Shown: positions 1 to 64,000 of the stretch, piece after piece
Numbering within the stretch: the stretch's first letter is position 1
How the letters are laid out: every line of letters begins with the position of its first letter
Made by a program: the position numbers and the translations under genes
Assembly: GCA_963971285.1 (NCBI GenBank)
Contig: OZ020256.1
Coordinates: 8,806,541-8,870,540, forward strand
Source of the DNA: Astropecten irregularis
Lineage: Eukaryota; Echinodermata; Asteroidea; Paxillosida; Astropectinidae
DNA length: 64,000 bases
Direction of reading: 5' to 3'
Notes under the pieces: model-generated
Seen by the model: the letters and a program-made list of their open reading frames with translations, nothing else
Databases searched by the model: none
Told to the model about the DNA's origin: nothing

Positions 1-370
1 TACGCAAAAACATATAGAGAAGAGAGGTATGTATTTTACACCATCAATTGAGCACCCCACTTTTCGCGACGAAAAACCTTGCTTACGTCACATGCAGAAC
101 ATCACGCAGTATACCGCGGTGTGAGCCTATACTAGTTCTGTAGGTGATGTCACAAGCAATTGTTGCGTGAGTCGGTTCCAAGAGGGACTTTTTTGAGGGA
201 CGGGACATACATGTACATGTATCGATTTTGTAAACCGTTTCGTCAAAATTAAGCACATGCATACAAAATATAATTTATATTGTCATTAATTATGTATTAA
301 GCAATAATTTTAAAGCACTTTCATCCCTTTCCCAAAATGTTTATAATCTTGGTGCATATTGTAGTGGAGA
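1..370. other. Non-coding flank, no gene recognised
   Basis: No convincing exon, repeat unit or RNA gene is visible here. The stretch is AT-rich with short ATGTACATGTA-type words and leads into the reverse transcriptase remnant that follows. Confidence 0.5.
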
Positions 371-900
371 TGGCTCCGTCACCAAATTATTCAACCACAG
401 AGTAGGCAAAGTAATCAGGAGCATTCAGTATGTTCAGAGAATTAAATGCAGTGTGGAAAGACTGCCGTATTAACTTGGAAACAAAGATGCAGTTTTATAA
501 CGCATGCGTCTTGTCCACTCTACTGTATGCTGCTGAATGCTGGAGTCTTACACAGAAAGAAGAAGCCCGCCTAGTTTTTTTGATATGCGATGTCAAAGGA
601 AGATCTTGAGGATTATCTGGTCTCAACACATTCCAAATACACAGATCAGATCAATGACAAAGCAGCCTCAACTGACAAACATCTTAAGAAAAACGTAGGC
701 TAAAGTGGTTTGGACATGTGCAATGCATGGGGAATGAGAGAACACCAAAACTGCTATACCTATGGAAACCAACTCATGGGAAGTGCAGATGTGGTCGGCC
801 TACATGGAGAGATGTCATTCAGAGAGATCTCTCACTCAAGACTGATCCATTTGGACGTTTTTCTTAAGTCAGGCAGCAAGTGCAGATAATGCATGGAGCT
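371..900 (+). pseudogene. RTE-like non-LTR retrotransposon, C-terminal RT remnant
   Basis: Read in changing plus-strand frames, this stretch gives the region after the RT catalytic core of non-LTR retrotransposons. It starts with AFSMFRELNAVWKD, continues with a KMQFYNACVLSTLLYAAECW-like block, then ILRIIWSQHIPNTQI, RRLKWFGHVQCM and a GRPTWRDVIQRDL block. That order is typical of RTE-type elements from established family knowledge; the clade assignment is inference. At least two frameshifts and stops break it, near 565-580 and 690-700. No endonuclease or catalytic YADD box is present, so it is a dead fragment that has lost its 5' part. Confidence 0.8.
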
Positions 901-1337
901 TTCTAGTTAGTTAACTAGTTAACCATTGTACTAGCACATAGCAACCAGTGTTTTACTCCGATATATTTATGTATTTCTACCCAGACGTATCTAAGTGTAC
1001 AGGGTACAGCATGTAGAGACTCGCCTCGAACCCCAGCAGTTGTGCATAGTACCACCTACGAGAATGACGAACGTGTGCGAGGATGAAAGTAGTCTCCCAT
1101 CCTTTTCAGATTACATGTACATGACTGTGCATTGCCACTTACCATACTAACTGCACTAATGTTACGTTAAATTCACAAAGCAGTCAATATTTTTATACTT
1201 GCACCGACTGCTGCTGAAATAATCACATTTCTAGAAAGTACATTTCCTGCCCTTTCAAATGATGCCTCAGTCAGGAAAAATGATCCAGGGATGACAAAGA
1301 TATCCTGCCTTGAAATATGGATTGAATTAATGAAACA
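901..1337. other. Non-coding spacer
   Basis: No open frame of interest, repeat unit or RNA signature could be recognised in this interval. Confidence 0.4.
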
Positions 1338-1343
1338 TATCTC

Positions 1344-1705
1344 CAGACCTCCCGACCTTTCCGCTTTTGGCGGAAAATTTCCGCTTTTTTTAGTTGATTA
1401 CGATTTTCCGCTTTTACCCATTATTTTCCGAAAAAGTAGATTTTTACCAGCCACGTGGCATAATGAATATTGAGTGCGCAAGTTTACTGTTTTTCAGTCC
1501 ACGCATCAGCCGTGACTTCTGCTATTTCACTCCGCGAGCGGCTGTTTGCTAGTCTAAACCTGGTACCCTAACCCCATTAATTGAAAAAGCTCCCTATATA
1601 CCATGAAAGGGGGGCACCACCCTCCACCCGCTCCCCTGGCTCGTGGTCACTTCGCTCTCTTGCAAAGTCTTTAGGAATTTTTAAAATCAGATGTTGGGAG
1701 GTCTG
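1344..1705. mobile_element. Small TIR element (MITE) with 6-bp target duplication
   Basis: The ends are inverted, CAGACCTCCC at 1344 and GGGAGGTCTG ending at 1705. The hexamer TATCTC flanks both sides (1338-1343 and 1706-1711). The 362-bp interior is pyrimidine-rich and encodes nothing recognisable. Terminal inverts plus a matched direct repeat support a transposed unit. The superfamily is not assigned. Confidence 0.75.
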
Positions 1706-1711
1706 TATCTC

Positions 1712-2282
1712 ACTTTAAAGCATTGTGTATGCATCGGTGTACACTTCCACCGTGTTTTTGAATACTGTGTTTGTCATAGTTGTTCAATGTTTTTCTTTAT
1801 TTTTTCGGGGTTCAAAATTTCGTTGTCAGACCACCAAAAAATTAAATGTAAGATTTTGGTGGCCACCTAAATTTTGCTTGAAGGCATCAAATTGGTGAGT
1901 GAGAGGCAGTGCTGTTTTCAGCATGTTTTCATGAAAACATTTTAAAGCATGTTTTCATGCTTTAAACAATTAAAGAACTCTGAAGTAGACGGTCTTGTAA
2001 ATAGTATACTTCTTTCCCCTGTTTATCACTGGAATTTCCTTTCTTGGGCAACATTATCGTAGTTTGATGTAGAAATATACTCAATGCTATTTGTTGTTGT
2101 TTACTTTTCTCTACTAAGATCGCTAAAGCAAAAAAATATTTTGTGCAGTGTAAAGAAACATGCTTGCTAAACCACACCAAAATGAAAAACAAAGACATGC
2201 TTCAGTGATTCCTAGGTGGGATTATACTCTGTGGGCTAGGGCTTATTTGCATCTTTATGAATGAAGCAATGAACTATTTTCA
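1712..2282. other. Non-coding spacer with short palindromic duplication
   Basis: No gene is seen. At about 1918-1966 the words CATGTTTTCATG and TTTAAAGCATG alternate in direct and inverted order and make a small fold-back. The rest is AT-rich spacer. Confidence 0.4.
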
Positions 2283-2345
2283 TGGCGTATGCATTGGTAC
2301 CAACCCCCTCCCCCATCGTGCGTACATACATTATGGACAGCCCCT
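2283..2345. repeat. Truncated end of a Harbinger-like MITE
   Basis: This stretch matches one end of the complete MITE at 44463-44942: the same GCGTATGCAT-like block, C-rich stretch and terminal TCGTGCGTAC...GGACAGCCCC, with a few changes. The other end is missing. It stops exactly where the next inverted-repeat element begins. Confidence 0.65.
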
Positions 2346-3497
2346 TAATAAATATCATATTACTTTGGTTTTTGTTAAAGAAATGGAAATCATGGGCAAA
2401 AATATCAAGGAAGATACAGTAACAGTCATCTGTGAAATTTTCAGTCCCATATGGTGCCCAACTGCCCACTTTATGAGAAAACAGTGAAAAACGGCCACAG
2501 TATCTTTTAATCGTTATTTTTTATCTTTAAAAGGTCATAATTGTTTTTGGCCCTTTGGTTTTACTCTTTTTCTGAATAAATACAGCGGCCGATTTCACAA
2601 AACGCTTCTTATGTTAGGATCAATTTCAGGACTTAGGAAGAGTCCTAGCTGAAAGATCGATCTTAGCTATGACGCGTCCTAGGATCGATTTCACCTAACG
2701 CGTCTTAGCCAAGATCAGTCTGCCATGCTGATAAATAAGACGTAATTTTTTGGACGAGGATGGCCTTTCCAAATACAATGGCTGCACCATGTTTACTTGA
2801 ATCAATTGGAGCGAGTGCAAGCAACAGCCGTAGTTTTATGCTTGCGGTGTGCGCGCGCATCATGAATGAAGCACGTAAACTCAAGATGGCTGATTGGTTG
2901 ATGTTCGGGCGAAAAGTTTTTGTCTACTCAAATAACGTACTCACACGGGCGACGAGGTCAAAATCATATGCCAATCTTGAAATAATCCCTGTCAAACAAT
3001 AGACCTATATCCTCTACGTTTTCCTCGTCATTTTAAACTATCGAGTGGATTTCTCCGGTCACGGAATATTAACTCGTCAAGCCTAGGCCTACCTCCGGCT
3101 CCCTGCCTGCCGAGTCGCTATCACTCGGCAAGAAGCGTAAGCGCCGTTGTTGCTATTCAGTATTTAATATGTAGGCCTACGTGTTCGTGCAGATAAGACG
3201 ACCCTTAGACCCGTCCTAAGTTAAGACGAGTTCAGCCGCGTTGCTATGGAAGTTGAGATGCATTGAACGCATCTTAACTTTGGTGAAATCGATCCTAGGA
3301 CGCGTCCTGACATAGGACGAGTTACCCTTCCTAAGACGCATCTTAGCGTTTCGTGAAATCGGCCGCTGGTTCAGCATTTCAGGCAGAACAATTTGAACGT
3401 TATATTTCTACCATCACCATTTTTAAACCCTGTAAGTTATAGGTAAATCTGTGAAAATTTCTGTTTCGGTATGCTACCAAAGAATGATAGTACCTTT
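2346..3497. mobile_element. Inverted-repeat element, family X copy 1 (interrupted)
   Basis: One end reads TATCATATTACTTTGGTTTT and the other ends in ACCAAAGAATGATAGTACCT, so the termini are inverted. The interior shares long blocks (GGGCAAAAATATCAAG, CAGTAACAGTCATCTGTGAA, GTAAATCTGTGAA) with copies at 7640-7853, 16338-16555 and 32855-33220. A different element sits inside it at 2583-3368. No coding capacity is seen, so it is a non-autonomous DNA element. Confidence 0.75.
2583..3368. mobile_element. TIR element nested in family X copy
   Basis: The inverted ends are CAGCGGCCGATTTCAC and GTGAAATCGGCCGCTG. The subterminal blocks contain repeated CTTAGGA/TCCTAAG words in both orientations. Sequence on either side joins to give the uninterrupted interior seen in other family X copies (a GATAAATACACCATTTCAGG-like block), which shows it is an insertion. 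The exact target duplication is ambiguous because the ends are GC-rich and palindromic. An 80-codon open frame inside (2760-3002) has no recognisable domain. Confidence 0.75.
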
Positions 3498-3699
3498 AAA
3501 GGGTGGTGCATACTGTATTACATTCAACAATAGTTCAATATGAGGGTAACGACTAGGACGAAATATGATATCAAATAGGTTGAGATTTAAATTTGTTGTT
3601 GACAATAAACTGTTAAAGTCATGGATATGTATAACTGGTTGCAGTGAAGACTGTCTAAAACTATGGTTTTTGATTTCTAACAATAAGTTGGACCACCAA

Positions 3700-3790
3700 A
3701 AGGATAAGCATACATTTATGAGTACTTGAGAGCTACAGGTTGCTGGCTCAAATCCCGTCAATTTTTATTTGTTCACTTAAAATATGATGT
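3700..3790 (+). repeat. tRNA-derived SINE-like tail
   Basis: The sequence contains a B-box-like GGCTCAAATCC and then a tail (ATTTTTATTTGTTCACTTAA) closely resembling the tail after the SINE-like unit at 29668. The A-box half is degenerate or missing. Low-copy evidence only. Confidence 0.4.
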
Positions 3791-3799
3791 TTGTTTCCA

Positions 3800-4499
3800 T
3801 TTTTCAAGTCTTATTTTGGAAACGGAATTTGGCCTGAAATTGTGTAACCTACACTATCTTCTTCCTTCATTTACTTGCAGGTATGCCTAATGATATTGTG
3901 GGTGGGTCACACTACCAACCAGCTATACTCCTTCATTGGATCTCCACCTTGATGCCTTCACTCTTTTAATACGTGGTTATACATCTGCTGCCAAGGTAGG
4001 GAGTGCTAAATTTCTTTCAAAAGCCTCTGGATTGGCTGTAAATGCCTAACCAAAAACCATGCAGTACATGTACATGCATGCATGATTTCTGTTTTCCTTT
4101 TGATGAAATATGGTTGTATAGTCGGACCTTGTTAAAAAGAGGCCCTTAGGACATACAGAAACGTTAGTAAAACAGGAAGTTCAGGAATCTTGTAGTCTCT
4201 TGAAAAAGTGTAGGAATACACTGTATTCCTTGTTTTAAGCTGAATGTTGTATATTGACAGGGCTGTTTTTAGTGAGGTTCCACTGTAGAGTCAAATAATT
4301 TTGTTCAATTTCATGATTTTCCAGCTTTTATACAACACTGTCTCAGATCAATAATGTAAATTTCAAAACAACATATCTCTGTAACCAGATACACAAGTAG
4401 TGGTGTGTCATCTTGGGCTACAACGGCTACATCTTCACTTTGGATAGCACTGACCTGACCAACATTGCTCTTGAGGCCTGTACTTGACCTATATGGAAG
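3800..4499. other. Intron-like spacer upstream of host exon
   Basis: No repeat or gene was recognised with confidence. A minus-strand open frame (4311-4514) overlaps it but has no known domain. Several pyrimidine tracts with AG could serve as splice acceptors for the following exon. Confidence 0.4.
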
Positions 4500-4784
4500 G
4501 GAGAGCTTGAGCAAGATCTTGACAGTGTAGTTCCCAATGGTAAACCAGTTATAAGGATGGAAAGATCACGTTGCAGACCACCACCTGTGCCAGCTAAACC
4601 ACTACACTCACGTAGTCAAAGTGTGCCTGAAAAGTCCACTCTTGAGAGACAGAACTCTGTTGAAGATGATGATTCACAGTCGTATCGCAGTGGTTCATCT
4701 GGTGACCCAATGAGCCCAACTACATATGAGGAGTTTGTGAAAAGTAAAGGCATGATCCAAGAGGATCAAGAAGTATGGATGTCG
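4500..4784 (+). CDS. Host-gene exon (possible LMO7/LIMCH1-like protein)
   Basis: The frame is open from a stop at 4485 to a canonical donor, TCG|GTAAGT, at 4785. The protein is acidic/serine-rich and non-repetitive: ELEQDLDSVV, then a proline patch RPPPVPAKPL, SRSQSVPEKS, then DDDSQSYRSGSSGDPMSPTT and YEEFVKSKGMIQEDQEVWMS. It looks like the disordered linker of a cytoskeletal or adaptor protein and the proline patch could bind an SH3 domain. It ends in phase 0, matching the phase-0 start of exons at 32415 and 58844. The exon start is uncertain; AG sites near 4499 are candidates. The LMO7/LIMCH1 link rests on the downstream exon and is weak. Confidence 0.6.
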
Positions 4785-4814
4785 GTAAGTCCAAGACTTT
4801 CATAAAATTCTCAT

Positions 4815-5419
4815 TAGAGATAAGGCTGAAACGATACATCGATATATCGGTGCATCGCGATACATTCGGTCACGATACGATTTATCGATACGAACATTCG
4901 ATATCGGTTTTTTTGATAATAATATAAAACATAAACTTTATTACAAAACATGCTGAAAGTCACATAAATGTCTAATTAGCCTACTGCAAAAAAACACCCA
5001 GAAATTTATGTATAAAAGCAGAAGAAAATGCCACCTTTTTTGCCGAAAAGCACAGCGCTCCTACGGATGACAGAGCTTACACAGTACACAACGGTCAACC
5101 ATGGGCTTTTATCTGCGATCGCGTGGTGTACACGTACACGTACACAAACACGCAAACAGCAACCAGTAGTACGCTGCTAGCTTCAGTCATGTTGGCCGGA
5201 AGCGGTAAGCATTGCACAATGTACATGCAATTGTGTGCAACGCGGCATCGCATGCACGTACACTCAGCTTAGTGAAGTCAGTGAAATTTGAGCTTAATCG
5301 GACATCTGAGTCACGAGAACATAGCAAAAAACCATCTAAATTTTTCTTATGAAACTTAAAGGGCGGCTGCAGTGCTTTTTTCAATCAGGTTATTTTATTG
5401 CCTTCATACAGAGAATATA
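4815..5419. repeat. hAT-type end and segment shared with the 17.9-21.6 kb element
   Basis: The stretch opens with GGCTGAAACGATACATCG followed by alternating CGATA/TATCG words, a style seen at hAT termini in general. The part at about 5165-5290 is the reverse complement of 20815-20935, which lies inside the large hAT-like element, so the two share an ancestral repeat. Its other end is not identified. No coding frame is supported. Confidence 0.5.
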
Positions 5420-5427
5420 CTGACAAA

Positions 5428-7150
5428 TAGTGCTGTGCTTTTTATTCGGATATAGAGTAACCTACACGGATTAAACGTTTCCGTTTACTAATTTGCCAAA
5501 AGGATTAACCGAAACCAACACCAAAAAAAATATGGACTCACCGTGGCTCACGATTGGCTCACGCAAAAAAAATTTATAGTCAGTTATTTTGTCCATTTCG
5601 CCAAGTAGAAACACACTATCATATATTTTAATCTAAAAAACATCGTAAAATTACTATAAAAATAAACTTTCCGAGCGCGATTGGTATAATGTACAACTAC
5701 AACTTACAAGCATGGTTTTTCATTTAGCAAGGCACCCTTCCGCCTACGGAAAAACATCATACACAATGGATTGATGGGTTTACGCTACAGACTGCACTGC
5801 GTGTACTGGGTGTATGTGTATGGGACAAGACAGGTTTGCGCTTTCTGTCTACACTTTCCTTCGCTTCATAACATGGGATGAAGCGATTTCTCGACTCATA
5901 TATGGTTTTTAATATTAGAGTAGAAGAAAAACCTTGCTACAAGTTTCCCCCAAAGGCACAAGTTTTCAACAACTTCGTTCGTGAAGGCCTATAAACTCCC
6001 ATGCCGTACGTGTAAACAGAGTGTAAACTTCACGCACGTGAACTCAATGGACCTGCAGAAATACAGACCACGTGGGTTTCTATCTGTCACATGTATTGAG
6101 AATTATGTTAAAATCCCATTGCATATGCAGCGTACCGCGTGTGCCGAGTGCTTTTTATGGTCAAATTCTCCTTACGTCTAATTCTTGACACTGCCGTTGT
6201 TAGGCCGCGTCTAAAATACTTGGCTGCGGCTTGATATTACACACAAGTCTATGGTGGCCTGGTAGCGGCTACAGCCACTTCTCATGATTTGCATGCGACT
6301 TTGATCGGAGCTGAATGACCGAAGTTTTACCGTGCGTAAAGAACTATGGGGCGATTTCATGTACATCGCGTATCGTACGCGTAGAACTTCACTGGCCAGT
6401 GAACCAATGGCGTATTAATGGCGTAATTAACGTAATTCTATCACGAAACTAATAATAAATTGGAAGTCATAAGCATATTGCTTTTATATGTTAAGGGATT
6501 TTATTCATAATTATGTTGGTCGGACAATTTGTCCGTGCATATTTGATTTTGTTCGGACAAACAGGCACAAAAATATTGCCCGTCTATTTTCTTCACGAAC
6601 ACGCACGTAGATTGAGAGTTGAGACCAGGGGCCGATTTCACTGACGCTTTGCGATCATCGTAAAGCCCAAATCCATCGCTAAAAAGAAAATCGATCGCTA
6701 CTTTGCATAGCAATTTTCCGTTTAGCGATGGATTTGAGCTTTACGATGATCGCAAAGCGTTAGTGAAATCGGCCCCAGAAACTAATGTACATTATAGCCT
6801 ACAGTGGAATTTATAGCAGCACCGCAACGATCGTTATACCATGCTGTACAGGACTCCCACATGGCATTATTATGGATACGCTCATCATGCACGAGGCACC
6901 ATGTGCGTTCATTCTTCATACAATGCTCACAACATCGCGCATAATAAGAAATTTTCTGATAGGCAGACAGATTCCCATTTTGGTCGCGTCAATACTGTCT
7001 GTCAACACAGCGCTTTTATTCAGGCACTATTCTTCAACACTGACCACACACGACTGCCCGCTAGCACTTTTTATTTAAAAGGCGATTAAATCGTATAACA
7101 CGGATCCGAATTTTTTTTTTGCCCAAATTACCCGATTTTGCACAGCACTA
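5428..7150. mobile_element. hAT-like non-autonomous element, copy A
   Basis: The terminal inverts are TAGTGCTGTGC (5428) and GCACAGCACTA (ending 7150). Perfect 8-bp duplications CTGACAAA sit outside both ends (5420-5427 and 7151-7158). An 8-bp duplication with a TAGTG-type terminus is the hAT signature from family knowledge. The 1723-bp body contains no transposase frame. Its left 200 bp and right 120 bp match, inverted, the ends of copy B at 17859-21559. A palindromic MITE is nested at 6629-6775. Confidence 0.9.
6629..6775. mobile_element. Near-perfect palindromic MITE with CAG duplication
   Basis: The 147-bp unit folds almost completely on itself. The left arm begins GGGCCGATTTCACTGACGC and the right arm ends in its reverse complement with an AGTGAAATCGGCCC terminus. 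The trinucleotide CAG flanks both ends (6626-6628 and 6776-6778). The terminus resembles that of the element at 2583-3368. A 3-bp duplication fits Harbinger-type integration, but the motif is not the usual TWA. Confidence 0.8.
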
Positions 7151-7158
7151 CTGACAAA

Positions 7159-7639
7159 TAATGAATGGCAAGTCTTATTTTGGTTTCAAACCAGCATTTG
7201 GTTTTCCTTTGAATGGCTTTTTAAAACGGGGGATTTTCATGCATACTCATGTAGGGAACCAACAGCCAAAATATAATGAAAAAACATAAGAAATGAAGAG
7301 GCAAACTTGACCAACAGAAATGGTTTGGTAAAAAAATTACACCACCAGTTGAGTGAAAGGGACATATTTGGCAAAATAAAACCATTGAGGAGGAAAAGGT
7401 CTGTCAGAAAACCTATAAAACAACTGTAACTTTTTGTGCACAAATCAATTGGGTTACTGCTCTCAGTTCCCCAGATGACATCACAGTTTTGCTCATGAAT
7501 ATGGAAATGCTAATTAGCATACAAACCAAAAAACTGTTTTTAACCCTGAATCAGTGTGAGGAAGTGGGTAAAATCACAGTCCCCATGTACAGTTTTTTTA
7601 TTGGCACATGTTCAAGCCATAATATTCCCATTGCAGAGA
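7159..7639. other. Non-coding spacer
   Basis: AT-rich sequence without a supported gene. The short minus-strand frames here show no domain. Confidence 0.4.
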
Positions 7640-7853
7640 CCCTTTAAAGGATAGTTTTGATCTTACCCCAAGATCAAAACTGTTTTCGGTCTTTATTTAC
7701 TGTACTGGATAAATACACCATGTCAGGCGGAAATATTTTAACAGTATGTTTCTACTAGCACCATCTTCATATCCTGAAAGTTATACTTAAATCTGTGAAC
7801 ATTTTTATTTGGGTATGTTGCCAATCCTGTACTGTACATGTACCTTTAAATGT
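7640..7853. repeat. Half copy of inverted-repeat family X
   Basis: The blocks GATAAATACACCATGTCAGG, GTTTCTACTAGCACCATCTT and CTGAAAGTTATACTTAAATC match the right half of the full copy at 32855-33220. The left half is missing apart from a short AAGATCAAAAC hairpin at the break. Confidence 0.65.
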
Positions 7854-9954
7854 CAGTCTGGGTTATTTAAGTTGAGACTTGCTTCATTTTTGGGTGTTAC
7901 CAAGTTCAACATTTCAACAAAATTCTAAGTTGTAAGAGTGCTTGAGGGACGGGGTAGCCAACAATGAGATGGATTCTTCTTTGTGGTACATACAACTGTA
8001 TTTACAAAACTGCATAGTAAACTGACAAAGTAATACCAATTTTGTCTTACAAATGATCATTACTGTTCCTTTTATACTGGAGCTGTGTCAATGTTTCCTT
8101 GATATCAGAGTGTTACGGACCAACAAAATGATGTCATATTAAAGGGTGATAAGATTATTTCCCGTTGGGGAGGGGGGGGGGGGGACTTGTTCACACTTTG
8201 AGGTTTGTTCCTTTTCCATCTTATTTTTTGTGGATGTATGAGAAATCTTTGAAAATGTTCTTTGAATAAAGCAATCTCATTCAAAATGCTGTATCTTTTG
8301 GAAGAATTGAAGAAGTTTATAAACAATGTGCAGTTGAGTCACCCTGACTCCACATGCATAGTGCATACACATGCTCTGCACAGTTAGTGACGGCATACTT
8401 TTGCCACATACATTGTACAATCTGTGTATGTTCACATTTGGCTCACAAATCTGGTTACGTGTCTCCCGTTCAACACAATCTATTTAAAACCGTTTCTTCT
8501 CTAGAGGACCATGGTCAAATCCATTGATTTTGCACTCGTGGCTTGCACAATGAGGTTGCTTTATTAAATAGTACATGGCTTGATTTATACCGCCAGACCG
8601 TGCTTGAAAAAACACAAGTGCATGCCTGGTTCGTTAGCTAAAGTAAAACATTGACTTCACTGGACCAAGGATGATGGAAAGACAGCGCGCTTGTTTAAAT
8701 GGCCGCCAAACACCGCCAACGGCCAAAAATTGCTATACCGAACAAATTTAGTGCATCCCGTGGTGTTTGTTATAATATCAGCGTTCCACTGTAGAAAATA
8801 AGGCCATTGAGGTCACAGAACGGCGGTTTGATAAGAGTTCAATTCAATCCATTTATTGCTATTTGCATTAGAAGATTTAAAGTTAATGTATTACAATGGT
8901 TTATAAGCCACACCTGCCCTGACAACACAAGAGGAAATGTGGCCGCCCCTGTTCAACTATACGCAGTAAGAAAATGTTCCATCTTGTTGGGGGACGTATT
9001 ATGTCTTGAACCCTAAACACGACGGGTGGCGCCAGTGGAGTGACTCTCCGACCCTTATACTTTACAAGAGGAACACAATTTTGAAGAAATAATACTATTG
9101 CATTTTATAATTTATAATCCGATATGAGTGAAATCAGTTGGCTTTTCAGTCACCTGCGCAGTATCAAACTGAATTGGTACGTTGTGCCGCAGCTTGGAGA
9201 TTTTCCTTCCATCGTACCTTTGTTCTGCTCTGATCAAAACAAAATGTAGATAAAATCTTGACACAGACCCCTTTGTTGTTGGGCTGGTTTTGTAGACAGA
9301 AGACTGTTTGCGGTTTGTGGTCTCTTAACCCAGAAATCTGAACCCAAAATAACAATAGAGCAGCAGCTGGAGACAGTTCATGAGTCCCAGACATAATGGG
9401 GGGGGGGGGGGGTTGTTAATTTATTATCAGAGTAAAAGGCTGGTGGTAAAATCTCTGTCCCCCCATGTTTGGATATCATGTTCAACGCTATTGGTTGACA
9501 CTGCATTTTGTGGCGGCTGCTGAACTTGATGAGGAATTTACACGCACGGGGTTGCTTGAAAATCCGCTGTTTCCGTTTGACGGGTTGCCAATTTATGTGG
9601 TGTATTTGTCCCGCGGGCACCAACCAAGGACCGTAACTTAAACATCTTCCTTGGTAGATGAATACATTAAAATGTGCAGACATATACTGGCTGTCGCTGC
9701 AGGTTTTTTTTCCTGTGAGTGTTTCCGTTACATAATTGATTATTACGACCGCGGGACGTTAAAACGTTGTTGCTTGGGTTCTCTTGTTTGTCAAACCATG
9801 GAGAAAATGAAATAGATGAATACACTAAAGTTGATTTTATTCTTCAGATGTTGCCATATAAGCCGCCTTGATTATAAGCTGCAGGGACATTTTTCAGGGT
9901 GAAAATCAATCTATAAGCCGCGGCCAATATTCCTTAATTTACGGTACTCAACAA
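7854..9954. other. Long non-coding spacer with homopolymer tracts
   Basis: No gene is supported in this 2.1 kb. Visible items are a G run near 8165-8185, another near 9397-9412, and at 9850-9945 three spaced TATAAGC(C/T)GC words followed by TTACGGTA, which resemble a decayed repeat end. The frames of 60-100 codons found here are short and without domains. Confidence 0.45.
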
Positions 9955-10250
9955 ATCCCTAGATAACTGGAAGCTCTTAAGACATGTAAGATGACGGAGA
10001 ACGCCCTGAGCGAAAATCAACAATAATCTCCTTAGTCTTACTAATATTGAGGTTCAAGTTGTTGTCAGAGAACCAATATGTAAGGAACTGAATTTGATTG
10101 CAATAGTTATCTTCATAATAACCATTAATAGCCCAATTACAGTTGTATCATCGGCATATTTCACAATTTTACAATCATCGGATGAGGATACACAATCATA
10201 CATGTACAATGAATATATAACAGTGGTGATAGCACACACCCTTGAGGGGC
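9955..10250 (-). pseudogene. CR1/L2-like retrotransposon, RT palm and downstream piece
   Basis: The minus strand gives APQGCVLSPLLY, then YSLYMYDCVSSSDDCKIV, the catalytic KYADDTTVIGL box and then FLTYWFSDNNLNLNISKTKE and IIVDFRSGRSPSS. This is the order of the RT palm and thumb in CR1/L2-type elements. A two-base insertion after LLY and stops near the 3' side break it. It is the 3'-most segment of the retrotransposon whose other pieces lie at 14804-15190, 16281-16337, 17454-17858 and 21560-22110. Confidence 0.85.
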
Positions 10251-10401
10251 TCTGGGCCGGTATTCACGAAAATTACTACATGTATAAAGTGGGGCACTTA
10301 AGTTATGCACTTAGTGTAGTCTCAAGCATCCCGCTAACTTAAGTTGGGTGCTTAAGGATGTTTTCACGAAACAACTCAGAAACCCACTTATCTTAGTACC
10401 C

Positions 10402-10405
<4 letters not shown>

Positions 10406-10438
<33 letters not shown>

Positions 10439-13400
10439 AAAAATCGCCAATCACAAGGCCCAAAACAGGCCACTCCAGGTGATGGCTAAAACGAGGAGAA
10501 AAGGGAACAAAGAAGAAATCATGGGGTAGAAAGATAACTATTGATGTTGCACTTAAATTGAGACAAATTGTAAGTGGAAGGGAAGCAGGATGCAGGTAGT
10601 GAATTCCACAGCAAGGCAGTACGCGGGAAGAAACTGGATGAGTATCCCCGAGTATTTGACTTGGGGACCACCACAGTGTATGAATGTGACTGAACAGAGA
10701 AACGTGTGGTGCGACCAAAGGTACGGTTGGGTGGAACAACCAGTGAGAGTCCATTGGAGCACCTACCAAAAAAGTATCTGTAAAAGAGGCTCAAAGAGGC
10801 TACAGAACGACGGAGAGACAGGGGTTCCAGAGTTGAAGCCAAGTCATCTCCAACTAGATTTGAAATACGTTGTTGAATTTTATCAAGCAGGGACAGACTG
10901 CAAGCTGGAGCACCAGCCCAAATATGACAGCAGTACTCCATGACAGGACGTATTGTGGATTTGTACAAATAGAGCAAAGCAGTTGGGGGAAGATATTGCC
11001 TTGCACGATACAAGCAGCCTACCCGCTGCGAAGCCCTTTTGGCAATGCTACGAATGTACTTATCCCAGGATAAGTTAGAGGTGAAATCAAGACCTAGAAG
11101 CCGGATGTCAGCAAGCTCCTGTAGTGGTATTGAATTCATCTCCAATGTAGAAAAGTGAGGAGATCTGGACCTGGATAAAGACAACAAATGAGTCTTCTTT
11201 TGATTGAATGTGACAAGCCAATCGTTACCCCAGTTAATGACATTCTCAAGGTCCTGGTTGAGAACAATACTGGCCTGTATACATGATGGAGCAGACAGGG
11301 GACCAGGGTAAGTAGTATACACTGTTGAGTCATCAGCATACATGGCTAACTGTGATGAGACAGAGTCGGGCAGATCATTAATATATAGAAGAAATAATGA
11401 TGGGCCCAGAACAGAGCCCTGGGGAACACCTGCATTAATACGATGAATGGAGGAGGAATAGCCCTCGAGCACCACAGAGAACTGACGTTCAATGAGAAAG
11501 CTAGAAATTAGATTTAACAGATTGCCAGAGATGCCATAAGACTTCAATTTATGGATGAGCCCTCTGTGCCAAACTTTGTCAAAGGCCTTTGATATGTCAA
11601 GGGCAACAAGCCTAGCTTCACCACGTCGATCTAAAGCTCTATTGATGTGTTCCGTTATCAGGGATATGATGTCTGCTGTTGACCGTGAATGACGGAAGCC
11701 ATACTGAACATCTGTCAGGAGCTCGTGTTCTTCAAGATAATCTATGAGTTGCTGATTAATCAGGCTTTCAAAAACCTTACTCATAATGGGAAGAAGGCTT
11801 ATGGGCCGATAGTTGGAGGGGTCAGACTTCTCACCCGAGCCCTTGAAAACAGGAACAACAGAGGCCAGCTTCCAATTAGATGGAAACACAGAATGTGTTA
11901 GGCAAATATTGTACAGTTTGGAGAGGATAGAGGAAAGTTCTGGTGAACACATCTTCAGTACAATTGCAGGGATTCGGTCAGGTCCTGAGGCTTTTGAGGT
12001 GTCAAGATGATTGATGACTTTAGCTACCATCTTAGGTGTGATGTTAATCCTAGATAAACTGCTGTCGACACGAGAAGGACAGTCGGGCAGGTTTCGGCCT
12101 TGGTCATCAAGTGTGGAGTTTGCTGCAAAACGATCAGCAAAAAGGTTGATTTTATCAGAGGGAGAGGTGAGGACTTCAGGCCCATTAAACAGAACAGGAA
12201 TAGTGGACTTGCTTCTATTAAGGACGCTATTTGCAATTCTCCAAAAATCTCTGGAGCCAAGACGTTGAGTTGAGATGGACTCCTGAACAGAATCTGCATA
12301 ATGACGTTTGGCGTTTTCCAATACCTTCTTGCAGTTGTTTCTAGCAAGGCGAAATTGATGGAGGGTCTCCCTTGATCCATCTCTATGAAATTGATGGAAA
12401 TAATGGTTTCGATGGCAGATAGCAGCAGCACATGCAGGAGTGAACCATGGCTGGGAGTGTGGTTGCACTTGGAAGGTACGGGAAGGTATAAAGAGATCCA
12501 TTCCAACCTGGATCCAATCCGTCACTTCATCAGCTGCCTCAGATGGACTTAGGCAAAATACTGAGTTCCAAGGGACATCACCAAGGAAAGAACGAAATCC
12601 ATCCCAATCAGCACTGTCGTACTGGAAAACAGTCCGATGATATGGATGTGAAGAAGTCGTTGGTTGGGCACAACTAACCTGGACCTCAATGTTGGCATGA
12701 TCAGAATTTCCTATCGGGGCTAGGATTGAGGACGTACAAGCGTTAGGATTTGAGCACAGAAACAGATCAAGAAGATACCTGTTATCAGTCACACGATCAG
12801 GGATACGCGTCGGAGCTGAGATGATCTGAGTAAGGTCCTGAGACAAAGCAAAATTGAAAGCACTAACACCGGAAGCATCTGTGCTGTGAGAGTGGACAAG
12901 CCATTCCTTGTGGTGAACATTGAAATCACCAAAAACCATGATCTCTGCAGTAGGATGACGAGAAAGCGCCAAGTCAATGCTGTTGGATATCGCACCAAAG
13001 ATAGCACTATTTTGTGATGATGGAGAGCGGTAGAGAAAATAAAGATATAAGGTGGAATGTAGAAGTGCAAGGCGAAAACACATGTATTCTTGTGTCACAT
13101 CCTCAAGCGTGATCTCACGGCCAAGAGGGAGGGTGTCCTTTGCAAAAACACAAAGACCATGACAAGGAGGAGCGTCAAGTCTATGTATGACATAACCAGG
13201 TACAGTCAATGAAGTAGACATAATACTGCTGTCTAGGCGAGACTCACATAAAGCAAGAAGGTCTGGGGAATTCAGCTGAAGGAAAGACTGAATCGCAGTG
13301 AAATTTCCCCTTGCCCCTCTTACATTGGCAAAACATAAATGTAGGGCTTTAAGTTTGTTGGTGAAAATATTTCTGATGTGCATGTGTGAAAGTCTAACGT

Positions 13401-13530
13401 CAACAATCGTTGCCAAGACTACACGGCCAGCGCAATCAATTAATGACCGTTTTCCTAGCTGCTTGTTTTTACTGATTATTTTACATGTATTTTCATTGAT
13501 TTTTTTTGGCTTAAGGTTTAATCCAAATTA
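10406..13530 (-). mobile_element. Nearly intact non-LTR retrotransposon with poly-A tail
   Basis: On the minus strand the unit comprises an open frame from about 13528 down to 10519, an 80-bp 3' untranslated part, and a pure 30-base poly-A tail (T run at 10406-10435 on the plus strand). No stop interrupts the coding part. The 5' end seems truncated: the frame is open upstream to a stop near 13530 but has no ATG, and no separate ORF1 is seen. A target duplication was not found by eye. Confidence 0.85.
10519..13416 (-). CDS. Endonuclease-reverse transcriptase (Jockey/CR1-group ORF2)
   Basis: The protein nicks target DNA and copies the element RNA into it. Residues 25-245 form an apurinic-type endonuclease with FANVRG, CESRLD (catalytic Glu), YRSPSS, GDFNVHHKEW at about 162 and NSDHANIEV at about 237. 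Residues 500-770 are the RT, with NYRPISLLP (535), YGFRHSRSTAD (572), ALDISKAFDKVWH (605), GVPQGSVLGP (663) and the catalytic YADD (693-696). A DKIQQRISNL and LWNSLP-bearing C-terminus follows, as usual for the group. All 965 codons are open. The first ATG is residue 12 and the frame also continues about 37 codons upstream without ATG, which suggests 5' truncation. All catalytic motifs are present, so it is probably a recent insertion. Clade within the Jockey/CR1 group is inference. Confidence 0.9.
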   Translation of the reverse strand: MATIVDVRLSHMHIRNIFTNKLKALHLCFANVRGARGNFTAIQSFLQLNSPDLLALCESRLDSSIMSTSLTVPGYVIHRLDAPPCHGLCVFAKDTLPLGREITLEDVTQEYMCFRLALLHSTLYLYFLYRSPSSQNSAIFGAISNSIDLALSRHPTAEIMVFGDFNVHHKEWLVHSHSTDASGVSAFNFALSQDLTQIISAPTRIPDRVTDNRYLLDLFLCSNPNACTSSILAPIGNSDHANIEVQVSCAQPTTSSHPYHRTVFQYDSADWDGFRSFLGDVPWNSVFCLSPSEAADEVTDWIQVGMDLFIPSRTFQVQPHSQPWFTPACAAAICHRNHYFHQFHRDGSRETLHQFRLARNNCKKVLENAKRHYADSVQESISTQRLGSRDFWRIANSVLNRSKSTIPVLFNGPEVLTSPSDKINLFADRFAANSTLDDQGRNLPDCPSRVDSSLSRINITPKMVAKVINHLDTSKASGPDRIPAIVLKMCSPELSSILSKLYNICLTHSVFPSNWKLASVVPVFKGSGEKSDPSNYRPISLLPIMSKVFESLINQQLIDYLEEHELLTDVQYGFRHSRSTADIISLITEHINRALDRRGEARLVALDISKAFDKVWHRGLIHKLKSYGISGNLLNLISSFLIERQFSVVLEGYSSSIHRINAGVPQGSVLGPSLFLLYINDLPDSVSSQLAMYADDSTVYTTYPGPLSAPSCIQASIVLNQDLENVINWGNDWLVTFNQKKTHLLSLSRSRSPHFSTLEMNSIPLQELADIRLLGLDFTSNLSWDKYIRSIAKRASQRVGCLYRARQYLPPTALLYLYKSTIRPVMEYCCHIWAGAPACSLSLLDKIQQRISNLVGDDLASTLEPLSLRRSVASLSLFYRYFFGRCSNGLSLVVPPNRTFGRTTRFSVQSHSYTVVVPKSNTRGYSSSFFPRTALLWNSLPASCFPSTYNLSQFKCNINSYLSTP

Positions 13531-14640
13531 GCTTTACACTGGAACCATTTTGTACTTCTCTCTGATGAATAATTTTGTGCGCACTTGTTGCACACATAAT
13601 TCAGATTACCGGGTATACATTTAGGCTGTAGCTACTACATTTTTTGACAATGTTCATTTTCATTATGTTCTAGTCATGTTTGTGAATATAGCCTAGTCTT
13701 GCAAACCTTTTATAATAATCACCCAATAATTTTCAAGCAATTTGGTAGGGAAAAAATCTCCAAAGGCATCTTTGAAGTTTTTTTCTTTGTTGACGAACAA
13801 TGTCTCACTATATACTGTACACGCACTCCATGGGTACCTTTCTTGTTTAATTTATTTATTGTTTTAAATTTGTATCAAATTTATGCAAATTGTTTGATGA
13901 ACTTGATCTACTGTTTGAATCAGGATGAGATTTCTAAGATTAAAGTCTGATTTCAGACTTTTGTGTTTTGGATTTCAGACTTTTTTTCCTCACAGGCTGT
14001 GTACAAAAGTATAGGAGATTTCAGACTTTTTATGCTCCCTGTCAGCTGTTTTCAGACATTTTTATCATTGGTCAATCTCATCCCTGTTGAATGGAGTATG
14101 AATGTGTACTCAATGACTGTGTGCGTACTGTATGCACAATGTAGGCTTATAAATGTATTAATGGAGTACGTGTGTGTAATATAATATTACATGTATTTAG
14201 TGAGTGAGTGGAGCAAATGAAGTCATTCTGTGAACGGATTTATTTGTTCGTATTAGGCCTACCAGTAAAAGTAATACTGACTCACTGGACTACGTGTGGA
14301 CTAAATGATCCCATGATCTACATGTTTCATGATCTACAAGTTCCCCTTGCATATTATTACTTAGTTTACATGTAGGCCTACATGTACTGATGCGGCGCTA
14401 GCTCAGTGAGTATCACTACTACCTTGATCTCCGCAGAAATAGCACCGTTAGCGACTCAATTTCTTCATTTATCAGCTCAGTTGCGAACAAAATATCATTC
14501 CTTTCAAATCTTTTTCTTAAGTTAAATTCCCCGTCAGTAAATTCTGCCAAAGGATAACACCTTCCATGAAATCTCTCTCCAACGAAGAATTATTTTGTTA
14601 AGATTTGTGTGGTGTGCGGCACTTTAAAAAAGCGGCCATG
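13531..14640. other. Non-coding spacer inside the interrupted TIR element
   Basis: No domain-bearing frame is seen. The phrase GATTTCAGACTTTT recurs four times between 13950 and 14060, a local imperfect tandem. The rest is plain AT-rich DNA. Confidence 0.4.
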
Positions 14641-14803
14641 ACACCCTAGTGCCCCACTAAAGTCAGGTCAGACCAGTCTTAAATTTAAGACTCCAAAGTT
14701 TATAGCAAAAAAACTTTCTGAATACCACTTAGTCTGTGAGAGTCGTCTAAGTTGGGGTGCTTATAATTTTGTGACTTAAGTAGTTTTGTGAATACAAAAC
14801 CCT

Positions 14804-15190
14804 GGTATTTGTTATAATACTACTAGAAATCAAAGAATCCACTCTGACTACTTGACTACGGTCGGTAAGAAAATCATGAACCCAACGACAAATGGATAAA
14901 TCAATACCGAGACCAGCAAGCTTGTGGTACAGTTTAGAAGGCATTATAGTATTAAATGCAGAATTGAAATCAGTAAACAGAAGTCTAGCATAAGTTGAAG
15001 ATCTGTCCAAGTGTTTTAGAACACGATGTTATGCATATAATACAGCATTATCGGTAGATCTATTGGCACGGTATGCAAATTGCAAAGGATCAAGTGATTT
15101 GGGCAAAACAGATTTAAGATGACCCAAGAATATATGCTCCAGTGATTTCATCACTTGAGATGTTAGTGCAACTGGCTGGTAGTCATTAAG
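14804..15190 (-). pseudogene. CR1/L2-like retrotransposon, central RT piece
   Basis: From 15190 downward the minus strand reads LNDYQPVALTSQVMKSLEHI, then LDPLQFAYRANRSTDNAV, then TYARLLFTDFNSAFNTI, LYHKLAGLGID and WVHDFLTDRSQVVRV. These are the RT fingers and the first catalytic aspartate block (FTDFNSAFN). One stop near 15030 lies in LYA*HRVL. The segment ends at ...SSSIITNT where the TIR element begins, and starts exactly at a 9-bp duplication shared with the piece upstream. Confidence 0.85.
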
Positions 15191-16280
15191 CTTTTGAGTC
15201 AACTCGTACCTTTGCCAACTCGTACCTTCGCCAACTTGTACCTTCGCAAACTCGTACCTTCGCAAATTCGTACCTTCGCAAACTCGTACCTTTGCCAACT
15301 CGTACCTTGAGTTTAGACAACTCGTACCTTCGGAATTTAGACATAAATGTGTCCGTTTTTTGTTGTTGTTGGTTTAGAATATGGTTGAAATACCATAAAA
15401 TGTTTGTTGTAGAGGTCGAGACATCGTTTAGCTTTTAAGTACCGTGACTAATTTTGACAATTTTCTGACTGTGCAACCAGCGTGCAGTGGCTGGTCAGTA
15501 GGGCGTTCGTGGAGGCCGCCGACGCGGCCGATGCACAATGAAGTCGTGTCCAATCATGCATCAGTCGGCTAGTCCTGTAGTCCATGCTTCAACGAATATT
15601 TTCATTTAACGATATGTTTATACAATGTTTTCCGTCATTAAACATTTTGATAATCTATAATTTATTATACAACAACATTGTGTGCGATATCACAGAAGAA
15701 GTTAACAAATTAGTGCTGAATTCCCCTCTTTAAAAAATCAAATTTATTATACTTTAAAAGCAATACACAGAAAGAACCTTTCGTAATTTTTACTATTGAG
15801 CCGCTTGGGCGGGGTATGTTTTTATACAATTCATTTCATTTTTGGAATATTTTTCTAAATGGAGATCGTTTTTATCTTTCCTTTCTGCATGCTTTTTCAA
15901 GTTGCTTTTGCTGTTTCATCTTGAGACATCTCTTTTTATTACACTGTAGTAGACTGCACTGTATTAGGGCCGGTATATACGTTCATGGCTTACATGCATT
16001 TGAATCAATTTTATTTTTGTAACCAGTTTCTAAATAGTAAATGGTAATTTTGGATAGAATAAAACGAAACATTTTGCCCATCAATGCTGCTTTGAGCACG
16101 AGTTGCATGAGTTTATTCCTCCATGCATTATATAAATTGAAGGTACGAGTTGTCTTAACCGAAGGTACGAGTTGGCAAAGGTACGAGTTGGCGAAGGTAC
16201 GAGTTGACATAACCTTGCGGTTGGGAAGGTACGAGTTGACCAAGGTACGAGTTGGCGAAGGTACGAGTTGTCCTGTTACC
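15191..16280. mobile_element. MULE-like non-autonomous element with 9-bp duplication
   Basis: The direct repeat GTCATTAAG flanks the unit at 15182-15190 and 16281-16289. Inside each end is a cluster of the 15-16-bp word AACTCGTACCTTCGCC, in one orientation at 15198-15330 and inverted at 16139-16270. The 1090-bp body has no transposase frame. A 9-bp duplication is typical of Mutator-like elements from family knowledge, but the superfamily call remains inference. Joining the flanks through one copy of GTCATTAAG restores an RT reading frame (..SSLND + YQPVALTS..). Confidence 0.85.
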
Positions 16281-16337
16281 GTCATTAAGACTGGAAGCAG
16301 GAATAGCCTTCGGGACTGGAACTATAACTGACTTTTT
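16281..16337 (-). pseudogene. Short RT piece between two insertions
   Basis: The minus strand encodes KKSVIVPVPKAIPASSLND, the conserved stretch just before NDYRPVALTS in CR1/L2-like RTs. It is bounded by the family X copy on one side and by the MULE-like element on the other. Confidence 0.8.
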
Positions 16338-16555
16338 TAGTATCATACTTTGGTAAGAAACCAAAACAGAAATGGTCACAGATTTACATATAACTTTGGC
16401 GGTAGAAACATACTGTTAAAATTTTTCTGCCTGAAATGGTGTATTTATCCAGAAATCAGTAAAACAACTACCAAAAATCTTTTTGATTTTTAAAAAGATC
16501 AAAAATAAAAGAATCTGTATTTCTTTGATAAAAACCAAAGTATGACATTTATCTT
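16338..16555. mobile_element. Inverted-repeat family X copy (reverse orientation)
   Basis: The ends are TAGTATCATACTTTGGTAAG and AAAACCAAAGTATGACA. Internal blocks (ATGGTGTATTTATCCAG, CAGATTTACATATAACTTT) are the reverse complement of the copy at 32855-33220. It is shorter because central sequence is deleted. Confidence 0.75.
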
Positions 16556-16648
16556 TAAAAACCTGAGGAATTTCACACAGTTACACAATACAAGTAATAA
16601 ACTGTTGCAAACTGCTCATCAGCCAAAATGACCTGAAATATATCAAAT

Positions 16649-17453
16649 GCTTAAAGTTAGGAGGGCCTGACTTGTTTTGATCCTAGCAGGATCTTTCTCT
16701 AAGGCTATATGATGAAGGACAAGAACATGCAAGTGAATGGAAACACAAATGTATGGGTGAGGGAATCAGGACAATAGGAGGGGGATGGTAGGCAAGATCA
16801 AAGTTGCCAGACTACAAAGGGGTGGGGAAGAATGGGCCTGGAGGATAGAGATTAACAAAGAAGGTAATTAGAGGATTAGAGATCAAGATAGAGAAGTGGA
16901 GTACAAAAAGCAGGAGGGATTAGAGATCACCTGTAGATGAATGAAAAGGAGACAACCAAGCAGTAATATTAGTCATTTCCTTCCTGGAGATTAAGTCCGT
17001 GAGGATGAATAGTTTGTAATATTTTAATCCAAACTTTCTCCCTGCTCAGCCAGGTGGTCAAGTGATTCAATGCCCTGCAAGATCATATCAGAGGTTATAT
17101 ATGGTATTAAGGGAGATTGAAGTGGAAACCCACTGGGGTGTCGAGTTTCTGAGTTTTGACTGTAGACCTGTGACCATAGAAACGTTTCTAAAGGGAATTT
17201 TTACATTTGAATGTGCCATGCTGGATGGGTGAGAGACATTATTAGTGGGTGGAACCTCAGCCCTGACAATCAAGTCGTTGAGGTTGCTGGGACGTCTGTA
17301 GGCCAAGATGGACTTTTCCCCCCTCCTATTGTCTTGATTCCCTCACCCATACATTTGTGTTTCCATCCACTTGCATGTTCTTGTCCTTCGTCATATAGCA
17401 TTTGAGAAAGATCCTGCTAGGATTGAAACGCGTCAGGCCCTCCTAACTCTAAA
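16649..17453. mobile_element. Foldback element, GTTAGGAGG family copy 1
   Basis: The outer inverts contain GTTAGGAGGGCCTGAC / GTCAGGCCCTCCTAAC and GATCCTAGCAGGATCTTTCTC and its complement. Further in, a second inverted pair (AACATGCAAGTGAATGGAAA with AAATGTATGGGTGAGGGAAT, and complements near 17330-17390) makes a long stem. No coding frame is supported. A second copy lies at 33845-34376. Confidence 0.8.
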
Positions 17454-17858
17454 CAGTTTTAAAGACCAATTAGATATGAATGAGATCATCTGCACACAGT
17501 TTCAGCAGTCAGGCTGAGATACTATCAGGTCCAGGTGCCTTCCGAATATTCAACTGTGAGAAAACATGGTGCGTGTCCGCAACGTGTATTTGAAACAATA
17601 GAGAGCCATCAATAATATTTAAAGACATATATGTCTCTTCGTCTCGCTCGAAGCGACTGTAAAACTGATTGAGTTCATTTAAACTGCTAACATTGTCGAA
17701 ATTAAGTAACACAGGTTTCGACTTGTATGGAACAATTGTTCTGTTGCTCTCCCACAGATCCCTGCTACCACTGTTGGCAGAAAGTTTCTTCAGTTTTTCC
17801 TTGTATGCCTGCTTGACTGACTTGATCCCACGATGAAGGTCATTCTTGGCCTTTTCAT
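17454..17858 (-). pseudogene. CR1/L2-like retrotransposon, linker and start of RT
   Basis: The minus-strand frame reads NEKAKNDLHRGIKSVKQAYK, then RDLWESNRTIVPYKSKPVLL, NELNQFYSRFERDE and FSQLNIRKAPGPDSIS, which is the signature KAPGPD block at the start of the RT in CR1/L2 elements. A stop follows at DSISA*, then LLKLCADDLIHI. The segment is cut at 17858 by the hAT-like copy B, whose 8-bp duplication begins there. Confidence 0.85.
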
Positions 17859-20800
17859 TAGTGCTGTGCAAAATAGGGTAATTTGGTATTCGTTTACGGA
17901 AGTAAAAAAAAATATGGATCCGTGCTATACGATTTAATCGCCTTTTAAAAGACAGCGATAGCAGGCAAATCGTGCGTTTTCAGTGAAGAAGAAAAGTGCC
18001 TGAATAAAAGCAGTGTTGAGTGTTGACATACGGTATGGACATTAAGCTTGTTTGATAATGACGAAATTTATTGATATCGTTATTTTTTTTTTATGTGGAA
18101 AATCGTATCGGGCCCCGGAAAAAATTCAAAATATCGGGAATGTCGCGATATTATGGTGGTGCAACTTCATACACAACAAATTAGAGTAGCTCATGAGCTA
18201 ACAGCTACTTTTTGCACTTTTCGCGACGACCAAAACAAACAGATTAAAGGTGCAGGCTCGTCGATACACGACGGACAAAATTCGTGCCACGAAAAGTCAC
18301 CTTTGCCCTTTGTGGTTGCCAGCTCTTACAATCCCGGAGGGCGAGCGCCAGCGGTCTAAAACTAACCCTGTAAGCGCATTACACTATACAATTTGTGTGT
18401 GCGTGTTATGCATTGTACACGATTGATATACAGTTGCTGCACGCGCGACGCGATGGTTATGACGGTATACACCTCATGTTTGCTTGTACTGTCGATGCCT
18501 GTACATTACATACATTACGGTTGTTGAATCTGCCCTCGAATTGTGTTCACTGTTAATTGCGTTGTGGGATATTTCATGGAGTAAGAAAAAACTTAATTAA
18601 CACCCCGTTTGATAGATTTTGAAACAAATTGTGAAATTTTCCATGTTGGCACGTCCACATCGGCACATCCTGCAGCTTTTTGTGAAAAATTCTATTCAAA
18701 TTTACCGATTGAAGTCAGACCTAAAACTGTAAAAGTAAACAACCACCACCCAGTCGGAACAGCCATGGAGGAATTCTAACTGTACAACCTCCGCGAAGAG
18801 CAGGCAGCATAATGGACAATTATGATGAATTGCAGGAAGACTATCCCAAAGTATTCTTATTAATTATAACCCGACTTGTAAGAAAAAAATACAGCATCAT
18901 ATTTGTGTACTTCCTTGCAGACCTATTTTTATGTGATATAGGGACTAATTCACCAAGATTACCAAATTTATAAGATGAATTTCACTTTACTGGCATTATA
19001 CGAGCCCCCACGTTGATATACTTTTGTGTACGTCGTTATGGTCAGTTTTGTAGAATTTAGGTTTAAAATTATAGTATGTTTGAACTTGGAAGATAAATAA
19101 AAGCTGATACAGAGACTTGAAACTGAAAGTCACTTCTCATATTATGAACTGTTTTCTACTTAGTACACTCCAGCATACAATGTACATGTAGGCCTACATG
19201 ATAAATACAGTTCAACTTCATGTACTGTATATGTACCGTGTTGTACACTGCACTGTATAGACCTTTCTTTTGTTTATGAACATTGGCTGCTGGTTGGCAT
19301 GGACGGCCAAATGTTGCAAATCATTTCGTCTTCTCGAAAGACGGCGTGACCACATTCAACATTTTTGAAAACTTTCCACTTATAGCAGCTGCACAAAATA
19401 CAAAGGCCTACCATCATTGCTTGTGTTGTTTTCATTACATTCAGCAATATATTTTAATGTTTATGAAACGTTGTACTGTATACAAAATGGGTAAAATATG
19501 TGGTATTTTTTTATGCGTAGCTTTGATGGCTCGCCATAGTTTCCGCCATGGTGGTTGGCAAAAACTCGGTCTGTGACGTTACAAAAGAAAGGTCTATACA
19601 CAGAACGAATGTCGCCTAGCGACTGTGGCGCTCTACGCGCACAGAGATTGGCCGAGTGCTGTGCGCGTCACGTATCTAGGTAAACAGTACGTGCAATGGT
19701 CCAATCAGAGAGATGTACACGTTATGTATTTGAATGACGTGGGCCATGTCCGCGAACTTGACGAAGTGATTTCACTAAGCACATATGCACACAATTGTTT
19801 TGTTTACAAACTTCAGCGGATTGATAGAAAGACGAGTCAAAGCTTGTTTCAATGGTACCAATTCACATCACGTACACGTCACATAACCAGATCAGCATGA
19901 ATTATACGCGCCTTGACAAACGTTTTTTTGAGAGATTTTCCTTACATTTCGTAAAATAAGACAGAAACACACCTCAAAGACGTTCTAGAAAATCTCCTTT
20001 TTACCCAATTTCCTTACATTTCTTTGACATAATTGTAAACACAGTAAATCGATCGTTGATACTTTCCTATCCAAAAATACAAAAAAGCAAACATCGATGT
20101 TGGAGTAATTTTTTTTTCAATTCGGCAACTTCAGACGCCGATTACGCGAAAGCGACTGTTGGGGGAATTACCTCATTTCGCTCCATTGGGTCACAATTTG
20201 TCATTTTAAAAACCCTGTGCATTCCATAAACCCCAGTAAAGTTCAAAACTTTGAGTTTCTGATTTTCTGATTTGTGAATCACAGTAATGAATGAACGGTG
20301 ATATCCGTCAAGAATTAGTTTTTGAAAATTGTGGCAAAATATCAGCATTAGTAAATAGTAATTTATGTCAAACTCGCACATGTAACAGATTCCCAAGCAT
20401 TGTGAGGCACTGGCAAGCTCTGCCTCCAGATCCGCGAAGGACTAAACACATGTACATGTATGTACATGTACATGTATATTCCGTGTACGTGTACGCACTG
20501 CATGCTACAAGTGTATTAAGTTAACAAGGGGTGTAACGAGCCTTCCCAGAACAGCATAACATCGATAAACTACAGAGGGCGCTATTGTAAAAGTTGCTCT
20601 ATTTTTTGACGAGCCTGCGCCTTTAATGCAATCTTTTGTTGCTGGTTGCGACGTTAAAAGCAGATTTCTTACCACAAAATCTGCATCGAAGCCGACAGTT
20701 ATCCATGCCGTCCATGATCCAGAGCGCTACTGGACAGCACAAGTCATGTCCATGTACGTACGCTGCACTTCCGGCCTTCACGACTGAAGCCTACACGCGC

Positions 20801-21559
20801 GCTGGCCATGATGACTTCACTGTGCTGTGAGCACGTGCATGCGATGCCGCGTTGCACACAATTACGTGTACATTGTGCAATGACTATGCTTACCGCTTCC
20901 GGCCAACATGACTGAAGCTAGCAGCGTATTGGGCTCATGGATTGGGCGCAATAATTCCAGACTACATGAAGTAAGATCTGGTATGTATTTTGCTAAGTGC
21001 ATGTTAATTTTCGTGGCTATTACGCTATACGGTGGGCTTGGGAACTATAGTTATGGAAATAATCAGACAGCGTGCTGACTGTTTACGTCTTCTTCCAAGT
21101 GATCGTCGCTTTCGGATGTTTTTTGCACGAGATATTTTCAGATTAAGTTCGTAAAAGTGTGTTTCTACCTGGAAATATGGACAAAGTAACCGACTGAAAT
21201 TCAAGTAAGATTTAGTTGGTTAGGAAAATGCAACTGACGTGTCATGACGGTAGGCCTACTTTGGAACATCTTCAACATGGCGTAAAAGGACAGTCAGAAT
21301 ATTTTACGGGGATTTCGATCGCGATCGGAAGGCTTTTTACGATGTTTTTTAGATCAAATACATGAACAGTATGTGTTTCTATTTGGCGGAATGTACAAAA
21401 TAAACGACTGTTATGTTTTTTTAGCATGAACCAAACGTAAACTACGGTGAGTCCATATTTTTTTTGTGTTGGTTTCGGTTAATCTTTTTTGAAAATTGGT
21501 AAACGGAAACGTTCAATCCGTGTGGGTTACTCTATATCCGAATAAAAAGCACAGCACTA
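17859..21559. mobile_element. hAT-like element, copy B (3.7 kb)
   Basis: The ends are TAGTGCTGTGC and GCACAGCACTA, as in copy A but inverted. Flanking octamers CTTTTCAT (17851-17858) and CTTTTTAT (21560-21567) differ at one base, consistent with an aged target duplication. The outer 200 bp match copy A in reverse orientation. The centre, about 18.06-20.94 kb, has extra sequence including a block shared with 5165-5290 and the words ACATGTACATGTATGTACATG near 20450. Frames of 64-97 codons inside carry no recognisable transposase domain. Confidence 0.85.
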
Positions 21560-22110
21560 CTTTTTATGCATCTGTTGATCCCATGACCGTTTTTGTCTTC
21601 AAGAGATTATTCAGTGAGTATAATCGAACCAGGGTTTGTTATTTGGGTAGAAAGTCCTAGTTTTTGTTGGAATGCAGAGGCTCTCACAGAACTTGACGTA
21701 ATCGAGGATAACCTTCGAGCACCTGTCTATATTGTCTTCTGCGTCCAGAAGTATCTTCCAATTAGTACTCGTGTAACATCCTTGGAGGTGCTCAATCGCC
21801 TTTCCTGACCATTGTGGCATGGAACGTACAACACAGATTTCTGACGTTTCAATTGTTGGCGGTATTTGAAAACCAAGAATACCATACAGTGGTCGGATTC
21901 ACCCAGCAGTTCCTGACGCAGCAAGCGATAGGCATCCTTAATGGGAGTGTAACAATGATCCAGGCTTTTGCCATCCCTTGTATGGCAATCAACATGTTGA
22001 AATAACTTCGCCATTCTTTTCTTGAAGTTAACATGTTTGAAGTCGCCAGCTATAATAGATATAGCACCTGGATGACTGTTCTCGTTCCTGTTGACAATGT
22101 TACCAGCTGA
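21560..22110 (-). pseudogene. CR1/L2-like retrotransposon, endonuclease C-terminal piece
   Basis: From about 22100 down the minus strand reads NENSHPGAISIIAGDFKHVN, the endonuclease GDFN motif with the key Asn replaced by Lys. Then DCHTRDGKSLDHCYTPIKDA, GESDHCMVFLVFKYRQQLKR (SDH catalytic block), and a linker with LQGCYTSTNWKILLDAE and SLCIPTKTRTFYPNNKPWF. A frameshift separates the SDH block from the linker and stops follow. It is the 5'-most surviving part; the first half of the endonuclease is absent. Confidence 0.85.
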
Positions 22111-22114
22111 TAAA

Positions 22115-23530
22115 TGGCATTCTTTCCTGCAACATAGGAGTCCTGAAAACGGCGACCGGTCAGTTGATCGCCATCACTTCTGGCTCTTTTCAAGCTCATC
22201 TCTATTGACTACAGGAGGCTATATATGCCCCCTACGATCAGTTCAGCTGACGTCAAAGCCAGGCTTCATCATCAAAACAGGGAAGTTCTCACTGACTCCT
22301 TCCTGACAACCGACCCACCTTGACGCAGTCCTCTACTTGGCCACAGGCAAGCTTCTTTGCAGAGTCGTATTTAAGCTCAAAGCCTTTGCCCCCGCAGTGA
22401 CTCATCTTTATCACCACGGATGCCTTGTGACGGGGCTGGGAAAACCGCTCTGAAACCGATCAGCCCATCGTCCGCACTTGGCCAACATAGCAGAGCTGCC
22501 TACTCATCACTCTCTTGGAGCTGCTGACAGTGGTCTAGACACTGAAGTCATCTCCACTGTGGTATCATACACCTGCTACCAGGAGGGAACCCATTCAGTC
22601 CCTATGCTTCGGCTCATGGGACCTTCTCCATCTACGCATCCCTTGACGAATCTCACTTCTACCTACCAATCTGCCAGGCAGAATTCTCCGGCCGATGTGC
22701 TATCAAAGGGAGCTATCAGCCCAACGGAATGGCCTCTTCTCATACTAACTTGCAGACGTGGATGTTGATACACTCTGTGTGCTTGGATATTCCTCTCGGA
22801 GCAGCTGGCCTTCTGACTAAAGCTTTGGCCCTGGCGGCCCAAAGCGGTCGGGATCCACCAGACGACAATGGACTCTTCCACTTCGCCTAGTAGTATGTAG
22901 GAGAGAGAGCTATCGATCTCCATTCGGCATCTTTAGCTGCCAAGTGAGATTTCTCCATGACTGAGGGTCATAGACCAACCGTCAGTGTCTTTCGCAACAG
23001 CTTCCATGGTTGTTCAAGCATGTCTTGCCACCTGCTGGGACCTACAAAGTATCAGTCGGCAAATTTCTCTTCTGGATATTTCCGTTTCGAGCTCAACAGT
23101 GTTTTCACCAGTGGAAGAGGAGAAGGGTGGTGCCCCGTGCGAGCTCTACAATACTGCATCGCTCGTACCCAGCCATTGCGAGACTACTTCAAGCAGCAGT
23201 TCATCACAACCATCCAGCTACATCGTCCAGCCTCTGTGACCTCGATCGCTCGATGGTTATCAGAGGCAATTAAATTCGTAAGTCCTCAGTACGATACACA
23301 ATGATGGAGATCTGGAGCCCATGTGACAAGCAGCATGTCAACAGGTTGGGCCCACCTGCTTGGTGTCTCTGTTACAGAGATAATAAGGGCAGCATGCTGG
23401 AAGAGCCTGCCCAAAAGATGTAGCCTGTGGGCAGGACAAGCCTTTTCACATTCCGGAGGCCCAGTTTAGACCTTCGTCACCGCTGCATGTCCCTTCCCAC
23501 CCTAGTTAATATCTTACGGTGCTACGCTGC
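22115..23530 (+). pseudogene. DIRS-like retroelement 1: RNase H end and tyrosine recombinase remnant
   Basis: In shifting plus-strand frames the sequence gives ARQNSPADVLSKGAISPTEW (end of RNase H in DIRS/Ngaro elements). It then gives CPVRALQYCIARTQPLRDYF, SVTSIARWLSEAIKFVSP and, after a stop, RSGAHVTSSMSTGWAHLLGV followed by IIRAACWKS. The last part is the C-terminal tyrosine recombinase pattern (AH..R..S.SWA..GVS...I..AA.WK). Several frameshifts and the loss of the catalytic HxxR order show decay. Tyrosine recombinase instead of DDE integrase is the hallmark of this order. Confidence 0.75.
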
Positions 23531-23536
23531 AAATAT

Positions 23537-23634
23537 AGGTAAACAGAGGTGAGGTGTTTTCTGTAATGGAATTCCTAAAATCCAAAGGGATTTTCCATTC
23601 TAATAAGAAAACACTCACCTCTGTTTACCACCCC
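23537..23634. repeat. Internal complementary region of DIRS-like element 1
   Basis: The stretch runs from GGTAAACAGAGGTGAGGTG through a centre CCAAAGGGATTTTCC to ACACTCACCTCTGTTTACC. It is a near palindrome. Its second half is the reverse complement of the element end at 23790-23846. DIRS elements carry such a region to template end completion, from established knowledge. Confidence 0.7.
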
Positions 23635-23639
23635 CTCAG

Positions 23640-24015
23640 CAAAAAACAACAGCCAAAAAAAAAAAAAAACTAGGACGCGTCTAGTGCAACAGGGGCTCTT
23701 GTAGGGGACATGCAGTGGGCACGGAGGGTGTGGCTTGGGCGACTTTTTCAGCGAGGTTTTTTGTGCATGCGCGCTGATATGCAAATGTAGGCAAAAAGAG
23801 GTGAGTGTTTTCTTATTAGAATGGAAAATCCCTTTGGATTTTAGGAAATCTTGCTCGATACGCGTAAGTGTTAAACGCATAGCGAATATCAGTATTTTTG
23901 TAATTATCTGTTCATTTTTTGTCATGTGCATGACTAGATTAAAAAGATACGATTTGCTGAACACGAATATGCCATTTCTATGTATTTCACAACTTAAGAA
24001 GAAGATAAAACTAGA
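23640..24015. repeat. Inverted arm, left copy (DIRS-like terminal repeat)
   Basis: About 370 bp here recur in reverse orientation at 26945-27315 with only scattered differences, including the long A run, GACATGCAGTGGGC, GCATGCGCGCTGATATGC and TGTGCATGACTAGATT. The first 200 bp belong to the DIRS-like end. Confidence 0.85.
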
Positions 24016-24069
24016 CATTTAAGTGTTCGTGGACGAACACGGAGCTGTTCCGACTTATTTAATCAGCTT

Positions 24070-24550
24070 TATAAGCTCTTATGACGTCATGATGACGTCA
24101 CAGTCAATTTATAAAAAGAATCATTTCCAAAGCATTTGTCATGCTTGAGATATGCTGCAAACAAAAAATCTGCCTTTTTGATGACGTCATGATGTCATCA
24201 TGTTTATTTTTCGGAGCAATGCACAACTACAAGATGCAGCAAAGCTTTTATAAAAAGAATCATTACCATAGCATTTGTCGTTTTTGAGATATGCTGCTTT
24301 TATTAAAATCAGCTTTTTGATAACGTCATATGACGCCGTTATGGTAAATTTCGTGGCAGCATGCACAACTACATGATATAACAAAGCTTTTGCAAAAAGA
24401 ATCATTACCGTAGCAATTACCGTTCTTGAGATATACTGCTAATCAAAAATCAGCTTTTTTGATGACTCCGTGATGACGTCACAGTACATTTTGAGGCAGC
24501 ATGCACAACTACATCATATAACAAGCCGTTCTCGCGATATGCTTCGAACA
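24070..24550. repeat. About 150-bp direct repeats with GACGTCA motifs, block 1
   Basis: Roughly three and a half units share AGAATCATTACCGTAGC, GAGATATGCTGC, TTTTTTGATGACGTCATGA and GCATGCACAACTACATGAT. The same unit occurs at 25975-26490. Each unit carries CRE-like TGACGTCA words. No gene is present. Confidence 0.8.
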
Positions 24551-24933
24551 AAATTTGCTAATTAAATATTTAAATGAGCTGTCATGTGCTCAATACTTCA
24601 GTATTTAGTTCTAAATTCTTAACCGTAACGTCATCTTTAAAACATTCTTGGATATATGATACTGGGGTAATGAAAATAAGCCTGATAACACAACCTCCAC
24701 ACGTAAAATAATGGAGACTTTACAGTACTTTCAACATCCTACGTCATGTCTGATCTGTATGCCCTTGTATACACAAGTACCTAATTGTTAATGTGGCAAC
24801 AGTGCCTGGTCATGTACTTGCTGGCCTACCTCTTATACATAGCAGCACATTCCTGAGACCCAGAACACACACGTTGGGCGATTTTTGGCACATTTTGGCG
24901 CCCATGCTTGCCTTTACCGTGACTTTACCATTT
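24551..24933. other. Spacer between the 150-bp repeats and the satellite
   Basis: No gene or repeat unit is evident. Confidence 0.4.
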
Positions 24934-25692
24934 CGTCAACTCAAAAACGTTGTGTCACCTCTAAAACATTGCATCAACTCGCAAACATTGTGTCAATTTG
25001 CAAACATTACATAAACTCGAAAACATTGCATCAACTCGCAAACATTACGTAGAAACTCGCAAACATTACATAAACTCGCAAACATTGTGTCAACTCACGG
25101 TGTCAACTCCAAACATTACATAAACTTGAAAACATTGCGTCTACTCAAAAACATTGAACTCTCAGAAACATTACGTCAACTCGCAAACATTACGTCAACT
25201 TGAAAACATTGCGTCAACTCGCAAACATTGCGTCAACTCTAAAACATTGCCTCAACTCGCAAACATTACGTCAACTCTAAAACATTACGTCAACTCGCAA
25301 ACATTAATTGCGCCAAGTCGAAAACATTGCCTCAACTCGCAAACATTGTGTCAACTCTAAAACACTGCGGCAACTCGCAAACATTACGTCAACTCGAAAA
25401 CATTCCGTAAACTCGAAAACATTGCGTCAATCCGAAAACATTTTGTCAAGTCGCAAACATTTCGTCAACTCGAAAACATTGCCTCAGCTCGCAAACATTA
25501 CGTCAACTCTAAAACATTGCGCCAACTCGCAAACATTACATCAACTCGAAAACATTGCCTCAACTCGCAAACATTGCGTCAACTCTAAAACATTGCCTCA
25601 ACTCGCAAACATCACGTCAACTCGCAAACATTACGTCAACTCGCAAACATTTTGTCAAGTCGCAAACATTTCGTCACCTCAAAAAACATTTG
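24934..25692. repeat. 19-bp tandem satellite, about 40 units
   Basis: The unit is CGTCAACTCGCAAACATTA with drift (C or T at position 3, GAAA or TAAA variants). It runs without long gaps for about 760 bp. Because 19 is not a multiple of three, a single open frame cycles through all phases and stays open for 197 codons, which is an artefact of the repeat and not a gene. Confidence 0.95.
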
Positions 25693-25974
25693 GTGAATCA
25701 TTCCGAAAAGCCTTATTGTGGTTTCAACAGACGGATTTTCATAATTCAGTAATTGTTAAAGTTTTGCCAAAGATTTTACCATCGTGTATGGCTAAAACCA
25801 TCGTACGTGATGTATCGCCTTCCTGGAATTCTCATACGGCAGCTGCAACAAAGTCACAGCTACCAGTACATCTAAAACCATATTGGTGTGCGACATCCTA
25901 ACACTTGCTGAGGCTGGAAAAGTGGAAATGCTTATACGTATACGACCTACATGTAATTTCATTTACAAAGCAGC

Positions 25975-26490
25975 GTGTGTGTCATGCATCTAAAGTTTCT
26001 AACAAAGCTTTTGTGAAAAGAATCATTACCATGTAGCTTTTGTCATTCTCAATGTATGCTGCAAACATAAATTATGCCTTTTGATGACGTCATAATGACG
26101 TCACAGTTAATTTCAAAACAGCATGCTAATCTACAGGGTCTAACAAAGCTTTTACAAAAAAAACCAATACTGTAGCACTTACCGTTCTCGAGATATACTG
26201 CTATAAACCAAAAATTACCTTTAAATTGTAAATTTCTGGGCAGCATGCACAACTACATGATGTAACAAAGCTTTTACAAAAAGAATCATTACCGTAGCAC
26301 TTACCGTTCTCGAGATATGCTGCGAACAAAAAATCAGCTTTTTTGATGACGTCATAATGACGTCACAATGCCGTCACAGTAAATTTCTAGACAGCATGCA
26401 CAACTACATGATATAACTAAACTTTTACAAAAAAAATCATTTCCGTAGCATTTGCCGTTCTCGAGATACGCTGCGAACAAAATTGACTAA
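25975..26490. repeat. About 150-bp direct repeats with GACGTCA motifs, block 2
   Basis: Same unit as at 24070-24550: AACAAAGCTTTTACAAAAA, CATTACCGTAGCACTTACCG, TTCTCGAGATATGCTGCG, then GATGACGTCATAATGACGTC. The two blocks bracket the 19-bp satellite. Confidence 0.8.
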
Positions 26491-26711
26491 TTAAATATGC
26501 AAATGAGCTGTCACGTGCTTAATTAATGAAGAATTTTTACATCTCAGAGTCAGTATGATCCTTAGTTTATAAGCTTTCATATGATACCTCATCTAAGCCG
26601 ATCAGAAGAAGCTATGAAGAGATAAACAATAAACAAACTTACTGCACTAAGCTATAGGAGCAAAAAGTTCGAAGGAATAATAATAATGTAAAATCCGAAC
26701 GAAAACAATAC

Positions 26712-26740
26712 CTGTTCCGACATCGGCAATGTCGGAACAG
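26712..26740. repeat. Perfect short hairpin
   Basis: CTGTTCCGACAT and ATGTCGGAACAG are perfect inverts around a CGGCA loop. The word GCTGTTCCGAC recurs near 24046 on the other side of the repeat block, so it may mark the border of a larger unit. Confidence 0.6.
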
Positions 26741-26944
26741 CTAATTAGCCTCAAAGTCAGGGACAAAAGTGGTTCTTTGTTGTCGGATATAGACTTCACT
26801 AAATTGTGAAACATCGGATCGACTGTTGACGTTTACCGATAGGTAAACCTATGCGTAGCAGTTTCCAAATTTGACTAGCCAGTATACCGGCACCAATAAA
26901 AACCGCAGTATTCGGTATTACCGGCAACTTCTAAAGGCATAAAT

Positions 26945-27315
26945 TACGTTTATCTTATTCTTAAGTTGTGAAATACATAGAAATGGCATATGTTTCAGCA
27001 AATCGTTTCTTTTTAATCTAGTCATGCACATGACAAAAAATGAACAGATAATTACAAAAATACTGATATTCGCTATGCGTTTAACACTTACGCGTATCGA
27101 GCAAGATTTCCTAAAATCCAAAGAGATTTTCCATTCTAATAAGAAAAAACTCACCTCTGTTTGCCTACATTTGCATATCAGCGCGCATGCACAAAAAACC
27201 TCGCTGAAAAAGTCGCCCAAGCCACACCCTCCGCGCCCACTGCATGTCCCCTACAAGAGCCCCTGTTGCACTAGACACGTCCTAGTTTTTTTTTGTTTTT
27301 TTTGCTGAGATGGTG
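26945..27315. repeat. Inverted arm, right copy (solo DIRS-like terminal repeat)
   Basis: Reverse complement of 23640-24015. Read left to right it has the layout of the left end of the DIRS-like element at 35330 (CTCACCT..., a CATGCGC block, then CACTGCATGTCCC). No coding part of such an element follows it. Confidence 0.8.
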
Positions 27316-27475
27316 GTAAACAGAGGTGAGTGGCAAGTTCCCAGTGGCAAGTTCAGCTGTCCCAAAATGCAGTGACCACCAATAACATTGATCATGATGG
27401 CCAGCCGAGCATCATTATTGGTCACCAACCTTTTTTCAGAAATAAATTCACAATCTTCCCCCACACACCCTATTG

Positions 27476-28767
27476 CAGTGTGTTTACACTTGATTGTGCA
27501 ACGGAGGATCAGATCCTGCGGTCGCGATCAAGCTAGAGGGATCTGATCCGTGCCGCGTTTACACTCGATCCTGATGCAGTGATCGTGCATTGGACAACGG
27601 AAGCATGTGTTCAAAGGTTATTCATTTCGCGCGAAAACAAACCGATCGTATTTTTCTGTGGTCTTACATTTCTCAGATGGTCTTCACAAATCCCTTTTTC
27701 TCCAAGCTCTGTGAGATTCCAGTTTGTCCAGTCGACTATCGTGTGTCCACAGCCGACCGCGTATTTCTCCATTCGCCATCTTGCAACGTGACTGCATGCC
27801 ATGTTCTCTAAAGAAAATGTCGCGGAAAAAAACATTGGCCTATAAAACTACTAAATCTAATAAAATGGCTAAAGCATGCTAGAGAGTTTACCCTTAAAGG
27901 AAAAATCACAATGTACGTGGACAGGTTTTAAGCTTTGGAAAGGCCAGCGAAATAATCAGGAAGACAGGAAAAGGAGAACGAAAGTTGCAAGTACCAGTTA
28001 TCGCTTATTAAGCCCTGTCCGCACTGGACTTTTTTTCCCGGGGATTTAACCGAGACGATGGGTAAATGAAAAATGGGCAAATATTACCGACGTCCGCACT
28101 TGGACTTTTGACTCGGGTAACTTAACCGTGCACGCACGGAAGAATTACCGAGCACGCATGGAAGAATTACCGAGCTGACAATACTAGGCTTATGAGTTTA
28201 CCCGACTCGCACTGTCCGCACTGGACTTTTCGTCTCGGGTAAAGTGTCTCGGGTATTCTACCCGGGCAGAAGTTGGCCGGTAGAAATACCCGCGCGGCTC
28301 GGGTAAAGTAACTGAGAGGTAGACTTCCTGAGACGTCCGCACTGGACTTAAAATGGGTAAAGTACCCAGCGTCTCGGTTACTTTGCCCAAAAAAAGTCCA
28401 GTGCGGACAGGGCTTTAGGCACACGTGTGTTTGGCTCATATTATTGGGTACCAGCGTAATGTTGTTAGTATCTCGGACCATGCTGTCTGTGCTTCGTGGC
28501 AATAAACAATACTTGCAGACGCTGGTAAAATACAGACTTGTTTTCGTGCGCTTGACCATGCTTTGCACATGCATGCTTGTCACTGTAAATTGCAGGATCC
28601 GATCCCGCGTTGCGTTTACACTCAAATGTTGATCCCGCCACGAGATTGGAATCGGATCCGATCCTTCCCGAGAGGTGGATCAGATCCCTCTTCATCCCGG
28701 GATCAGATCCTGATCGCCCGAGTGTTTACACTCGTCGTTGATCGCCTTTGATTGTGTAAACACGGTG
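27476..28767. mobile_element. TIR element with GATC-rich ends, hosting a MITE
   Basis: The ends carry GTGTGTTTACACTTGATTGT and an inverted ATTGTGTAAACACGGTG. Both subterminal zones are packed with GGATCAGATCC/GATCCGATCC words in both orientations. A separate MITE is inserted at 28011-28414. No transposase frame is seen. Confidence 0.7.
28011..28414. mobile_element. MITE with TTA duplication (Harbinger-like)
   Basis: Perfect inverted ends AGCCCTGTCCGCACTGGACT and its complement enclose 404 bp. The trinucleotide TTA flanks both sides (28008-28010 and 28415-28417). The phrase GTCCGCACTGGACTT recurs three more times internally in both orientations. A 3-bp TWA-type duplication is characteristic of PIF/Harbinger. 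Confidence 0.85.
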
Positions 28768-29149
28768 TTATATTATGTCTCCAACAAATGAATGAACTGT
28801 CTCCAGCTGTGTCTACACACTGTCTACACATAATTGGTAGGCCTTTTGTTAAGCTGGGTTCAGATTTCTGGGTCAAGAAACCAGAAACCACGAACTTTCC
28901 GTTGTCAGGCAAATTGTCTCAAACACAAAGGGATCTCTAAGATCTTATCTCCATTTAGTTTACACTCTGGCTATTGCCAACAGAAAAATAACAAGTGGGG
29001 TTTTTTAAATCTTACAATACCGTGGTTTTTTTTTTCTAAACTGGCTTTGCCGGTATGTCGGTATTTCAAAAAAGCTTCGGTTTGGCTTCGTTTTTTTGTT
29101 TTAAACCGCCACTTTTCCATAATACCAAAAAATCGCCCAACCTTACGCG
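28768..29149. other. Spacer
   Basis: No recognisable gene. The minus-strand reading from 29562 fades out here. Confidence 0.4.
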
Positions 29150-29562
29150 TATATGTTTGCATGCGAAACCTCCCTATTATGGTCGTTGAGTTCATCCATT
29201 TTATTGCGAAGAGAGCGAACATTGGCAAGGATAATACTGGGTAGAGTGGGTCGATTTGTACGTCTGTGCAATCTGGCAAGTACACCTCCCCACTTACCAC
29301 TTTTCTACCCTCGGGTCACTGGGCCGCCATCACCACCACTAGCAATACCAGTGGATCCATTTCTAGAGTTGACTGTAAGATCATTAATAAAGTTCAGTTG
29401 TGTCAGTAGAGATTCATATATCTTGTTAGTCCCAGGTTGTAGCAAGAGTAGTTCCTCAAGATTATAGGTAAAAACTGAGTTTGTATAACCACACAAAACA
29501 CATAAGATAACAAAAACTATCAGAGCATCTTCAACTTCATTCCAAAGATGAGGTTCCACCAA
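29150..29562 (-). pseudogene. CR1/L2-like retrotransposon, start of ORF2
   Basis: The minus strand gives a leader with LLLLQPGTNKIYESLLTQLN, then one stop, then a basic stretch [20 protein letters not shown] leading into [19 protein letters not shown]. That is the well-known N-terminal entry to the endonuclease in CR1/L2-type ORF2 proteins. Everything after the first endonuclease block is missing. It may come from the same family as the dismembered copy at 9955-22110, which lacks this part. Confidence 0.75.
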
Positions 29563-29667
29563 ACCGCTGTATCCCAGGGATCATTTGATTGATACGCATA
29601 ACAATGCTGCAACCTGAGAAACAGTACATGGGGTATCCAAACAAACAGAGGGACACCACCAACATAA

Positions 29668-29775
29668 GGCCGGATATCTCAGTTGGTAGAGCGCCGATAC
29701 AGGCTTCCGTAGCTGGCTGGTTTGAATCCCGGTCTAGTAAATTTTGCTTTGTTTACTCTTAAAATATTCAATTAA
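29668..29775 (+). repeat. tRNA-derived SINE-like unit
   Basis: An A-box-like TCTCAGTTGGTAGAGC and a B-box GGTTTGAATCC (29719-29729) are spaced as in tRNA genes. The 5' acceptor strand GGCCGGA has no proper partner, and the 3' side runs into an AT-rich tail shared with 3740-3790. It is therefore a SINE head and not a functional tRNA. Confidence 0.6.
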
Positions 29776-29871
29776 TGGTGTTAACGAAACCATAGGGAAT
29801 TTTGTATTACGAGCTATGCCTCGGGCGCACAGTTCAAGGTGTTTTCAGTCAAGGAATTTGACAGCTTTTTG

Positions 29872-30330
29872 ATGATTTCTTCGGAAACCTAGTTGTTGGA
29901 TGTTGTGCGATGGTGCATGGGTTTTTTACACACTCGGGGATGTAGGGCACCTGAGGCAAAGCCTGTTAAATGTAAAACTACATGTATGAGTTGTGTGCTC
30001 ACAATACGGCATTTAAAACATGGACGAGGCATGTTGAAGATAACAACAAAATTTAGGAATTGGATGGTGCGTTCAGATGAAGGGTTAGCTTTGGTTGCTA
30101 TTAAACCTAAAGGAGGTTTGCCCCATTGACAAAAGGTTGTCGTGTGAACAGTTGTTGGATGGCGTGCGGTGGTATATTGAGTTTGTACTCACAAGGGGAC
30201 ATACATGTATGTATGACACCCTCGGTGAAGTCCCTGAGTGTGTACAAACCCATTTACCACCACACAACATCCAACAACTGTTTTGTTTTACGACATATTA
30301 TTTTGGTTTCTGAAGAAATCTTCAGAAAGG
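29872..30330. repeat. Imperfect inverted repeat
   Basis: GATTTCTTCGGAAACC and GTTGTTGGATGTTGTGCGAT at the left recur inverted at 30262-30330 (ACACAACATCCAACAACTG, TTTCTGAAGAAATC). The middle has a third GTTGTTGGATGGCGTGCGGT copy near 30150. Likely a decayed foldback element. Confidence 0.55.
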
Positions 30331-30585
30331 CTGTCCAAATACTTAACTAAAAATGCCTTGAACTTTGCGCTGTAGTAGGCCCGGGCGATGTAAAATTACA
30401 TTCTTATGTCGATTAGTTCATTCTGAACAACTACTCGATTAATCGTGCCAGCACATTTAGTGCCTGCGAGTGGCGATTAATTCCATGAATGACTACCATT
30501 GTATGCCTGCCCTGTGTGCCTGTTATACTTAAATTGTGTATGGTATGAAGGAATTTAAACGACTGGTAGTGAAACTAACACAATG
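30331..30585. other. Spacer with possible transposon end
   Basis: The words GGCCCGGGCGATG and CTACTCGATTAATCG near 30375-30450 resemble a hAT-type terminus but no partner end was found. Confidence 0.3.
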
Positions 30586-30633
30586 GTCACGTGATTTCCT
30601 GAGTCAAATTTTTAACTCAGGAAATCACGTGAC
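30586..30633. repeat. Perfect 19-bp palindrome with E-box
   Basis: GTCACGTGATTTCCTGAGT and its exact complement flank a 10-base loop CAAATTTTTA. Each arm carries CACGTG, an E-box core for bHLH factors. No flanking gene signal is visible, so a regulatory role is only a possibility. Confidence 0.7.
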
Positions 30634-31394
30634 TTTCTCTTTTTTCGTAATTATCACGAAAACGGCTTTATTTTACCGTTTATTTGTGTGGAATGTTCTA
30701 TTCTACTTTTGGAAGACCTTTCCAGTCATGATAAAGGCATGCATTGGCGCCAAAAAGCGCCCAAAATAGCGCGACGAGGCCGGCGTGTACCTTTAATACT
30801 ACACACTTTTCATTGAGTTTACTTTTATTTCGTGTACATGTACAAGGCAATTCTTTTAAACCAAAATTACCCAAATTCACCCAAATTACATGTACACGCA
30901 CTTCATTTTCAATTATATATTTGTATAATGTAAGATGAGTAATAAATTGTATGAGTTTTTATAGATTTCTCACCTGAGAGTTGGTATTCTGCCGATATTT
31001 ATCGCCGTTATTTATTTTTTCTTGTAAAAAAATATGCGTTTCATACCCGCACCGTTCTTGGGATGAAATATAATCCATCGCGTGACATCGCTTCATTTTC
31101 AAAGTGTTAAGCTTGGATTTTTGTTTGGAAAACATAAAAATACATCTTGTTTCTTTCTTAAATAAAAATGAGATAGGAAATAATCTACAAGCCCGTAGCA
31201 AAACAGACATGATTGTGTATTGTGTGTAACAACTCAGTCAATGAGCTGTCAAAAACTAACGATGTAAACATACGCCATCGATAACTGTACAGCGCTAGCG
31301 AGCACGTGCGTGTTATGCTCCATAGGGGTTGGTGTCAATGATCAATTGCTGTACCCCCCCCCCCCCCCTCTAGTTTTTATTCCAGCCTTAAATG
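30634..31394. other. Non-coding spacer
   Basis: No gene is supported. A C run lies near 31352-31369. ACATGTACA-type words occur near 30835 and 30885. Confidence 0.4.
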
Positions 31395-31605
31395 GCTACG
31401 TGTGAATGGGGTACATGCACGCGTGTATTATCCCGGTAATGTGTGGGTTCAGTGCGGTTGCATTTAGGCTACGCGCGCTAACTTCGAGTCAGTCTTTGTT
31501 CCAGACGTTAAATTGGCCAAACATGAATGGGGTGCATGTACGCGTGCATTATCCCAGTAATGTGTGGGTTCAGTGCGGTTGTATTTAGGCTACATGGTTT
31601 GCAGA
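31395..31605. repeat. Tandem duplication of about 120 bp
   Basis: The block GAATGGGGTACATGCACGCG...TTATCCCGGTAATGTG...GTTCAGTGCGGTTGCATTTAGG at 31403-31472 recurs at 31524-31592 with few changes. This explains two near-identical short open frames; it is not a gene. Confidence 0.8.
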
Positions 31606-32226
31606 AGTGTTGTGTGTCAATGCATTGTTTTTGTGTACCGCATGGGGCCAGCATAGCATCATGCATACCACTGCATCGCATGCGGTCAATCTCCACGCAA
31701 TCGGTGACTCATTCATTCACAATGGGAATGTGAAAGCCGAATAGCAACTTTAAAATAGACACCACAGAGTTTATTGAAAAGTTTTCAATTCATTTTAGCA
31801 CCTGATTAAGACAGACTCTGCCGCGATTTTTTCATTGTTCAGAAGGAAATCTTCGATTCAAGCGGGCTTTTGACAGCAGGTAATTCGACATACGAAAGTA
31901 TTTATGTATACAGAAGCCTATTTTTTTGTCGGGAATAAACGAGTTTTCGGGTCATACGAGGTTGACTTATCGAGGTTTTACTGCACGTACGTGTGGCTCA
32001 TCGAGTCAAACTGCCAACACTCCACCAAATTACCAAACTTTACTGAAGGAATACCAATAACTATGGGTGATAATAGTTTCACGAATTTTGCATTATACAT
32101 GTACCTTGTCAGAAAAGGCTTTAAATGGCTTTAATACTGAAAAGGATTTTCAGTTTAAATCCTTCAGTCCGGTTTTTGTTTTGTTTTGTTTTTACCAGCC
32201 TCTTTAACAGTCATCGGTCAAGTAGA
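31606..32226. other. Non-coding spacer
   Basis: No recognisable gene or repeat unit. Confidence 0.4.
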
Positions 32227-32266
32227 GGGCATCTGGCTGGGCATCGTGATGCCCGGCCAGATGCCC
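32227..32266. repeat. 19-bp GC-rich hairpin
   Basis: GGGCATCTGGCTGGGCATC and GATGCCCGGCCAGATGCCC pair over 19 positions with one G:U on one strand and a two-base loop. It stands out from AT-rich surroundings. The tiny loop argues against a standard microRNA precursor. Confidence 0.65.
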
Positions 32267-32414
32267 TGGCATCAATTTTATTAGTGATGTGTCATACATT
32301 TGCTTGTTTTCATTACAGGGTGATAACCATAATACATGTAGGTTTATATGTACTTTTATTTGCATGCTAAAATCCTTGATTTTTTTTTATGCATTTATGT
32401 GTTCCCTTTCTAAG

Positions 32415-32453
32415 ATGGCCGATGCAGCTTCATCTGTTATATCTGTTCAAAGG
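32415..32453 (+). CDS. Candidate 39-nt host exon
   Basis: A pyrimidine-rich acceptor TTCCCTTTCTAAG precedes ATGGCCGATGCAGC and a donor AGG|GTGAGTG follows. The 13 codons give MADAASSVISVQR. It starts and ends in phase 0, so it would join the exons at 4500-4784 and 58844-58986 without a frame change. Small exon size and lack of a homologue check keep the confidence moderate. Confidence 0.5.
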
Positions 32454-32765
32454 GTGAGTGTTTTGCCTCTCATCATGGGATCTTTTGGTACATTAATCAG
32501 TTAATTGATCTGCCTTGCACTATAACCAATGAAGTACTGTACATGTAGAAATGATAACTGCCAATGGTCTTTTATGTGTGCTACAATTCTCACAAATATT
32601 ATTTGCTAATTTAAGCCAAGGTGATGGACGCAGGTTGCCCCCTTTGCTTGGATATTTTTCATTTAGTACTCATACTTTTCATTCTTTAGAGGGATGCCTT
32701 TGCTTTCCACATTCTATATCCAACCTAACTGCCAGATATACTGTGTATGATTCTAATGCCTAGTA

Positions 32766-33274
32766 TACAGGGTGTCCCAAAAAGAGGTGTACAAAAGTGT
32801 CCCATAGCCAAGACTTGGCTGTATCACATATCTGAATCTTGAAGTGATAAACAGTTTAAAGGTAGTATCATACTTTGGTTTTTGTCAAAGAAATATAGAT
32901 CCATGGGCAAAAATATCAAGTACGATACAGTAACAGTCATCTGTGAAAATTTCAGTCCCATATAGTGCCCACTTTTTGAGAAAACAGTGAAAAATGGCCA
33001 AAATATTTCTCAAGTCTTTTCTGTTTTATTTTTGATCTGTTAAAAGATCAAAAAGATGTTCGGTCGCTGTTTTACTAATTTCTGGATAAATACACCATTT
33101 CAGGTGGAGCAATTTGAACTGTATGTTTCTACCACCACCATCTTCATACCCTGAAAGTTATACGTAAATCTGTGAACATTTCTGTTTTGGTGTCTTACCA
33201 AAGTATGATACTACCTTTAATGTTAACATAATGGGTTCCGACACAGTGATGCATTTTTTCTGGGACACCCTGTA
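32766..33274. mobile_element. Tc1/mariner-type MITE (TA flanks), hosting family X
   Basis: The ends are TATACAGGGTGTCCCA and TGGGACACCCTGTATA. TA target use with a CAGGGTGTCCC end is typical of mariner-type MITEs. A complete family X copy occupies 32855-33220. Confidence 0.8.
32855..33220. mobile_element. Inverted-repeat family X, best-preserved copy
   Basis: The termini TTTAAAGGTAGTATCATACT and AGTATGATACTACCTTTAA are inverted over about 24 bp. The 366-bp body has no coding frame. The copy serves as reference for the ones at 2346, 7640 and 16338. Confidence 0.85.
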
Positions 33275-33487
33275 TAACATGTAGTACAATGCTGTCATAA
33301 GTGGAACCCAACCCAACCCATCTCAACCCATTATAGACACATGCGCTCACATTTGAATAACATTTGATGGGCCTTTCACCCTATCCTTAAAACACTTTTT
33401 CTTGCACTCCATTCCCATTTTAAGTAGTTTGACAAATACAAGAATTATAAATGCAAGCATTATCAATTTGATGCTTGAGTAATAAAC

Positions 33488-33827
33488 TGGGGCAATTTCA
33501 GGGTAACGGACATGACAATCACACAGTTTCAGAGGATCACAAAGTAGGATTGGCAGTTTGCAAACAATTTTAATTAGGCTTGTCAGACACATTTAACTAT
33601 CAGTGACATATGTAGTAAATTTTATGTAATTTCATGGAACAGTTGTAGAGAAAATGCACTTCTTGTGACCGTAACGGACATGACACCAAGTGACATTCGT
33701 GACTGATAGTTAAATGTGTCTGATAAGCCTAATTAAAATTAGTTGCTAACTGCCAATCCTACTTTGTGATCCTCTGAATAAGGTAAAAACTGTGTGATGG
33801 TCATGTCCGTTACGCTGGAATTGCCCA
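33488..33827. mobile_element. Foldback MITE, 340 bp
   Basis: The left arm begins TGGGGCAATTTCAGGGTAAC and continues GGACATGACAATCACACAG; the right arm is its complement ending TTGCCCA. A second inner stem (GACACATTTAACTATCAGT and complement) extends the fold. Only about 90 bp in the centre remain unpaired. Confidence 0.8.
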
Positions 33828-33844
33828 CTGCTGCAAACAATTAA

Positions 33845-34376
33845 AGTAATGACCTGAAATATATAAAATGCTTGGAGTTCGCAGGGTCAGACATTGCGAT
33901 CCTAGCAGGATCTTTCTCAAAGGCTATACAATGACAAGAGGACAAGAACATGTGCAAGTAAAGATACATACACTCATACACGGATGAGAAGATCAGACCA
34001 AAATGGGGTGTGTCCAGGGGAGCATGCACTAAGGCTAGGAATTCTCAAAGAGAAGATAGAGGTGGTCAAGTGTGGTCATGGGAAGGGGACACAGGGGTTT
34101 GGGAACTAGGAAGGATAGGCAAGTGGGGACCGTAAGGTGCAGATGCATGCAGGCTGTGGTGAGCAAGGATGAAAAGGGAGAGATGAGAATAGAAAGAAGA
34201 TTAAATAAGGTTGAGTAGTGGGTAAACAATGATGCATTGCTCTCATCAATTTATATGTGTTTCTTTATATGCATGTTCTTGTGCTCTTGTCATTTAGCCT
34301 TTGAGAAAGATCCTGCTGCTCGAAAAGTCAGGACCTCCTAACTCCAAGCATGATCAATTTGAAATATCCCATTAAT
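33845..34376. mobile_element. Foldback element, GTTAGGAGG family copy 2
   Basis: It shares TAATGACCTGAAATATATAA, GATCCTAGCAGGATCTTTCTC and the inverted right end GAGAAAGATCCTGCTG...CCTCCTAACTCC with copy 1 at 16649-17453. The interior is different and non-coding. Confidence 0.75.
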
Positions 34377-34455
34377 GCAAATACGTGCAATGAGTTCCAC
34401 TGAGTTCAGATGTGAAGTGTTTTTTTCACCATACAATCATACCTTACTCATCTTT

Positions 34456-35008
34456 AATGGGAGACTTTTGGAGCCTGCTGTTGATAGAGGGCAGCAAACA
34501 ACCGGTCTTCTGAAAACGTTTGTACACACTTTTAGTACGGCGATTGTCCAAAAACTCTCCAAAAGACACATTTACAATAAATTTTTAGCTTCACATTTCT
34601 GCCCATCCAAATTTTAAAGCCTGAAAACACAAAGTGAGGTGAAATTCTTGTTTGGCGAAAAATAATGTGCTAGGTATTGCTTGCCAAAGTTAAAACTTAG
34701 TGCACAAAACAATATGCCGTTTGCAGTCAGCCACCATTATCGTTTGCAACTTGCCCTTTTGATGGCCAATCTTTGTGATTCTGATTTAAGATTTTGCATT
34801 TGTTTGTTCTTGGGGAACTCATGTCCTCCCCTGACTCACAACCGGGCACTGCACAGTATGTACCAGTCATTTTCATTCGCTTATTTTTGGCCGGTTGTGT
34901 GTATGACAAATATTCGTGCACAAAAGCAATGACAACAAAACTCTTCCCGAGACTGGTGAAGCGCACCCTCTTGAGATTAACGATGGTAATAGTCAAAAGT
35001 CTCCCATT
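34456..35008 (-). mobile_element. THAP-encoding DNA transposon remnant, copy 1
   Basis: The ends are AATGGGAGACTTTTG and CAAAAGTCTCCCATT. CATCTT occurs immediately outside both ends, a possible remnant of the target duplication. On the minus strand near 34860 the frame TGTYCAVPGCESGEDMSSP is the start of a THAP zinc finger (C-x4-C) broken by frameshift. THAP domains are found at the N-terminus of P- and Kolobok-type transposases. No transposase catalytic domain remains. Confidence 0.75.
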
Positions 35009-35329
35009 CATCTTACTCAGTTACCTACTTCATTGTTTCCTTGACCTGGCAAGTTAGTCAATGCACTCTTTAATACTTACCCATGATGTATTAAATGTAG
35101 TTGCACTCCCATCTCAGATCTGCCTCCTTTCATGAAAATATGGAAGACCTGTTTCATATACAAAGCTACATAGATAATTAGTGCAAATTAATATCCTTTT
35201 GATACTCCCATTTCTATCTTCAAAACACCTTGTAACTGGCATATACTCTTGACAAGTCTCTTGTAGTTCTTTGCTAAAAAAAAAAATGGAGACATTTTTT
35301 TCTCATTTAAAATTTTATAACATACTGTT
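35009..35329. other. Spacer
   Basis: No gene recognised between the THAP element and the DIRS-like element. Confidence 0.4.
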
Positions 35330-35549
35330 CTATTACAGAAAATATGTCACCTTCGATACCTACAAAATGCATTTCCAAATGGGCATGCATGCATGCCCAA
35401 GCATAACCGGTGAAATAACAAAGGACATGACGTCACCCCACACACGCACTGCATGTCCCAGGGTTCCAAGCGTATCTCCCCCTTTTTTCAAGTGCGCGCC
35501 GCTGATAGTAGACGTGTTTTTTTCTGAAACGTGTTTTGTGATATGATCG

Positions 35550-36594
35550 AACTCCTATTTCCGACTGGTGGATTCTCGGACCAGGAAACGTTCGTTCAAG
35601 AAATCGACAAATATATGCCCATCTTGTGGAGGTTCATCTTCCCCCTTTTACTTTGATGTCCATCTGAACTGCCCCCGATGCAGGCTTAGTCTGCTGCCGT
35701 AGTGAGCCCTGTGTTATCTGTTCAACGTGGACGTCCGAAAATTGGACCGTTTTTACGTCGTGGCTCGATGACTTTGTGTCTCCTCGGCAGTCGACTGGTT
35801 CTTCCATCCCCGCCTCTACATCGACAGTTTCCGACGGACTCCCCTCGAAATCTGCTTCCAGCTCATCGATTTTTTTTGCCTTTGTCGTCCACTACCTCGT
35901 TCACAAGTTCAGTATCCAGATCTTCTCCCTACATTGCGGGGACCTCGCTGGTTTTGTCCTACAATCGACCGATTCCCGCTGCCAATGTCAGCGCCGCCTA
36001 GTTTGCGCAGGCTTTTCCGGGAGAGGGACGGGACTACGCTCACCTCTACCATCCACAGGCGCCTCACTCTTGGCCCTATTTCCCTCGGGATCCTCGGAAC
36101 TCGGCTCCTCCTTTCCAGGCTTTGTACCCTGGCTTCTAGGGTCCTGCTGCTTGGGGATTTTCCCATACCAACCGGACATGTTCACCACCGATTACGGCGG
36201 ATCCCATGCCGCTAGCTGCCATCGTTCGTGCGGGCGTTCACCCCCCGACTTGCCGGATCGTCCAGGAAATTGCCACTGTAGTTCTGGGAGACCTGACTAC
36301 TCTCCTCGGCATTTCTCCCGGGATTTTTCTCCACTTAGGCCTTCTCGGTCTCCTCGTGGGACCCAGGAGGATTTATATTCGTCTTTGTCCAGTGAGTCGA
36401 CGACTACCCCCCTGGATCTGGATAACACTCCTTTCTCCCACCGAGGCAACCTGGTCATTCCTGAAGTGAGTAGAATTCCGCACAACGATCTGTTCGCCTC
36501 ACATCTGAACTGCCAACTGCCAACTTTCTGCTCCCGTCATGCCCATCCCAAAGCCTGGGCTACGGACGGTAATGACTGGGCCTGTCTAAGATGA
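35550..36594 (+). pseudogene. DIRS-like gag remnant
   Basis: The beginning reads RKRSFKKSTNICPSCGG, then DVHLNCPRCRLSL and, after stops and a shift, PCVICSTWTSENWTVFTSWL. This is a CxxC / CxxC / CxxCxxW series of the kind seen in gag proteins of Ngaro/DIRS-type elements. The long frame from 35776 is serine/proline rich with SPLRPSRSPRGTQED and ends at 36594. The frame changes at about 35700, so the full product cannot be made. Confidence 0.6.
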
Positions 36595-37235
36595 AATAAT
36601 CATGAGAATAAAATCTAGTCAGAACATACCACAGAGCAGAACGATGTAGTATCTGCTCCGGTGGGTCTCCTGGCTGAAGAACTTGTCTGCCTACTATTCA
36701 GTCTCTCCCATCTCATTCTTGCCAGAAACAGCCTAGTGGGTCACGGCCTGACGCAGCAGCTCCAGTGAGTCTCCTATGCTGCCCAACTCTTCCAAGGCCG
36801 ATTTGTCGCACCACCAAAGTTGCCAAGCTCAACTTTCTTCCTGTGACCCACTTGAGCCGAAGACCCAGCTTGAGGCAGGCAAGGCTCTTTATAAGCGGCC
36901 TCAGATGTTACATACATCTCGTGCCCAAATCTAAGCCCACCAGACACGGAGTGTGACTACGTCATGGCTTTCTTCCAAGGAATGGCTGTTTCAGACATCA
37001 TGCAGGCGGCGTGTTGCAAAAACCCATCAACCTTTTCCTCATGCTACCTGAGGGATGTTCTCCAAGCTGAGGGGCAGATAGGCAGACAAGTTCTTCAAAC
37101 AACTGCCCGTGCTGTAGCCAGGAGACCCATCGGAGCAGCTACTATATCATCTCAGGATTCTAGACGGTCTGCTCTGTGGTATGTTCTGGCTAGATTTAAG
37201 TCTCATGATTATTTCATCTAAGACAGGCCTAGTCA
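36595..37235 (+). pseudogene. Tyrosine recombinase C-terminus inside an inverted repeat
   Basis: At 36964-37080 the frame gives FQGMAVSDIMQAACCKNPST then FSSCYLRDVLQAEG, the terminal block of DIRS-type tyrosine recombinases that holds the catalytic Tyr region (SCYLRDV). The segments 36586-36692 and 37076-37228 are inverted copies of each other (AAATAATCATGAGA, CAGAACATACCACAGAGCAG, GGGTCTCCTGGCT), so part of the coding region has been duplicated head to head. Earlier recombinase parts are missing. Confidence 0.7.
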
Positions 37236-37306
37236 TTACTGTTCTCCAGATTCACTCACACTGCTTTCTCCCTCCTCTTCTCCTTCCGGTGCCACTTTGC
37301 ATTTTG

Positions 37307-37400
37307 AAGGTATCGAAGGTGACATATTTTCTGTAATAGGATCTCCCCAAATCCATGGGGATGTTCTATTCTATTAAGAAAATACTCACCTTCGATACCG
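37307..37400. repeat. Internal complementary region of DIRS-like element 2
   Basis: It starts GGTATCGAAGGTGACATAT and ends ATACTCACCTTCGATACC, with a central CCCCAAATCCATGGGG hairpin. The two halves differ in exactly the places where the left and right element ends differ. Confidence 0.85.
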
Positions 37401-37689
37401 CCCTCCCTATTGTCCGGTTCCTCTAATTATACTGAAAAAAGGGGCGAGATACGCGTGGAACCCTGGGACATGCAGTGTGTGTGTGTGTGGGGTGATGTCA
37501 TGTTCTTTGTTATTTCAGCGGTTATGCTTGCACATGCACATTTGGAAATGCATTTTGTAGGTATCGAAGGTGAGTATTTTCTTTTACTAGTATTTTTATA
37601 TATCATTAAATACCAGCACCAAATCTTAATTGAAATGCTATTGATGTAGGTTGCGGAGTATTGTCCGTCATTTTTTGGGTCGATAAATG

Positions 37690-38744
37690 TACAATAATAA
37701 TAATAATAATTATGAATTTATAACGCGCACGCATCTGTCCAAAGACACTCGTGGCGCACAAAACAAAGAGCGAAAACAAAATAGCAATTTCAAAAACATT
37801 TACAAAGAACATAGCCTTAAATGCAGCTACAAACAATTACACATGAATAAAGCTAAACAAGGAAACAATATGATGGACAAATCTACTAAGATACTAAAGA
37901 TGCATCATCAACTAAGAGAATGGACCTTATCGAGGATAGCGCATAACTGGCTGTGCGCAAAGCACTATGGGAAACGCAGGGTTGTTAGGGCAGGAGCTGA
38001 GTGCATAAAACGTATGGACATGAAAATTCAACTATGAATAAGTACTCAACTTTACACCGCTTGAACAAGTGACTCGATAGTAACATTCCATGGACCGTTG
38101 TGCAGCATCGTTATGTATAACAACTCCAAGCAAGGCTTTCTTCTAGGAAAAAAGACAACTTAAGTTATACGAGTGTACGCTTGTCAACGCGTTTGTAAAA
38201 ACTTTAAAACCCAAAATTACCCGCGTCCTTTGCGCGCGCACGCGCAGCGCCGAAAACAAGCTATCTCCGATAAGGTCCATGATTTATTGATAAGGTAGGT
38301 TTTTAGATTTGATTTGAACAAGGATAAGGAACCGGTATGTTGTTGAAGATTATATGGGAGGCTGTTCCATAGGCGTTGGGCAGCTACAGAGAAAGCTTTA
38401 TCGCCCTATGATGTTTTTGTCCTCGGAACAGTTAACTTAAGTGCAGATGATGATCTTGAGCCATTTTTCCCAGGGGTAGGAATACTAATTAAATCATTGA
38501 TGTAGTCAGGGGCCAATCCGGTTAGTGATTTATAGGTAAGGAGACAAATCTTGAATTCAATTCTGTGTATGACTGGTAGCCAGTGGAGGTTTTTGAGAGC
38601 CGGGGTGATGTGCTCAGACCTGCGGGTGTTTGTAATGATGCGAGCAGCATTATTTTGAATTAAATATAACTTTTGGGAAGATTTGTATGGAAAAACTGCA
38701 ATGATCCATAGACTTTGTCTTTTTGTACGTGGCAATTTGATCAA
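37690..38744 (-). pseudogene. CR1/L2-like retrotransposon 3' end with (ATT)n tail
   Basis: The minus strand encodes LIQNNAARIITNTRRSEHIT, ALKNLHWLPVIHRIEFKICL, LTYKSLTGLAPDYINDLI and, after one stop, AFSVAAQRLWNSLPYNLQQ and LFKSNLKTYLINK. This is the C-terminal domain that follows the RT in CR1/L2-like elements. The 3' end runs to an ATT microsatellite near 37692-37710, the kind of terminal repeat used by this group instead of poly-A. The RT itself is missing, consistent with the usual 5' truncation. Confidence 0.85.
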
Positions 38745-38825
38745 TTTTACACATGAACAAATTAAATGTCACAGCGTTTTTTTGTAGTTGTCTTTTTCTA
38801 TATATGTGGCAATCAGTTTAAAGCC

Positions 38826-38925
38826 CATGTCACACGGGGCAATTTCCTAGCAACTTTTGGGCAATAAAAGTTGCTAACAATCTGGCTGCCCCAGGATTGC
38901 TCCGTGTGTCATGACATGCAATGCG
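38826..38925. mobile_element. Small palindromic element
   Basis: CATGTCACACGGGGCAATTT and the inverted ATTGCTCCGTGTGTCATGAC, with AGCAACTTTTGGGCAATAAAAGTTGCT between them, make an almost complete fold. It could be an end of the Harbinger-type element that follows, but no partner was found at the far side. Confidence 0.55.
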
Positions 38926-39121
38926 CAGGCAACTCTATGGCAACCCCAAGGCAATGTAAATTTGGAGTACCGGTAGAATGGGTTTCTACTTTGAGGCAAC
39001 CTTGCAGTTGAGGCAAACACCAATCAGATTGTGTATAGTGGACTACATCATATATCAGACAAAGGTTTTTTTAGCGGTAGCCATTTTGTTTGTTTACAAC
39101 GCGACAAAATACTCGACTAAA

Positions 39122-41957
39122 ATGACAGATGTTACGAAAATTATATGGTCCTTTGACAAGGAAGTTGCAATGATTGACTTCTATCAGGGTATGTATCAGT
39201 TTTGGTGTAATTCGTAGGCCTAGAAATAAGTGGGTCGTCACAAAACAGGGTTCGTAAAATTACGATTTTGGGCGTGGGATGAATACTGCGTGTATACATT
39301 ATGTATGAAAATCACAAAGTTAGGCCTGCATAGTATGTGTACATATTTTTTGGGGTGACAATGAATGGCATGGCATACAATTTACGATTTCTGTTTTATA
39401 TCGAAACCAGAACTAAGGGATATAGTTTAGATGTATTGGACTTGGTACAGGATTTAGCAGCTTTCAAACTGTCATGAATTTCGTGATACGTTGGCAGGAA
39501 TTTCAAACTTAAGTATCAGAGAGAAAATTTGGTATACAACCGTGTGGGCGAAAGCACACAAACAAACTAACGGCAATACAGATAATTATAATATTACTAG
39601 CCTAGTATACTACTGAGTACTGGTACTGCTTTAACGCAGTGCTAGTGGGCTCATAGCCATATAAAGTAGAATGTAAAATACATGTAGGCCTATGTCCCAA
39701 CACAATTTCTGGCAAAACCTGAGTGTGATTGATAGTATTAATATTAAGTCTCCATGGATAAGCAGATGGCTTTTTTTAGTTCAAGTTTCAAGTCAGAGCA
39801 CGACATATACGCCTACCATGGGGCTGGGTCCATGTGAAATTTGTGTGAAAAATCTATTTTGTCATTTCTAAAAAAGTGGATGATGCAGACTAGTAAAACT
39901 AATACACATATTGAGTTGTACCCTAGAATTTGAAAAAAATGCTTTGTTTTCAAGCTAACAGTGTTCTTGTGTGTGTGAACATTCATATTCCACAACTACC
40001 TAAAAATAAATAATATTCAGCACCACTGAACTCATCGAGACATGTTGTTGATTGTTTTACATTGTCTTTTTACAGATCACCAATTCTTATGGGACCCAAA
40101 GAGCGTAGAATACTGCAACAGGGCGAAGAGGGAGGTAACCCTATCAGAGCTGGTGATAGCTTTGGGCTCCAGCTCCAATGGTGCATCCTTCACAGGTTTA
40201 AGGATAACCAGAATTAAAGTGACTTGAAAGGGGGGGGGGTAGAATTTGAGGAAATTTGACACTAGTTTATTCCATTTTAAATTAAATCTCTTGTATACTA
40301 CATGTACATGGACATGCTTCAACGGAATTCGTACAAGTGAGTTGGGGAAATTGAGATGTGCATACAGGGCAGACCTAACATTTAGGAATGTTTGCTGGGG
40401 GATACCCTGCTAGGGTGTCCAGAGGAATCATATCATGTCCCATTTTGGAAATATTTTTTTGACAACATTTTACACAATTCTCCAGCATGGTTATTTTCTC
40501 AAATTGAGTGGTAGAGAGGCTGAAGTGATTTTGGGTGTGGTAGCCATGTGTTATTCATTGGTTGCCCTTGTAGGATAGATCAATAATAAACATTTGATAC
40601 ATGGAAAAATATGGCACCCAACTCTGTTGTTCACTTCAGTGTACACTTTATTTTGGGTTTTGATTCAATGACTGACAATTAATTTATTGATTTTATTAAC
40701 ATGTATTTATCTAATGTAAGACTATTAAGAACTCCAAACCTTCACTTTAAAAAAAAATTGTTTCTTGACTAATTTGTTTTCTATCTACCATAGTGCATGT
40801 TTTTCTATGAAAAAAATGTTGGAACCATGTAATAGTTTATTGAAACCAACCAGCTACTGATGATCATTCAAATTTACAGGTAAACAATTGTTGTTGTATG
40901 CCTATAAAATAATTCATTTTATGTTTTCATGTTAAAGTGTATTTGCATGTAAACCTGCATAAATGCATGTAAAACTTTGAGCATGTGTACTCTTAAGTTC
41001 CATTGAAAGATACTGATAAGTTTGCATATTTGGATTGTTAGTAACAGTGAAAATGAATAAAATAAATCAGATTGAACTAACACGTTTTCCCAGTATGTTT
41101 CATTATATTGCTGAATATTTTAGTACAAAAATTAATCTAAATTCATAACACACCGAAACATAGAGAACAACAATAGTCAACAAAGAATTGTGCTTTTGTC
41201 ATTATGTCTCAATTTGGTCATGACAGTCAAAGATGTGAAAGAAAGGTTCAAAAACCTCAGGACGACTTTCTCGAGGGAGGTCAAGAAGAACGAGGGGACT
41301 AAGAAATCGGGGAGTGGAACAGACGAAGTGTATCGTAGTCGCTGGGCCAACTTCCATAGAATGGAGTTTCTAAAGGACTCCATGAAGGCAGGCAAAAGTC
41401 AAGACTCTCTGGAAGAGATGGTTAAGCAATGTGTTTGACGTTATACAAAAACCGTGCATGCTCATTTTTGTGCAAGTAGTTTTCGAGTTAAAAAGGGGTT
41501 ATAAATCTATGACCAATCAGTATACAACACGTGTGTTTTGTATGTATTTTTTCTTTAAATCATAACTTCATTTAAAAAATCTTTATAAACAAAAATATTG
41601 GTATATGCCTAAACCTTTTCAGGAGAATCAATTGAAAAAAGAACCGCACATGTGTATATCTGCATTTTAAAATCAGAATGAAGACAAATTAAGCGAAGCG
41701 GAGGAAACTGGTCCACATACTCCAGAAATGCAACCGCTACAACCACCTAAGCAGACCAAGAAGAGGAAAGTCCAGTCATCAAAGCAGGCTCTGATGGAAG
41801 GAGCCATCAACGTCCTCAGAAGCGAGGAAAATCGGAAGACGGGGAAGATTGCTTCGCACGCCACGTAGCAATATCCCTTCGCAGACTTGGCTTCAACGCG
41901 AGGGAACACGCCAAGCTTGAGATTCAGCAGATTTTGCTGAAATACTGCACTTCGTAA
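39122..41957 (+). pseudogene. MADF-BESS DNA-binding protein of a PIF/Harbinger element (4 exons, one frameshift)
   Basis: Exons at 39122-39188, 40076-40195, 41227-41420 and 41677-41957 join in matching phases (1, 1, 0) with GT/AG borders. The product starts MTDVTKIIWSFDKEVAMIDF, continues DHQFLWDPKSVEYCNRAKRE, then VKDVKERFKNLRTTFSREVK and YRSRWANFHRMEFLKDSM: a MADF (Myb/SANT-like) domain of about 90 residues. A basic linker KQTKKRKVQSS follows. The last exon ends with EDGEDCFARHVAISLRRLGF and AKLEIQQILLKYC, a BESS-type interaction motif, but in a frame shifted by one base near 41828-41832 in an A run. The partner nuclease lies convergent at 43280-45461. PIF/Harbinger elements need such a DNA-binding partner for nuclear import and end recognition. 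Confidence 0.8.
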
Positions 41958-42364
41958 AATTGAGGGGCCACAATTATTCTATAGCTATCGATAAATGATT
42001 AATATTGTTCAATGAGTGAATTTTGAAGTATTCCTCCACTTAATAATTTCAGCAGCAAAAACTACGATCCTGTAAAAACAAAACAAAAAAACTTGCCATA
42101 CACTGGGCCGTGTCAACCCCCCCCCCCCCCCCCCACCCCCCGATTCTCCCCATCATTCCCATAGGAAGAAATCTGAAATCTGAATGGTCAGTCAAACAAA
42201 ATAAGAACACACATGAACTAAAATGTGTACATTTACAAAGTATGTCCAAATAAATTTATTTACAAGTTATTCACAAATTATGTACAATAGTTGACAATTT
42301 ATTCACTATTCAACCACAATGCTTTAGATTTCCTGGGCCCCATTATCCAAATACATGTAGCGGG
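41958..42364. other. Intergenic part of the Harbinger element
   Basis: No gene is seen. A C run of about 17 lies at 42117-42133. Confidence 0.4.
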
Positions 42365-42664
42365 CAGGCGCGGTTCTAGAGCCAACATTTTGGGGGGGCT
42401 AGAAGAGCCATTATTTTTTTGGGGGGCTAGAAGACCCAATATTTTGGGTTCTTCTAACACTCGCTTCTGCTATGTCTTATTAGGGGTCGAAAAACATGCA
42501 CATTATAGGCCACACAACGCGTTTTTTATGTTATTGGCGCTTAATAACTGAAAAAATCCAGTATTTTCAAAAAACAAATTTTCACTTGCATTTTTTTTGG
42601 GGGGCTAGACAAAATTTTGGGGGGGCTACAGCCCCCCCTAGCCCCCCCCGTAGAACCGCGCCTG
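42365..42664. mobile_element. hAT-type MITE with perfect 8-bp duplication
   Basis: The inverted ends are CAGGCGCGGTTCTA and TAGAACCGCGCCTG. The octamer GTAGCGGG is repeated exactly at 42357-42364 and 42665-42672. The 300-bp interior is G-rich at both ends (GGGGGGCTA words) and non-coding. Confidence 0.92.
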
Positions 42665-42672
42665 GTAGCGGG

Positions 42673-43279
42673 TCAGGAAACCCTATATAGGCCTTCTGCT
42701 GGTTCACCCAGGTGGGTTGTTTTATTTAATTAACTTGCTATAGGAGGCGTCACGTGTTTTCACACTCACTTCGTGTTTAAAACTTAAAAAAAAACAATTT
42801 GGTAAAACAGAAAAGATTGATTGTATATTTGAAAAGAAAAATATATGTTTGTATTCCTTTCTGCAGACTTTTTCTGTATGTGTATTGCTTAGCTTTTTTG
42901 CCTTTTTTTTGTTGTGCTTAGCCCTTCATTTCCTGATGTGCAAGGCATCTTGTCATGAAGGTCAGAATTTGAATTTGCATGTGTGAGAAGTGAATGCTTA
43001 TTCACCGATTGAGTTGGGTGCTTGCCAGACCGCTGTTTAAGGCCTTTGACGAATTTGAATGCACGACAGGAGGATATGAATTTGAAAGACCGGATTCATG
43101 GAAAGAATGACGAAATTGAACGACTCAGTTTTAATTTCGAATGCCCATGCTGACGAGCATTCATTTAAAAACGAACTTAATTGAACCCTGTGTTAAAATG
43201 AATGCTTCTTTGCTGAAATATAGATCAACATGAAATCACGGGTGAACATTTCCTAATTCCATTTGAAACTACCCTCTAC
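42673..43279. other. Intergenic part of the Harbinger element
   Basis: No gene recognised. The stretch between the MITE and the nuclease stop codon is plain AT-rich DNA. Confidence 0.4.
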
Positions 43280-45461
43280 TTATAAGACCTTTCGCTGCCA
43301 GCTGACTGCTCCCACATCGGACATGAAGTAATTTTCATATTCTTTCCTTACATCTTTCGCCTCAGCCGAGTAGAAATTGGAACCACCTGGATTCACTGCT
43401 AGCATTGATTGGGATGGAAGATCACCCCGCCAGGATCCTGGGACTACCACCCCACTCTGTACATCTTCGTGGTCGATCATATCTGGTTGTGTGTAAATCT
43501 GGCGTGCTGTAGACGTACTGCGCAAATAGTTGTGCAGACAGCAAGATGCCAGTACCACTAAGCACTTGCTGTACCTTTTCAGGAGCAAGATTGATTGGCG
43601 TCCTGAAGACACGCCACCTATTGGCTAGGATGCCGAATGCGTTTTCAACGCATCTCCTGGCTCTGGACAACCTGTTGAAGTGGAAAAAATGAGAGATAAT
43701 AAAACTATTGCAGTATTGTGCGTCCTCAATAATATTGTTTTCACTTCCAAGTTCTATGTGATAATGATAATGTTAATAAGGACAATCACTATATTTGTTC
43801 CATACCCCACTGTCACTGATTCTTCCGTTTGTTCCCACATCAACGTATCTGAACATCAGTTCTGCATCTACGACAGCCATAAGTACAATGGAGTGGGTAC
43901 CCTTGTAGTTGTAGTAATAGGAGCCGGCATTAGGAGGCGGTTGTATGATGATATACTTGTCATCTACTGCTCCGAGACACATTGGAAAGTTCCAAATATC
44001 TCTGAACTGATGAGATATTCTCTTCCACTCTGTAGTTGAATGGGGAACTGCCATGTCTTCATGGAGGACATCGGAAAGGGCTTCTCAGAGATGATACTGG
44101 AGATGCATTGCCGACTTATTCTAAAATTGAACGACAATGACATGAAGGTTTCCCCAGTGGCGAGGTATCTCAGAGTAACGGCTAAGCGTTCCTCTGGGGA
44201 AATGGACTCCAACATCAGCGTATTTTCCTTCTTGATGATAGGACTGATGAGTTCAACGAGATGGTGGAAACTCGTGCCATCCATTCGAACCCACGACCTA
44301 TGCAAACACAAAGTTTAGACTGTGACATCGTAGGCATATGTTTGCTGATAATAAAATTTACTAACATTTATTAGGCCCAGCTGATTAACTCAATGTGAAT
44401 GGAACTAGGCCCATTTGAGAAAGCATCCATTCTGGAATCATTACAATAGCGTTCCGCACTAAGGGGCCGTCCATAAAGTACGTACGCACGAAATGCCGAC
44501 TTTTTTGACCCCCCCTCCCCTCTGTACGCATGGCGTACGCAGTGGTCCCAACCCCCCCTCCCCCCCTGTACGCATACGCATTCCACATTAGGTTTTTCAC
44601 TTCTCGTGGTCCCTTGCTTTAGCATCATTCAAATGTCACCGTAATCCGGGCCGGTACCGTTATTGGGACGTCACTTAAAAATTCTGAAATGAACGACTAA
44701 AGTTTAACAGGTTTTTGTACATTTACAGATGGATTTAAGAAAAAAAAGGAAAAAACAAAACAATCCCGGTGCTTTTTTCACGTTTTTTACCTCTTTTTTC
44801 GCGCGATAATGCTATGCAAATTTTTCGTTTGCGTACGGTACGCATTGGCCTTAACCCCCCCTCCCCCCCTGTACGCATGGCGTACGCATCGGTAACAACC
44901 CCCCCTCCCCCCTTCGTGCGTACGTACTTTATGGACGGCCCCTAATGACGTTACACCACACGCGACGCGCTCAAATACTTCCACTCACCACACGTTTGTT
45001 GCATGGCCACATTGCAATGTTTGTCTGAGGTTCGATGCTATTTTTAGCGCAAGTGCGCAGCACTATTTATGTTAGTTTTAGGCGCGAAGGTGTGTTTTCC
45101 ATGATGTCATAGGCCCTATAGGGCCTAGCTTATTTAAAATCACAATAATTTATGCAATTGAGGAGATTATCGGTTTAATTTGCAAAAAAAAAGAATTTTT
45201 CCTAGATCCGACAATATACCACAAGGGGGAGAGTACTGCAATAATTATTTGTCTCCCTTACCTGTAGCTTTCAGTATCCTCCTTGGAGAGCTCCTTCAAT
45301 AAGTTGCAGAAGCAACCCTGATCTTTTCTTCTTAGAAGCCACTTTCTGGCCCATAGTCTCTTGTGAGTTGGCTGACTTTCATCCTCTAGCAATAAAATCA
45401 ATACTGCAGCAGCCTTTTTTCGTTTTAGCGATATATTTTGTATAAAGCAAAATTTCAGCAA
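43280..45461 (-). pseudogene. HARBI1-like nuclease (PIF/Harbinger transposase), broken
   Basis: Minus-strand exon 1 (to 45262) encodes RLWARKWLLRRKDQGCFCNL then LKELSKEDTESYR, joining across an intron (45261-44298) in phase to exon 2: SWVRMDGTSFHHLVELISPI, SPEERLAVTLRYLATGETF, FRISRQCISSIISE, WNFPMCLGAVDDK (first catalytic Asp), YYNYKGTHSIVLMAVVDAEL and DVGTNGRISDSG (second Asp). Exon 3 from 43671 has LSRARRCVENAFGILANRWR (catalytic Glu) and a C-terminal tail. Frameshifts near 44088 and 43560 and loss of about 50-60 residues between SDSG and LSRARR, where family members carry a GDEAF-type block, make it inactive. The true start codon is unclear. A MITE sits in intron 1. Confidence 0.85.
44463..44942. 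mobile_element. Harbinger-like MITE with TAA duplication
   Basis: Long inverted ends GGGGCCGTCCATAAAGTACG followed by TACGCACGA, and the complement at the right, enclose 480 bp. TAA flanks both sides (44460-44462 and 44943-44945). Subterminal CCCCCCTCCCC and TACGCATGGCGTACGCA blocks are also mirrored. It lies in intron 1 of the nuclease gene. A half copy occurs at 2283-2345. Confidence 0.92.
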
Positions 45462-45800
45462 GGATTACAATTAACCTATTGTTATTGTACAAGTTTTTTT
45501 GGCTTTTCCGTGTTCAACGGAAAAGGTATTGCGTTTGTTCTGATTTTTTGGCTTTTTTCGATTTCAATCGGAAAAGGTATTGTTTTTGTTCTGTTTTTTT
45601 TTTTCTTCTTCTTTTTCTTCTTCTTCTTCTTCTTCTCTTCAATTTGTATTGACTTTGTACACAAATTTTGTCCGCGGCACTTTGGTCATTTTTAAACAGC
45701 CGATTTTGACCAACTTGGTTTGAAGGAAGTCCATATAGGGTAGTTGTTTCCCGAAACTTTTCATCATCATGACGTCATCAGGTGTCATGTGACCAGCGAT
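45462..45800. repeat. Repeat with inverted copy at 55930-56290
   Basis: Contains GGCTTTTCCG...GGAAAAGGTATTG twice, a CTT microsatellite (45600-45640), and CAACTTGGTTTGAAGGAAGTCCATATAGGGTAGTTG-type sequence followed by CATGACGTCATCAGGTG. The same series occurs reversed at 55930-56290. No gene is present. Confidence 0.75.
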
Positions 45801-45869
45801 TTGAATTTAAAAATCAAAATCTTTAAAAATACAAAAAATCAACGGTTTGAGATATTAGGTTGATTCTTT

Positions 45870-47170
45870 CACCAAAAGTGATTGTTAGGCAGGGTCTTTC
45901 TTTGTGAAACATTGCTTGACCTCTGTGACCTCTACTTCCGGTCAAACAGGAAGTAGCTCCTCATTTAAAAGTTGTAAGAGCTAGGATCATGATTCTTTCA
46001 CCAAATGTGAATGTTAGGCAATGTCTTTCATTTTTGACACATTGCTTGACCTCTGTGACCTCTACTTCCGGTCAAACCGGAAGTAGCTCCTCATTTAAAA
46101 GTGGTAAGAGCTATGATCATGATTATTTCACCAATAGACAATGTTAAGCAAGGTCTTTCATTTGTGACACATTGCTTGACCTTTTGTGACCTCTGCTTCC
46201 GGTCAAACAGGAAGTAGCTCCTCATTTAAAAGTGGTAAGAGCTAGGATCATGATTCTTTCACCAAATGTGAATGTTAGGCAATGTCTTTCATTTTTGACA
46301 CATTGCTTGACCTCTGTGACCTCTACTTCCGGTCAAACCGGAAGTAGCTCCTCATTTAAAAGTGGTAAGAGCTATGATTATGATTCTTTCACCAATAGAG
46401 AATGTTCTAAAGGCAAGGTCTTTCATTTGTGACACATTGCTTGACCTCGGTGACCTCTCCTTCCGGTCAAACAGGTAGTAGCTCCTTGTTTTAAACTGGT
46501 AAAAGCTAGTATCATAATTAAGGCAATATTAGGGAAGGTCGTTCTTAGTGGCAAAATTCTTAATGATAAGCAATTTATATCATATACGGTCTTTCATTTG
46601 TGACACATTGCTTGACCTCTGTGACCTCTACTTCCGGTCAAACACGAAGTAGCTCCTCATTTAAAAGTGGTTAGAGCTATGATCATGATTCTTTCACCAA
46701 TAGACAATGTTAGGCAAGGTAATTCATTTGATACACATTGCTTGACCTCTGTGACCTCTACTTCAGGTCAAACAGGAAGTAGCTCCTCATTTAAAAGTGG
46801 TAAGAGCTATGATCATGATTCTTTCACCAATAGACAATGTTAAGCACGGTCTTTCATTTGTGACACATTGCTTGACCTCTGTGACCTCTACTTCCGGTCA
46901 AACAGGAAGTGGCTCCTCATTTAAAAGTGGTAAGAGCTATGATCATGATTCTTTCACCAATAGACATTGTAAGGCAAGGTCTTTCATTTGTGACACATTG
47001 CTTGACCTCTGTTACCTCTACTTGTGGTCAAACAGGAAGTAGCTCTCATTTAAAAGTGGTAAGAGCTATGATCAGGAATCTTTCCCCAAAAGTCAATGGT
47101 AGGCAAGGTCTTTCATTTGTGACACATTGCTTGACCTCTGCGACCTCTACTTCTGGTCAAACAAGTCATT
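45870..47170. repeat. 130-bp satellite, about 10 units
   Basis: The monomer has CACATTGCTTGACCTCTGTG, ACCTCTACTTCCGGTCAAAC, AGGAAGTAGCTCCTCATTTA and AAGAGCTATGATCATGATTC. The word CATTGCTTGAC falls at about 45910, 46040, 46170, 46301, 46435, 46606, 46736, 46866, 46996 and 47125, so the period is 130 with one 171-base step. Single units also lie near 56400-56590 and 58263-58375. Each unit contains an ACTTCCGGT/AGGAAGT pair. Frames of 66-106 codons inside are repeat artefacts. Confidence 0.95.
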
Positions 47171-48176
47171 GGCGAAAAAGTAATTTGCTCTGTCAGTTGA
47201 CAGACAAACCTTTAGTTCCTTCTTCTTAGATATTTGGCAAGGTCTTTCTTTTTGACACAAATATGACCAATTCACTTGAGTTTATAATTAAAGGTGCACA
47301 CTTCAAATGTATAAAACATAAGATCATAATCATCTGTCTTTGTGTGTAAAAGGTTATGACAATTTGTTCAATAAAAGCGGAAACGGAAAAGCCTTGTGTT
47401 CTGTTTTCAACAGACACAATATCTAGTTTTATTTTCCTTCTTCCCAAACTGTCAGCAGGACTTCTATATGACACTTACAAGATATTGACTTGAAACTTGG
47501 TGGGAACTTATGTCGTAATGCCAAGTTGTACCTAAAAGATTGACGTCATGATTACGTCATCGGGTATCAAATTACACATGTTTTTAGGAAAAACGTTGGT
47601 GCTCTATAACTTGAGAACCACATGACCTACTATTTTGATATTGACATATGTTACTCAACACGTGAATCTCTACAATTAATATATACAGTCTTGTGTACAA
47701 ATGACTTTCACTTCCGGTGTTACAGGAAGTTGAAGTTTGACTCAAAATAACTCGAAAACGGAAGCATTTGGGCTCATAAAACCTGAGGCTAAAAGATAGA
47801 GAAGGTTTTGGGCTTTAAGAAAATGTAAACGATGACGTCATGCGGGCTATATAGTGCCCTCTATGGTCGATTAAAGTTATACAGTGATTACGTAATCCGA
47901 AAGTAAACAACAGATTTCCGCCAAATTTGGTAATAGTAAAGCACTAATGCACCTTGACCTGTTTGTGAAGTTTGAAATCTGTGACGTCATTCAACCGGAA
48001 GTTATGCTCATTTAAAGGGAAAATTATGTAATTATTCAAATACTGTTTACTCTTTAATTACATGATGTACATCAGTGAAAACTGCAAAATATTTACATTG
48101 CATGCATTCAATGACGTCTCTAAATGTTCAGTTACTTGTGATGAATTAACCGGAAGTTATTGTCCAGACAATGTTA
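47171..48176. other. Repeat-like non-coding region
   Basis: No gene is seen. Style resembles the 24-26.5 kb repeats: TGACGTCATGATTACGTCATC near 47540, CTTCCGGTGTTACAGGAAGT near 47710 and several further GACGTCAT words. Confidence 0.5.
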
Positions 48177-48878
48177 TATACGTTGTGTCCCCAAAAAAAA
48201 CGATACCCATTTTCAAAAAAATTGTGAAAAGAAATTGTTTGTTTTCAGTTACTTGATTTTTAGTGTATTGCATTCACTATTTCACTGGGTAAATTCTGAC
48301 CAAATTTCAATGCAATCCATTCATGCATCACTGAGCAATTACTGATTGTCTTGAACAGACAATTTTGCTCCCAATTCACGGGTTTACACTTCGGAGGCCA
48401 TCTTGGATTTTATCGCAACTTCAAAACGAGGCACTTCTACGCATGCGCACTTTTCGAAGTGTAAGCCCGTCCATTGTCGAAGACAATACACGTGTTTACA
48501 CTTCTGCGGTTTTTATCGCGACTTCGAAACGAGGCACAATCACGCATGCGCGCTTTTGGAAGTGTAAACCCGTGTATACAAATAAGTGACAGTTGTGGTC
48601 ATCTGTTTTTTTGTGTGTAGAGAATGTGGTCGGCCACTTCGAGGGGAGGTTTTTCAGATCACAACTAAGAAACTCAATTGTAATGGCAGGAAAGTGGACT
48701 TTTATAGACAATCAGTAATTGCTCGGTGATGCATGAATGGATTGTGTTGAAATTTCGTCAGAACATGGCCTGGGAGATATTGAATGCTCTAGACTAAAAA
48801 TCAAATAGCTGAAAATATACAATTACTTTTCAAAATTTGTTGAAACTGGGTATCGGTTTTTTTTTGACACACTGTATA
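48177..48878. mobile_element. Long-TIR element (mariner-type ends)
   Basis: The left end TATACGTTGTGTCCCCAAAA and the right end TTTTTTTGACACACTGTATA are inverted and flanked by TA. The arms extend about 170 bp inward (AATGCAATCCATTCATGCAT and complement, AATTACTGATTGTCT and complement). In the centre two tandem 120-bp blocks at 48370-48470 and 48485-48580 carry GTTTACACTTC and ACGCATGCGC, an NRF1-like palindrome. Confidence 0.75.
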
Positions 48879-49400
48879 TTTAAAGGTGAGGCCATGTATA
48901 CCTCCATGGTATATAATTTCTTATCAGGTGTTTCAATCAATTTGTTTACTTAACCAAAAGCTTTCATTAACTAATTGCTTGCTTCAGTGCTGATGTGATT
49001 ACAAGAGACTCTGATTAGTACCAGATGGCAGTCACTGAAAGGTGATTGGAATGTGCTTCATTACATTGTCTCAGTGGAAACACATGATAGCCTCAACACA
49101 GGAGTTTGATACACCTCATAAACTTTAAAACAGCAAATTTTAACCAAACAAAGGTCAGACAAAGTTTTTACAGCATAGATGCGAAGGCATCTCTTGATTT
49201 TATATGAATTTTTAAATATTTCTCACATTTATAGCATTTTAACTTTGTACACATGTGTTACGTGAAATATGGTCATGTACAAAAACTATGATGATCGATT
49301 GACTCTATTTCTCATACACTCTATATACATGTATATATGTACACAAATTGTACATAATTCACTGTATAGAACATACATGTACCGGGGTACATGTAATTTC
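48879..49400. other. Non-coding spacer
   Basis: No gene recognised. ACATGTA words cluster near 49327-49390. Confidence 0.4.
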
Positions 49401-49969
49401 CAATGGGAGACTTTTGACTAACCATTGTCAATCACAAGAGGGCGCGCTTCACCAGGCTCGGGAAAAGTGTCTTGATTTTGTTGTCATTGCTTTTGTGCAG
49501 GAATGTTCATCGTAAACACAACAGGCGTAAATAATCGCAATGAAAATGCGTGGTAAATACTGTGCAGTGTCCGGTTGTGGTGACAGGGAAAGACATGAGT
49601 TCCCCAAGAACAAACAAATGCAGAATTTGTGGAGATTGGCCACTAAAAGGGCGAATTACAAATGATCACGGTGGCCCACGGCAAACAGCATTCAGTTTTT
49701 ACTTTGCAAGCGAAGCCCATCACATTATTCCTCGCCAAACATCAGAATTTCACCTATCTTTGTGTTTTCGGGCATTGAAATCGTGGTGGGCGGCTGTTGT
49801 GAATATAAAAATTAATTGTAAATGTCCTGAATTTAATGTTCACAGTATTTTCCTGCGTCTTCCGGTGAGTTTTTGGACAACCGCCGTACTTACAGCGTGT
49901 AAAAAAGTTTTAAGGAGCCTGGTAGTTTGCTGCCCTCTATCGACAACCCTCTACAAAAGTCTCCCATTG
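49401..49969 (+). mobile_element. THAP-encoding DNA transposon remnant, copy 2
   Basis: The ends are CAATGGGAGACTTTTG and CAAAAGTCTCCCATTG. On the plus strand from 49540 the frame gives MKMRGKYCAVSGCGDRERHE followed by FPKNKQMQNLWRLATKRANY and a stop. This is the first half of a THAP zinc finger (C-x4-C, the FPKN block, conserved Trp). It is the inverted relative of copy 1 at 34456-35008. The C-terminal CxxH pair and the transposase body are absent. Confidence 0.8.
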
Positions 49970-51258
49970 CGTGACTCAAAACTTTTTTTACATCTTGCCA
50001 TAGATATTTGCATGTAAATCTTATCATTAAATACCAGCCCCAAATCTTAATCGAAATGCTATCGATGTAGGTTACGGAGTATTGTACATCATTTTGTCAA
50101 ATGACAATGTGATCATAAACACTGGAACTAATAATCCATGGGCTAAAATTAAGTTTTTTTTACGTTGAGATATGGTCACTTTTAAACCATATGTCTTAAT
50201 CATACGTTCCAACATAACTTTTATGTTCACATAATAGTTCCACCACGTAATGAGACCCCGAACACCTAGTGGTTGTTCACACAACCACAAGTCTAGTTAA
50301 TATCGTTATGTTATGTTATTGATATATGTTATATACTTTTGAAGAGTGCACCTTTAATTTAACGTCACGTAGCTTGGTCATGTTTTTGTCACCACATAAA
50401 GTGGTTTTATAAAACTATGTGTGGCTGTGTGCAATATAGATGCAAATGGGTAAACACTGCTATCTGACAACAAAGCACCCTGGCTTGGCCTAACGAATAA
50501 CAGTAATGTGAGCAGATGGTTTTGAATGTCGCCCTCTTTTGATTAAAACAAGCAACTGCGGTGGTGTTTATCAATCTAAATGCATTACAACTTCGGCTTG
50601 GTATGTGGTGTATGATTTATTCCTAAAAGGAACTCGGAGTTTGAAGAATAATCGACATGAACAACATGTGCCGAATTTCCTCACCAGTCTTTTGCTCATT
50701 AGCACCACCACAGATACTTGTTTTTTATAAGCAAAAGAGGGCACCATTCAAAACCGTGTGCTCGGATTACCGATTCATGCATTTTTGAAAACGGTCTAAT
50801 TATAGCTGTGCGTGTTCGGCTGTCTTGTCAAAAACAGCATTTACGCTGGCAACTATGATAAGGAAATGAAGGAGAATACGGCATATACAATGCAGGCAAA
50901 CAACCTTCCGCGCGCCTCGCATGAATGGTGTTTAACTCGTATGTTTTATTTTATGACCAATATTTTCACGTACAGAGCTCTGTACAAGTCCATGGGCTAA
51001 CGTGAGAAAGATTTTAAAAATCATAATGAGGAAAACGGCGGCCCTTTCCCATCCAGAGACGTTACTCTTATAGTTTGATTTGAATAAAACAATGGGTTTA
51101 TTCATATAGTGTATTCTCTCGTGTGTTTATTACCCGTGAACAAAACAGAGTGGGTTTTGTTTAATGGTGGGAATAAAATATCATCAACGCTAGTGTGTGA
51201 ACCAAAACAGGCGGTACCCAAGCAAGGGGGTTGGGTGGGGGTTGTATACCAGGGCATA
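49970..51258. other. Non-coding stretch downstream of the Penelope-like element
   Basis: The part next to 51258 probably belongs to the Penelope-like 3' region. The rest has no recognised gene. Short frames at 50539-50730 and 50812-51000 lack domains. Confidence 0.4.
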
Positions 51259-51301
51259 AGCGGGAATGCATTTTCGTCCGTTCACGGACTCATCAGCCGC
51301 T
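51259..51301 (-). ncRNA. Hammerhead ribozyme (type I, Penelope-associated)
   Basis: On the minus strand the order is AGCGG (stem I), CTGATGA, GTCCG-TGAA-CGGAC (stem II with tetraloop), GAAA, then AATGCATT (short palindromic stem III), C17 at 51264 as cleavage nucleotide, and CCGCT, which pairs with AGCGG over five positions. All conserved core nucleotides are present and U16.1 pairs with A15.1. A tiny palindromic stem III is the minimal form known from Penelope-like elements and retrozymes, which often act as dimers. It lies about 115 bp after the RT stop codon on the same strand. Confidence 0.93.
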
Positions 51302-51414
51302 AAAAGGGTATTGGTTTATGAGTTGCTGTGGGAACTCATGAGATTGGAAAAATGTGTGTACGTGGTGTACTCATTCAGATATAGATCCATGTGACATTTA
51401 CAACCAAAGGATGC

Positions 51415-53457
51415 TTACTGTTCATCGATAAGTGAAGTAAGGACATCAATTAGAACTTCGTCAATGTCAGCGGTGGAAGATTCGTCATCTTCCTGTGGGT
51501 TGACATTTTCAACAATGAAAGATGGGTCATCTCTCTGTGGGTTGAGTTTGGCTCTGATGAGTTCTTTGTGAACATTGTTGGCTTTCTTAAAGGCAATGAA
51601 CAGAGGTTTTGGAAAAATCCTCTGTAAAGATGGGTTGCCTGCGATAAGATGCCAGTGTTTCAAGAGCGCTCGCTTGATATCCGTGGGTTTCACATGGGGG
51701 TTGTAAGTGGTGGAAAAGACAAGAGGTAGTCCGTGGGTGGTTTTCACTTTTTGTTTGTGAATCAGTGAATTCCGTTGGGAGAAATCCAGTGTTTGCGTGG
51801 TTTGGTGGATTTCGGCTGGGGTGTAGCCTCTGTCCATTAGTTTATCCTTGAAACTGTGTACCTTGTTTATAAAATCGTCTTCATTGTTAGTGTTGCGGAT
51901 ATATCTAAGGATTTCTCCTTTGATGAATCCATGGAACACATGTTCAGGGTGGGATGAAGAGCGATCTAGATATTGATACGTTTCTGTGGGTTTGGTGAAT
52001 ACTTTAGTATCCAAGGTACCCGTATTTGAGAAACGTGGACCTTTAAAAATGGTAAGGTCCAGGTAGGTGATGGAAGTTTCAGATGCCTCAAAAGTAAATT
52101 TGAGGGTGGAATGTAATTGATTCAGATGGTGAACAAAATGGGTGAATGAATCCAAAGAGCCATTGTAGATGATAAGTATATCATCTCGGTAACGTGCCCA
52201 AAAAAGGATTTTGTCCGTGAGTGTTGAGATCTGTTTCTCAAAAACATGTAGTGTGATATCGCAAATTTCTGGACTAGCTACAGAACCCATGGCACATCCT
52301 ATCTTCTGTCGGAAGAATTGGCCTCCGAACTGGAAGAAATTATGTCCTAGAACAAGTTCTAGGAGTTGACGGATGTATGTGGATGGAGGTTTGGTGATAG
52401 CATAGTTGTGGTTGGAATTTTCATAGGCTTGGCATACCGATCCGATCGCTTCTGCTTGGTGGATATTGGTATACATACTGACAACATCAATGCTCGCAAT
52501 AAGTGAGTTTTGTGGGAAGTGTTTTTCTTCTAGTTTCCGCAAAATATCAGAAGTATCTCTGACATAGGTGGGTTGGGCGGTAACAATGGGAAGAAGGAAA
52601 TAATCCACAAATTCTGAAATCTTGGCCGTTGGGCTCGTACAACCGCTAATGATGGGTCTGCCGACAAATGGTTCACCTTGTGGAGGTGTTTTGTGTATTT
52701 TTGGTAGAAAATACATTGTCGGGCAGGATGTGGGTTGTGAGGTAGGATCAAGATAGGCGAAAGTGTGTTTGTCAATTGTGTGGTTGCAGAACATCTGTAC
52801 GAGGACATTATGGACCTTTTTTGTGGTTTCGATGGTCATGTCTCTGTTCCACGGTTCATAGTGGTGGGAACTGAGGTGTTTGAAACCAACTTTAAGGTAG
52901 TCTGTTCGGTTCATGATGCAAATACCACGGCCTTTATCATATGGCTTAATTACAACAGATGGGTTGTTTTTAAGTTTGCGAATGGCTGATAATTCAACTT
53001 GGTTCATGTTTGTGGGAGAATTTCTAAGTCTCAAGTGGGCTAGTTCCATCTTGGTGGCTTCCAAATAGTTCTCAAGAATATTATTCTGAGTGGTTTGGGG
53101 GAGCCAAGTAGATGGTGGTTTGAAAGGCCGCTGTTTGTGAGCTTTGTGTTGCATTAAGAATGCAATTCTCATACGTCTTTGATATTTATGGATATCATGA
53201 ATAAGTGACAAACGGGTTGGTTTGGGTGGTGTGGGAACAAATTTCAAACCTTTACCTAGTGCAATCTTCTCAGAGTCTGAGAGTGAAAGCGTGGATAGGT
53301 TGGTAATGAAACGTTCACTGCAATGGACCAAATTTTTCCGCTGTTCGGTGGAGGATATGTGTTTAAGATTTGATCTGTGGTGGGCAAATCTTATGTTTTT
53401 TCCTTTTTGTCTTTTCTTTTTATTGGAAAAGGTGGTGTTTGTGGTTTTCCTAGGCAT
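51415..53457 (-). CDS. Penelope-like reverse transcriptase (ORF2), intact
   Basis: The frame of 680 codons begins at ATG 53457 (MPRKTTNTTFS), after a short upstream extension without ATG. Numbering from that extension, a basic N-terminus is followed by ITNLSTLSLSDSEKIALGKG (57-75), VVIKPYDKGRGICIMNRTDY (173-192), PTMYFLPKIHK (251), GRPIISGCTSPTAKISEFVD (271), SLIASIDVVSMYTNI (first catalytic Asp, about 330), QKIGCAMGSVASP (389) and the catalytic RYRDDILIIYNG (427). FTFEASETSITYLDLTIFKG and LDRSSSHPEHVFHGFIKGE complete the thumb. This motif order is that of Penelope-like elements. No GIY-YIG endonuclease is seen at either end: the C-terminus is short and acidic (EDDESSTADIDEVLIDVLTS). No stop or frameshift interrupts it. 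Confidence 0.85.
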   Translation of the reverse strand: MPRKTTNTTFSNKKKRQKGKNIRFAHHRSNLKHISSTEQRKNLVHCSERFITNLSTLSLSDSEKIALGKGLKFVPTPPKPTRLSLIHDIHKYQRRMRIAFLMQHKAHKQRPFKPPSTWLPQTTQNNILENYLEATKMELAHLRLRNSPTNMNQVELSAIRKLKNNPSVVIKPYDKGRGICIMNRTDYLKVGFKHLSSHHYEPWNRDMTIETTKKVHNVLVQMFCNHTIDKHTFAYLDPTSQPTSCPTMYFLPKIHKTPPQGEPFVGRPIISGCTSPTAKISEFVDYFLLPIVTAQPTYVRDTSDILRKLEEKHFPQNSLIASIDVVSMYTNIHQAEAIGSVCQAYENSNHNYAITKPPSTYIRQLLELVLGHNFFQFGGQFFRQKIGCAMGSVASPEICDITLHVFEKQISTLTDKILFWARYRDDILIIYNGSLDSFTHFVHHLNQLHSTLKFTFEASETSITYLDLTIFKGPRFSNTGTLDTKVFTKPTETYQYLDRSSSHPEHVFHGFIKGEILRYIRNTNNEDDFINKVHSFKDKLMDRGYTPAEIHQTTQTLDFSQRNSLIHKQKVKTTHGLPLVFSTTYNPHVKPTDIKRALLKHWHLIAGNPSLQRIFPKPLFIAFKKANNVHKELIRAKLNPQRDDPSFIVENVNPQEDDESSTADIDEVLIDVLTSLIDEQ

Positions 53458-53498
53458 AATAACAACAGACAACTTTACACTCTTTTGTGAAGTCGTGT

Positions 53499-53513
53499 GG
53501 CTCTGAAAGAGCC
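53499..53513 (-). promoter_or_regulatory. Histone-mRNA-like 3' stem-loop between ORF1 and ORF2
   Basis: The minus strand has CCCAAAC, then GGCTCTTTCAGAGCC, then ACACGACTTCACAAAAGAG. The six-base stem GGCTCT/AGAGCC and flanking AAAC and ACAC match replication-dependent histone mRNA ends (canonical GGCTCTTTTCAGAGCC followed by ACCCA). The loop is one base shorter (TTC rather than TTTC). The downstream CACAAAAGAG resembles the purine-rich element bound by U7 snRNA. It sits in the 88-bp gap between the two ORFs. A role in processing is inference. Confidence 0.6.
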
Positions 53514-53545
53514 GTTTGGGTTGTTTGGTGGTGCCGGATGGTTTG

Positions 53546-54235
53546 CTAGTGCTTTCTCTTTCTCTTTACTCCTCTCACTGGCCGCTCTCGAAGAAAGTGG
53601 GTCAACAGCCTATTCCCGGTCTTGGAGTCTTCGGGGACCACCAGATGCCCGCGGATCTGCTCCTCCGCCTCCTTACGCTTTGCCACCAAGTTAGTATCAA
53701 TTTCTCGTCTCCAAGCTTCGTGCTGCTTAAGGCTGATTATGGTCAGCTGTTTGGCCGCACTGGTGAGAACCTTCTCCCAGGTGGTCCTGATTTCCTGACG
53801 GATCTCAAGACCTTTGGGAGGCGTGGGAAGGGGAAATTGGCACTTCAAAGAGTGCACTGGTTCCACCTTCTCCACCGCAGTTCTCAAATGGTGGAGGTTT
53901 CGATCTATTGATACCTTCTTGGCAACTAACGCTTGAAGGGGAAGGGCGAGTCCGCGGACAAACCGGTAGTCCTCGTCTGACAGGCGGTTTCGTTGGTGGC
54001 TGTTGATCTTGGGTTTCTTGGGTTTCTTGGCTGGCGGATGATCGTCTTCTGGTCCGGTCAGGATGGTCCCTTCTAGTAAGGTTTGGCTGAGTTTTCTGTC
54101 TAACTTGTGGGCCAATCCTCTGTAGAAAACTTCGTCTTCCGAGTCAGTTTCGGGAATGACAGGCTGGGCGCATTGGATAGGAGACGATGGTGGAGTAGTA
54201 GTTCCGTCATCAAGTGATGACGTCGTCGTGACGTA
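53546..54235 (-). CDS. ORF1 of the Penelope-like element, 5' truncated
   Basis: The frame is open from a stop near 54240 to 53546, about 230 codons, and has no in-frame ATG near its start, so its 5' end is probably lost. It reads QCAQPVIPETDSEDEVFY, then LAHKLDRKLSQTLLEGTIL, a lysine/proline tract AKKPKKPKINSHQRN, then VEPVHSLKCQFPLPTPPKGL, EIRQEIRTTWEKVLTSAAKQ, KQHEAWRREIDTNLVAKRKE and a basic tail VRGVKRKRKH. The long charged segment looks helical and the tail like a nuclear signal. No named domain is recognised. Same strand, 88 bp upstream of the RT ATG, which suggests an RNA-binding or packaging partner (inference). Confidence 0.65.
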   Translation of the reverse strand, partial: YVTTTSSLDDGTTTPPSSPIQCAQPVIPETDSEDEVFYRGLAHKLDRKLSQTLLEGTILTGPEDDHPPAKKPKKPKINSHQRNRLSDEDYRFVRGLALPLQALVAKKVSIDRNLHHLRTAVEKVEPVHSLKCQFPLPTPPKGLEIRQEIRTTWEKVLTSAAKQLTIISLKQHEAWRREIDTNLVAKRKEAEEQIRGHLVVPEDSKTGNRLLTHFLRERPVRGVKRKRKH

Positions 54236-54462
54236 ACTTCATTTTTACAATCTCCGACCTCTTTTTCACTAACCTACTAAATTTCAAGTCGATCGGCCAT
54301 TCCTTCTATGTATTATAAACATCGCAGTTTTTATGACGTCTTGATGACGTCACAGTATTTTAATGTGCTCAGTGTTCATCTATGCTGTATGCTCAAGAAT
54401 TATCCAAAAAATTCAAACATATCTTGTTTTGTATAAACTAGATATTGTTAAAAGAACTTTAA
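54236..54462. other. Spacer with GACGTCA words
   Basis: ATGACGTC and TGACGTCACAG words near 54210-54355 match the style of the 24-26 kb and 47 kb repeats. No gene. Confidence 0.4.
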
Positions 54463-55756
54463 CAAGGCTATCCCTTAACTTTTTTTTTCAGTCGCCAGCC
54501 GGACTACCCAGCCAGAGTTTTGGGTAGTCCGCCAGCTTTTCAACTCGCCCGCATGTTTTATGCTATTTTTTCAATCAAACTTAAAATTGATAAAAAGACA
54601 TCGTTATTTGTCATTTCGACATACAAGTGTTACTGTTAACTACTTTATACTCCAGAGCTCATATCTAGTTGAATCATTCAACCAAATGTCAGTATAAGTT
54701 TGATAAAAATGTAAGCTTATTGCAAATATATTACACAATCACAATTTAAGTTGGAAGTCAACACTTTTATATGAACAAAAGTGCACATCAGCTTCAGGTT
54801 TGCGCTATTAAATGCTTTCTTGCACTTGAACAATTTATTTAAAACCATTAATTATATGTTTATTTTGGTATAATTAATAAAAATCAGTTTACTCGAAATA
54901 TAACAAGATTACTTGTAAAACAAAATATCAACTAAAACGAGTATAACATTGCCATAAAGAAATTAAGAACCCGGAAGTATGTTGCGTAATGGCTAATGAT
55001 GAGTACCGTACTGGGCGCCGCGCCAGGCGAGCTTAAAAATTACAGCTCATTGAATTGACCAGACTTTCTCAAAATACCCCGACTTTTAGCTGAGTTCCGC
55101 TATTTTTAAGGGTGCTAAGTTTTATTTTGCGCTATTTCTACCGACATGACAGACCAAGCAAAACTTAGCGCGATATTTGTTTCCGACAATGAACACCGAC
55201 ATGAAACACGATGTATGCAGTTTGTCACGATTGTTATTTGTATCGTTGCGAGATCCCCGTACAATTACAAATATTCTGACCGCACCGTAAATCGCATTTT
55301 CGTCATCAGCTAAATCTTACTTGAATTTCAGTCGGTAATTTTGTCCAAGAAGAAACACACTTTTCACGTAGATGTGCTTGATCTAAAAACAAACGTCGTG
55401 AGAAATTTCCTATGGAGAAAAACACATCGAGAAGATGCATCGTGCAGTCAGCACGGACATTATCTCGAAACGGTGTAGGCTCGGTCAGTTCCGAAGATCT
55501 GCCGTACGCGGTAGGATTTTTGGTCGGTATGGAACATGTAAATCGCCGCGGCCGGGCAGTGTATGATTTTTTCGGCCGCATATTTTTTTGTCAATGTTTA
55601 AAAAAATACACGGCCGGGCATGGGAATATTTTTTTCTCAACTTTATTTAAACAAAATTTGAGTCGCCCGCCAGACTACCAAGAGAAGGGTTTTGACTCGC
55701 TTGCCGCTTTTTTGAGTCACATTTGGCACCCAGGCGACCGCTAAGGTCGAGCCCTG
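54463..55756. mobile_element. Degenerate hAT-like element
   Basis: The right end reads, reversed, CAGGGCTCGACCTTAGCGG TCGCC, and the left end CAAGGCTATCCCTTAAC then CAGTCGCC, so the ends are alike over about 24 positions with gaps. The part at 55290-55420 resembles the hAT-like copies A and B (GAAACACACTTTT, TGATCTAAAAAC). No clean 8-bp duplication was found and no transposase frame remains. Confidence 0.5.
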
Positions 55757-55929
55757 TTTAATGACCCAAATTTTCAATAAATCATAAAAAATCAGAGGAT
55801 GATGTCATGATGACGTCATTGCAATTTTTTGATATAACACCTCCCAACTTAGATACATACCAAGTTTCAACTCAATCGGACTTAGGATTCGTTCATAATT
55901 GATATCTGAAGTTTGCCCCTTTAAAACAC

Positions 55930-56290
55930 TGTCACGTGACTCTTGATGACGTCATGATGAATGACGAAAAGTTTTGGGAGACAACTACCCTATATGGACT
56001 TCCTTCAGACCAAGTTTGGTTGAAATCGGCAGTTTAAAAGTAGCCAAAGTGCCACCTAGAAAAAGTCTATGGTAACTCAAATGAGAAGAAGAGGAAGGAA
56101 GAAGTAAAAAAAATGAACAGAACAAAAATAAAGGCTATTCACTTGCGCGAAAAAGCAAAAATAACAGAACAAACGCAATACCTTTTCCGAAAATCGGAAA
56201 AGCCAAAAAAATAGCAGAACAAAAACAAAGGCTTTTTGCTTGCGCAAAAAAGCAAAACAAAATCAGGACAAACAGTATAGCTTTTCCTCA
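55930..56290. repeat. Inverted copy of 45462-45800
   Basis: Reads TTGATGACGTCATGATGAAT, then CAACTACCCTATATGGACTTCC, then GCAATACCTTTTCCGAAAAT, i.e. the reverse of the series at 45462-45800. Confidence 0.75.
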
Positions 56291-56299
56291 ATAAAATCA

Positions 56300-56587
56300 G
56301 GTGTCAAATTTCAAGCGATTTGAATTTTATAATCAAAATATTTAAAAATCAACAAAAAATCTACTGTTTGAGATATTACGTTGATTCTTTCGACATAAGT
56401 GGACATAAGTCATAGTTAGGGATGGTCTTTCTTTGTGACAAATTTCTTAACCTCTATGACCTCATCTTCCGGTCAAACAGGAAGTAGCTCCTCATTTAAA
56501 AGTGGTATGAGCCTCATACCACTCTTAAATGAGGAGCTACTTGAGGTAGGATCATGATTCTTTTACCAAAAGTCAATGTTAGGGAAT
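56300..56587. repeat. Satellite monomer and palindrome, left of the long-TIR element
   Basis: 56300-56400 is a direct copy of 45790-45890, followed by a 130-bp-type monomer. At 56482-56543 the block GAAGTAGCTCCTCATTTAAA is followed by its inverted copy, a fold of about 30 bp. The monomer breaks at 56587 and resumes at 58263. Confidence 0.75.
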
Positions 56588-58262
56588 GGGTCATTCTGTG
56601 TCAATTCAACGCGCTTTGGAACCCGACCGACTCGGATTTCAATGAAATTTGAGAAACCCTCAGAACCGAAATTTTATGTAATTTGGTCCATTACTTTTTG
56701 AGATACGGGTTAACGAACTTTTGACTAATTAGCACAATCTGTCGCATTCAAACAGCCATATCTTCAGAAGTAAGGAACCTACAGAAATATACTTTTGGAG
56801 TTATGATAATTTAAACATCGGATTTCGAGGATAAAAGGTTGTAAATATGCATTAACATATGCACTGTACATATACTTATGTACAGGTAATCCATGTATAG
56901 TAATGCATGTGCAAAAATATGAAGTATTTTGGCCTTTCTAGCCATTTTCAAGTAAGCATAACTACAAAACTGTACAAAAGCCCATCCTTAATCTTGTACA
57001 TCTTGCTGCATTCTAAACACTAGGCCCTATATCTTCCGGGAAGGGGGGGGGGGGGGGGGCTAGTGTACCTGTCACCCAAGCATGTTAACTAAGGACCTGT
57101 TTGTTTAACGCACAGGATCCCAGATTTGGGGATCAAGGTCCTATGCAGGGTACGCTAAAATGGGTTCCGGATCCGCTGGATTCATGATCTTGTACATTAA
57201 ACAAACAGGGCCTAACCTAGTCATCTCCATTCCATCAGAGTTTTTGTTGCAAATTTCATTTCCTTTGCAGGCATCTTTTATGTGTCTAGTCTCTGTAATA
57301 CTTAAGTTTCCACAATTGTTACTATTCTGAGAGTGCATCACGTAATGTGTAATCGTGTATTTAAGCAAACTAGCGATTGTTCCTTCCAGCTAATAATGGC
57401 AAACTGTAAGCTGTGAATTCCTTCAGGTTACACAGATACTCTTAGGATATAGTAATAATTGTGGAAACTGAGATACTTTCACTTGATGACTGCAAAAGAA
57501 ATGAAATCGGCAACAAAACAATTATGATGGAATGGAGATGACTAGGTTAGTTAACATGCCTGGCTGACAGTTCCAGTCCCCCCCCCCCCCCCCGAATATA
57601 TAGGGCCCAGAGCAACATCTAAAAGATTAAGGATGGGCTTTTGTACAGTTTTGTAGTTATGCTTACTTGAAAAGGGCTAGATAGGCCAAAATACCTCATT
57701 TGTGCACATGCATTACTATACATGGATTACATGCACATACGTATTATATGTACAATGCACATGTTAATGCATATTTACAGCTTTTATCCTCGAAATCTGA
57801 CGTTTAAATTATCATAACTCCAAAAGTATATGAGCGCCCACTCCAAATTTTTCTAGAGATGTTATTTACATGTCAAGCTAAAAGTAAAAAAAAATTATGC
57901 ATTTTGAAAAATACGCATTTTTTTAAATCGAGGTCAAAGGTCAAATTTTAACGTAATTTTTTTTGTCTTACATGAAAAAAATTTGGTTTTATTTTACAAA
58001 ACGAAGACCATTATAAGAGCTTTAGAATGATGTAAGATTTATTTCTGTAGGTTCTTTACTTCTGGAGATGTGGCTGTTTGAATGCGACAGATTGTGCTAA
58101 TTAGTCAAAAGTTCGTTAACCCGTATCTCCAAAAAGTAATGGACCAAATTACATAAAATTTGGGTTCTGGGGGTTTCTCATGGAGGTCAATAAGCATACC
58201 AAATTTCATTGAAATCTGTGTCGGTCAGGTTCCAAAGCGTGTTGAATTGACACGGAATGACC
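56588..58262. mobile_element. Long terminal inverted repeat element (GAAT duplication)
   Basis: Outer ends GGGTCATTCTGTGTCAATTC and GAATTGACACGGAATGACCC lead into arms of about 470 bp (left to about 57060; right from about 57575) that pair with small gaps, including the homopolymer G and C runs at 57044 and 57579. About 150 bp near 57840-57990 are unique to the right arm. The tetramer GAAT stands on both sides. The centre, 57070-57570, has no gene; the minus-strand frame at 57141-57368 is without domain. A 4-bp duplication does not identify the superfamily. Confidence 0.85.
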
Positions 58263-58375
58263 CGAATGTCTTTCATTTATGACACATTGATTGACCTCTG
58301 TAACCTCTACTTCTGGTCAAACGGGAAGTAGCTCCTCATTTAAAAGTGCTAAGAGCTAGGATCATGATTCTTATG
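58263..58375. repeat. Satellite monomer continuing right of the insertion
   Basis: GTCTTTCATTTATGACACATTGATTGACCTCTG and AGTAGCTCCTCATTTAAAAG continue the 130-bp monomer broken at 56587. Confidence 0.85.
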
Positions 58376-58843
58376 CAAACAGTTCCACCGCATCTTTGTT
58401 CTGGGCTCACAGATTGTGGTCTGCTTGAAAATGCAGTCTATTTATTCAAATGCAAATCAAAGGGCCCAGGTACCTCAATGAGTGCATCATTTTGGCCAAT
58501 AAAGGTTCATGGAACCATTTGTTCCAGAGAGTATCCCCATTCAATGTATTTCAATGGAAATAACAAAGTTATCATGAATATTCTTGTGCCGTAAGGCAAA
58601 CTGCTTTAGATGCTTCCTCTCTGGGAGTGGTTAAAAGCCATTTCATCTTTCCAATGAAAGGGAAGAAATCTCTGAACAAGAAAGTAACATTTTAAAATTA
58701 GTTTAATTTTAAATCTATTTTCTTTTTCAAGAACTAGCCTCATACTTACCTACTTAGTCTATATATAGGTATATTTCAAATATTAGGAGTTTATTGTGGT
58801 TGTTTATGTATCCAAAATCAAAACCCTGGATTTTTTTTTACAG
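58376..58843. other. Intron-like spacer
   Basis: No repeat or gene. Ends in a pyrimidine tract TTTTTTTTTACAG that forms the acceptor of the next exon. Confidence 0.45.
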
Positions 58844-58986
58844 AGTTTGGATTCCTGGAAGTCGCGTCGTCGGCGCGCCACTCACTCTGCCCTGGAGAGG
58901 AAGGCATCACGTGAAGAGGTAGAGCAAAATGAGCAGTCAAGACAAAGGAGACGTAGCAAGACCTATCAAGAGATGATGGAAGAAAA
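58844..58986 (+). CDS. Host-gene exon (possible LMO7/LIMCH1-like protein)
   Basis: A strong acceptor (TTTTTTTTTACAG) precedes AGTTTGGATTCCTGG and a canonical donor GTAAGT follows at 58987. The exon starts in phase 0 and ends in phase 2. It encodes SLDSWKSRRRRATHSALERK, ASREEVEQNEQSRQRRRSKT and YQEMMEE, a highly charged, probably helical stretch. The D-S-W-K-x-R-R-R start and the KTYQEM(M)EE end recall the linker region of LIM/calponin-domain proteins of the LMO7/LIMCH1 family; this is recollection of family style, not a verified match. Phase fits the exons at 4500-4784 and 32415-32453. Confidence 0.7.
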
Positions 58987-59560
58987 GTAAGTTGACCAAA
59001 AATTTTTATTTGTGGATTACTAGAAATTTATTCACTAACAAATGGTGCTCAAAGGCACAATATATTGTCTGGAAGATAGATTGTGTTCTTCATTTAATGG
59101 GGTTAGTCACAAATTATGAAACTGCCTAAACTATTAGTGGGATGAAACTAGGTACCGTTATTAGTTCTATGTTTACGGTGCACCCCCAACTTTTGACATC
59201 AGTTGGTAGAAAAAAAAAATCAGCCGTGGACAACCAGAAAAAATATGGAAAACTACAGCGCTCATTTTTCTCAGCTCATTTGTGATTTGTATTAGGGTCT
59301 GTCCACACTAATGCATTTGTGTGACTTTTGGAGGGAACCAAGCACAGGATCTGATACATCAAGTAACTAATTTGCCATGTTTTCTCTTTAACTACATCCC
59401 ATATACTTGTAAGAACTTGGCCAGCCAAAAAGTTTGATAGATTTCGAAGTACTCAAGATATTACAAAGGATCATCTTCAAGATGTAACGTTTGTATTAAA
59501 CATAAACGTAACGTTCTCATTACATATATCATGATACTTTCGATAAACAACAAAGCAATA
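58987..59560. other. Intron-like spacer
   Basis: No repeat or gene recognised. Confidence 0.4.
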
Positions 59561-59903
59561 TGTAAATTAGGCTTGCCGTTCACTGATGTGGATGAGCGCT
59601 GTATAGTGCTTGTGAGTGAAAAAATCACATGCTGGCTCAGGTGGGATTCAAACTCACGACCTCCTGCTTATTAGTGCAGATGCCATACCGCTAGGCCACC
59701 AAGCTAGCTGGGGTCAGCGGGGTGAATCAAATCCAATATCACGGCGGGTACTGCAGTAAATCATGAATATTAAATGGTTTTGGTCGGGGTCCCACCTGAA
59801 TCCCACCTGAGCCAGCATGTGATTTTCTCACATGCTCTCACAAGCACTGAGTATTCAGTGCTCTTCCACGTCGGTGAAGGGCAAGCCTAAGTTGCATATT
59901 ATC
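59561..59903. mobile_element. Foldback SINE-like unit
   Basis: Left arm GCAATATGTAAATTAGGCTT...CACATGCTGGCTCAGGTGGG and right arm, its complement, ending GGGCAAGCCTAAGTTGCAT enclose a minus-strand tRNA-like core: A-box-like TGGCCTAGCGGT and B-box-like AGTTTGAATCC spaced as in tRNA genes. The tRNA head plus an inverted second tail suggests two SINE copies fused head to head or a foldback derivative. Confidence 0.65.
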
Positions 59904-60372
59904 TATTTCCTGACCAAAATAATTTAATATTCATGAACAAAGCAATAGTTTTCAAGAAAATTCAAAGATCAAAATCTCAAACTTACGGTATGGTGGCAGA
60001 TCAATGTCGAGATCTCCTGGAAAGCATCGTCGAGTCAAGACTTGGTTTCTCAAGGCTTTTTGGCGACAATTTTGCTCAAAAGGAATTGAAGCTTGCTAAA
60101 AACGTTTTGATAGGAGCGTTTTCTTTTTTTAAATGCGCGGGACATGGATCACATGACCTTTTTTAAACTATAGTTACAAGGACGTAAGGAAAGAAAAGTA
60201 ACACAAAACCATGGCAACGAAGACAATTGATAACTTATGAATTATTTATTAGGTAATCATGGTAATACAACTACGTACAGGTACGGATAAGACGAACACA
60301 TCAAACGCGCGGACAGTACGTGACAATAGACATGTGACAAATACACATTTAGCCACTCTGTTGCTGGGACAA
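59904..60372. other. Non-coding spacer
   Basis: A 77-codon plus-strand frame (59933-60166) has no domain. Nothing else is recognised. Confidence 0.35.
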
Positions 60373-60572
60373 TGTTGACAACAATCGAAGGGGTACCAAA
60401 CCATTTGTATTCCCAGGGAATACGGGCGTACCAGCAGTGGGATAATGTCAGGAAATATTTAGCCAGCAGCCCTTCAGCAAAGTGCCACCTGAGGTTGCTG
60501 CAGTCGCCAAGGACCTGGGAGTGGCCGATGTAAAAATAGGAGAGTACCTATCAAACAAGTACGACGATGTTA
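60373..60572 (+). other. Coding-like fragment interrupted by the LTR element
   Basis: A frame from 60373 reads MLTTIEGVPNHLYSQGIRAY then QQWDNVRKYLAS. A second frame, one shift later, reads FSKVPPEVAAVAKDLGVADV then KIGEYLSNKYDDV, stopping exactly where the LTR begins. The composition looks like real protein rather than random frame, but I do not recognise the family. It could be a host exon remnant or part of another mobile element. Confidence 0.35.
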
Positions 60573-60702
60573 TGTAGTAAGGGAATAATATGGACTTAGG
60601 ATTGCAGAACACGCTGTTTATTTCACATGTCAGGAATCTCTCAACATGGCGTCGCCTCTTTTCTTCTCAACACAAGAGGGCGCTTTCAATGTAAACACAA
60701 CA
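60573..60702 (-). repeat. 3' long terminal repeat of the Ty3/Gypsy element (130 bp)
   Basis: On the minus strand it runs from TGTTGTGTTTACATTG to CTTACTACA, so it has TG...CA ends. A purine tract AAAAGGGGAAAA lies immediately upstream (60703-60714), serving as the plus-strand primer. An AATAAA signal lies inside near 60615-60625. The length is very short for an LTR, as in the Mag-type group. The left flank reads ...GATGTTA. Confidence 0.8.
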
Positions 60703-60986
60703 TTTTCCCCTTTTGAAAATAAGGGAACCTCTTATATCAGAAATTGTAACACATTGATAACTTGATCATTATGGGCATTGAAATGATCAGAATGAATAAA
60801 AAAAGAAAAGCAAGAAATGTTCAGAATGTTCACAGCTCTAAATTGTTTGTAGTTCACAATGTTTAGAGTTCAGAATGTCCACAATCCAATTAAGCAGAAT
60901 CACAAGAATCAACATGCAGGCACAACTTGTTTGTTTCTCTAAATGGACTGAATAACAACACAAGTCACAGTTCACATATGGAAGTC

Positions 60987-62474
60987 CTAAACCCAGTTAG
61001 GTTTTCTGGTATGTCTCTTGGGACGACCCTTAGGTTTAGGAGTGTCAGTTTGTTCTTGTGTCCCTGTGGTAGGCATTTGGATTGGTGGTTTACTGGCCAT
61101 TGCCAGGTGTGATGCATTCCATGTTCGGCCATCCTCAAGCTGGAACGTGGATGGACCCTTGGATCGAGCGATGCGCTGTGGTGGTCCATAGCGATTTGAG
61201 CATTTGTGAACGTGTCGTGGATTCTTGACACGAACGTTTTGGAAACGAGGTTGTACGGCACCTCGCTTACTGTCCGCATACTGTTGGTATGTGTCCTGTG
61301 CATGCTCAACTCGCTGGCGGATATCAGCAGATTGATGATTTCCAGCTTCAGTAGGGCGAATGTTCAGCTTTGTAGTCATCCGTCGATTATGCAGGAGCTC
61401 AGACGGCGATTTGCCTGTAGTTGCATGTGGAGTTGCTCTGTATGCTGTAAGCAGATCCCTTACTGCAGTTTCCCAAGGAGTTTGCTGTTGGTTGGCAATT
61501 TGCAGTGTTTGCTTTAGAACGCGATTAAATCGCTCGACAAGGCCATTGGCCTGCGGATGGTAGAGCGAAGTGCGAATGTGCTTGATTCCTCTGGAACTCA
61601 AATATGCCTCAAACTCAGTAGAGACAAACTGGCTACCGTTGTCGGTTACGATCTCATTGGGTAGACCTTCCCTCGCGAAAAGAGAATCAAGCATGGAGCA
61701 AACGGACTGGGTCGTGGCATAATGGGAAAATGCCACCTCTGGCCACTTACTGTAGTAGTCCATAAGAACTATTGCGAACCTGCACTTCTGAGGGCCGTAG
61801 TCGAAAGGTCCACAAATGTCAATGGCAAGCTTTTGCCATGGGTTGTCAGGGAGTCGTACTGGTTGTAATGGAGGAGTACGGGTGAATGCTGTCTTGTCGC
61901 TAGTTTGGCAAGCAGCACAGTGACGAATTTGCTGCTCGATCATCCTGTCCATGCCAGGCCACCAGTAGCATTCACAAAGTCGCTGCTTGGTACGGACGAT
62001 ACCTTGATGTCCCTGATGAGCAATGGAGATGATCTCGGATTGGAGTGCTGCAGGCAGGACAAAACGATCGCCTCGCATGACACAATCATCAATGACTGAG
62101 AGCTCATGCTGAAGCACGAAGTATGGTTGGAGTTCAGGTGTCAGTTGGTTTTTAGTAGGCCAACCGGACACGATGTACTGGGACACCGACTTAAGAACTG
62201 CGTCGTTCTTAGTGGCGTTCTGGAGTTCAGTCTTAGTAACGGAAGAAGCGTCGATGAGCAGCGCAGAAATCCACTGGACAATAACTGCATCATCACTTTC
62301 CTCAGCTGTATGAGCCGTATTGGAAAGTGGAAGACGAGACAGAGCGTCAGCAACTCTGTTGTGTGCTCCATCCCGGAATTCAACGTCGTAGTTGAAGTTG
62401 AGCAAACGTGCTGCCCATCTGGCGATACGCATTGGCTTGTGACCTGTGCCGCGTGTAGATAGAAGTGTAGTCAA
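60987..62474 (-). CDS. Ty3/Gypsy pol, RNase H end and integrase
   Basis: The frame continues the pol polyprotein after a frameshift near 62560. It opens with the end of RNase H (RWAARLLNFNYDVEFRDG, VADALSRLPL). It then has the integrase HHCC zinc finger (AHQGHQGIVRTKQRL ... HCAACQ, about 150-195), the catalytic core with LAIDICGPFD (Asp, about 216), EIVTDNGSQFVS (Asp, about 278) and PQANGLVERFNR (Glu, about 314), and a basic tail ending KGRPKRHTRKPNWV. No chromodomain is seen. Every catalytic residue is kept. Confidence 0.9.
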   Translation of the reverse strand: MTTLLSTRGTGHKPMRIARWAARLLNFNYDVEFRDGAHNRVADALSRLPLSNTAHTAEESDDAVIVQWISALLIDASSVTKTELQNATKNDAVLKSVSQYIVSGWPTKNQLTPELQPYFVLQHELSVIDDCVMRGDRFVLPAALQSEIISIAHQGHQGIVRTKQRLCECYWWPGMDRMIEQQIRHCAACQTSDKTAFTRTPPLQPVRLPDNPWQKLAIDICGPFDYGPQKCRFAIVLMDYYSKWPEVAFSHYATTQSVCSMLDSLFAREGLPNEIVTDNGSQFVSTEFEAYLSSRGIKHIRTSLYHPQANGLVERFNRVLKQTLQIANQQQTPWETAVRDLLTAYRATPHATTGKSPSELLHNRRMTTKLNIRPTEAGNHQSADIRQRVEHAQDTYQQYADSKRGAVQPRFQNVRVKNPRHVHKCSNRYGPPQRIARSKGPSTFQLEDGRTWNASHLAMASKPPIQMPTTGTQEQTDTPKPKGRPKRHTRKPNWV

Positions 62475-62532
62475 AGCTTGATGGTCAGTTCGAAGTGTAA
62501 ATCGACGACCCCATAAGTACTTGTACCACTTT

Positions 62533-63999
62533 TCACATGCCCAAACGCATGCTAGGGCTTCTTTTTTCGCTCACGGAGTATTTGCGTTCAGCAGCTGTCA
62601 GTGTGCGTGAAGCGAAAGCGATGGGGCGTTCGATGCTGTCCTTGACTTGTGCGAGCACAGCTCCGATGCCATAAGCTGATGCATCTGTAGAAACGATCGT
62701 GGGAAGATCGGGGTCAAACAGCGCCAGTGTAGTAGCGTTGGAGATGTGCTGTTTGAGCGATTCAAAGCATGTCTGTGCTTCCTCAGTCCAAACGTATGGA
62801 GTATCCTTGCGGAGTAGTGCACGGAGTGGCTCAACGACCGTAGCGTAGTTTGGTACGAATTGTGCGTAGTATGAAGCAAGTCCCATGAAGGATCGGAGTT
62901 CTGTGGGATCAGTAGGTTTCGGAGCGTTGCGAAGGGCCTCGACGTGTGTAGGATCCGGTGTGAGACCATTGGCTGAAATTGTATGTCCGAGGAAGCGGAG
63001 CGATGTCATACTGAAGTGACACTTGTCGTAGTTAAGTGTCACGCCCAACTCTGTCAGGCGCTTCAGCGTCGCATGGAGATTTGCGTCATGGTCTTTCTGA
63101 TCACGGCCGGATATGACCACATCATCGAGGTAGCACTGTACACCTTGGAGTCCGCTAAGTGCACATGACATGAGTTTTTGGAAGGCGGAGGGTGCGGAGG
63201 CCAATCCAAAACAGACGCGCTTGAAGCGAAACAAGCCGACGTGTGTGATGAAGGCAGTCAGGTCGCGGGAATCCTCATGTAGAAGCAGTTGGTGGTAAGC
63301 AGAATTCATGTCCAGGGAGCTAAACACAGTAGCACTGCGAAGCTCTCCTAGTAGCTCTTGGATGTTGGGAAGCGGGTACTTGTCAACAATGACTGCTTTG
63401 TTAACAGCCCGCAAGTCCACACACAGTCTCACTCCTCCGGATTTCTTGTAGGCAACTACCAGTGGTGACACCCATTCACTGGCATCAATACGCTCGATTA
63501 TGTCTGCATCCTCGAGGCGTGTCAATTCATTTGCCACTGCATCACGGACTGAGAATGGCAAATTTCTACGTTTCTGTTGTACTGGAGGAACAGACTGTGC
63601 AACCTTTACCTTATGCACATAGTTCTTAGCAAGTCCAACTTGACCACTGAAGAGATCTGGGTACTGCTTTCGCACATCCGGGGAGCTGGTTGGAGGCGGA
63701 GATTGCGAAGTGGTGTCATTCACGAGCATTACTTTTCCAGCTGTAATAGTAATGCCAAGGTTGCGGATTAAGTCCAGTCCCATGATCGGAATTCCGGATT
63801 GTACTACGAAGATGTGCGCTTGAACACTACGCTCAGGATTGCTGGAAAGACGAACAGTGGTATGGAATGTACCCAGAACTGGAATCTGTTCGTGCAGGTA
63901 AGTTTTCAGTTTGACTGATGTATGCTGCAGAGCTTCTTGTGCGAAGAACTTTGTGAATGTAGCTGCAGGAATTATGGAAACTGCTGCACCAGTATCCAC
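62533..63999 (-). CDS. Ty3/Gypsy pol, protease, reverse transcriptase and RNase H (partial, runs off the window)
   Basis: The visible frame starts inside the aspartic protease (MDTGAAVSIIPA, active-site DTG) at the window edge, so gag and the protease start lie beyond 64000. Then come SVRDAVANELTRLEDADIIE, SPLVVAYKKSGGVRLCVDLR, FSSLDMNSAYHQ (about 225), FKRVCFGLASAPSAFQKLM, the catalytic QCYLDDVVISG (YLDD, 290-293), LRFLGHTIS, and RNase H from IVSTDASAYGIGAVLAQ (about 442) to AERKYSVSEK. There the frame leaves the normal path at an extra base in an A run near 62560-62567. The rest of the polyprotein continues in another frame at 62474-60987. Confidence 0.9.
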   Translation of the reverse strand: MDTGAAVSIIPAATFTKFFAQEALQHTSVKLKTYLHEQIPVLGTFHTTVRLSSNPERSVQAHIFVVQSGIPIMGLDLIRNLGITITAGKVMLVNDTTSQSPPPTSSPDVRKQYPDLFSGQVGLAKNYVHKVKVAQSVPPVQQKRRNLPFSVRDAVANELTRLEDADIIERIDASEWVSPLVVAYKKSGGVRLCVDLRAVNKAVIVDKYPLPNIQELLGELRSATVFSSLDMNSAYHQLLLHEDSRDLTAFITHVGLFRFKRVCFGLASAPSAFQKLMSCALSGLQGVQCYLDDVVISGRDQKDHDANLHATLKRLTELGVTLNYDKCHFSMTSLRFLGHTISANGLTPDPTHVEALRNAPKPTDPTELRSFMGLASYYAQFVPNYATVVEPLRALLRKDTPYVWTEEAQTCFESLKQHISNATTLALFDPDLPTIVSTDASAYGIGAVLAQVKDSIERPIAFASRTLTAAERKYSVSEKRSPSMRLGM

Positions 64000-64000
64000 A

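Follow-up and report, generated by a model that had tools for sequence, protein, structure and literature searches.

The window, a stretch of 64,000 nucleotides of Astropecten irregularis DNA, contains a copy of a Penelope-like element (PLE) on the minus strand at about 51025..54205, with ends set by alignment with other genomic copies. The element is truncated at its 5' end two codons into ORF1, at about 54205, where its similarity to five of seven other 5' regions starts (54201 or 54188 otherwise), and the 3' similarity with four copies (L056, L057, L061 and L062) stops at 51027–51024. The copy comparison thus revises the bounds of 54235 and 51259 given in the initial annotation: about 30 bp on the 5' side are flank, and the real 3' end lies near 51025. 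The single minus-strand unit described there, consisting of ORF1, an 88-bp gap (53545–53458) with a hairpin, a reverse transcriptase (RT) and a hammerhead, was recovered in full on re-analysis. With regard to a pseudo-LTR or tandem layout, L055 is preceded by an ORF1-like piece and L050 has an inverted hammerhead nearby, with no full tandem among the copies compared.

ORF1 (53546..54205, minus strand), recognized by its translation and its relatives, is 5'-truncated and ends in a basic C-terminus (KRKRKH-stop). Its frame is open from stop to stop (54238–53546) and lacks an ATG in this truncated copy; four other copies start with MSGTTTPP or a similar sequence, and 7–8 nt just before this ATG are common to the copies. 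One relative (P0122) shares 69% identity over 95%. The AlphaFold2 model of ORF1 had low confidence (pLDDT 59, with helices at 87–122 and 147–197) and was too weak to serve as a query for structure searches. ORF2 (51415..53457, minus strand) extends from the ATG at 53457 to the stop at 51415 and encodes an RT of 680 aa (RVT_1, 35.2 bits) with an acidic C-terminal tail, which we take to be of the Penelope type. Its relatives are PLE-type proteins, of which some bear a GIY-YIG mark (PF01541), in a relationship tree that contained no reference Penelope sequence. The domain search gave no GIY-YIG endonuclease match in ORF2 of the window, in agreement with the intact RT without this domain that had been annotated, and neither PF01541 nor a GIY-YIG-like C-terminal tail was found in the 97-row RT group around ORF2, in which many rows are partial. 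No relatives were detected in the viral and genome contig collections scanned with the RT and the alignment of its relatives.

A predicted minimal hammerhead, presumably of type I by its motifs, lies downstream of ORF2 (51259..51301, minus strand). Read by eye, it comprises stem I (AGCGG/CCGCT), the core CTGATGA, stem II (GTCCG-TGAA-CGGAC), GAA and stem III (AAT-GC-ATT), with cleavage predicted after C51264. The assignment is based on this core, the three stems and the other copies rather than on the Rfam score: the sequence is present in all 11 rows of the copy alignment, with the core unchanged in nine (changes in L056 and L058) and stem changes in L050 and L061. The ribozyme had been described as perfect; the Rfam hammerhead match is weak (19.3 bits against a cut-off of 52, E 0.37). 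Two AATAAA motifs, possible poly(A) signals, are located 3' of the hammerhead on the same strand (51126..51131 and 51097..51102). The scan of the whole window with Rfam at curated cut-offs gave one tRNA as its sole match.

The gap between the ORFs contains a histone-type stem-loop, GGCTCT-TTC-AGAGCC (53499..53513, minus strand), identified with Rfam Histone3 (RF00032), a host-trained model and the other copies. It is separated from the ORF1 stop by an A/C-rich spacer of 32 nt (53514..53545) and followed by a purine-rich sequence, CACAAAAGAG (53480..53489), which starts 9 nt after the stem and resembles a histone downstream element in the alignment with host signals. The loop of the window hairpin has 3 nt (TTC), whereas the canonical loop and that of the host have four (TTTC). 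This shorter loop lowers the Histone3 score to 25.5 bits (cut-off 34; E 5.6e-4 in a search of 5 kb with 4227 families), and the hairpin is therefore absent from the scan at curated cut-offs. The host-trained model, built on the hairpin and downstream element of host histone-type ends with the element sequences left out of training, recovered the window site with an E value of 6.7e-7, the second-ranked site of the window having an E value of 2. The annotated histone-3'-end-like hairpin is therefore present by the host model, but with a non-canonical loop and a Histone3 score below the cut-off. According to PMC7026596, an AAAGAG core pairs with mouse U7. The downstream element in the window contains this core, which may pair with the host U7. 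A search of the host genome with the Rfam U7 snRNA model found no match, a result of little weight since the control was silent everywhere. The exact 17-base hairpin pattern had no match in viral contigs, and we found no published description of a histone-type mRNA end inside such a retrotransposon in the literature searched.

The host genome was searched with RF00032, scoring the best 75 of 91728 candidates, that is, the top of the list rather than a census; the control of this search was below the cut-off in one of 14 genomes (Lactococcus lactis). In at least two copies of a pogo-like DNA transposon (L015 and L018), the transposase gene was found to end in a hairpin and downstream element of the histone type, and such a signal also occurs in a dispersed short repeat. 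The distance from stop codon to hairpin is 32 nt for ORF1 in the window, 28 nt for the host H1 gene, and 27 and 30 nt for the two transposase genes. The H1 and both pogo-like ends carry CAAAAAAGAG 9 nt after the stem, so that in the comparison with the histone mRNA ends of the species the element matches H1 in this spacing and is close to it in stop distance. The identical 10-mer CACAAAAGAG was present in 11 of 14 dispersed repeats aligned, in most of which the downstream element starts 10 nt after the stem.

Copies of the element were collected by an RT search of the host genome, in which the best 65 of 547 first-look candidates were scored and which covers copies that retain the RT. The comparison set consisted of the 13 same-family copies reaching the ORF2 N-terminus (the window and 12 others) among the candidates scored. 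The hairpin is not peculiar to the window: it is intact in 12 of the 13 copies, and L040 retains its 3' half only, so that the absence from other copies named in the initial annotation as a refuting outcome was not observed. The loops of the 12 other copies are TTC (6), TTTC (3) and CTTC (2), the 5' half being missing in one (L040). Histone3 scores exceeded the cut-off of 34 in four copies (L039, 39.4; L033 and L036, 35.8; L032, 35.4) and were below it in L037 (32.6), in six copies with 25.5 (five loci and the window) and in L034 (23.7), with no value listed for L040; the host-trained model matched 12 of the 13 copies (E 2.8e-5 or better). The stem had one non-majority cell in 144, compared with 22/468 in the 39 columns downstream, 36/648 at the start of ORF2 and 3/84 in the seven columns upstream (Fisher tests, p 0.008–0.03, with related copies counted as independent). 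Compensatory changes in the stem were sought without success: of the 72 pair cells, 71 showed the majority Watson-Crick pair and one a G-U pair. In the midpoint-rooted tree, TTTC copies were located on both sides and the seven TTC copies formed one group (support 86). TTTC, the canonical loop, is probably ancestral and the 3-nt loop of the window lineage probably derived; the latter may weaken SLBP binding. In two other Penelope-like families, the 0.5–0.9 kb preceding six copies gave no Histone3 match, and the hairpin therefore looks specific to the family of the window.

The anatomy of the element, the occurrence of the signal in other copies, its likeness to host signals and its spacing are observed. 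We consider it probable (about 0.6), judging from sequence, that an endonuclease-less PLE family acquired a full histone-type 3'-end signal behind ORF1, such that SLBP/U7 would finish the ORF1 mRNA and read-through would yield the ORF2 or genomic RNA. SLBP/U7 binding, cleavage, coupling to the cell cycle and an ORF1/ORF2 switch are inferred from these observations. SLBP would bind the hairpin and the U7 snRNP the downstream element of the nascent RNA, which would be cut a few nucleotides 3' of the stem, giving a short ORF1 mRNA that would lack a poly(A) tail and be expressed, as histone mRNAs are, in S phase or the early embryo. Uncut RNA would continue through ORF2 and be ended by the hammerhead or by later poly(A) signals, and would serve both as message for ORF2 and as template. 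In this model the signal would be a switch producing much ORF1 and little ORF2, and the 3-nt loop found in the lineage of the window, the youngest one, may tilt the balance toward read-through. The SLBP/U7 processing proposed in the initial annotation is thus supported in part, by copies that keep the hairpin, the downstream element and the H1-like spacing, but not by compensatory changes. Three points weigh against this mechanism: with a signal between the ORFs, most transcripts would lose ORF2 if processing were more than partial; the 3-nt loop of the window recurs in 6 of the 12 other copies; and no double compensatory change was seen.

It is rather unlikely that the signal is histone-type by descent only, captured once with the end of ORF1 and now carried as a passenger with a decaying 3-nt loop. 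The loop does differ from the canon in two lineages (TTC and CTTC), including the youngest copies, and the downstream element also varies (5/120 cells, the version of L037 ending in CACGAAAAAA). However, the stem is conserved while its neighbouring bases are more variable, and TTC, TTTC and CTTC copies alike have the downstream element 9 nt after the stem. Somewhat less probable still is the binding of SLBP/U7 for another use, such as translation of poly(A)-less RNA or recruitment to histone locus bodies. The hammerhead would likewise leave a poly(A)-less RNA, and the end of the hairpin lies 41 nt 5' of the ORF2 ATG in 11 of 12 copies (44 nt in L034). However, 3' cleavage requires a downstream element and a distance to the stop codon such as that seen behind ORF1, and no histone H3 or H4 match was found in the window (in a search without a positive control).

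A chance hairpin, or a coding part of an N-terminally extended ORF2, is very improbable. The ORF2 frame of the window is open across the hairpin (stop to stop from 53565). These readings are nevertheless contradicted by the host-model match, by the Histone3 scores above the curated cut-off and by the copy comparison: since the copies include loops of both 3 and 4 nt, no single upstream frame is kept. By chance, the exact hairpin 15-mer with up to two mismatches is expected 0.12 times per window. A search with the N-terminal fragment of ORF2 for proteins spanning the gap gave four matches, none of which, by eye, contained the translated gap. A frameshift signal at the hairpin was ruled out from the sequence, because the ORF1 stop precedes the hairpin by 32 nt.

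A broader reading, which we put forward tentatively and at somewhat less than even odds, is that unrelated elements (Penelope-like, pogo-like and the dispersed short repeat) each took a histone 3'-end signal and would thereby obtain poly(A)-less messages at the times when histone mRNA is dominant, in S phase or early cleavage; the retroelement would combine this signal with its hammerhead in a switch between ORF1 and full-length RNA. If true, this would be a new route by which mobile elements couple their expression to DNA replication, and transposons would evade poly(A)-based control via the histone pathway. The natural hairpin variants (TTTC, CTTC and TTC) would provide a test set for SLBP specificity, and the balance of two PLE ORFs without poly(A) would become testable.

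The signal resembles the replication-dependent histone 3' end (RF00032) in its stem, flanks, stop spacer, downstream element and spacing, which are close to those of the host H1 array. It differs in not lying behind a histone gene, in being followed by a second ORF and in the 3-nt loop of its youngest lineage. The element shares a related RT and a hammerhead with PLEs. In PMC11167929, PLEs are described with a hammerhead and tandem or partial-tandem copies, and the canonical element has a single ORF with a C-terminal GIY-YIG. The element of the window differs from canonical PLEs in having two ORFs separated by a histone-type signal and in lacking the endonuclease. Athena PLEs are associated with telomeres, and we know of no histone-type signal in them. 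Like the window element, these PLEs of bdelloid rotifers lack an endonuclease, being described as endonuclease-deficient in PMC3846280. The pogo-like L015 and L018 also carry the hairpin and downstream element shortly past a stop codon, but they are DNA transposons, and there the signal closes the transposase gene.

The initial annotation had described a two-ORF Penelope-like element with an 88-bp gap, a histone-type hairpin, an RT without a GIY-YIG domain and a hammerhead, and all of these were found on the minus strand of the window. ORF1 is open from stop to stop (54238–53546) and ORF2 (ATG at 53457, stop at 51415) follows after the 88-bp gap, with the hairpin GGCTCT-TTC-AGAGCC (53513–53499; Rfam Histone3) between them. 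ORF2 matched RVT_1 (35.2 bits, E 1.3e-8) and none of the GIY-YIG families. ORF1 yielded nothing at Pfam's cut-off and had a single relative (P0122, 69% over 95%) in a database of 5.8 billion proteins, with 426 candidates scored. The element was also annotated at 51259..54235, but comparison of copies places its ends at ~54205 (seven 5' regions compared) and near 51025. ORF1 starts with MSGTTTPP in four of these 5' regions (L051, L052, L053 and L055), and the sequence common to the ORF1-start copies begins 7–8 nt before the ATG, except in L051 and L055, which have 44 nt in common; the window copy begins two codons inside ORF1. At L055 (C11:20576650-20577860) an ORF1-like piece lies directly 5' of the ORF1 start, which suggests a partial tandem copy. 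The hammerhead, identified by pattern and copy comparison in the element region on the strand of both ORFs, is predicted to cleave after C51264 (UUC). Its core was unchanged in 9 of the 11 rows aligned, with core changes in L056 and L058 and stem changes in L050 and L061; Penelope-like elements with minimal hammerheads are already known (PMC7229834). The window also contains, on the minus strand, a non-LTR retrotransposon ORF (10519–13527, 1002 codons open, endonuclease and RT) and a partial LTR retrotransposon pol (60987–62570, RNase H and integrase domains), together with TGACGTCA-rich short repeats (24079–24524, 26079–26378, 54328–54357 and 55799–55954), one of them just upstream of the element.

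The window hairpin scored 25.5 bits with Histone3, under the cut-off of 34 (E 5.6e-4, 5 kb against all Rfam families), and the whole-window Rfam scan at curated cut-offs returned one tRNA and no Histone3. Its loop has 3 nt, whereas the canonical histone hairpin loop has 4 nt. The window is G000:C20:8806541-8870540 of an assembly totalling 475.7 Mb. An RT search of this genome (65 of 547 candidates scored) gave 70 matches; 32 rows, counted as 18 loci with the window, showed an identity of 71% or more to the search sequence. The match begins at ORF2 residue 13 or earlier in 12 of the 17 non-window loci, and all twelve were examined upstream. The question raised initially, whether other copies carry the hairpin, was answered positively: 11 of the 12 have an undamaged hairpin, as does the window, the exception being L040, in which the 5' half is deleted. 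ORF1 is damaged in some copies, since L029 is cut just behind the ORF1 stop, L038 starts inside ORF1 and L032 has an internal ORF1 deletion. The loop is TTC in the window, L029, L030, L031, L034, L035 and L038, TTTC in L032, L037 and L039, and CTTC in L033 and L036. Histone3 scores exceeded the cut-off in L039 (39.4 bits), L033 and L036 (35.8 each) and L032 (35.4), and fell under it in L037 (32.6), five other copies (25.5) and L034 (23.7); L040 was not listed. A small midpoint-rooted tree of the region 3' of the hairpin has TTTC copies on either side of the root and unites all seven TTC copies (support 86). This makes it probable that the 3-nt loop is the derived state; it could reflect decay or tuning. 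Watson-Crick pairs occupied 71 of the 72 stem pair cells, the other being a G-U (L037). Non-majority cells amounted to 1/144 in the stem, 22/468 in 39 downstream columns, 36/648 at the ORF2 start and 3/84 in 7 upstream columns (Fisher p 0.024 against the downstream columns, 0.008 against the ORF2 start, with related copies counted as independent).

The best 120 of 433 RT relatives were aligned with the window; two sparsely filled rows were left out, and the remaining 119 of 121 went into a midpoint-rooted FastTree phylogeny. Among these relatives, the window fell within a group of 97 rows, none PF01541-marked, including rows named Patiria, Amphiura, Pinctada, Mytilus and Saccostrea; all nine PF01541-marked rows were in the other group, of 22 rows. 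Among named RT proteins the closest belongs to Patiria miniata, a sea star (67% over 80%, and in the tree 76% over 459 columns), which makes an echinoderm host probable. No PLE subclass was given to the element, because the tree was built without reference Penelope sequences. Histone3 gave no match up to E 0.5 in the 0.5–0.9 kb upstream of six copies from two other Penelope-like families (five from a second family, 46–47% identical, and one from a third, 33%), and on this basis the histone-type signal seems to belong to the element's own family rather than to the whole Penelope-like class.

The genome search with RF00032 scored the best 75 of 91728 first-look candidates (control match in 1 of 14 genomes, below cut-off). 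All 75 exceeded the cut-off; an array on C18 accounts for 52 of them, and the other 23 are dispersed. The array (L009, L010; G000:C18:15.5-15.62 Mb) consists of units of ~1.5 kb and bears canonical histone hairpins, of which the 6 kb of L009 contain four, two genes being listed there, and its product, recognised by eye, is a linker-histone-like protein (H1) of 207–209 aa. Two dispersed sites, with canonical stem-loop and downstream element, are transposase gene ends, at 4526 of L015 (C14, plus strand, 27 nt past the stop) and 4503 of L018 (C11, minus strand, 30 nt past the stop). These loci are 82–87% identical in four pieces, and pieces of L018 gave hits to DDE_1 at 62.5 bits and to the Brinker DNA-binding domain at 25.4 bits, from which we take the transposon to be pogo-like. 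The remaining 21 sites share a hairpin-plus-downstream core that belongs to a short dispersed repeat. The repeat, with canonical stem-loop and ACCCCATACTCACAAAAGAG, was seen at L001–L008, L011–L014, L016, L017 and L019–L028, and occurs in inverted pairs at L019 and L023. Among 19 dispersed sites in 16 loci, common stretches were ~40 to 275 bp, outside which range lies the near-identical pair L021 and L022; the hairpin core was best conserved, a result biased by the choice of sites by hairpin score. Many dispersed repeats have an upstream motif, CTGAAGACGGCCAG..CTGGCCGAAAC, that is similar to the GAGAAAGATCCTGCTAGGATCGAAAC of L046, a copy of the third Penelope-like family; this is a lead only.

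A covariance model built from 17 host ends, element excluded (H1, the two pogo-like ends and 14 dispersed ones picked from those fetched), found the element site in the window with 42.2 bits (E 6.7e-7; runner-up 13.7 bits, E 2) and matched 12 of the 13 same-family copies, missing L040. The signals that histone-type 3'-end formation requires are found in order behind ORF1, on the coding strand and near host spacing. The simplest reading would be SLBP/U7 processing of the ORF1 mRNA at the hairpin and downstream element, and leaky read-through past the ORF1 end may permit ORF2 expression. No description of a histone stem-loop in Penelope-like or other transposable elements was found in the accessible parts of the open-licence literature, which does not prove absence. 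The AAAGAG core of the downstream sequence matches the one with which mouse U7 pairs (PMC7026596), and C. elegans histone mRNAs end 3–6 nt past the hairpin (PMC1924863). An identical CACAAAAGAG was present in 11 of the 14 dispersed sequences of the alignment, mostly starting 10 nt past the stem. In the host H1 end, TAG is followed by 28 nt, GGCTCTTTTCAGAGCC and then ACATATATTCAAAAAAGAG; in the element the order is TAG, 32 nt, the hairpin and ACACGACTTCACAAAAGAG. The downstream element starts 9 nt past the stem, as in the H1 and pogo-like ends, against the 10 nt of most dispersed sequences.
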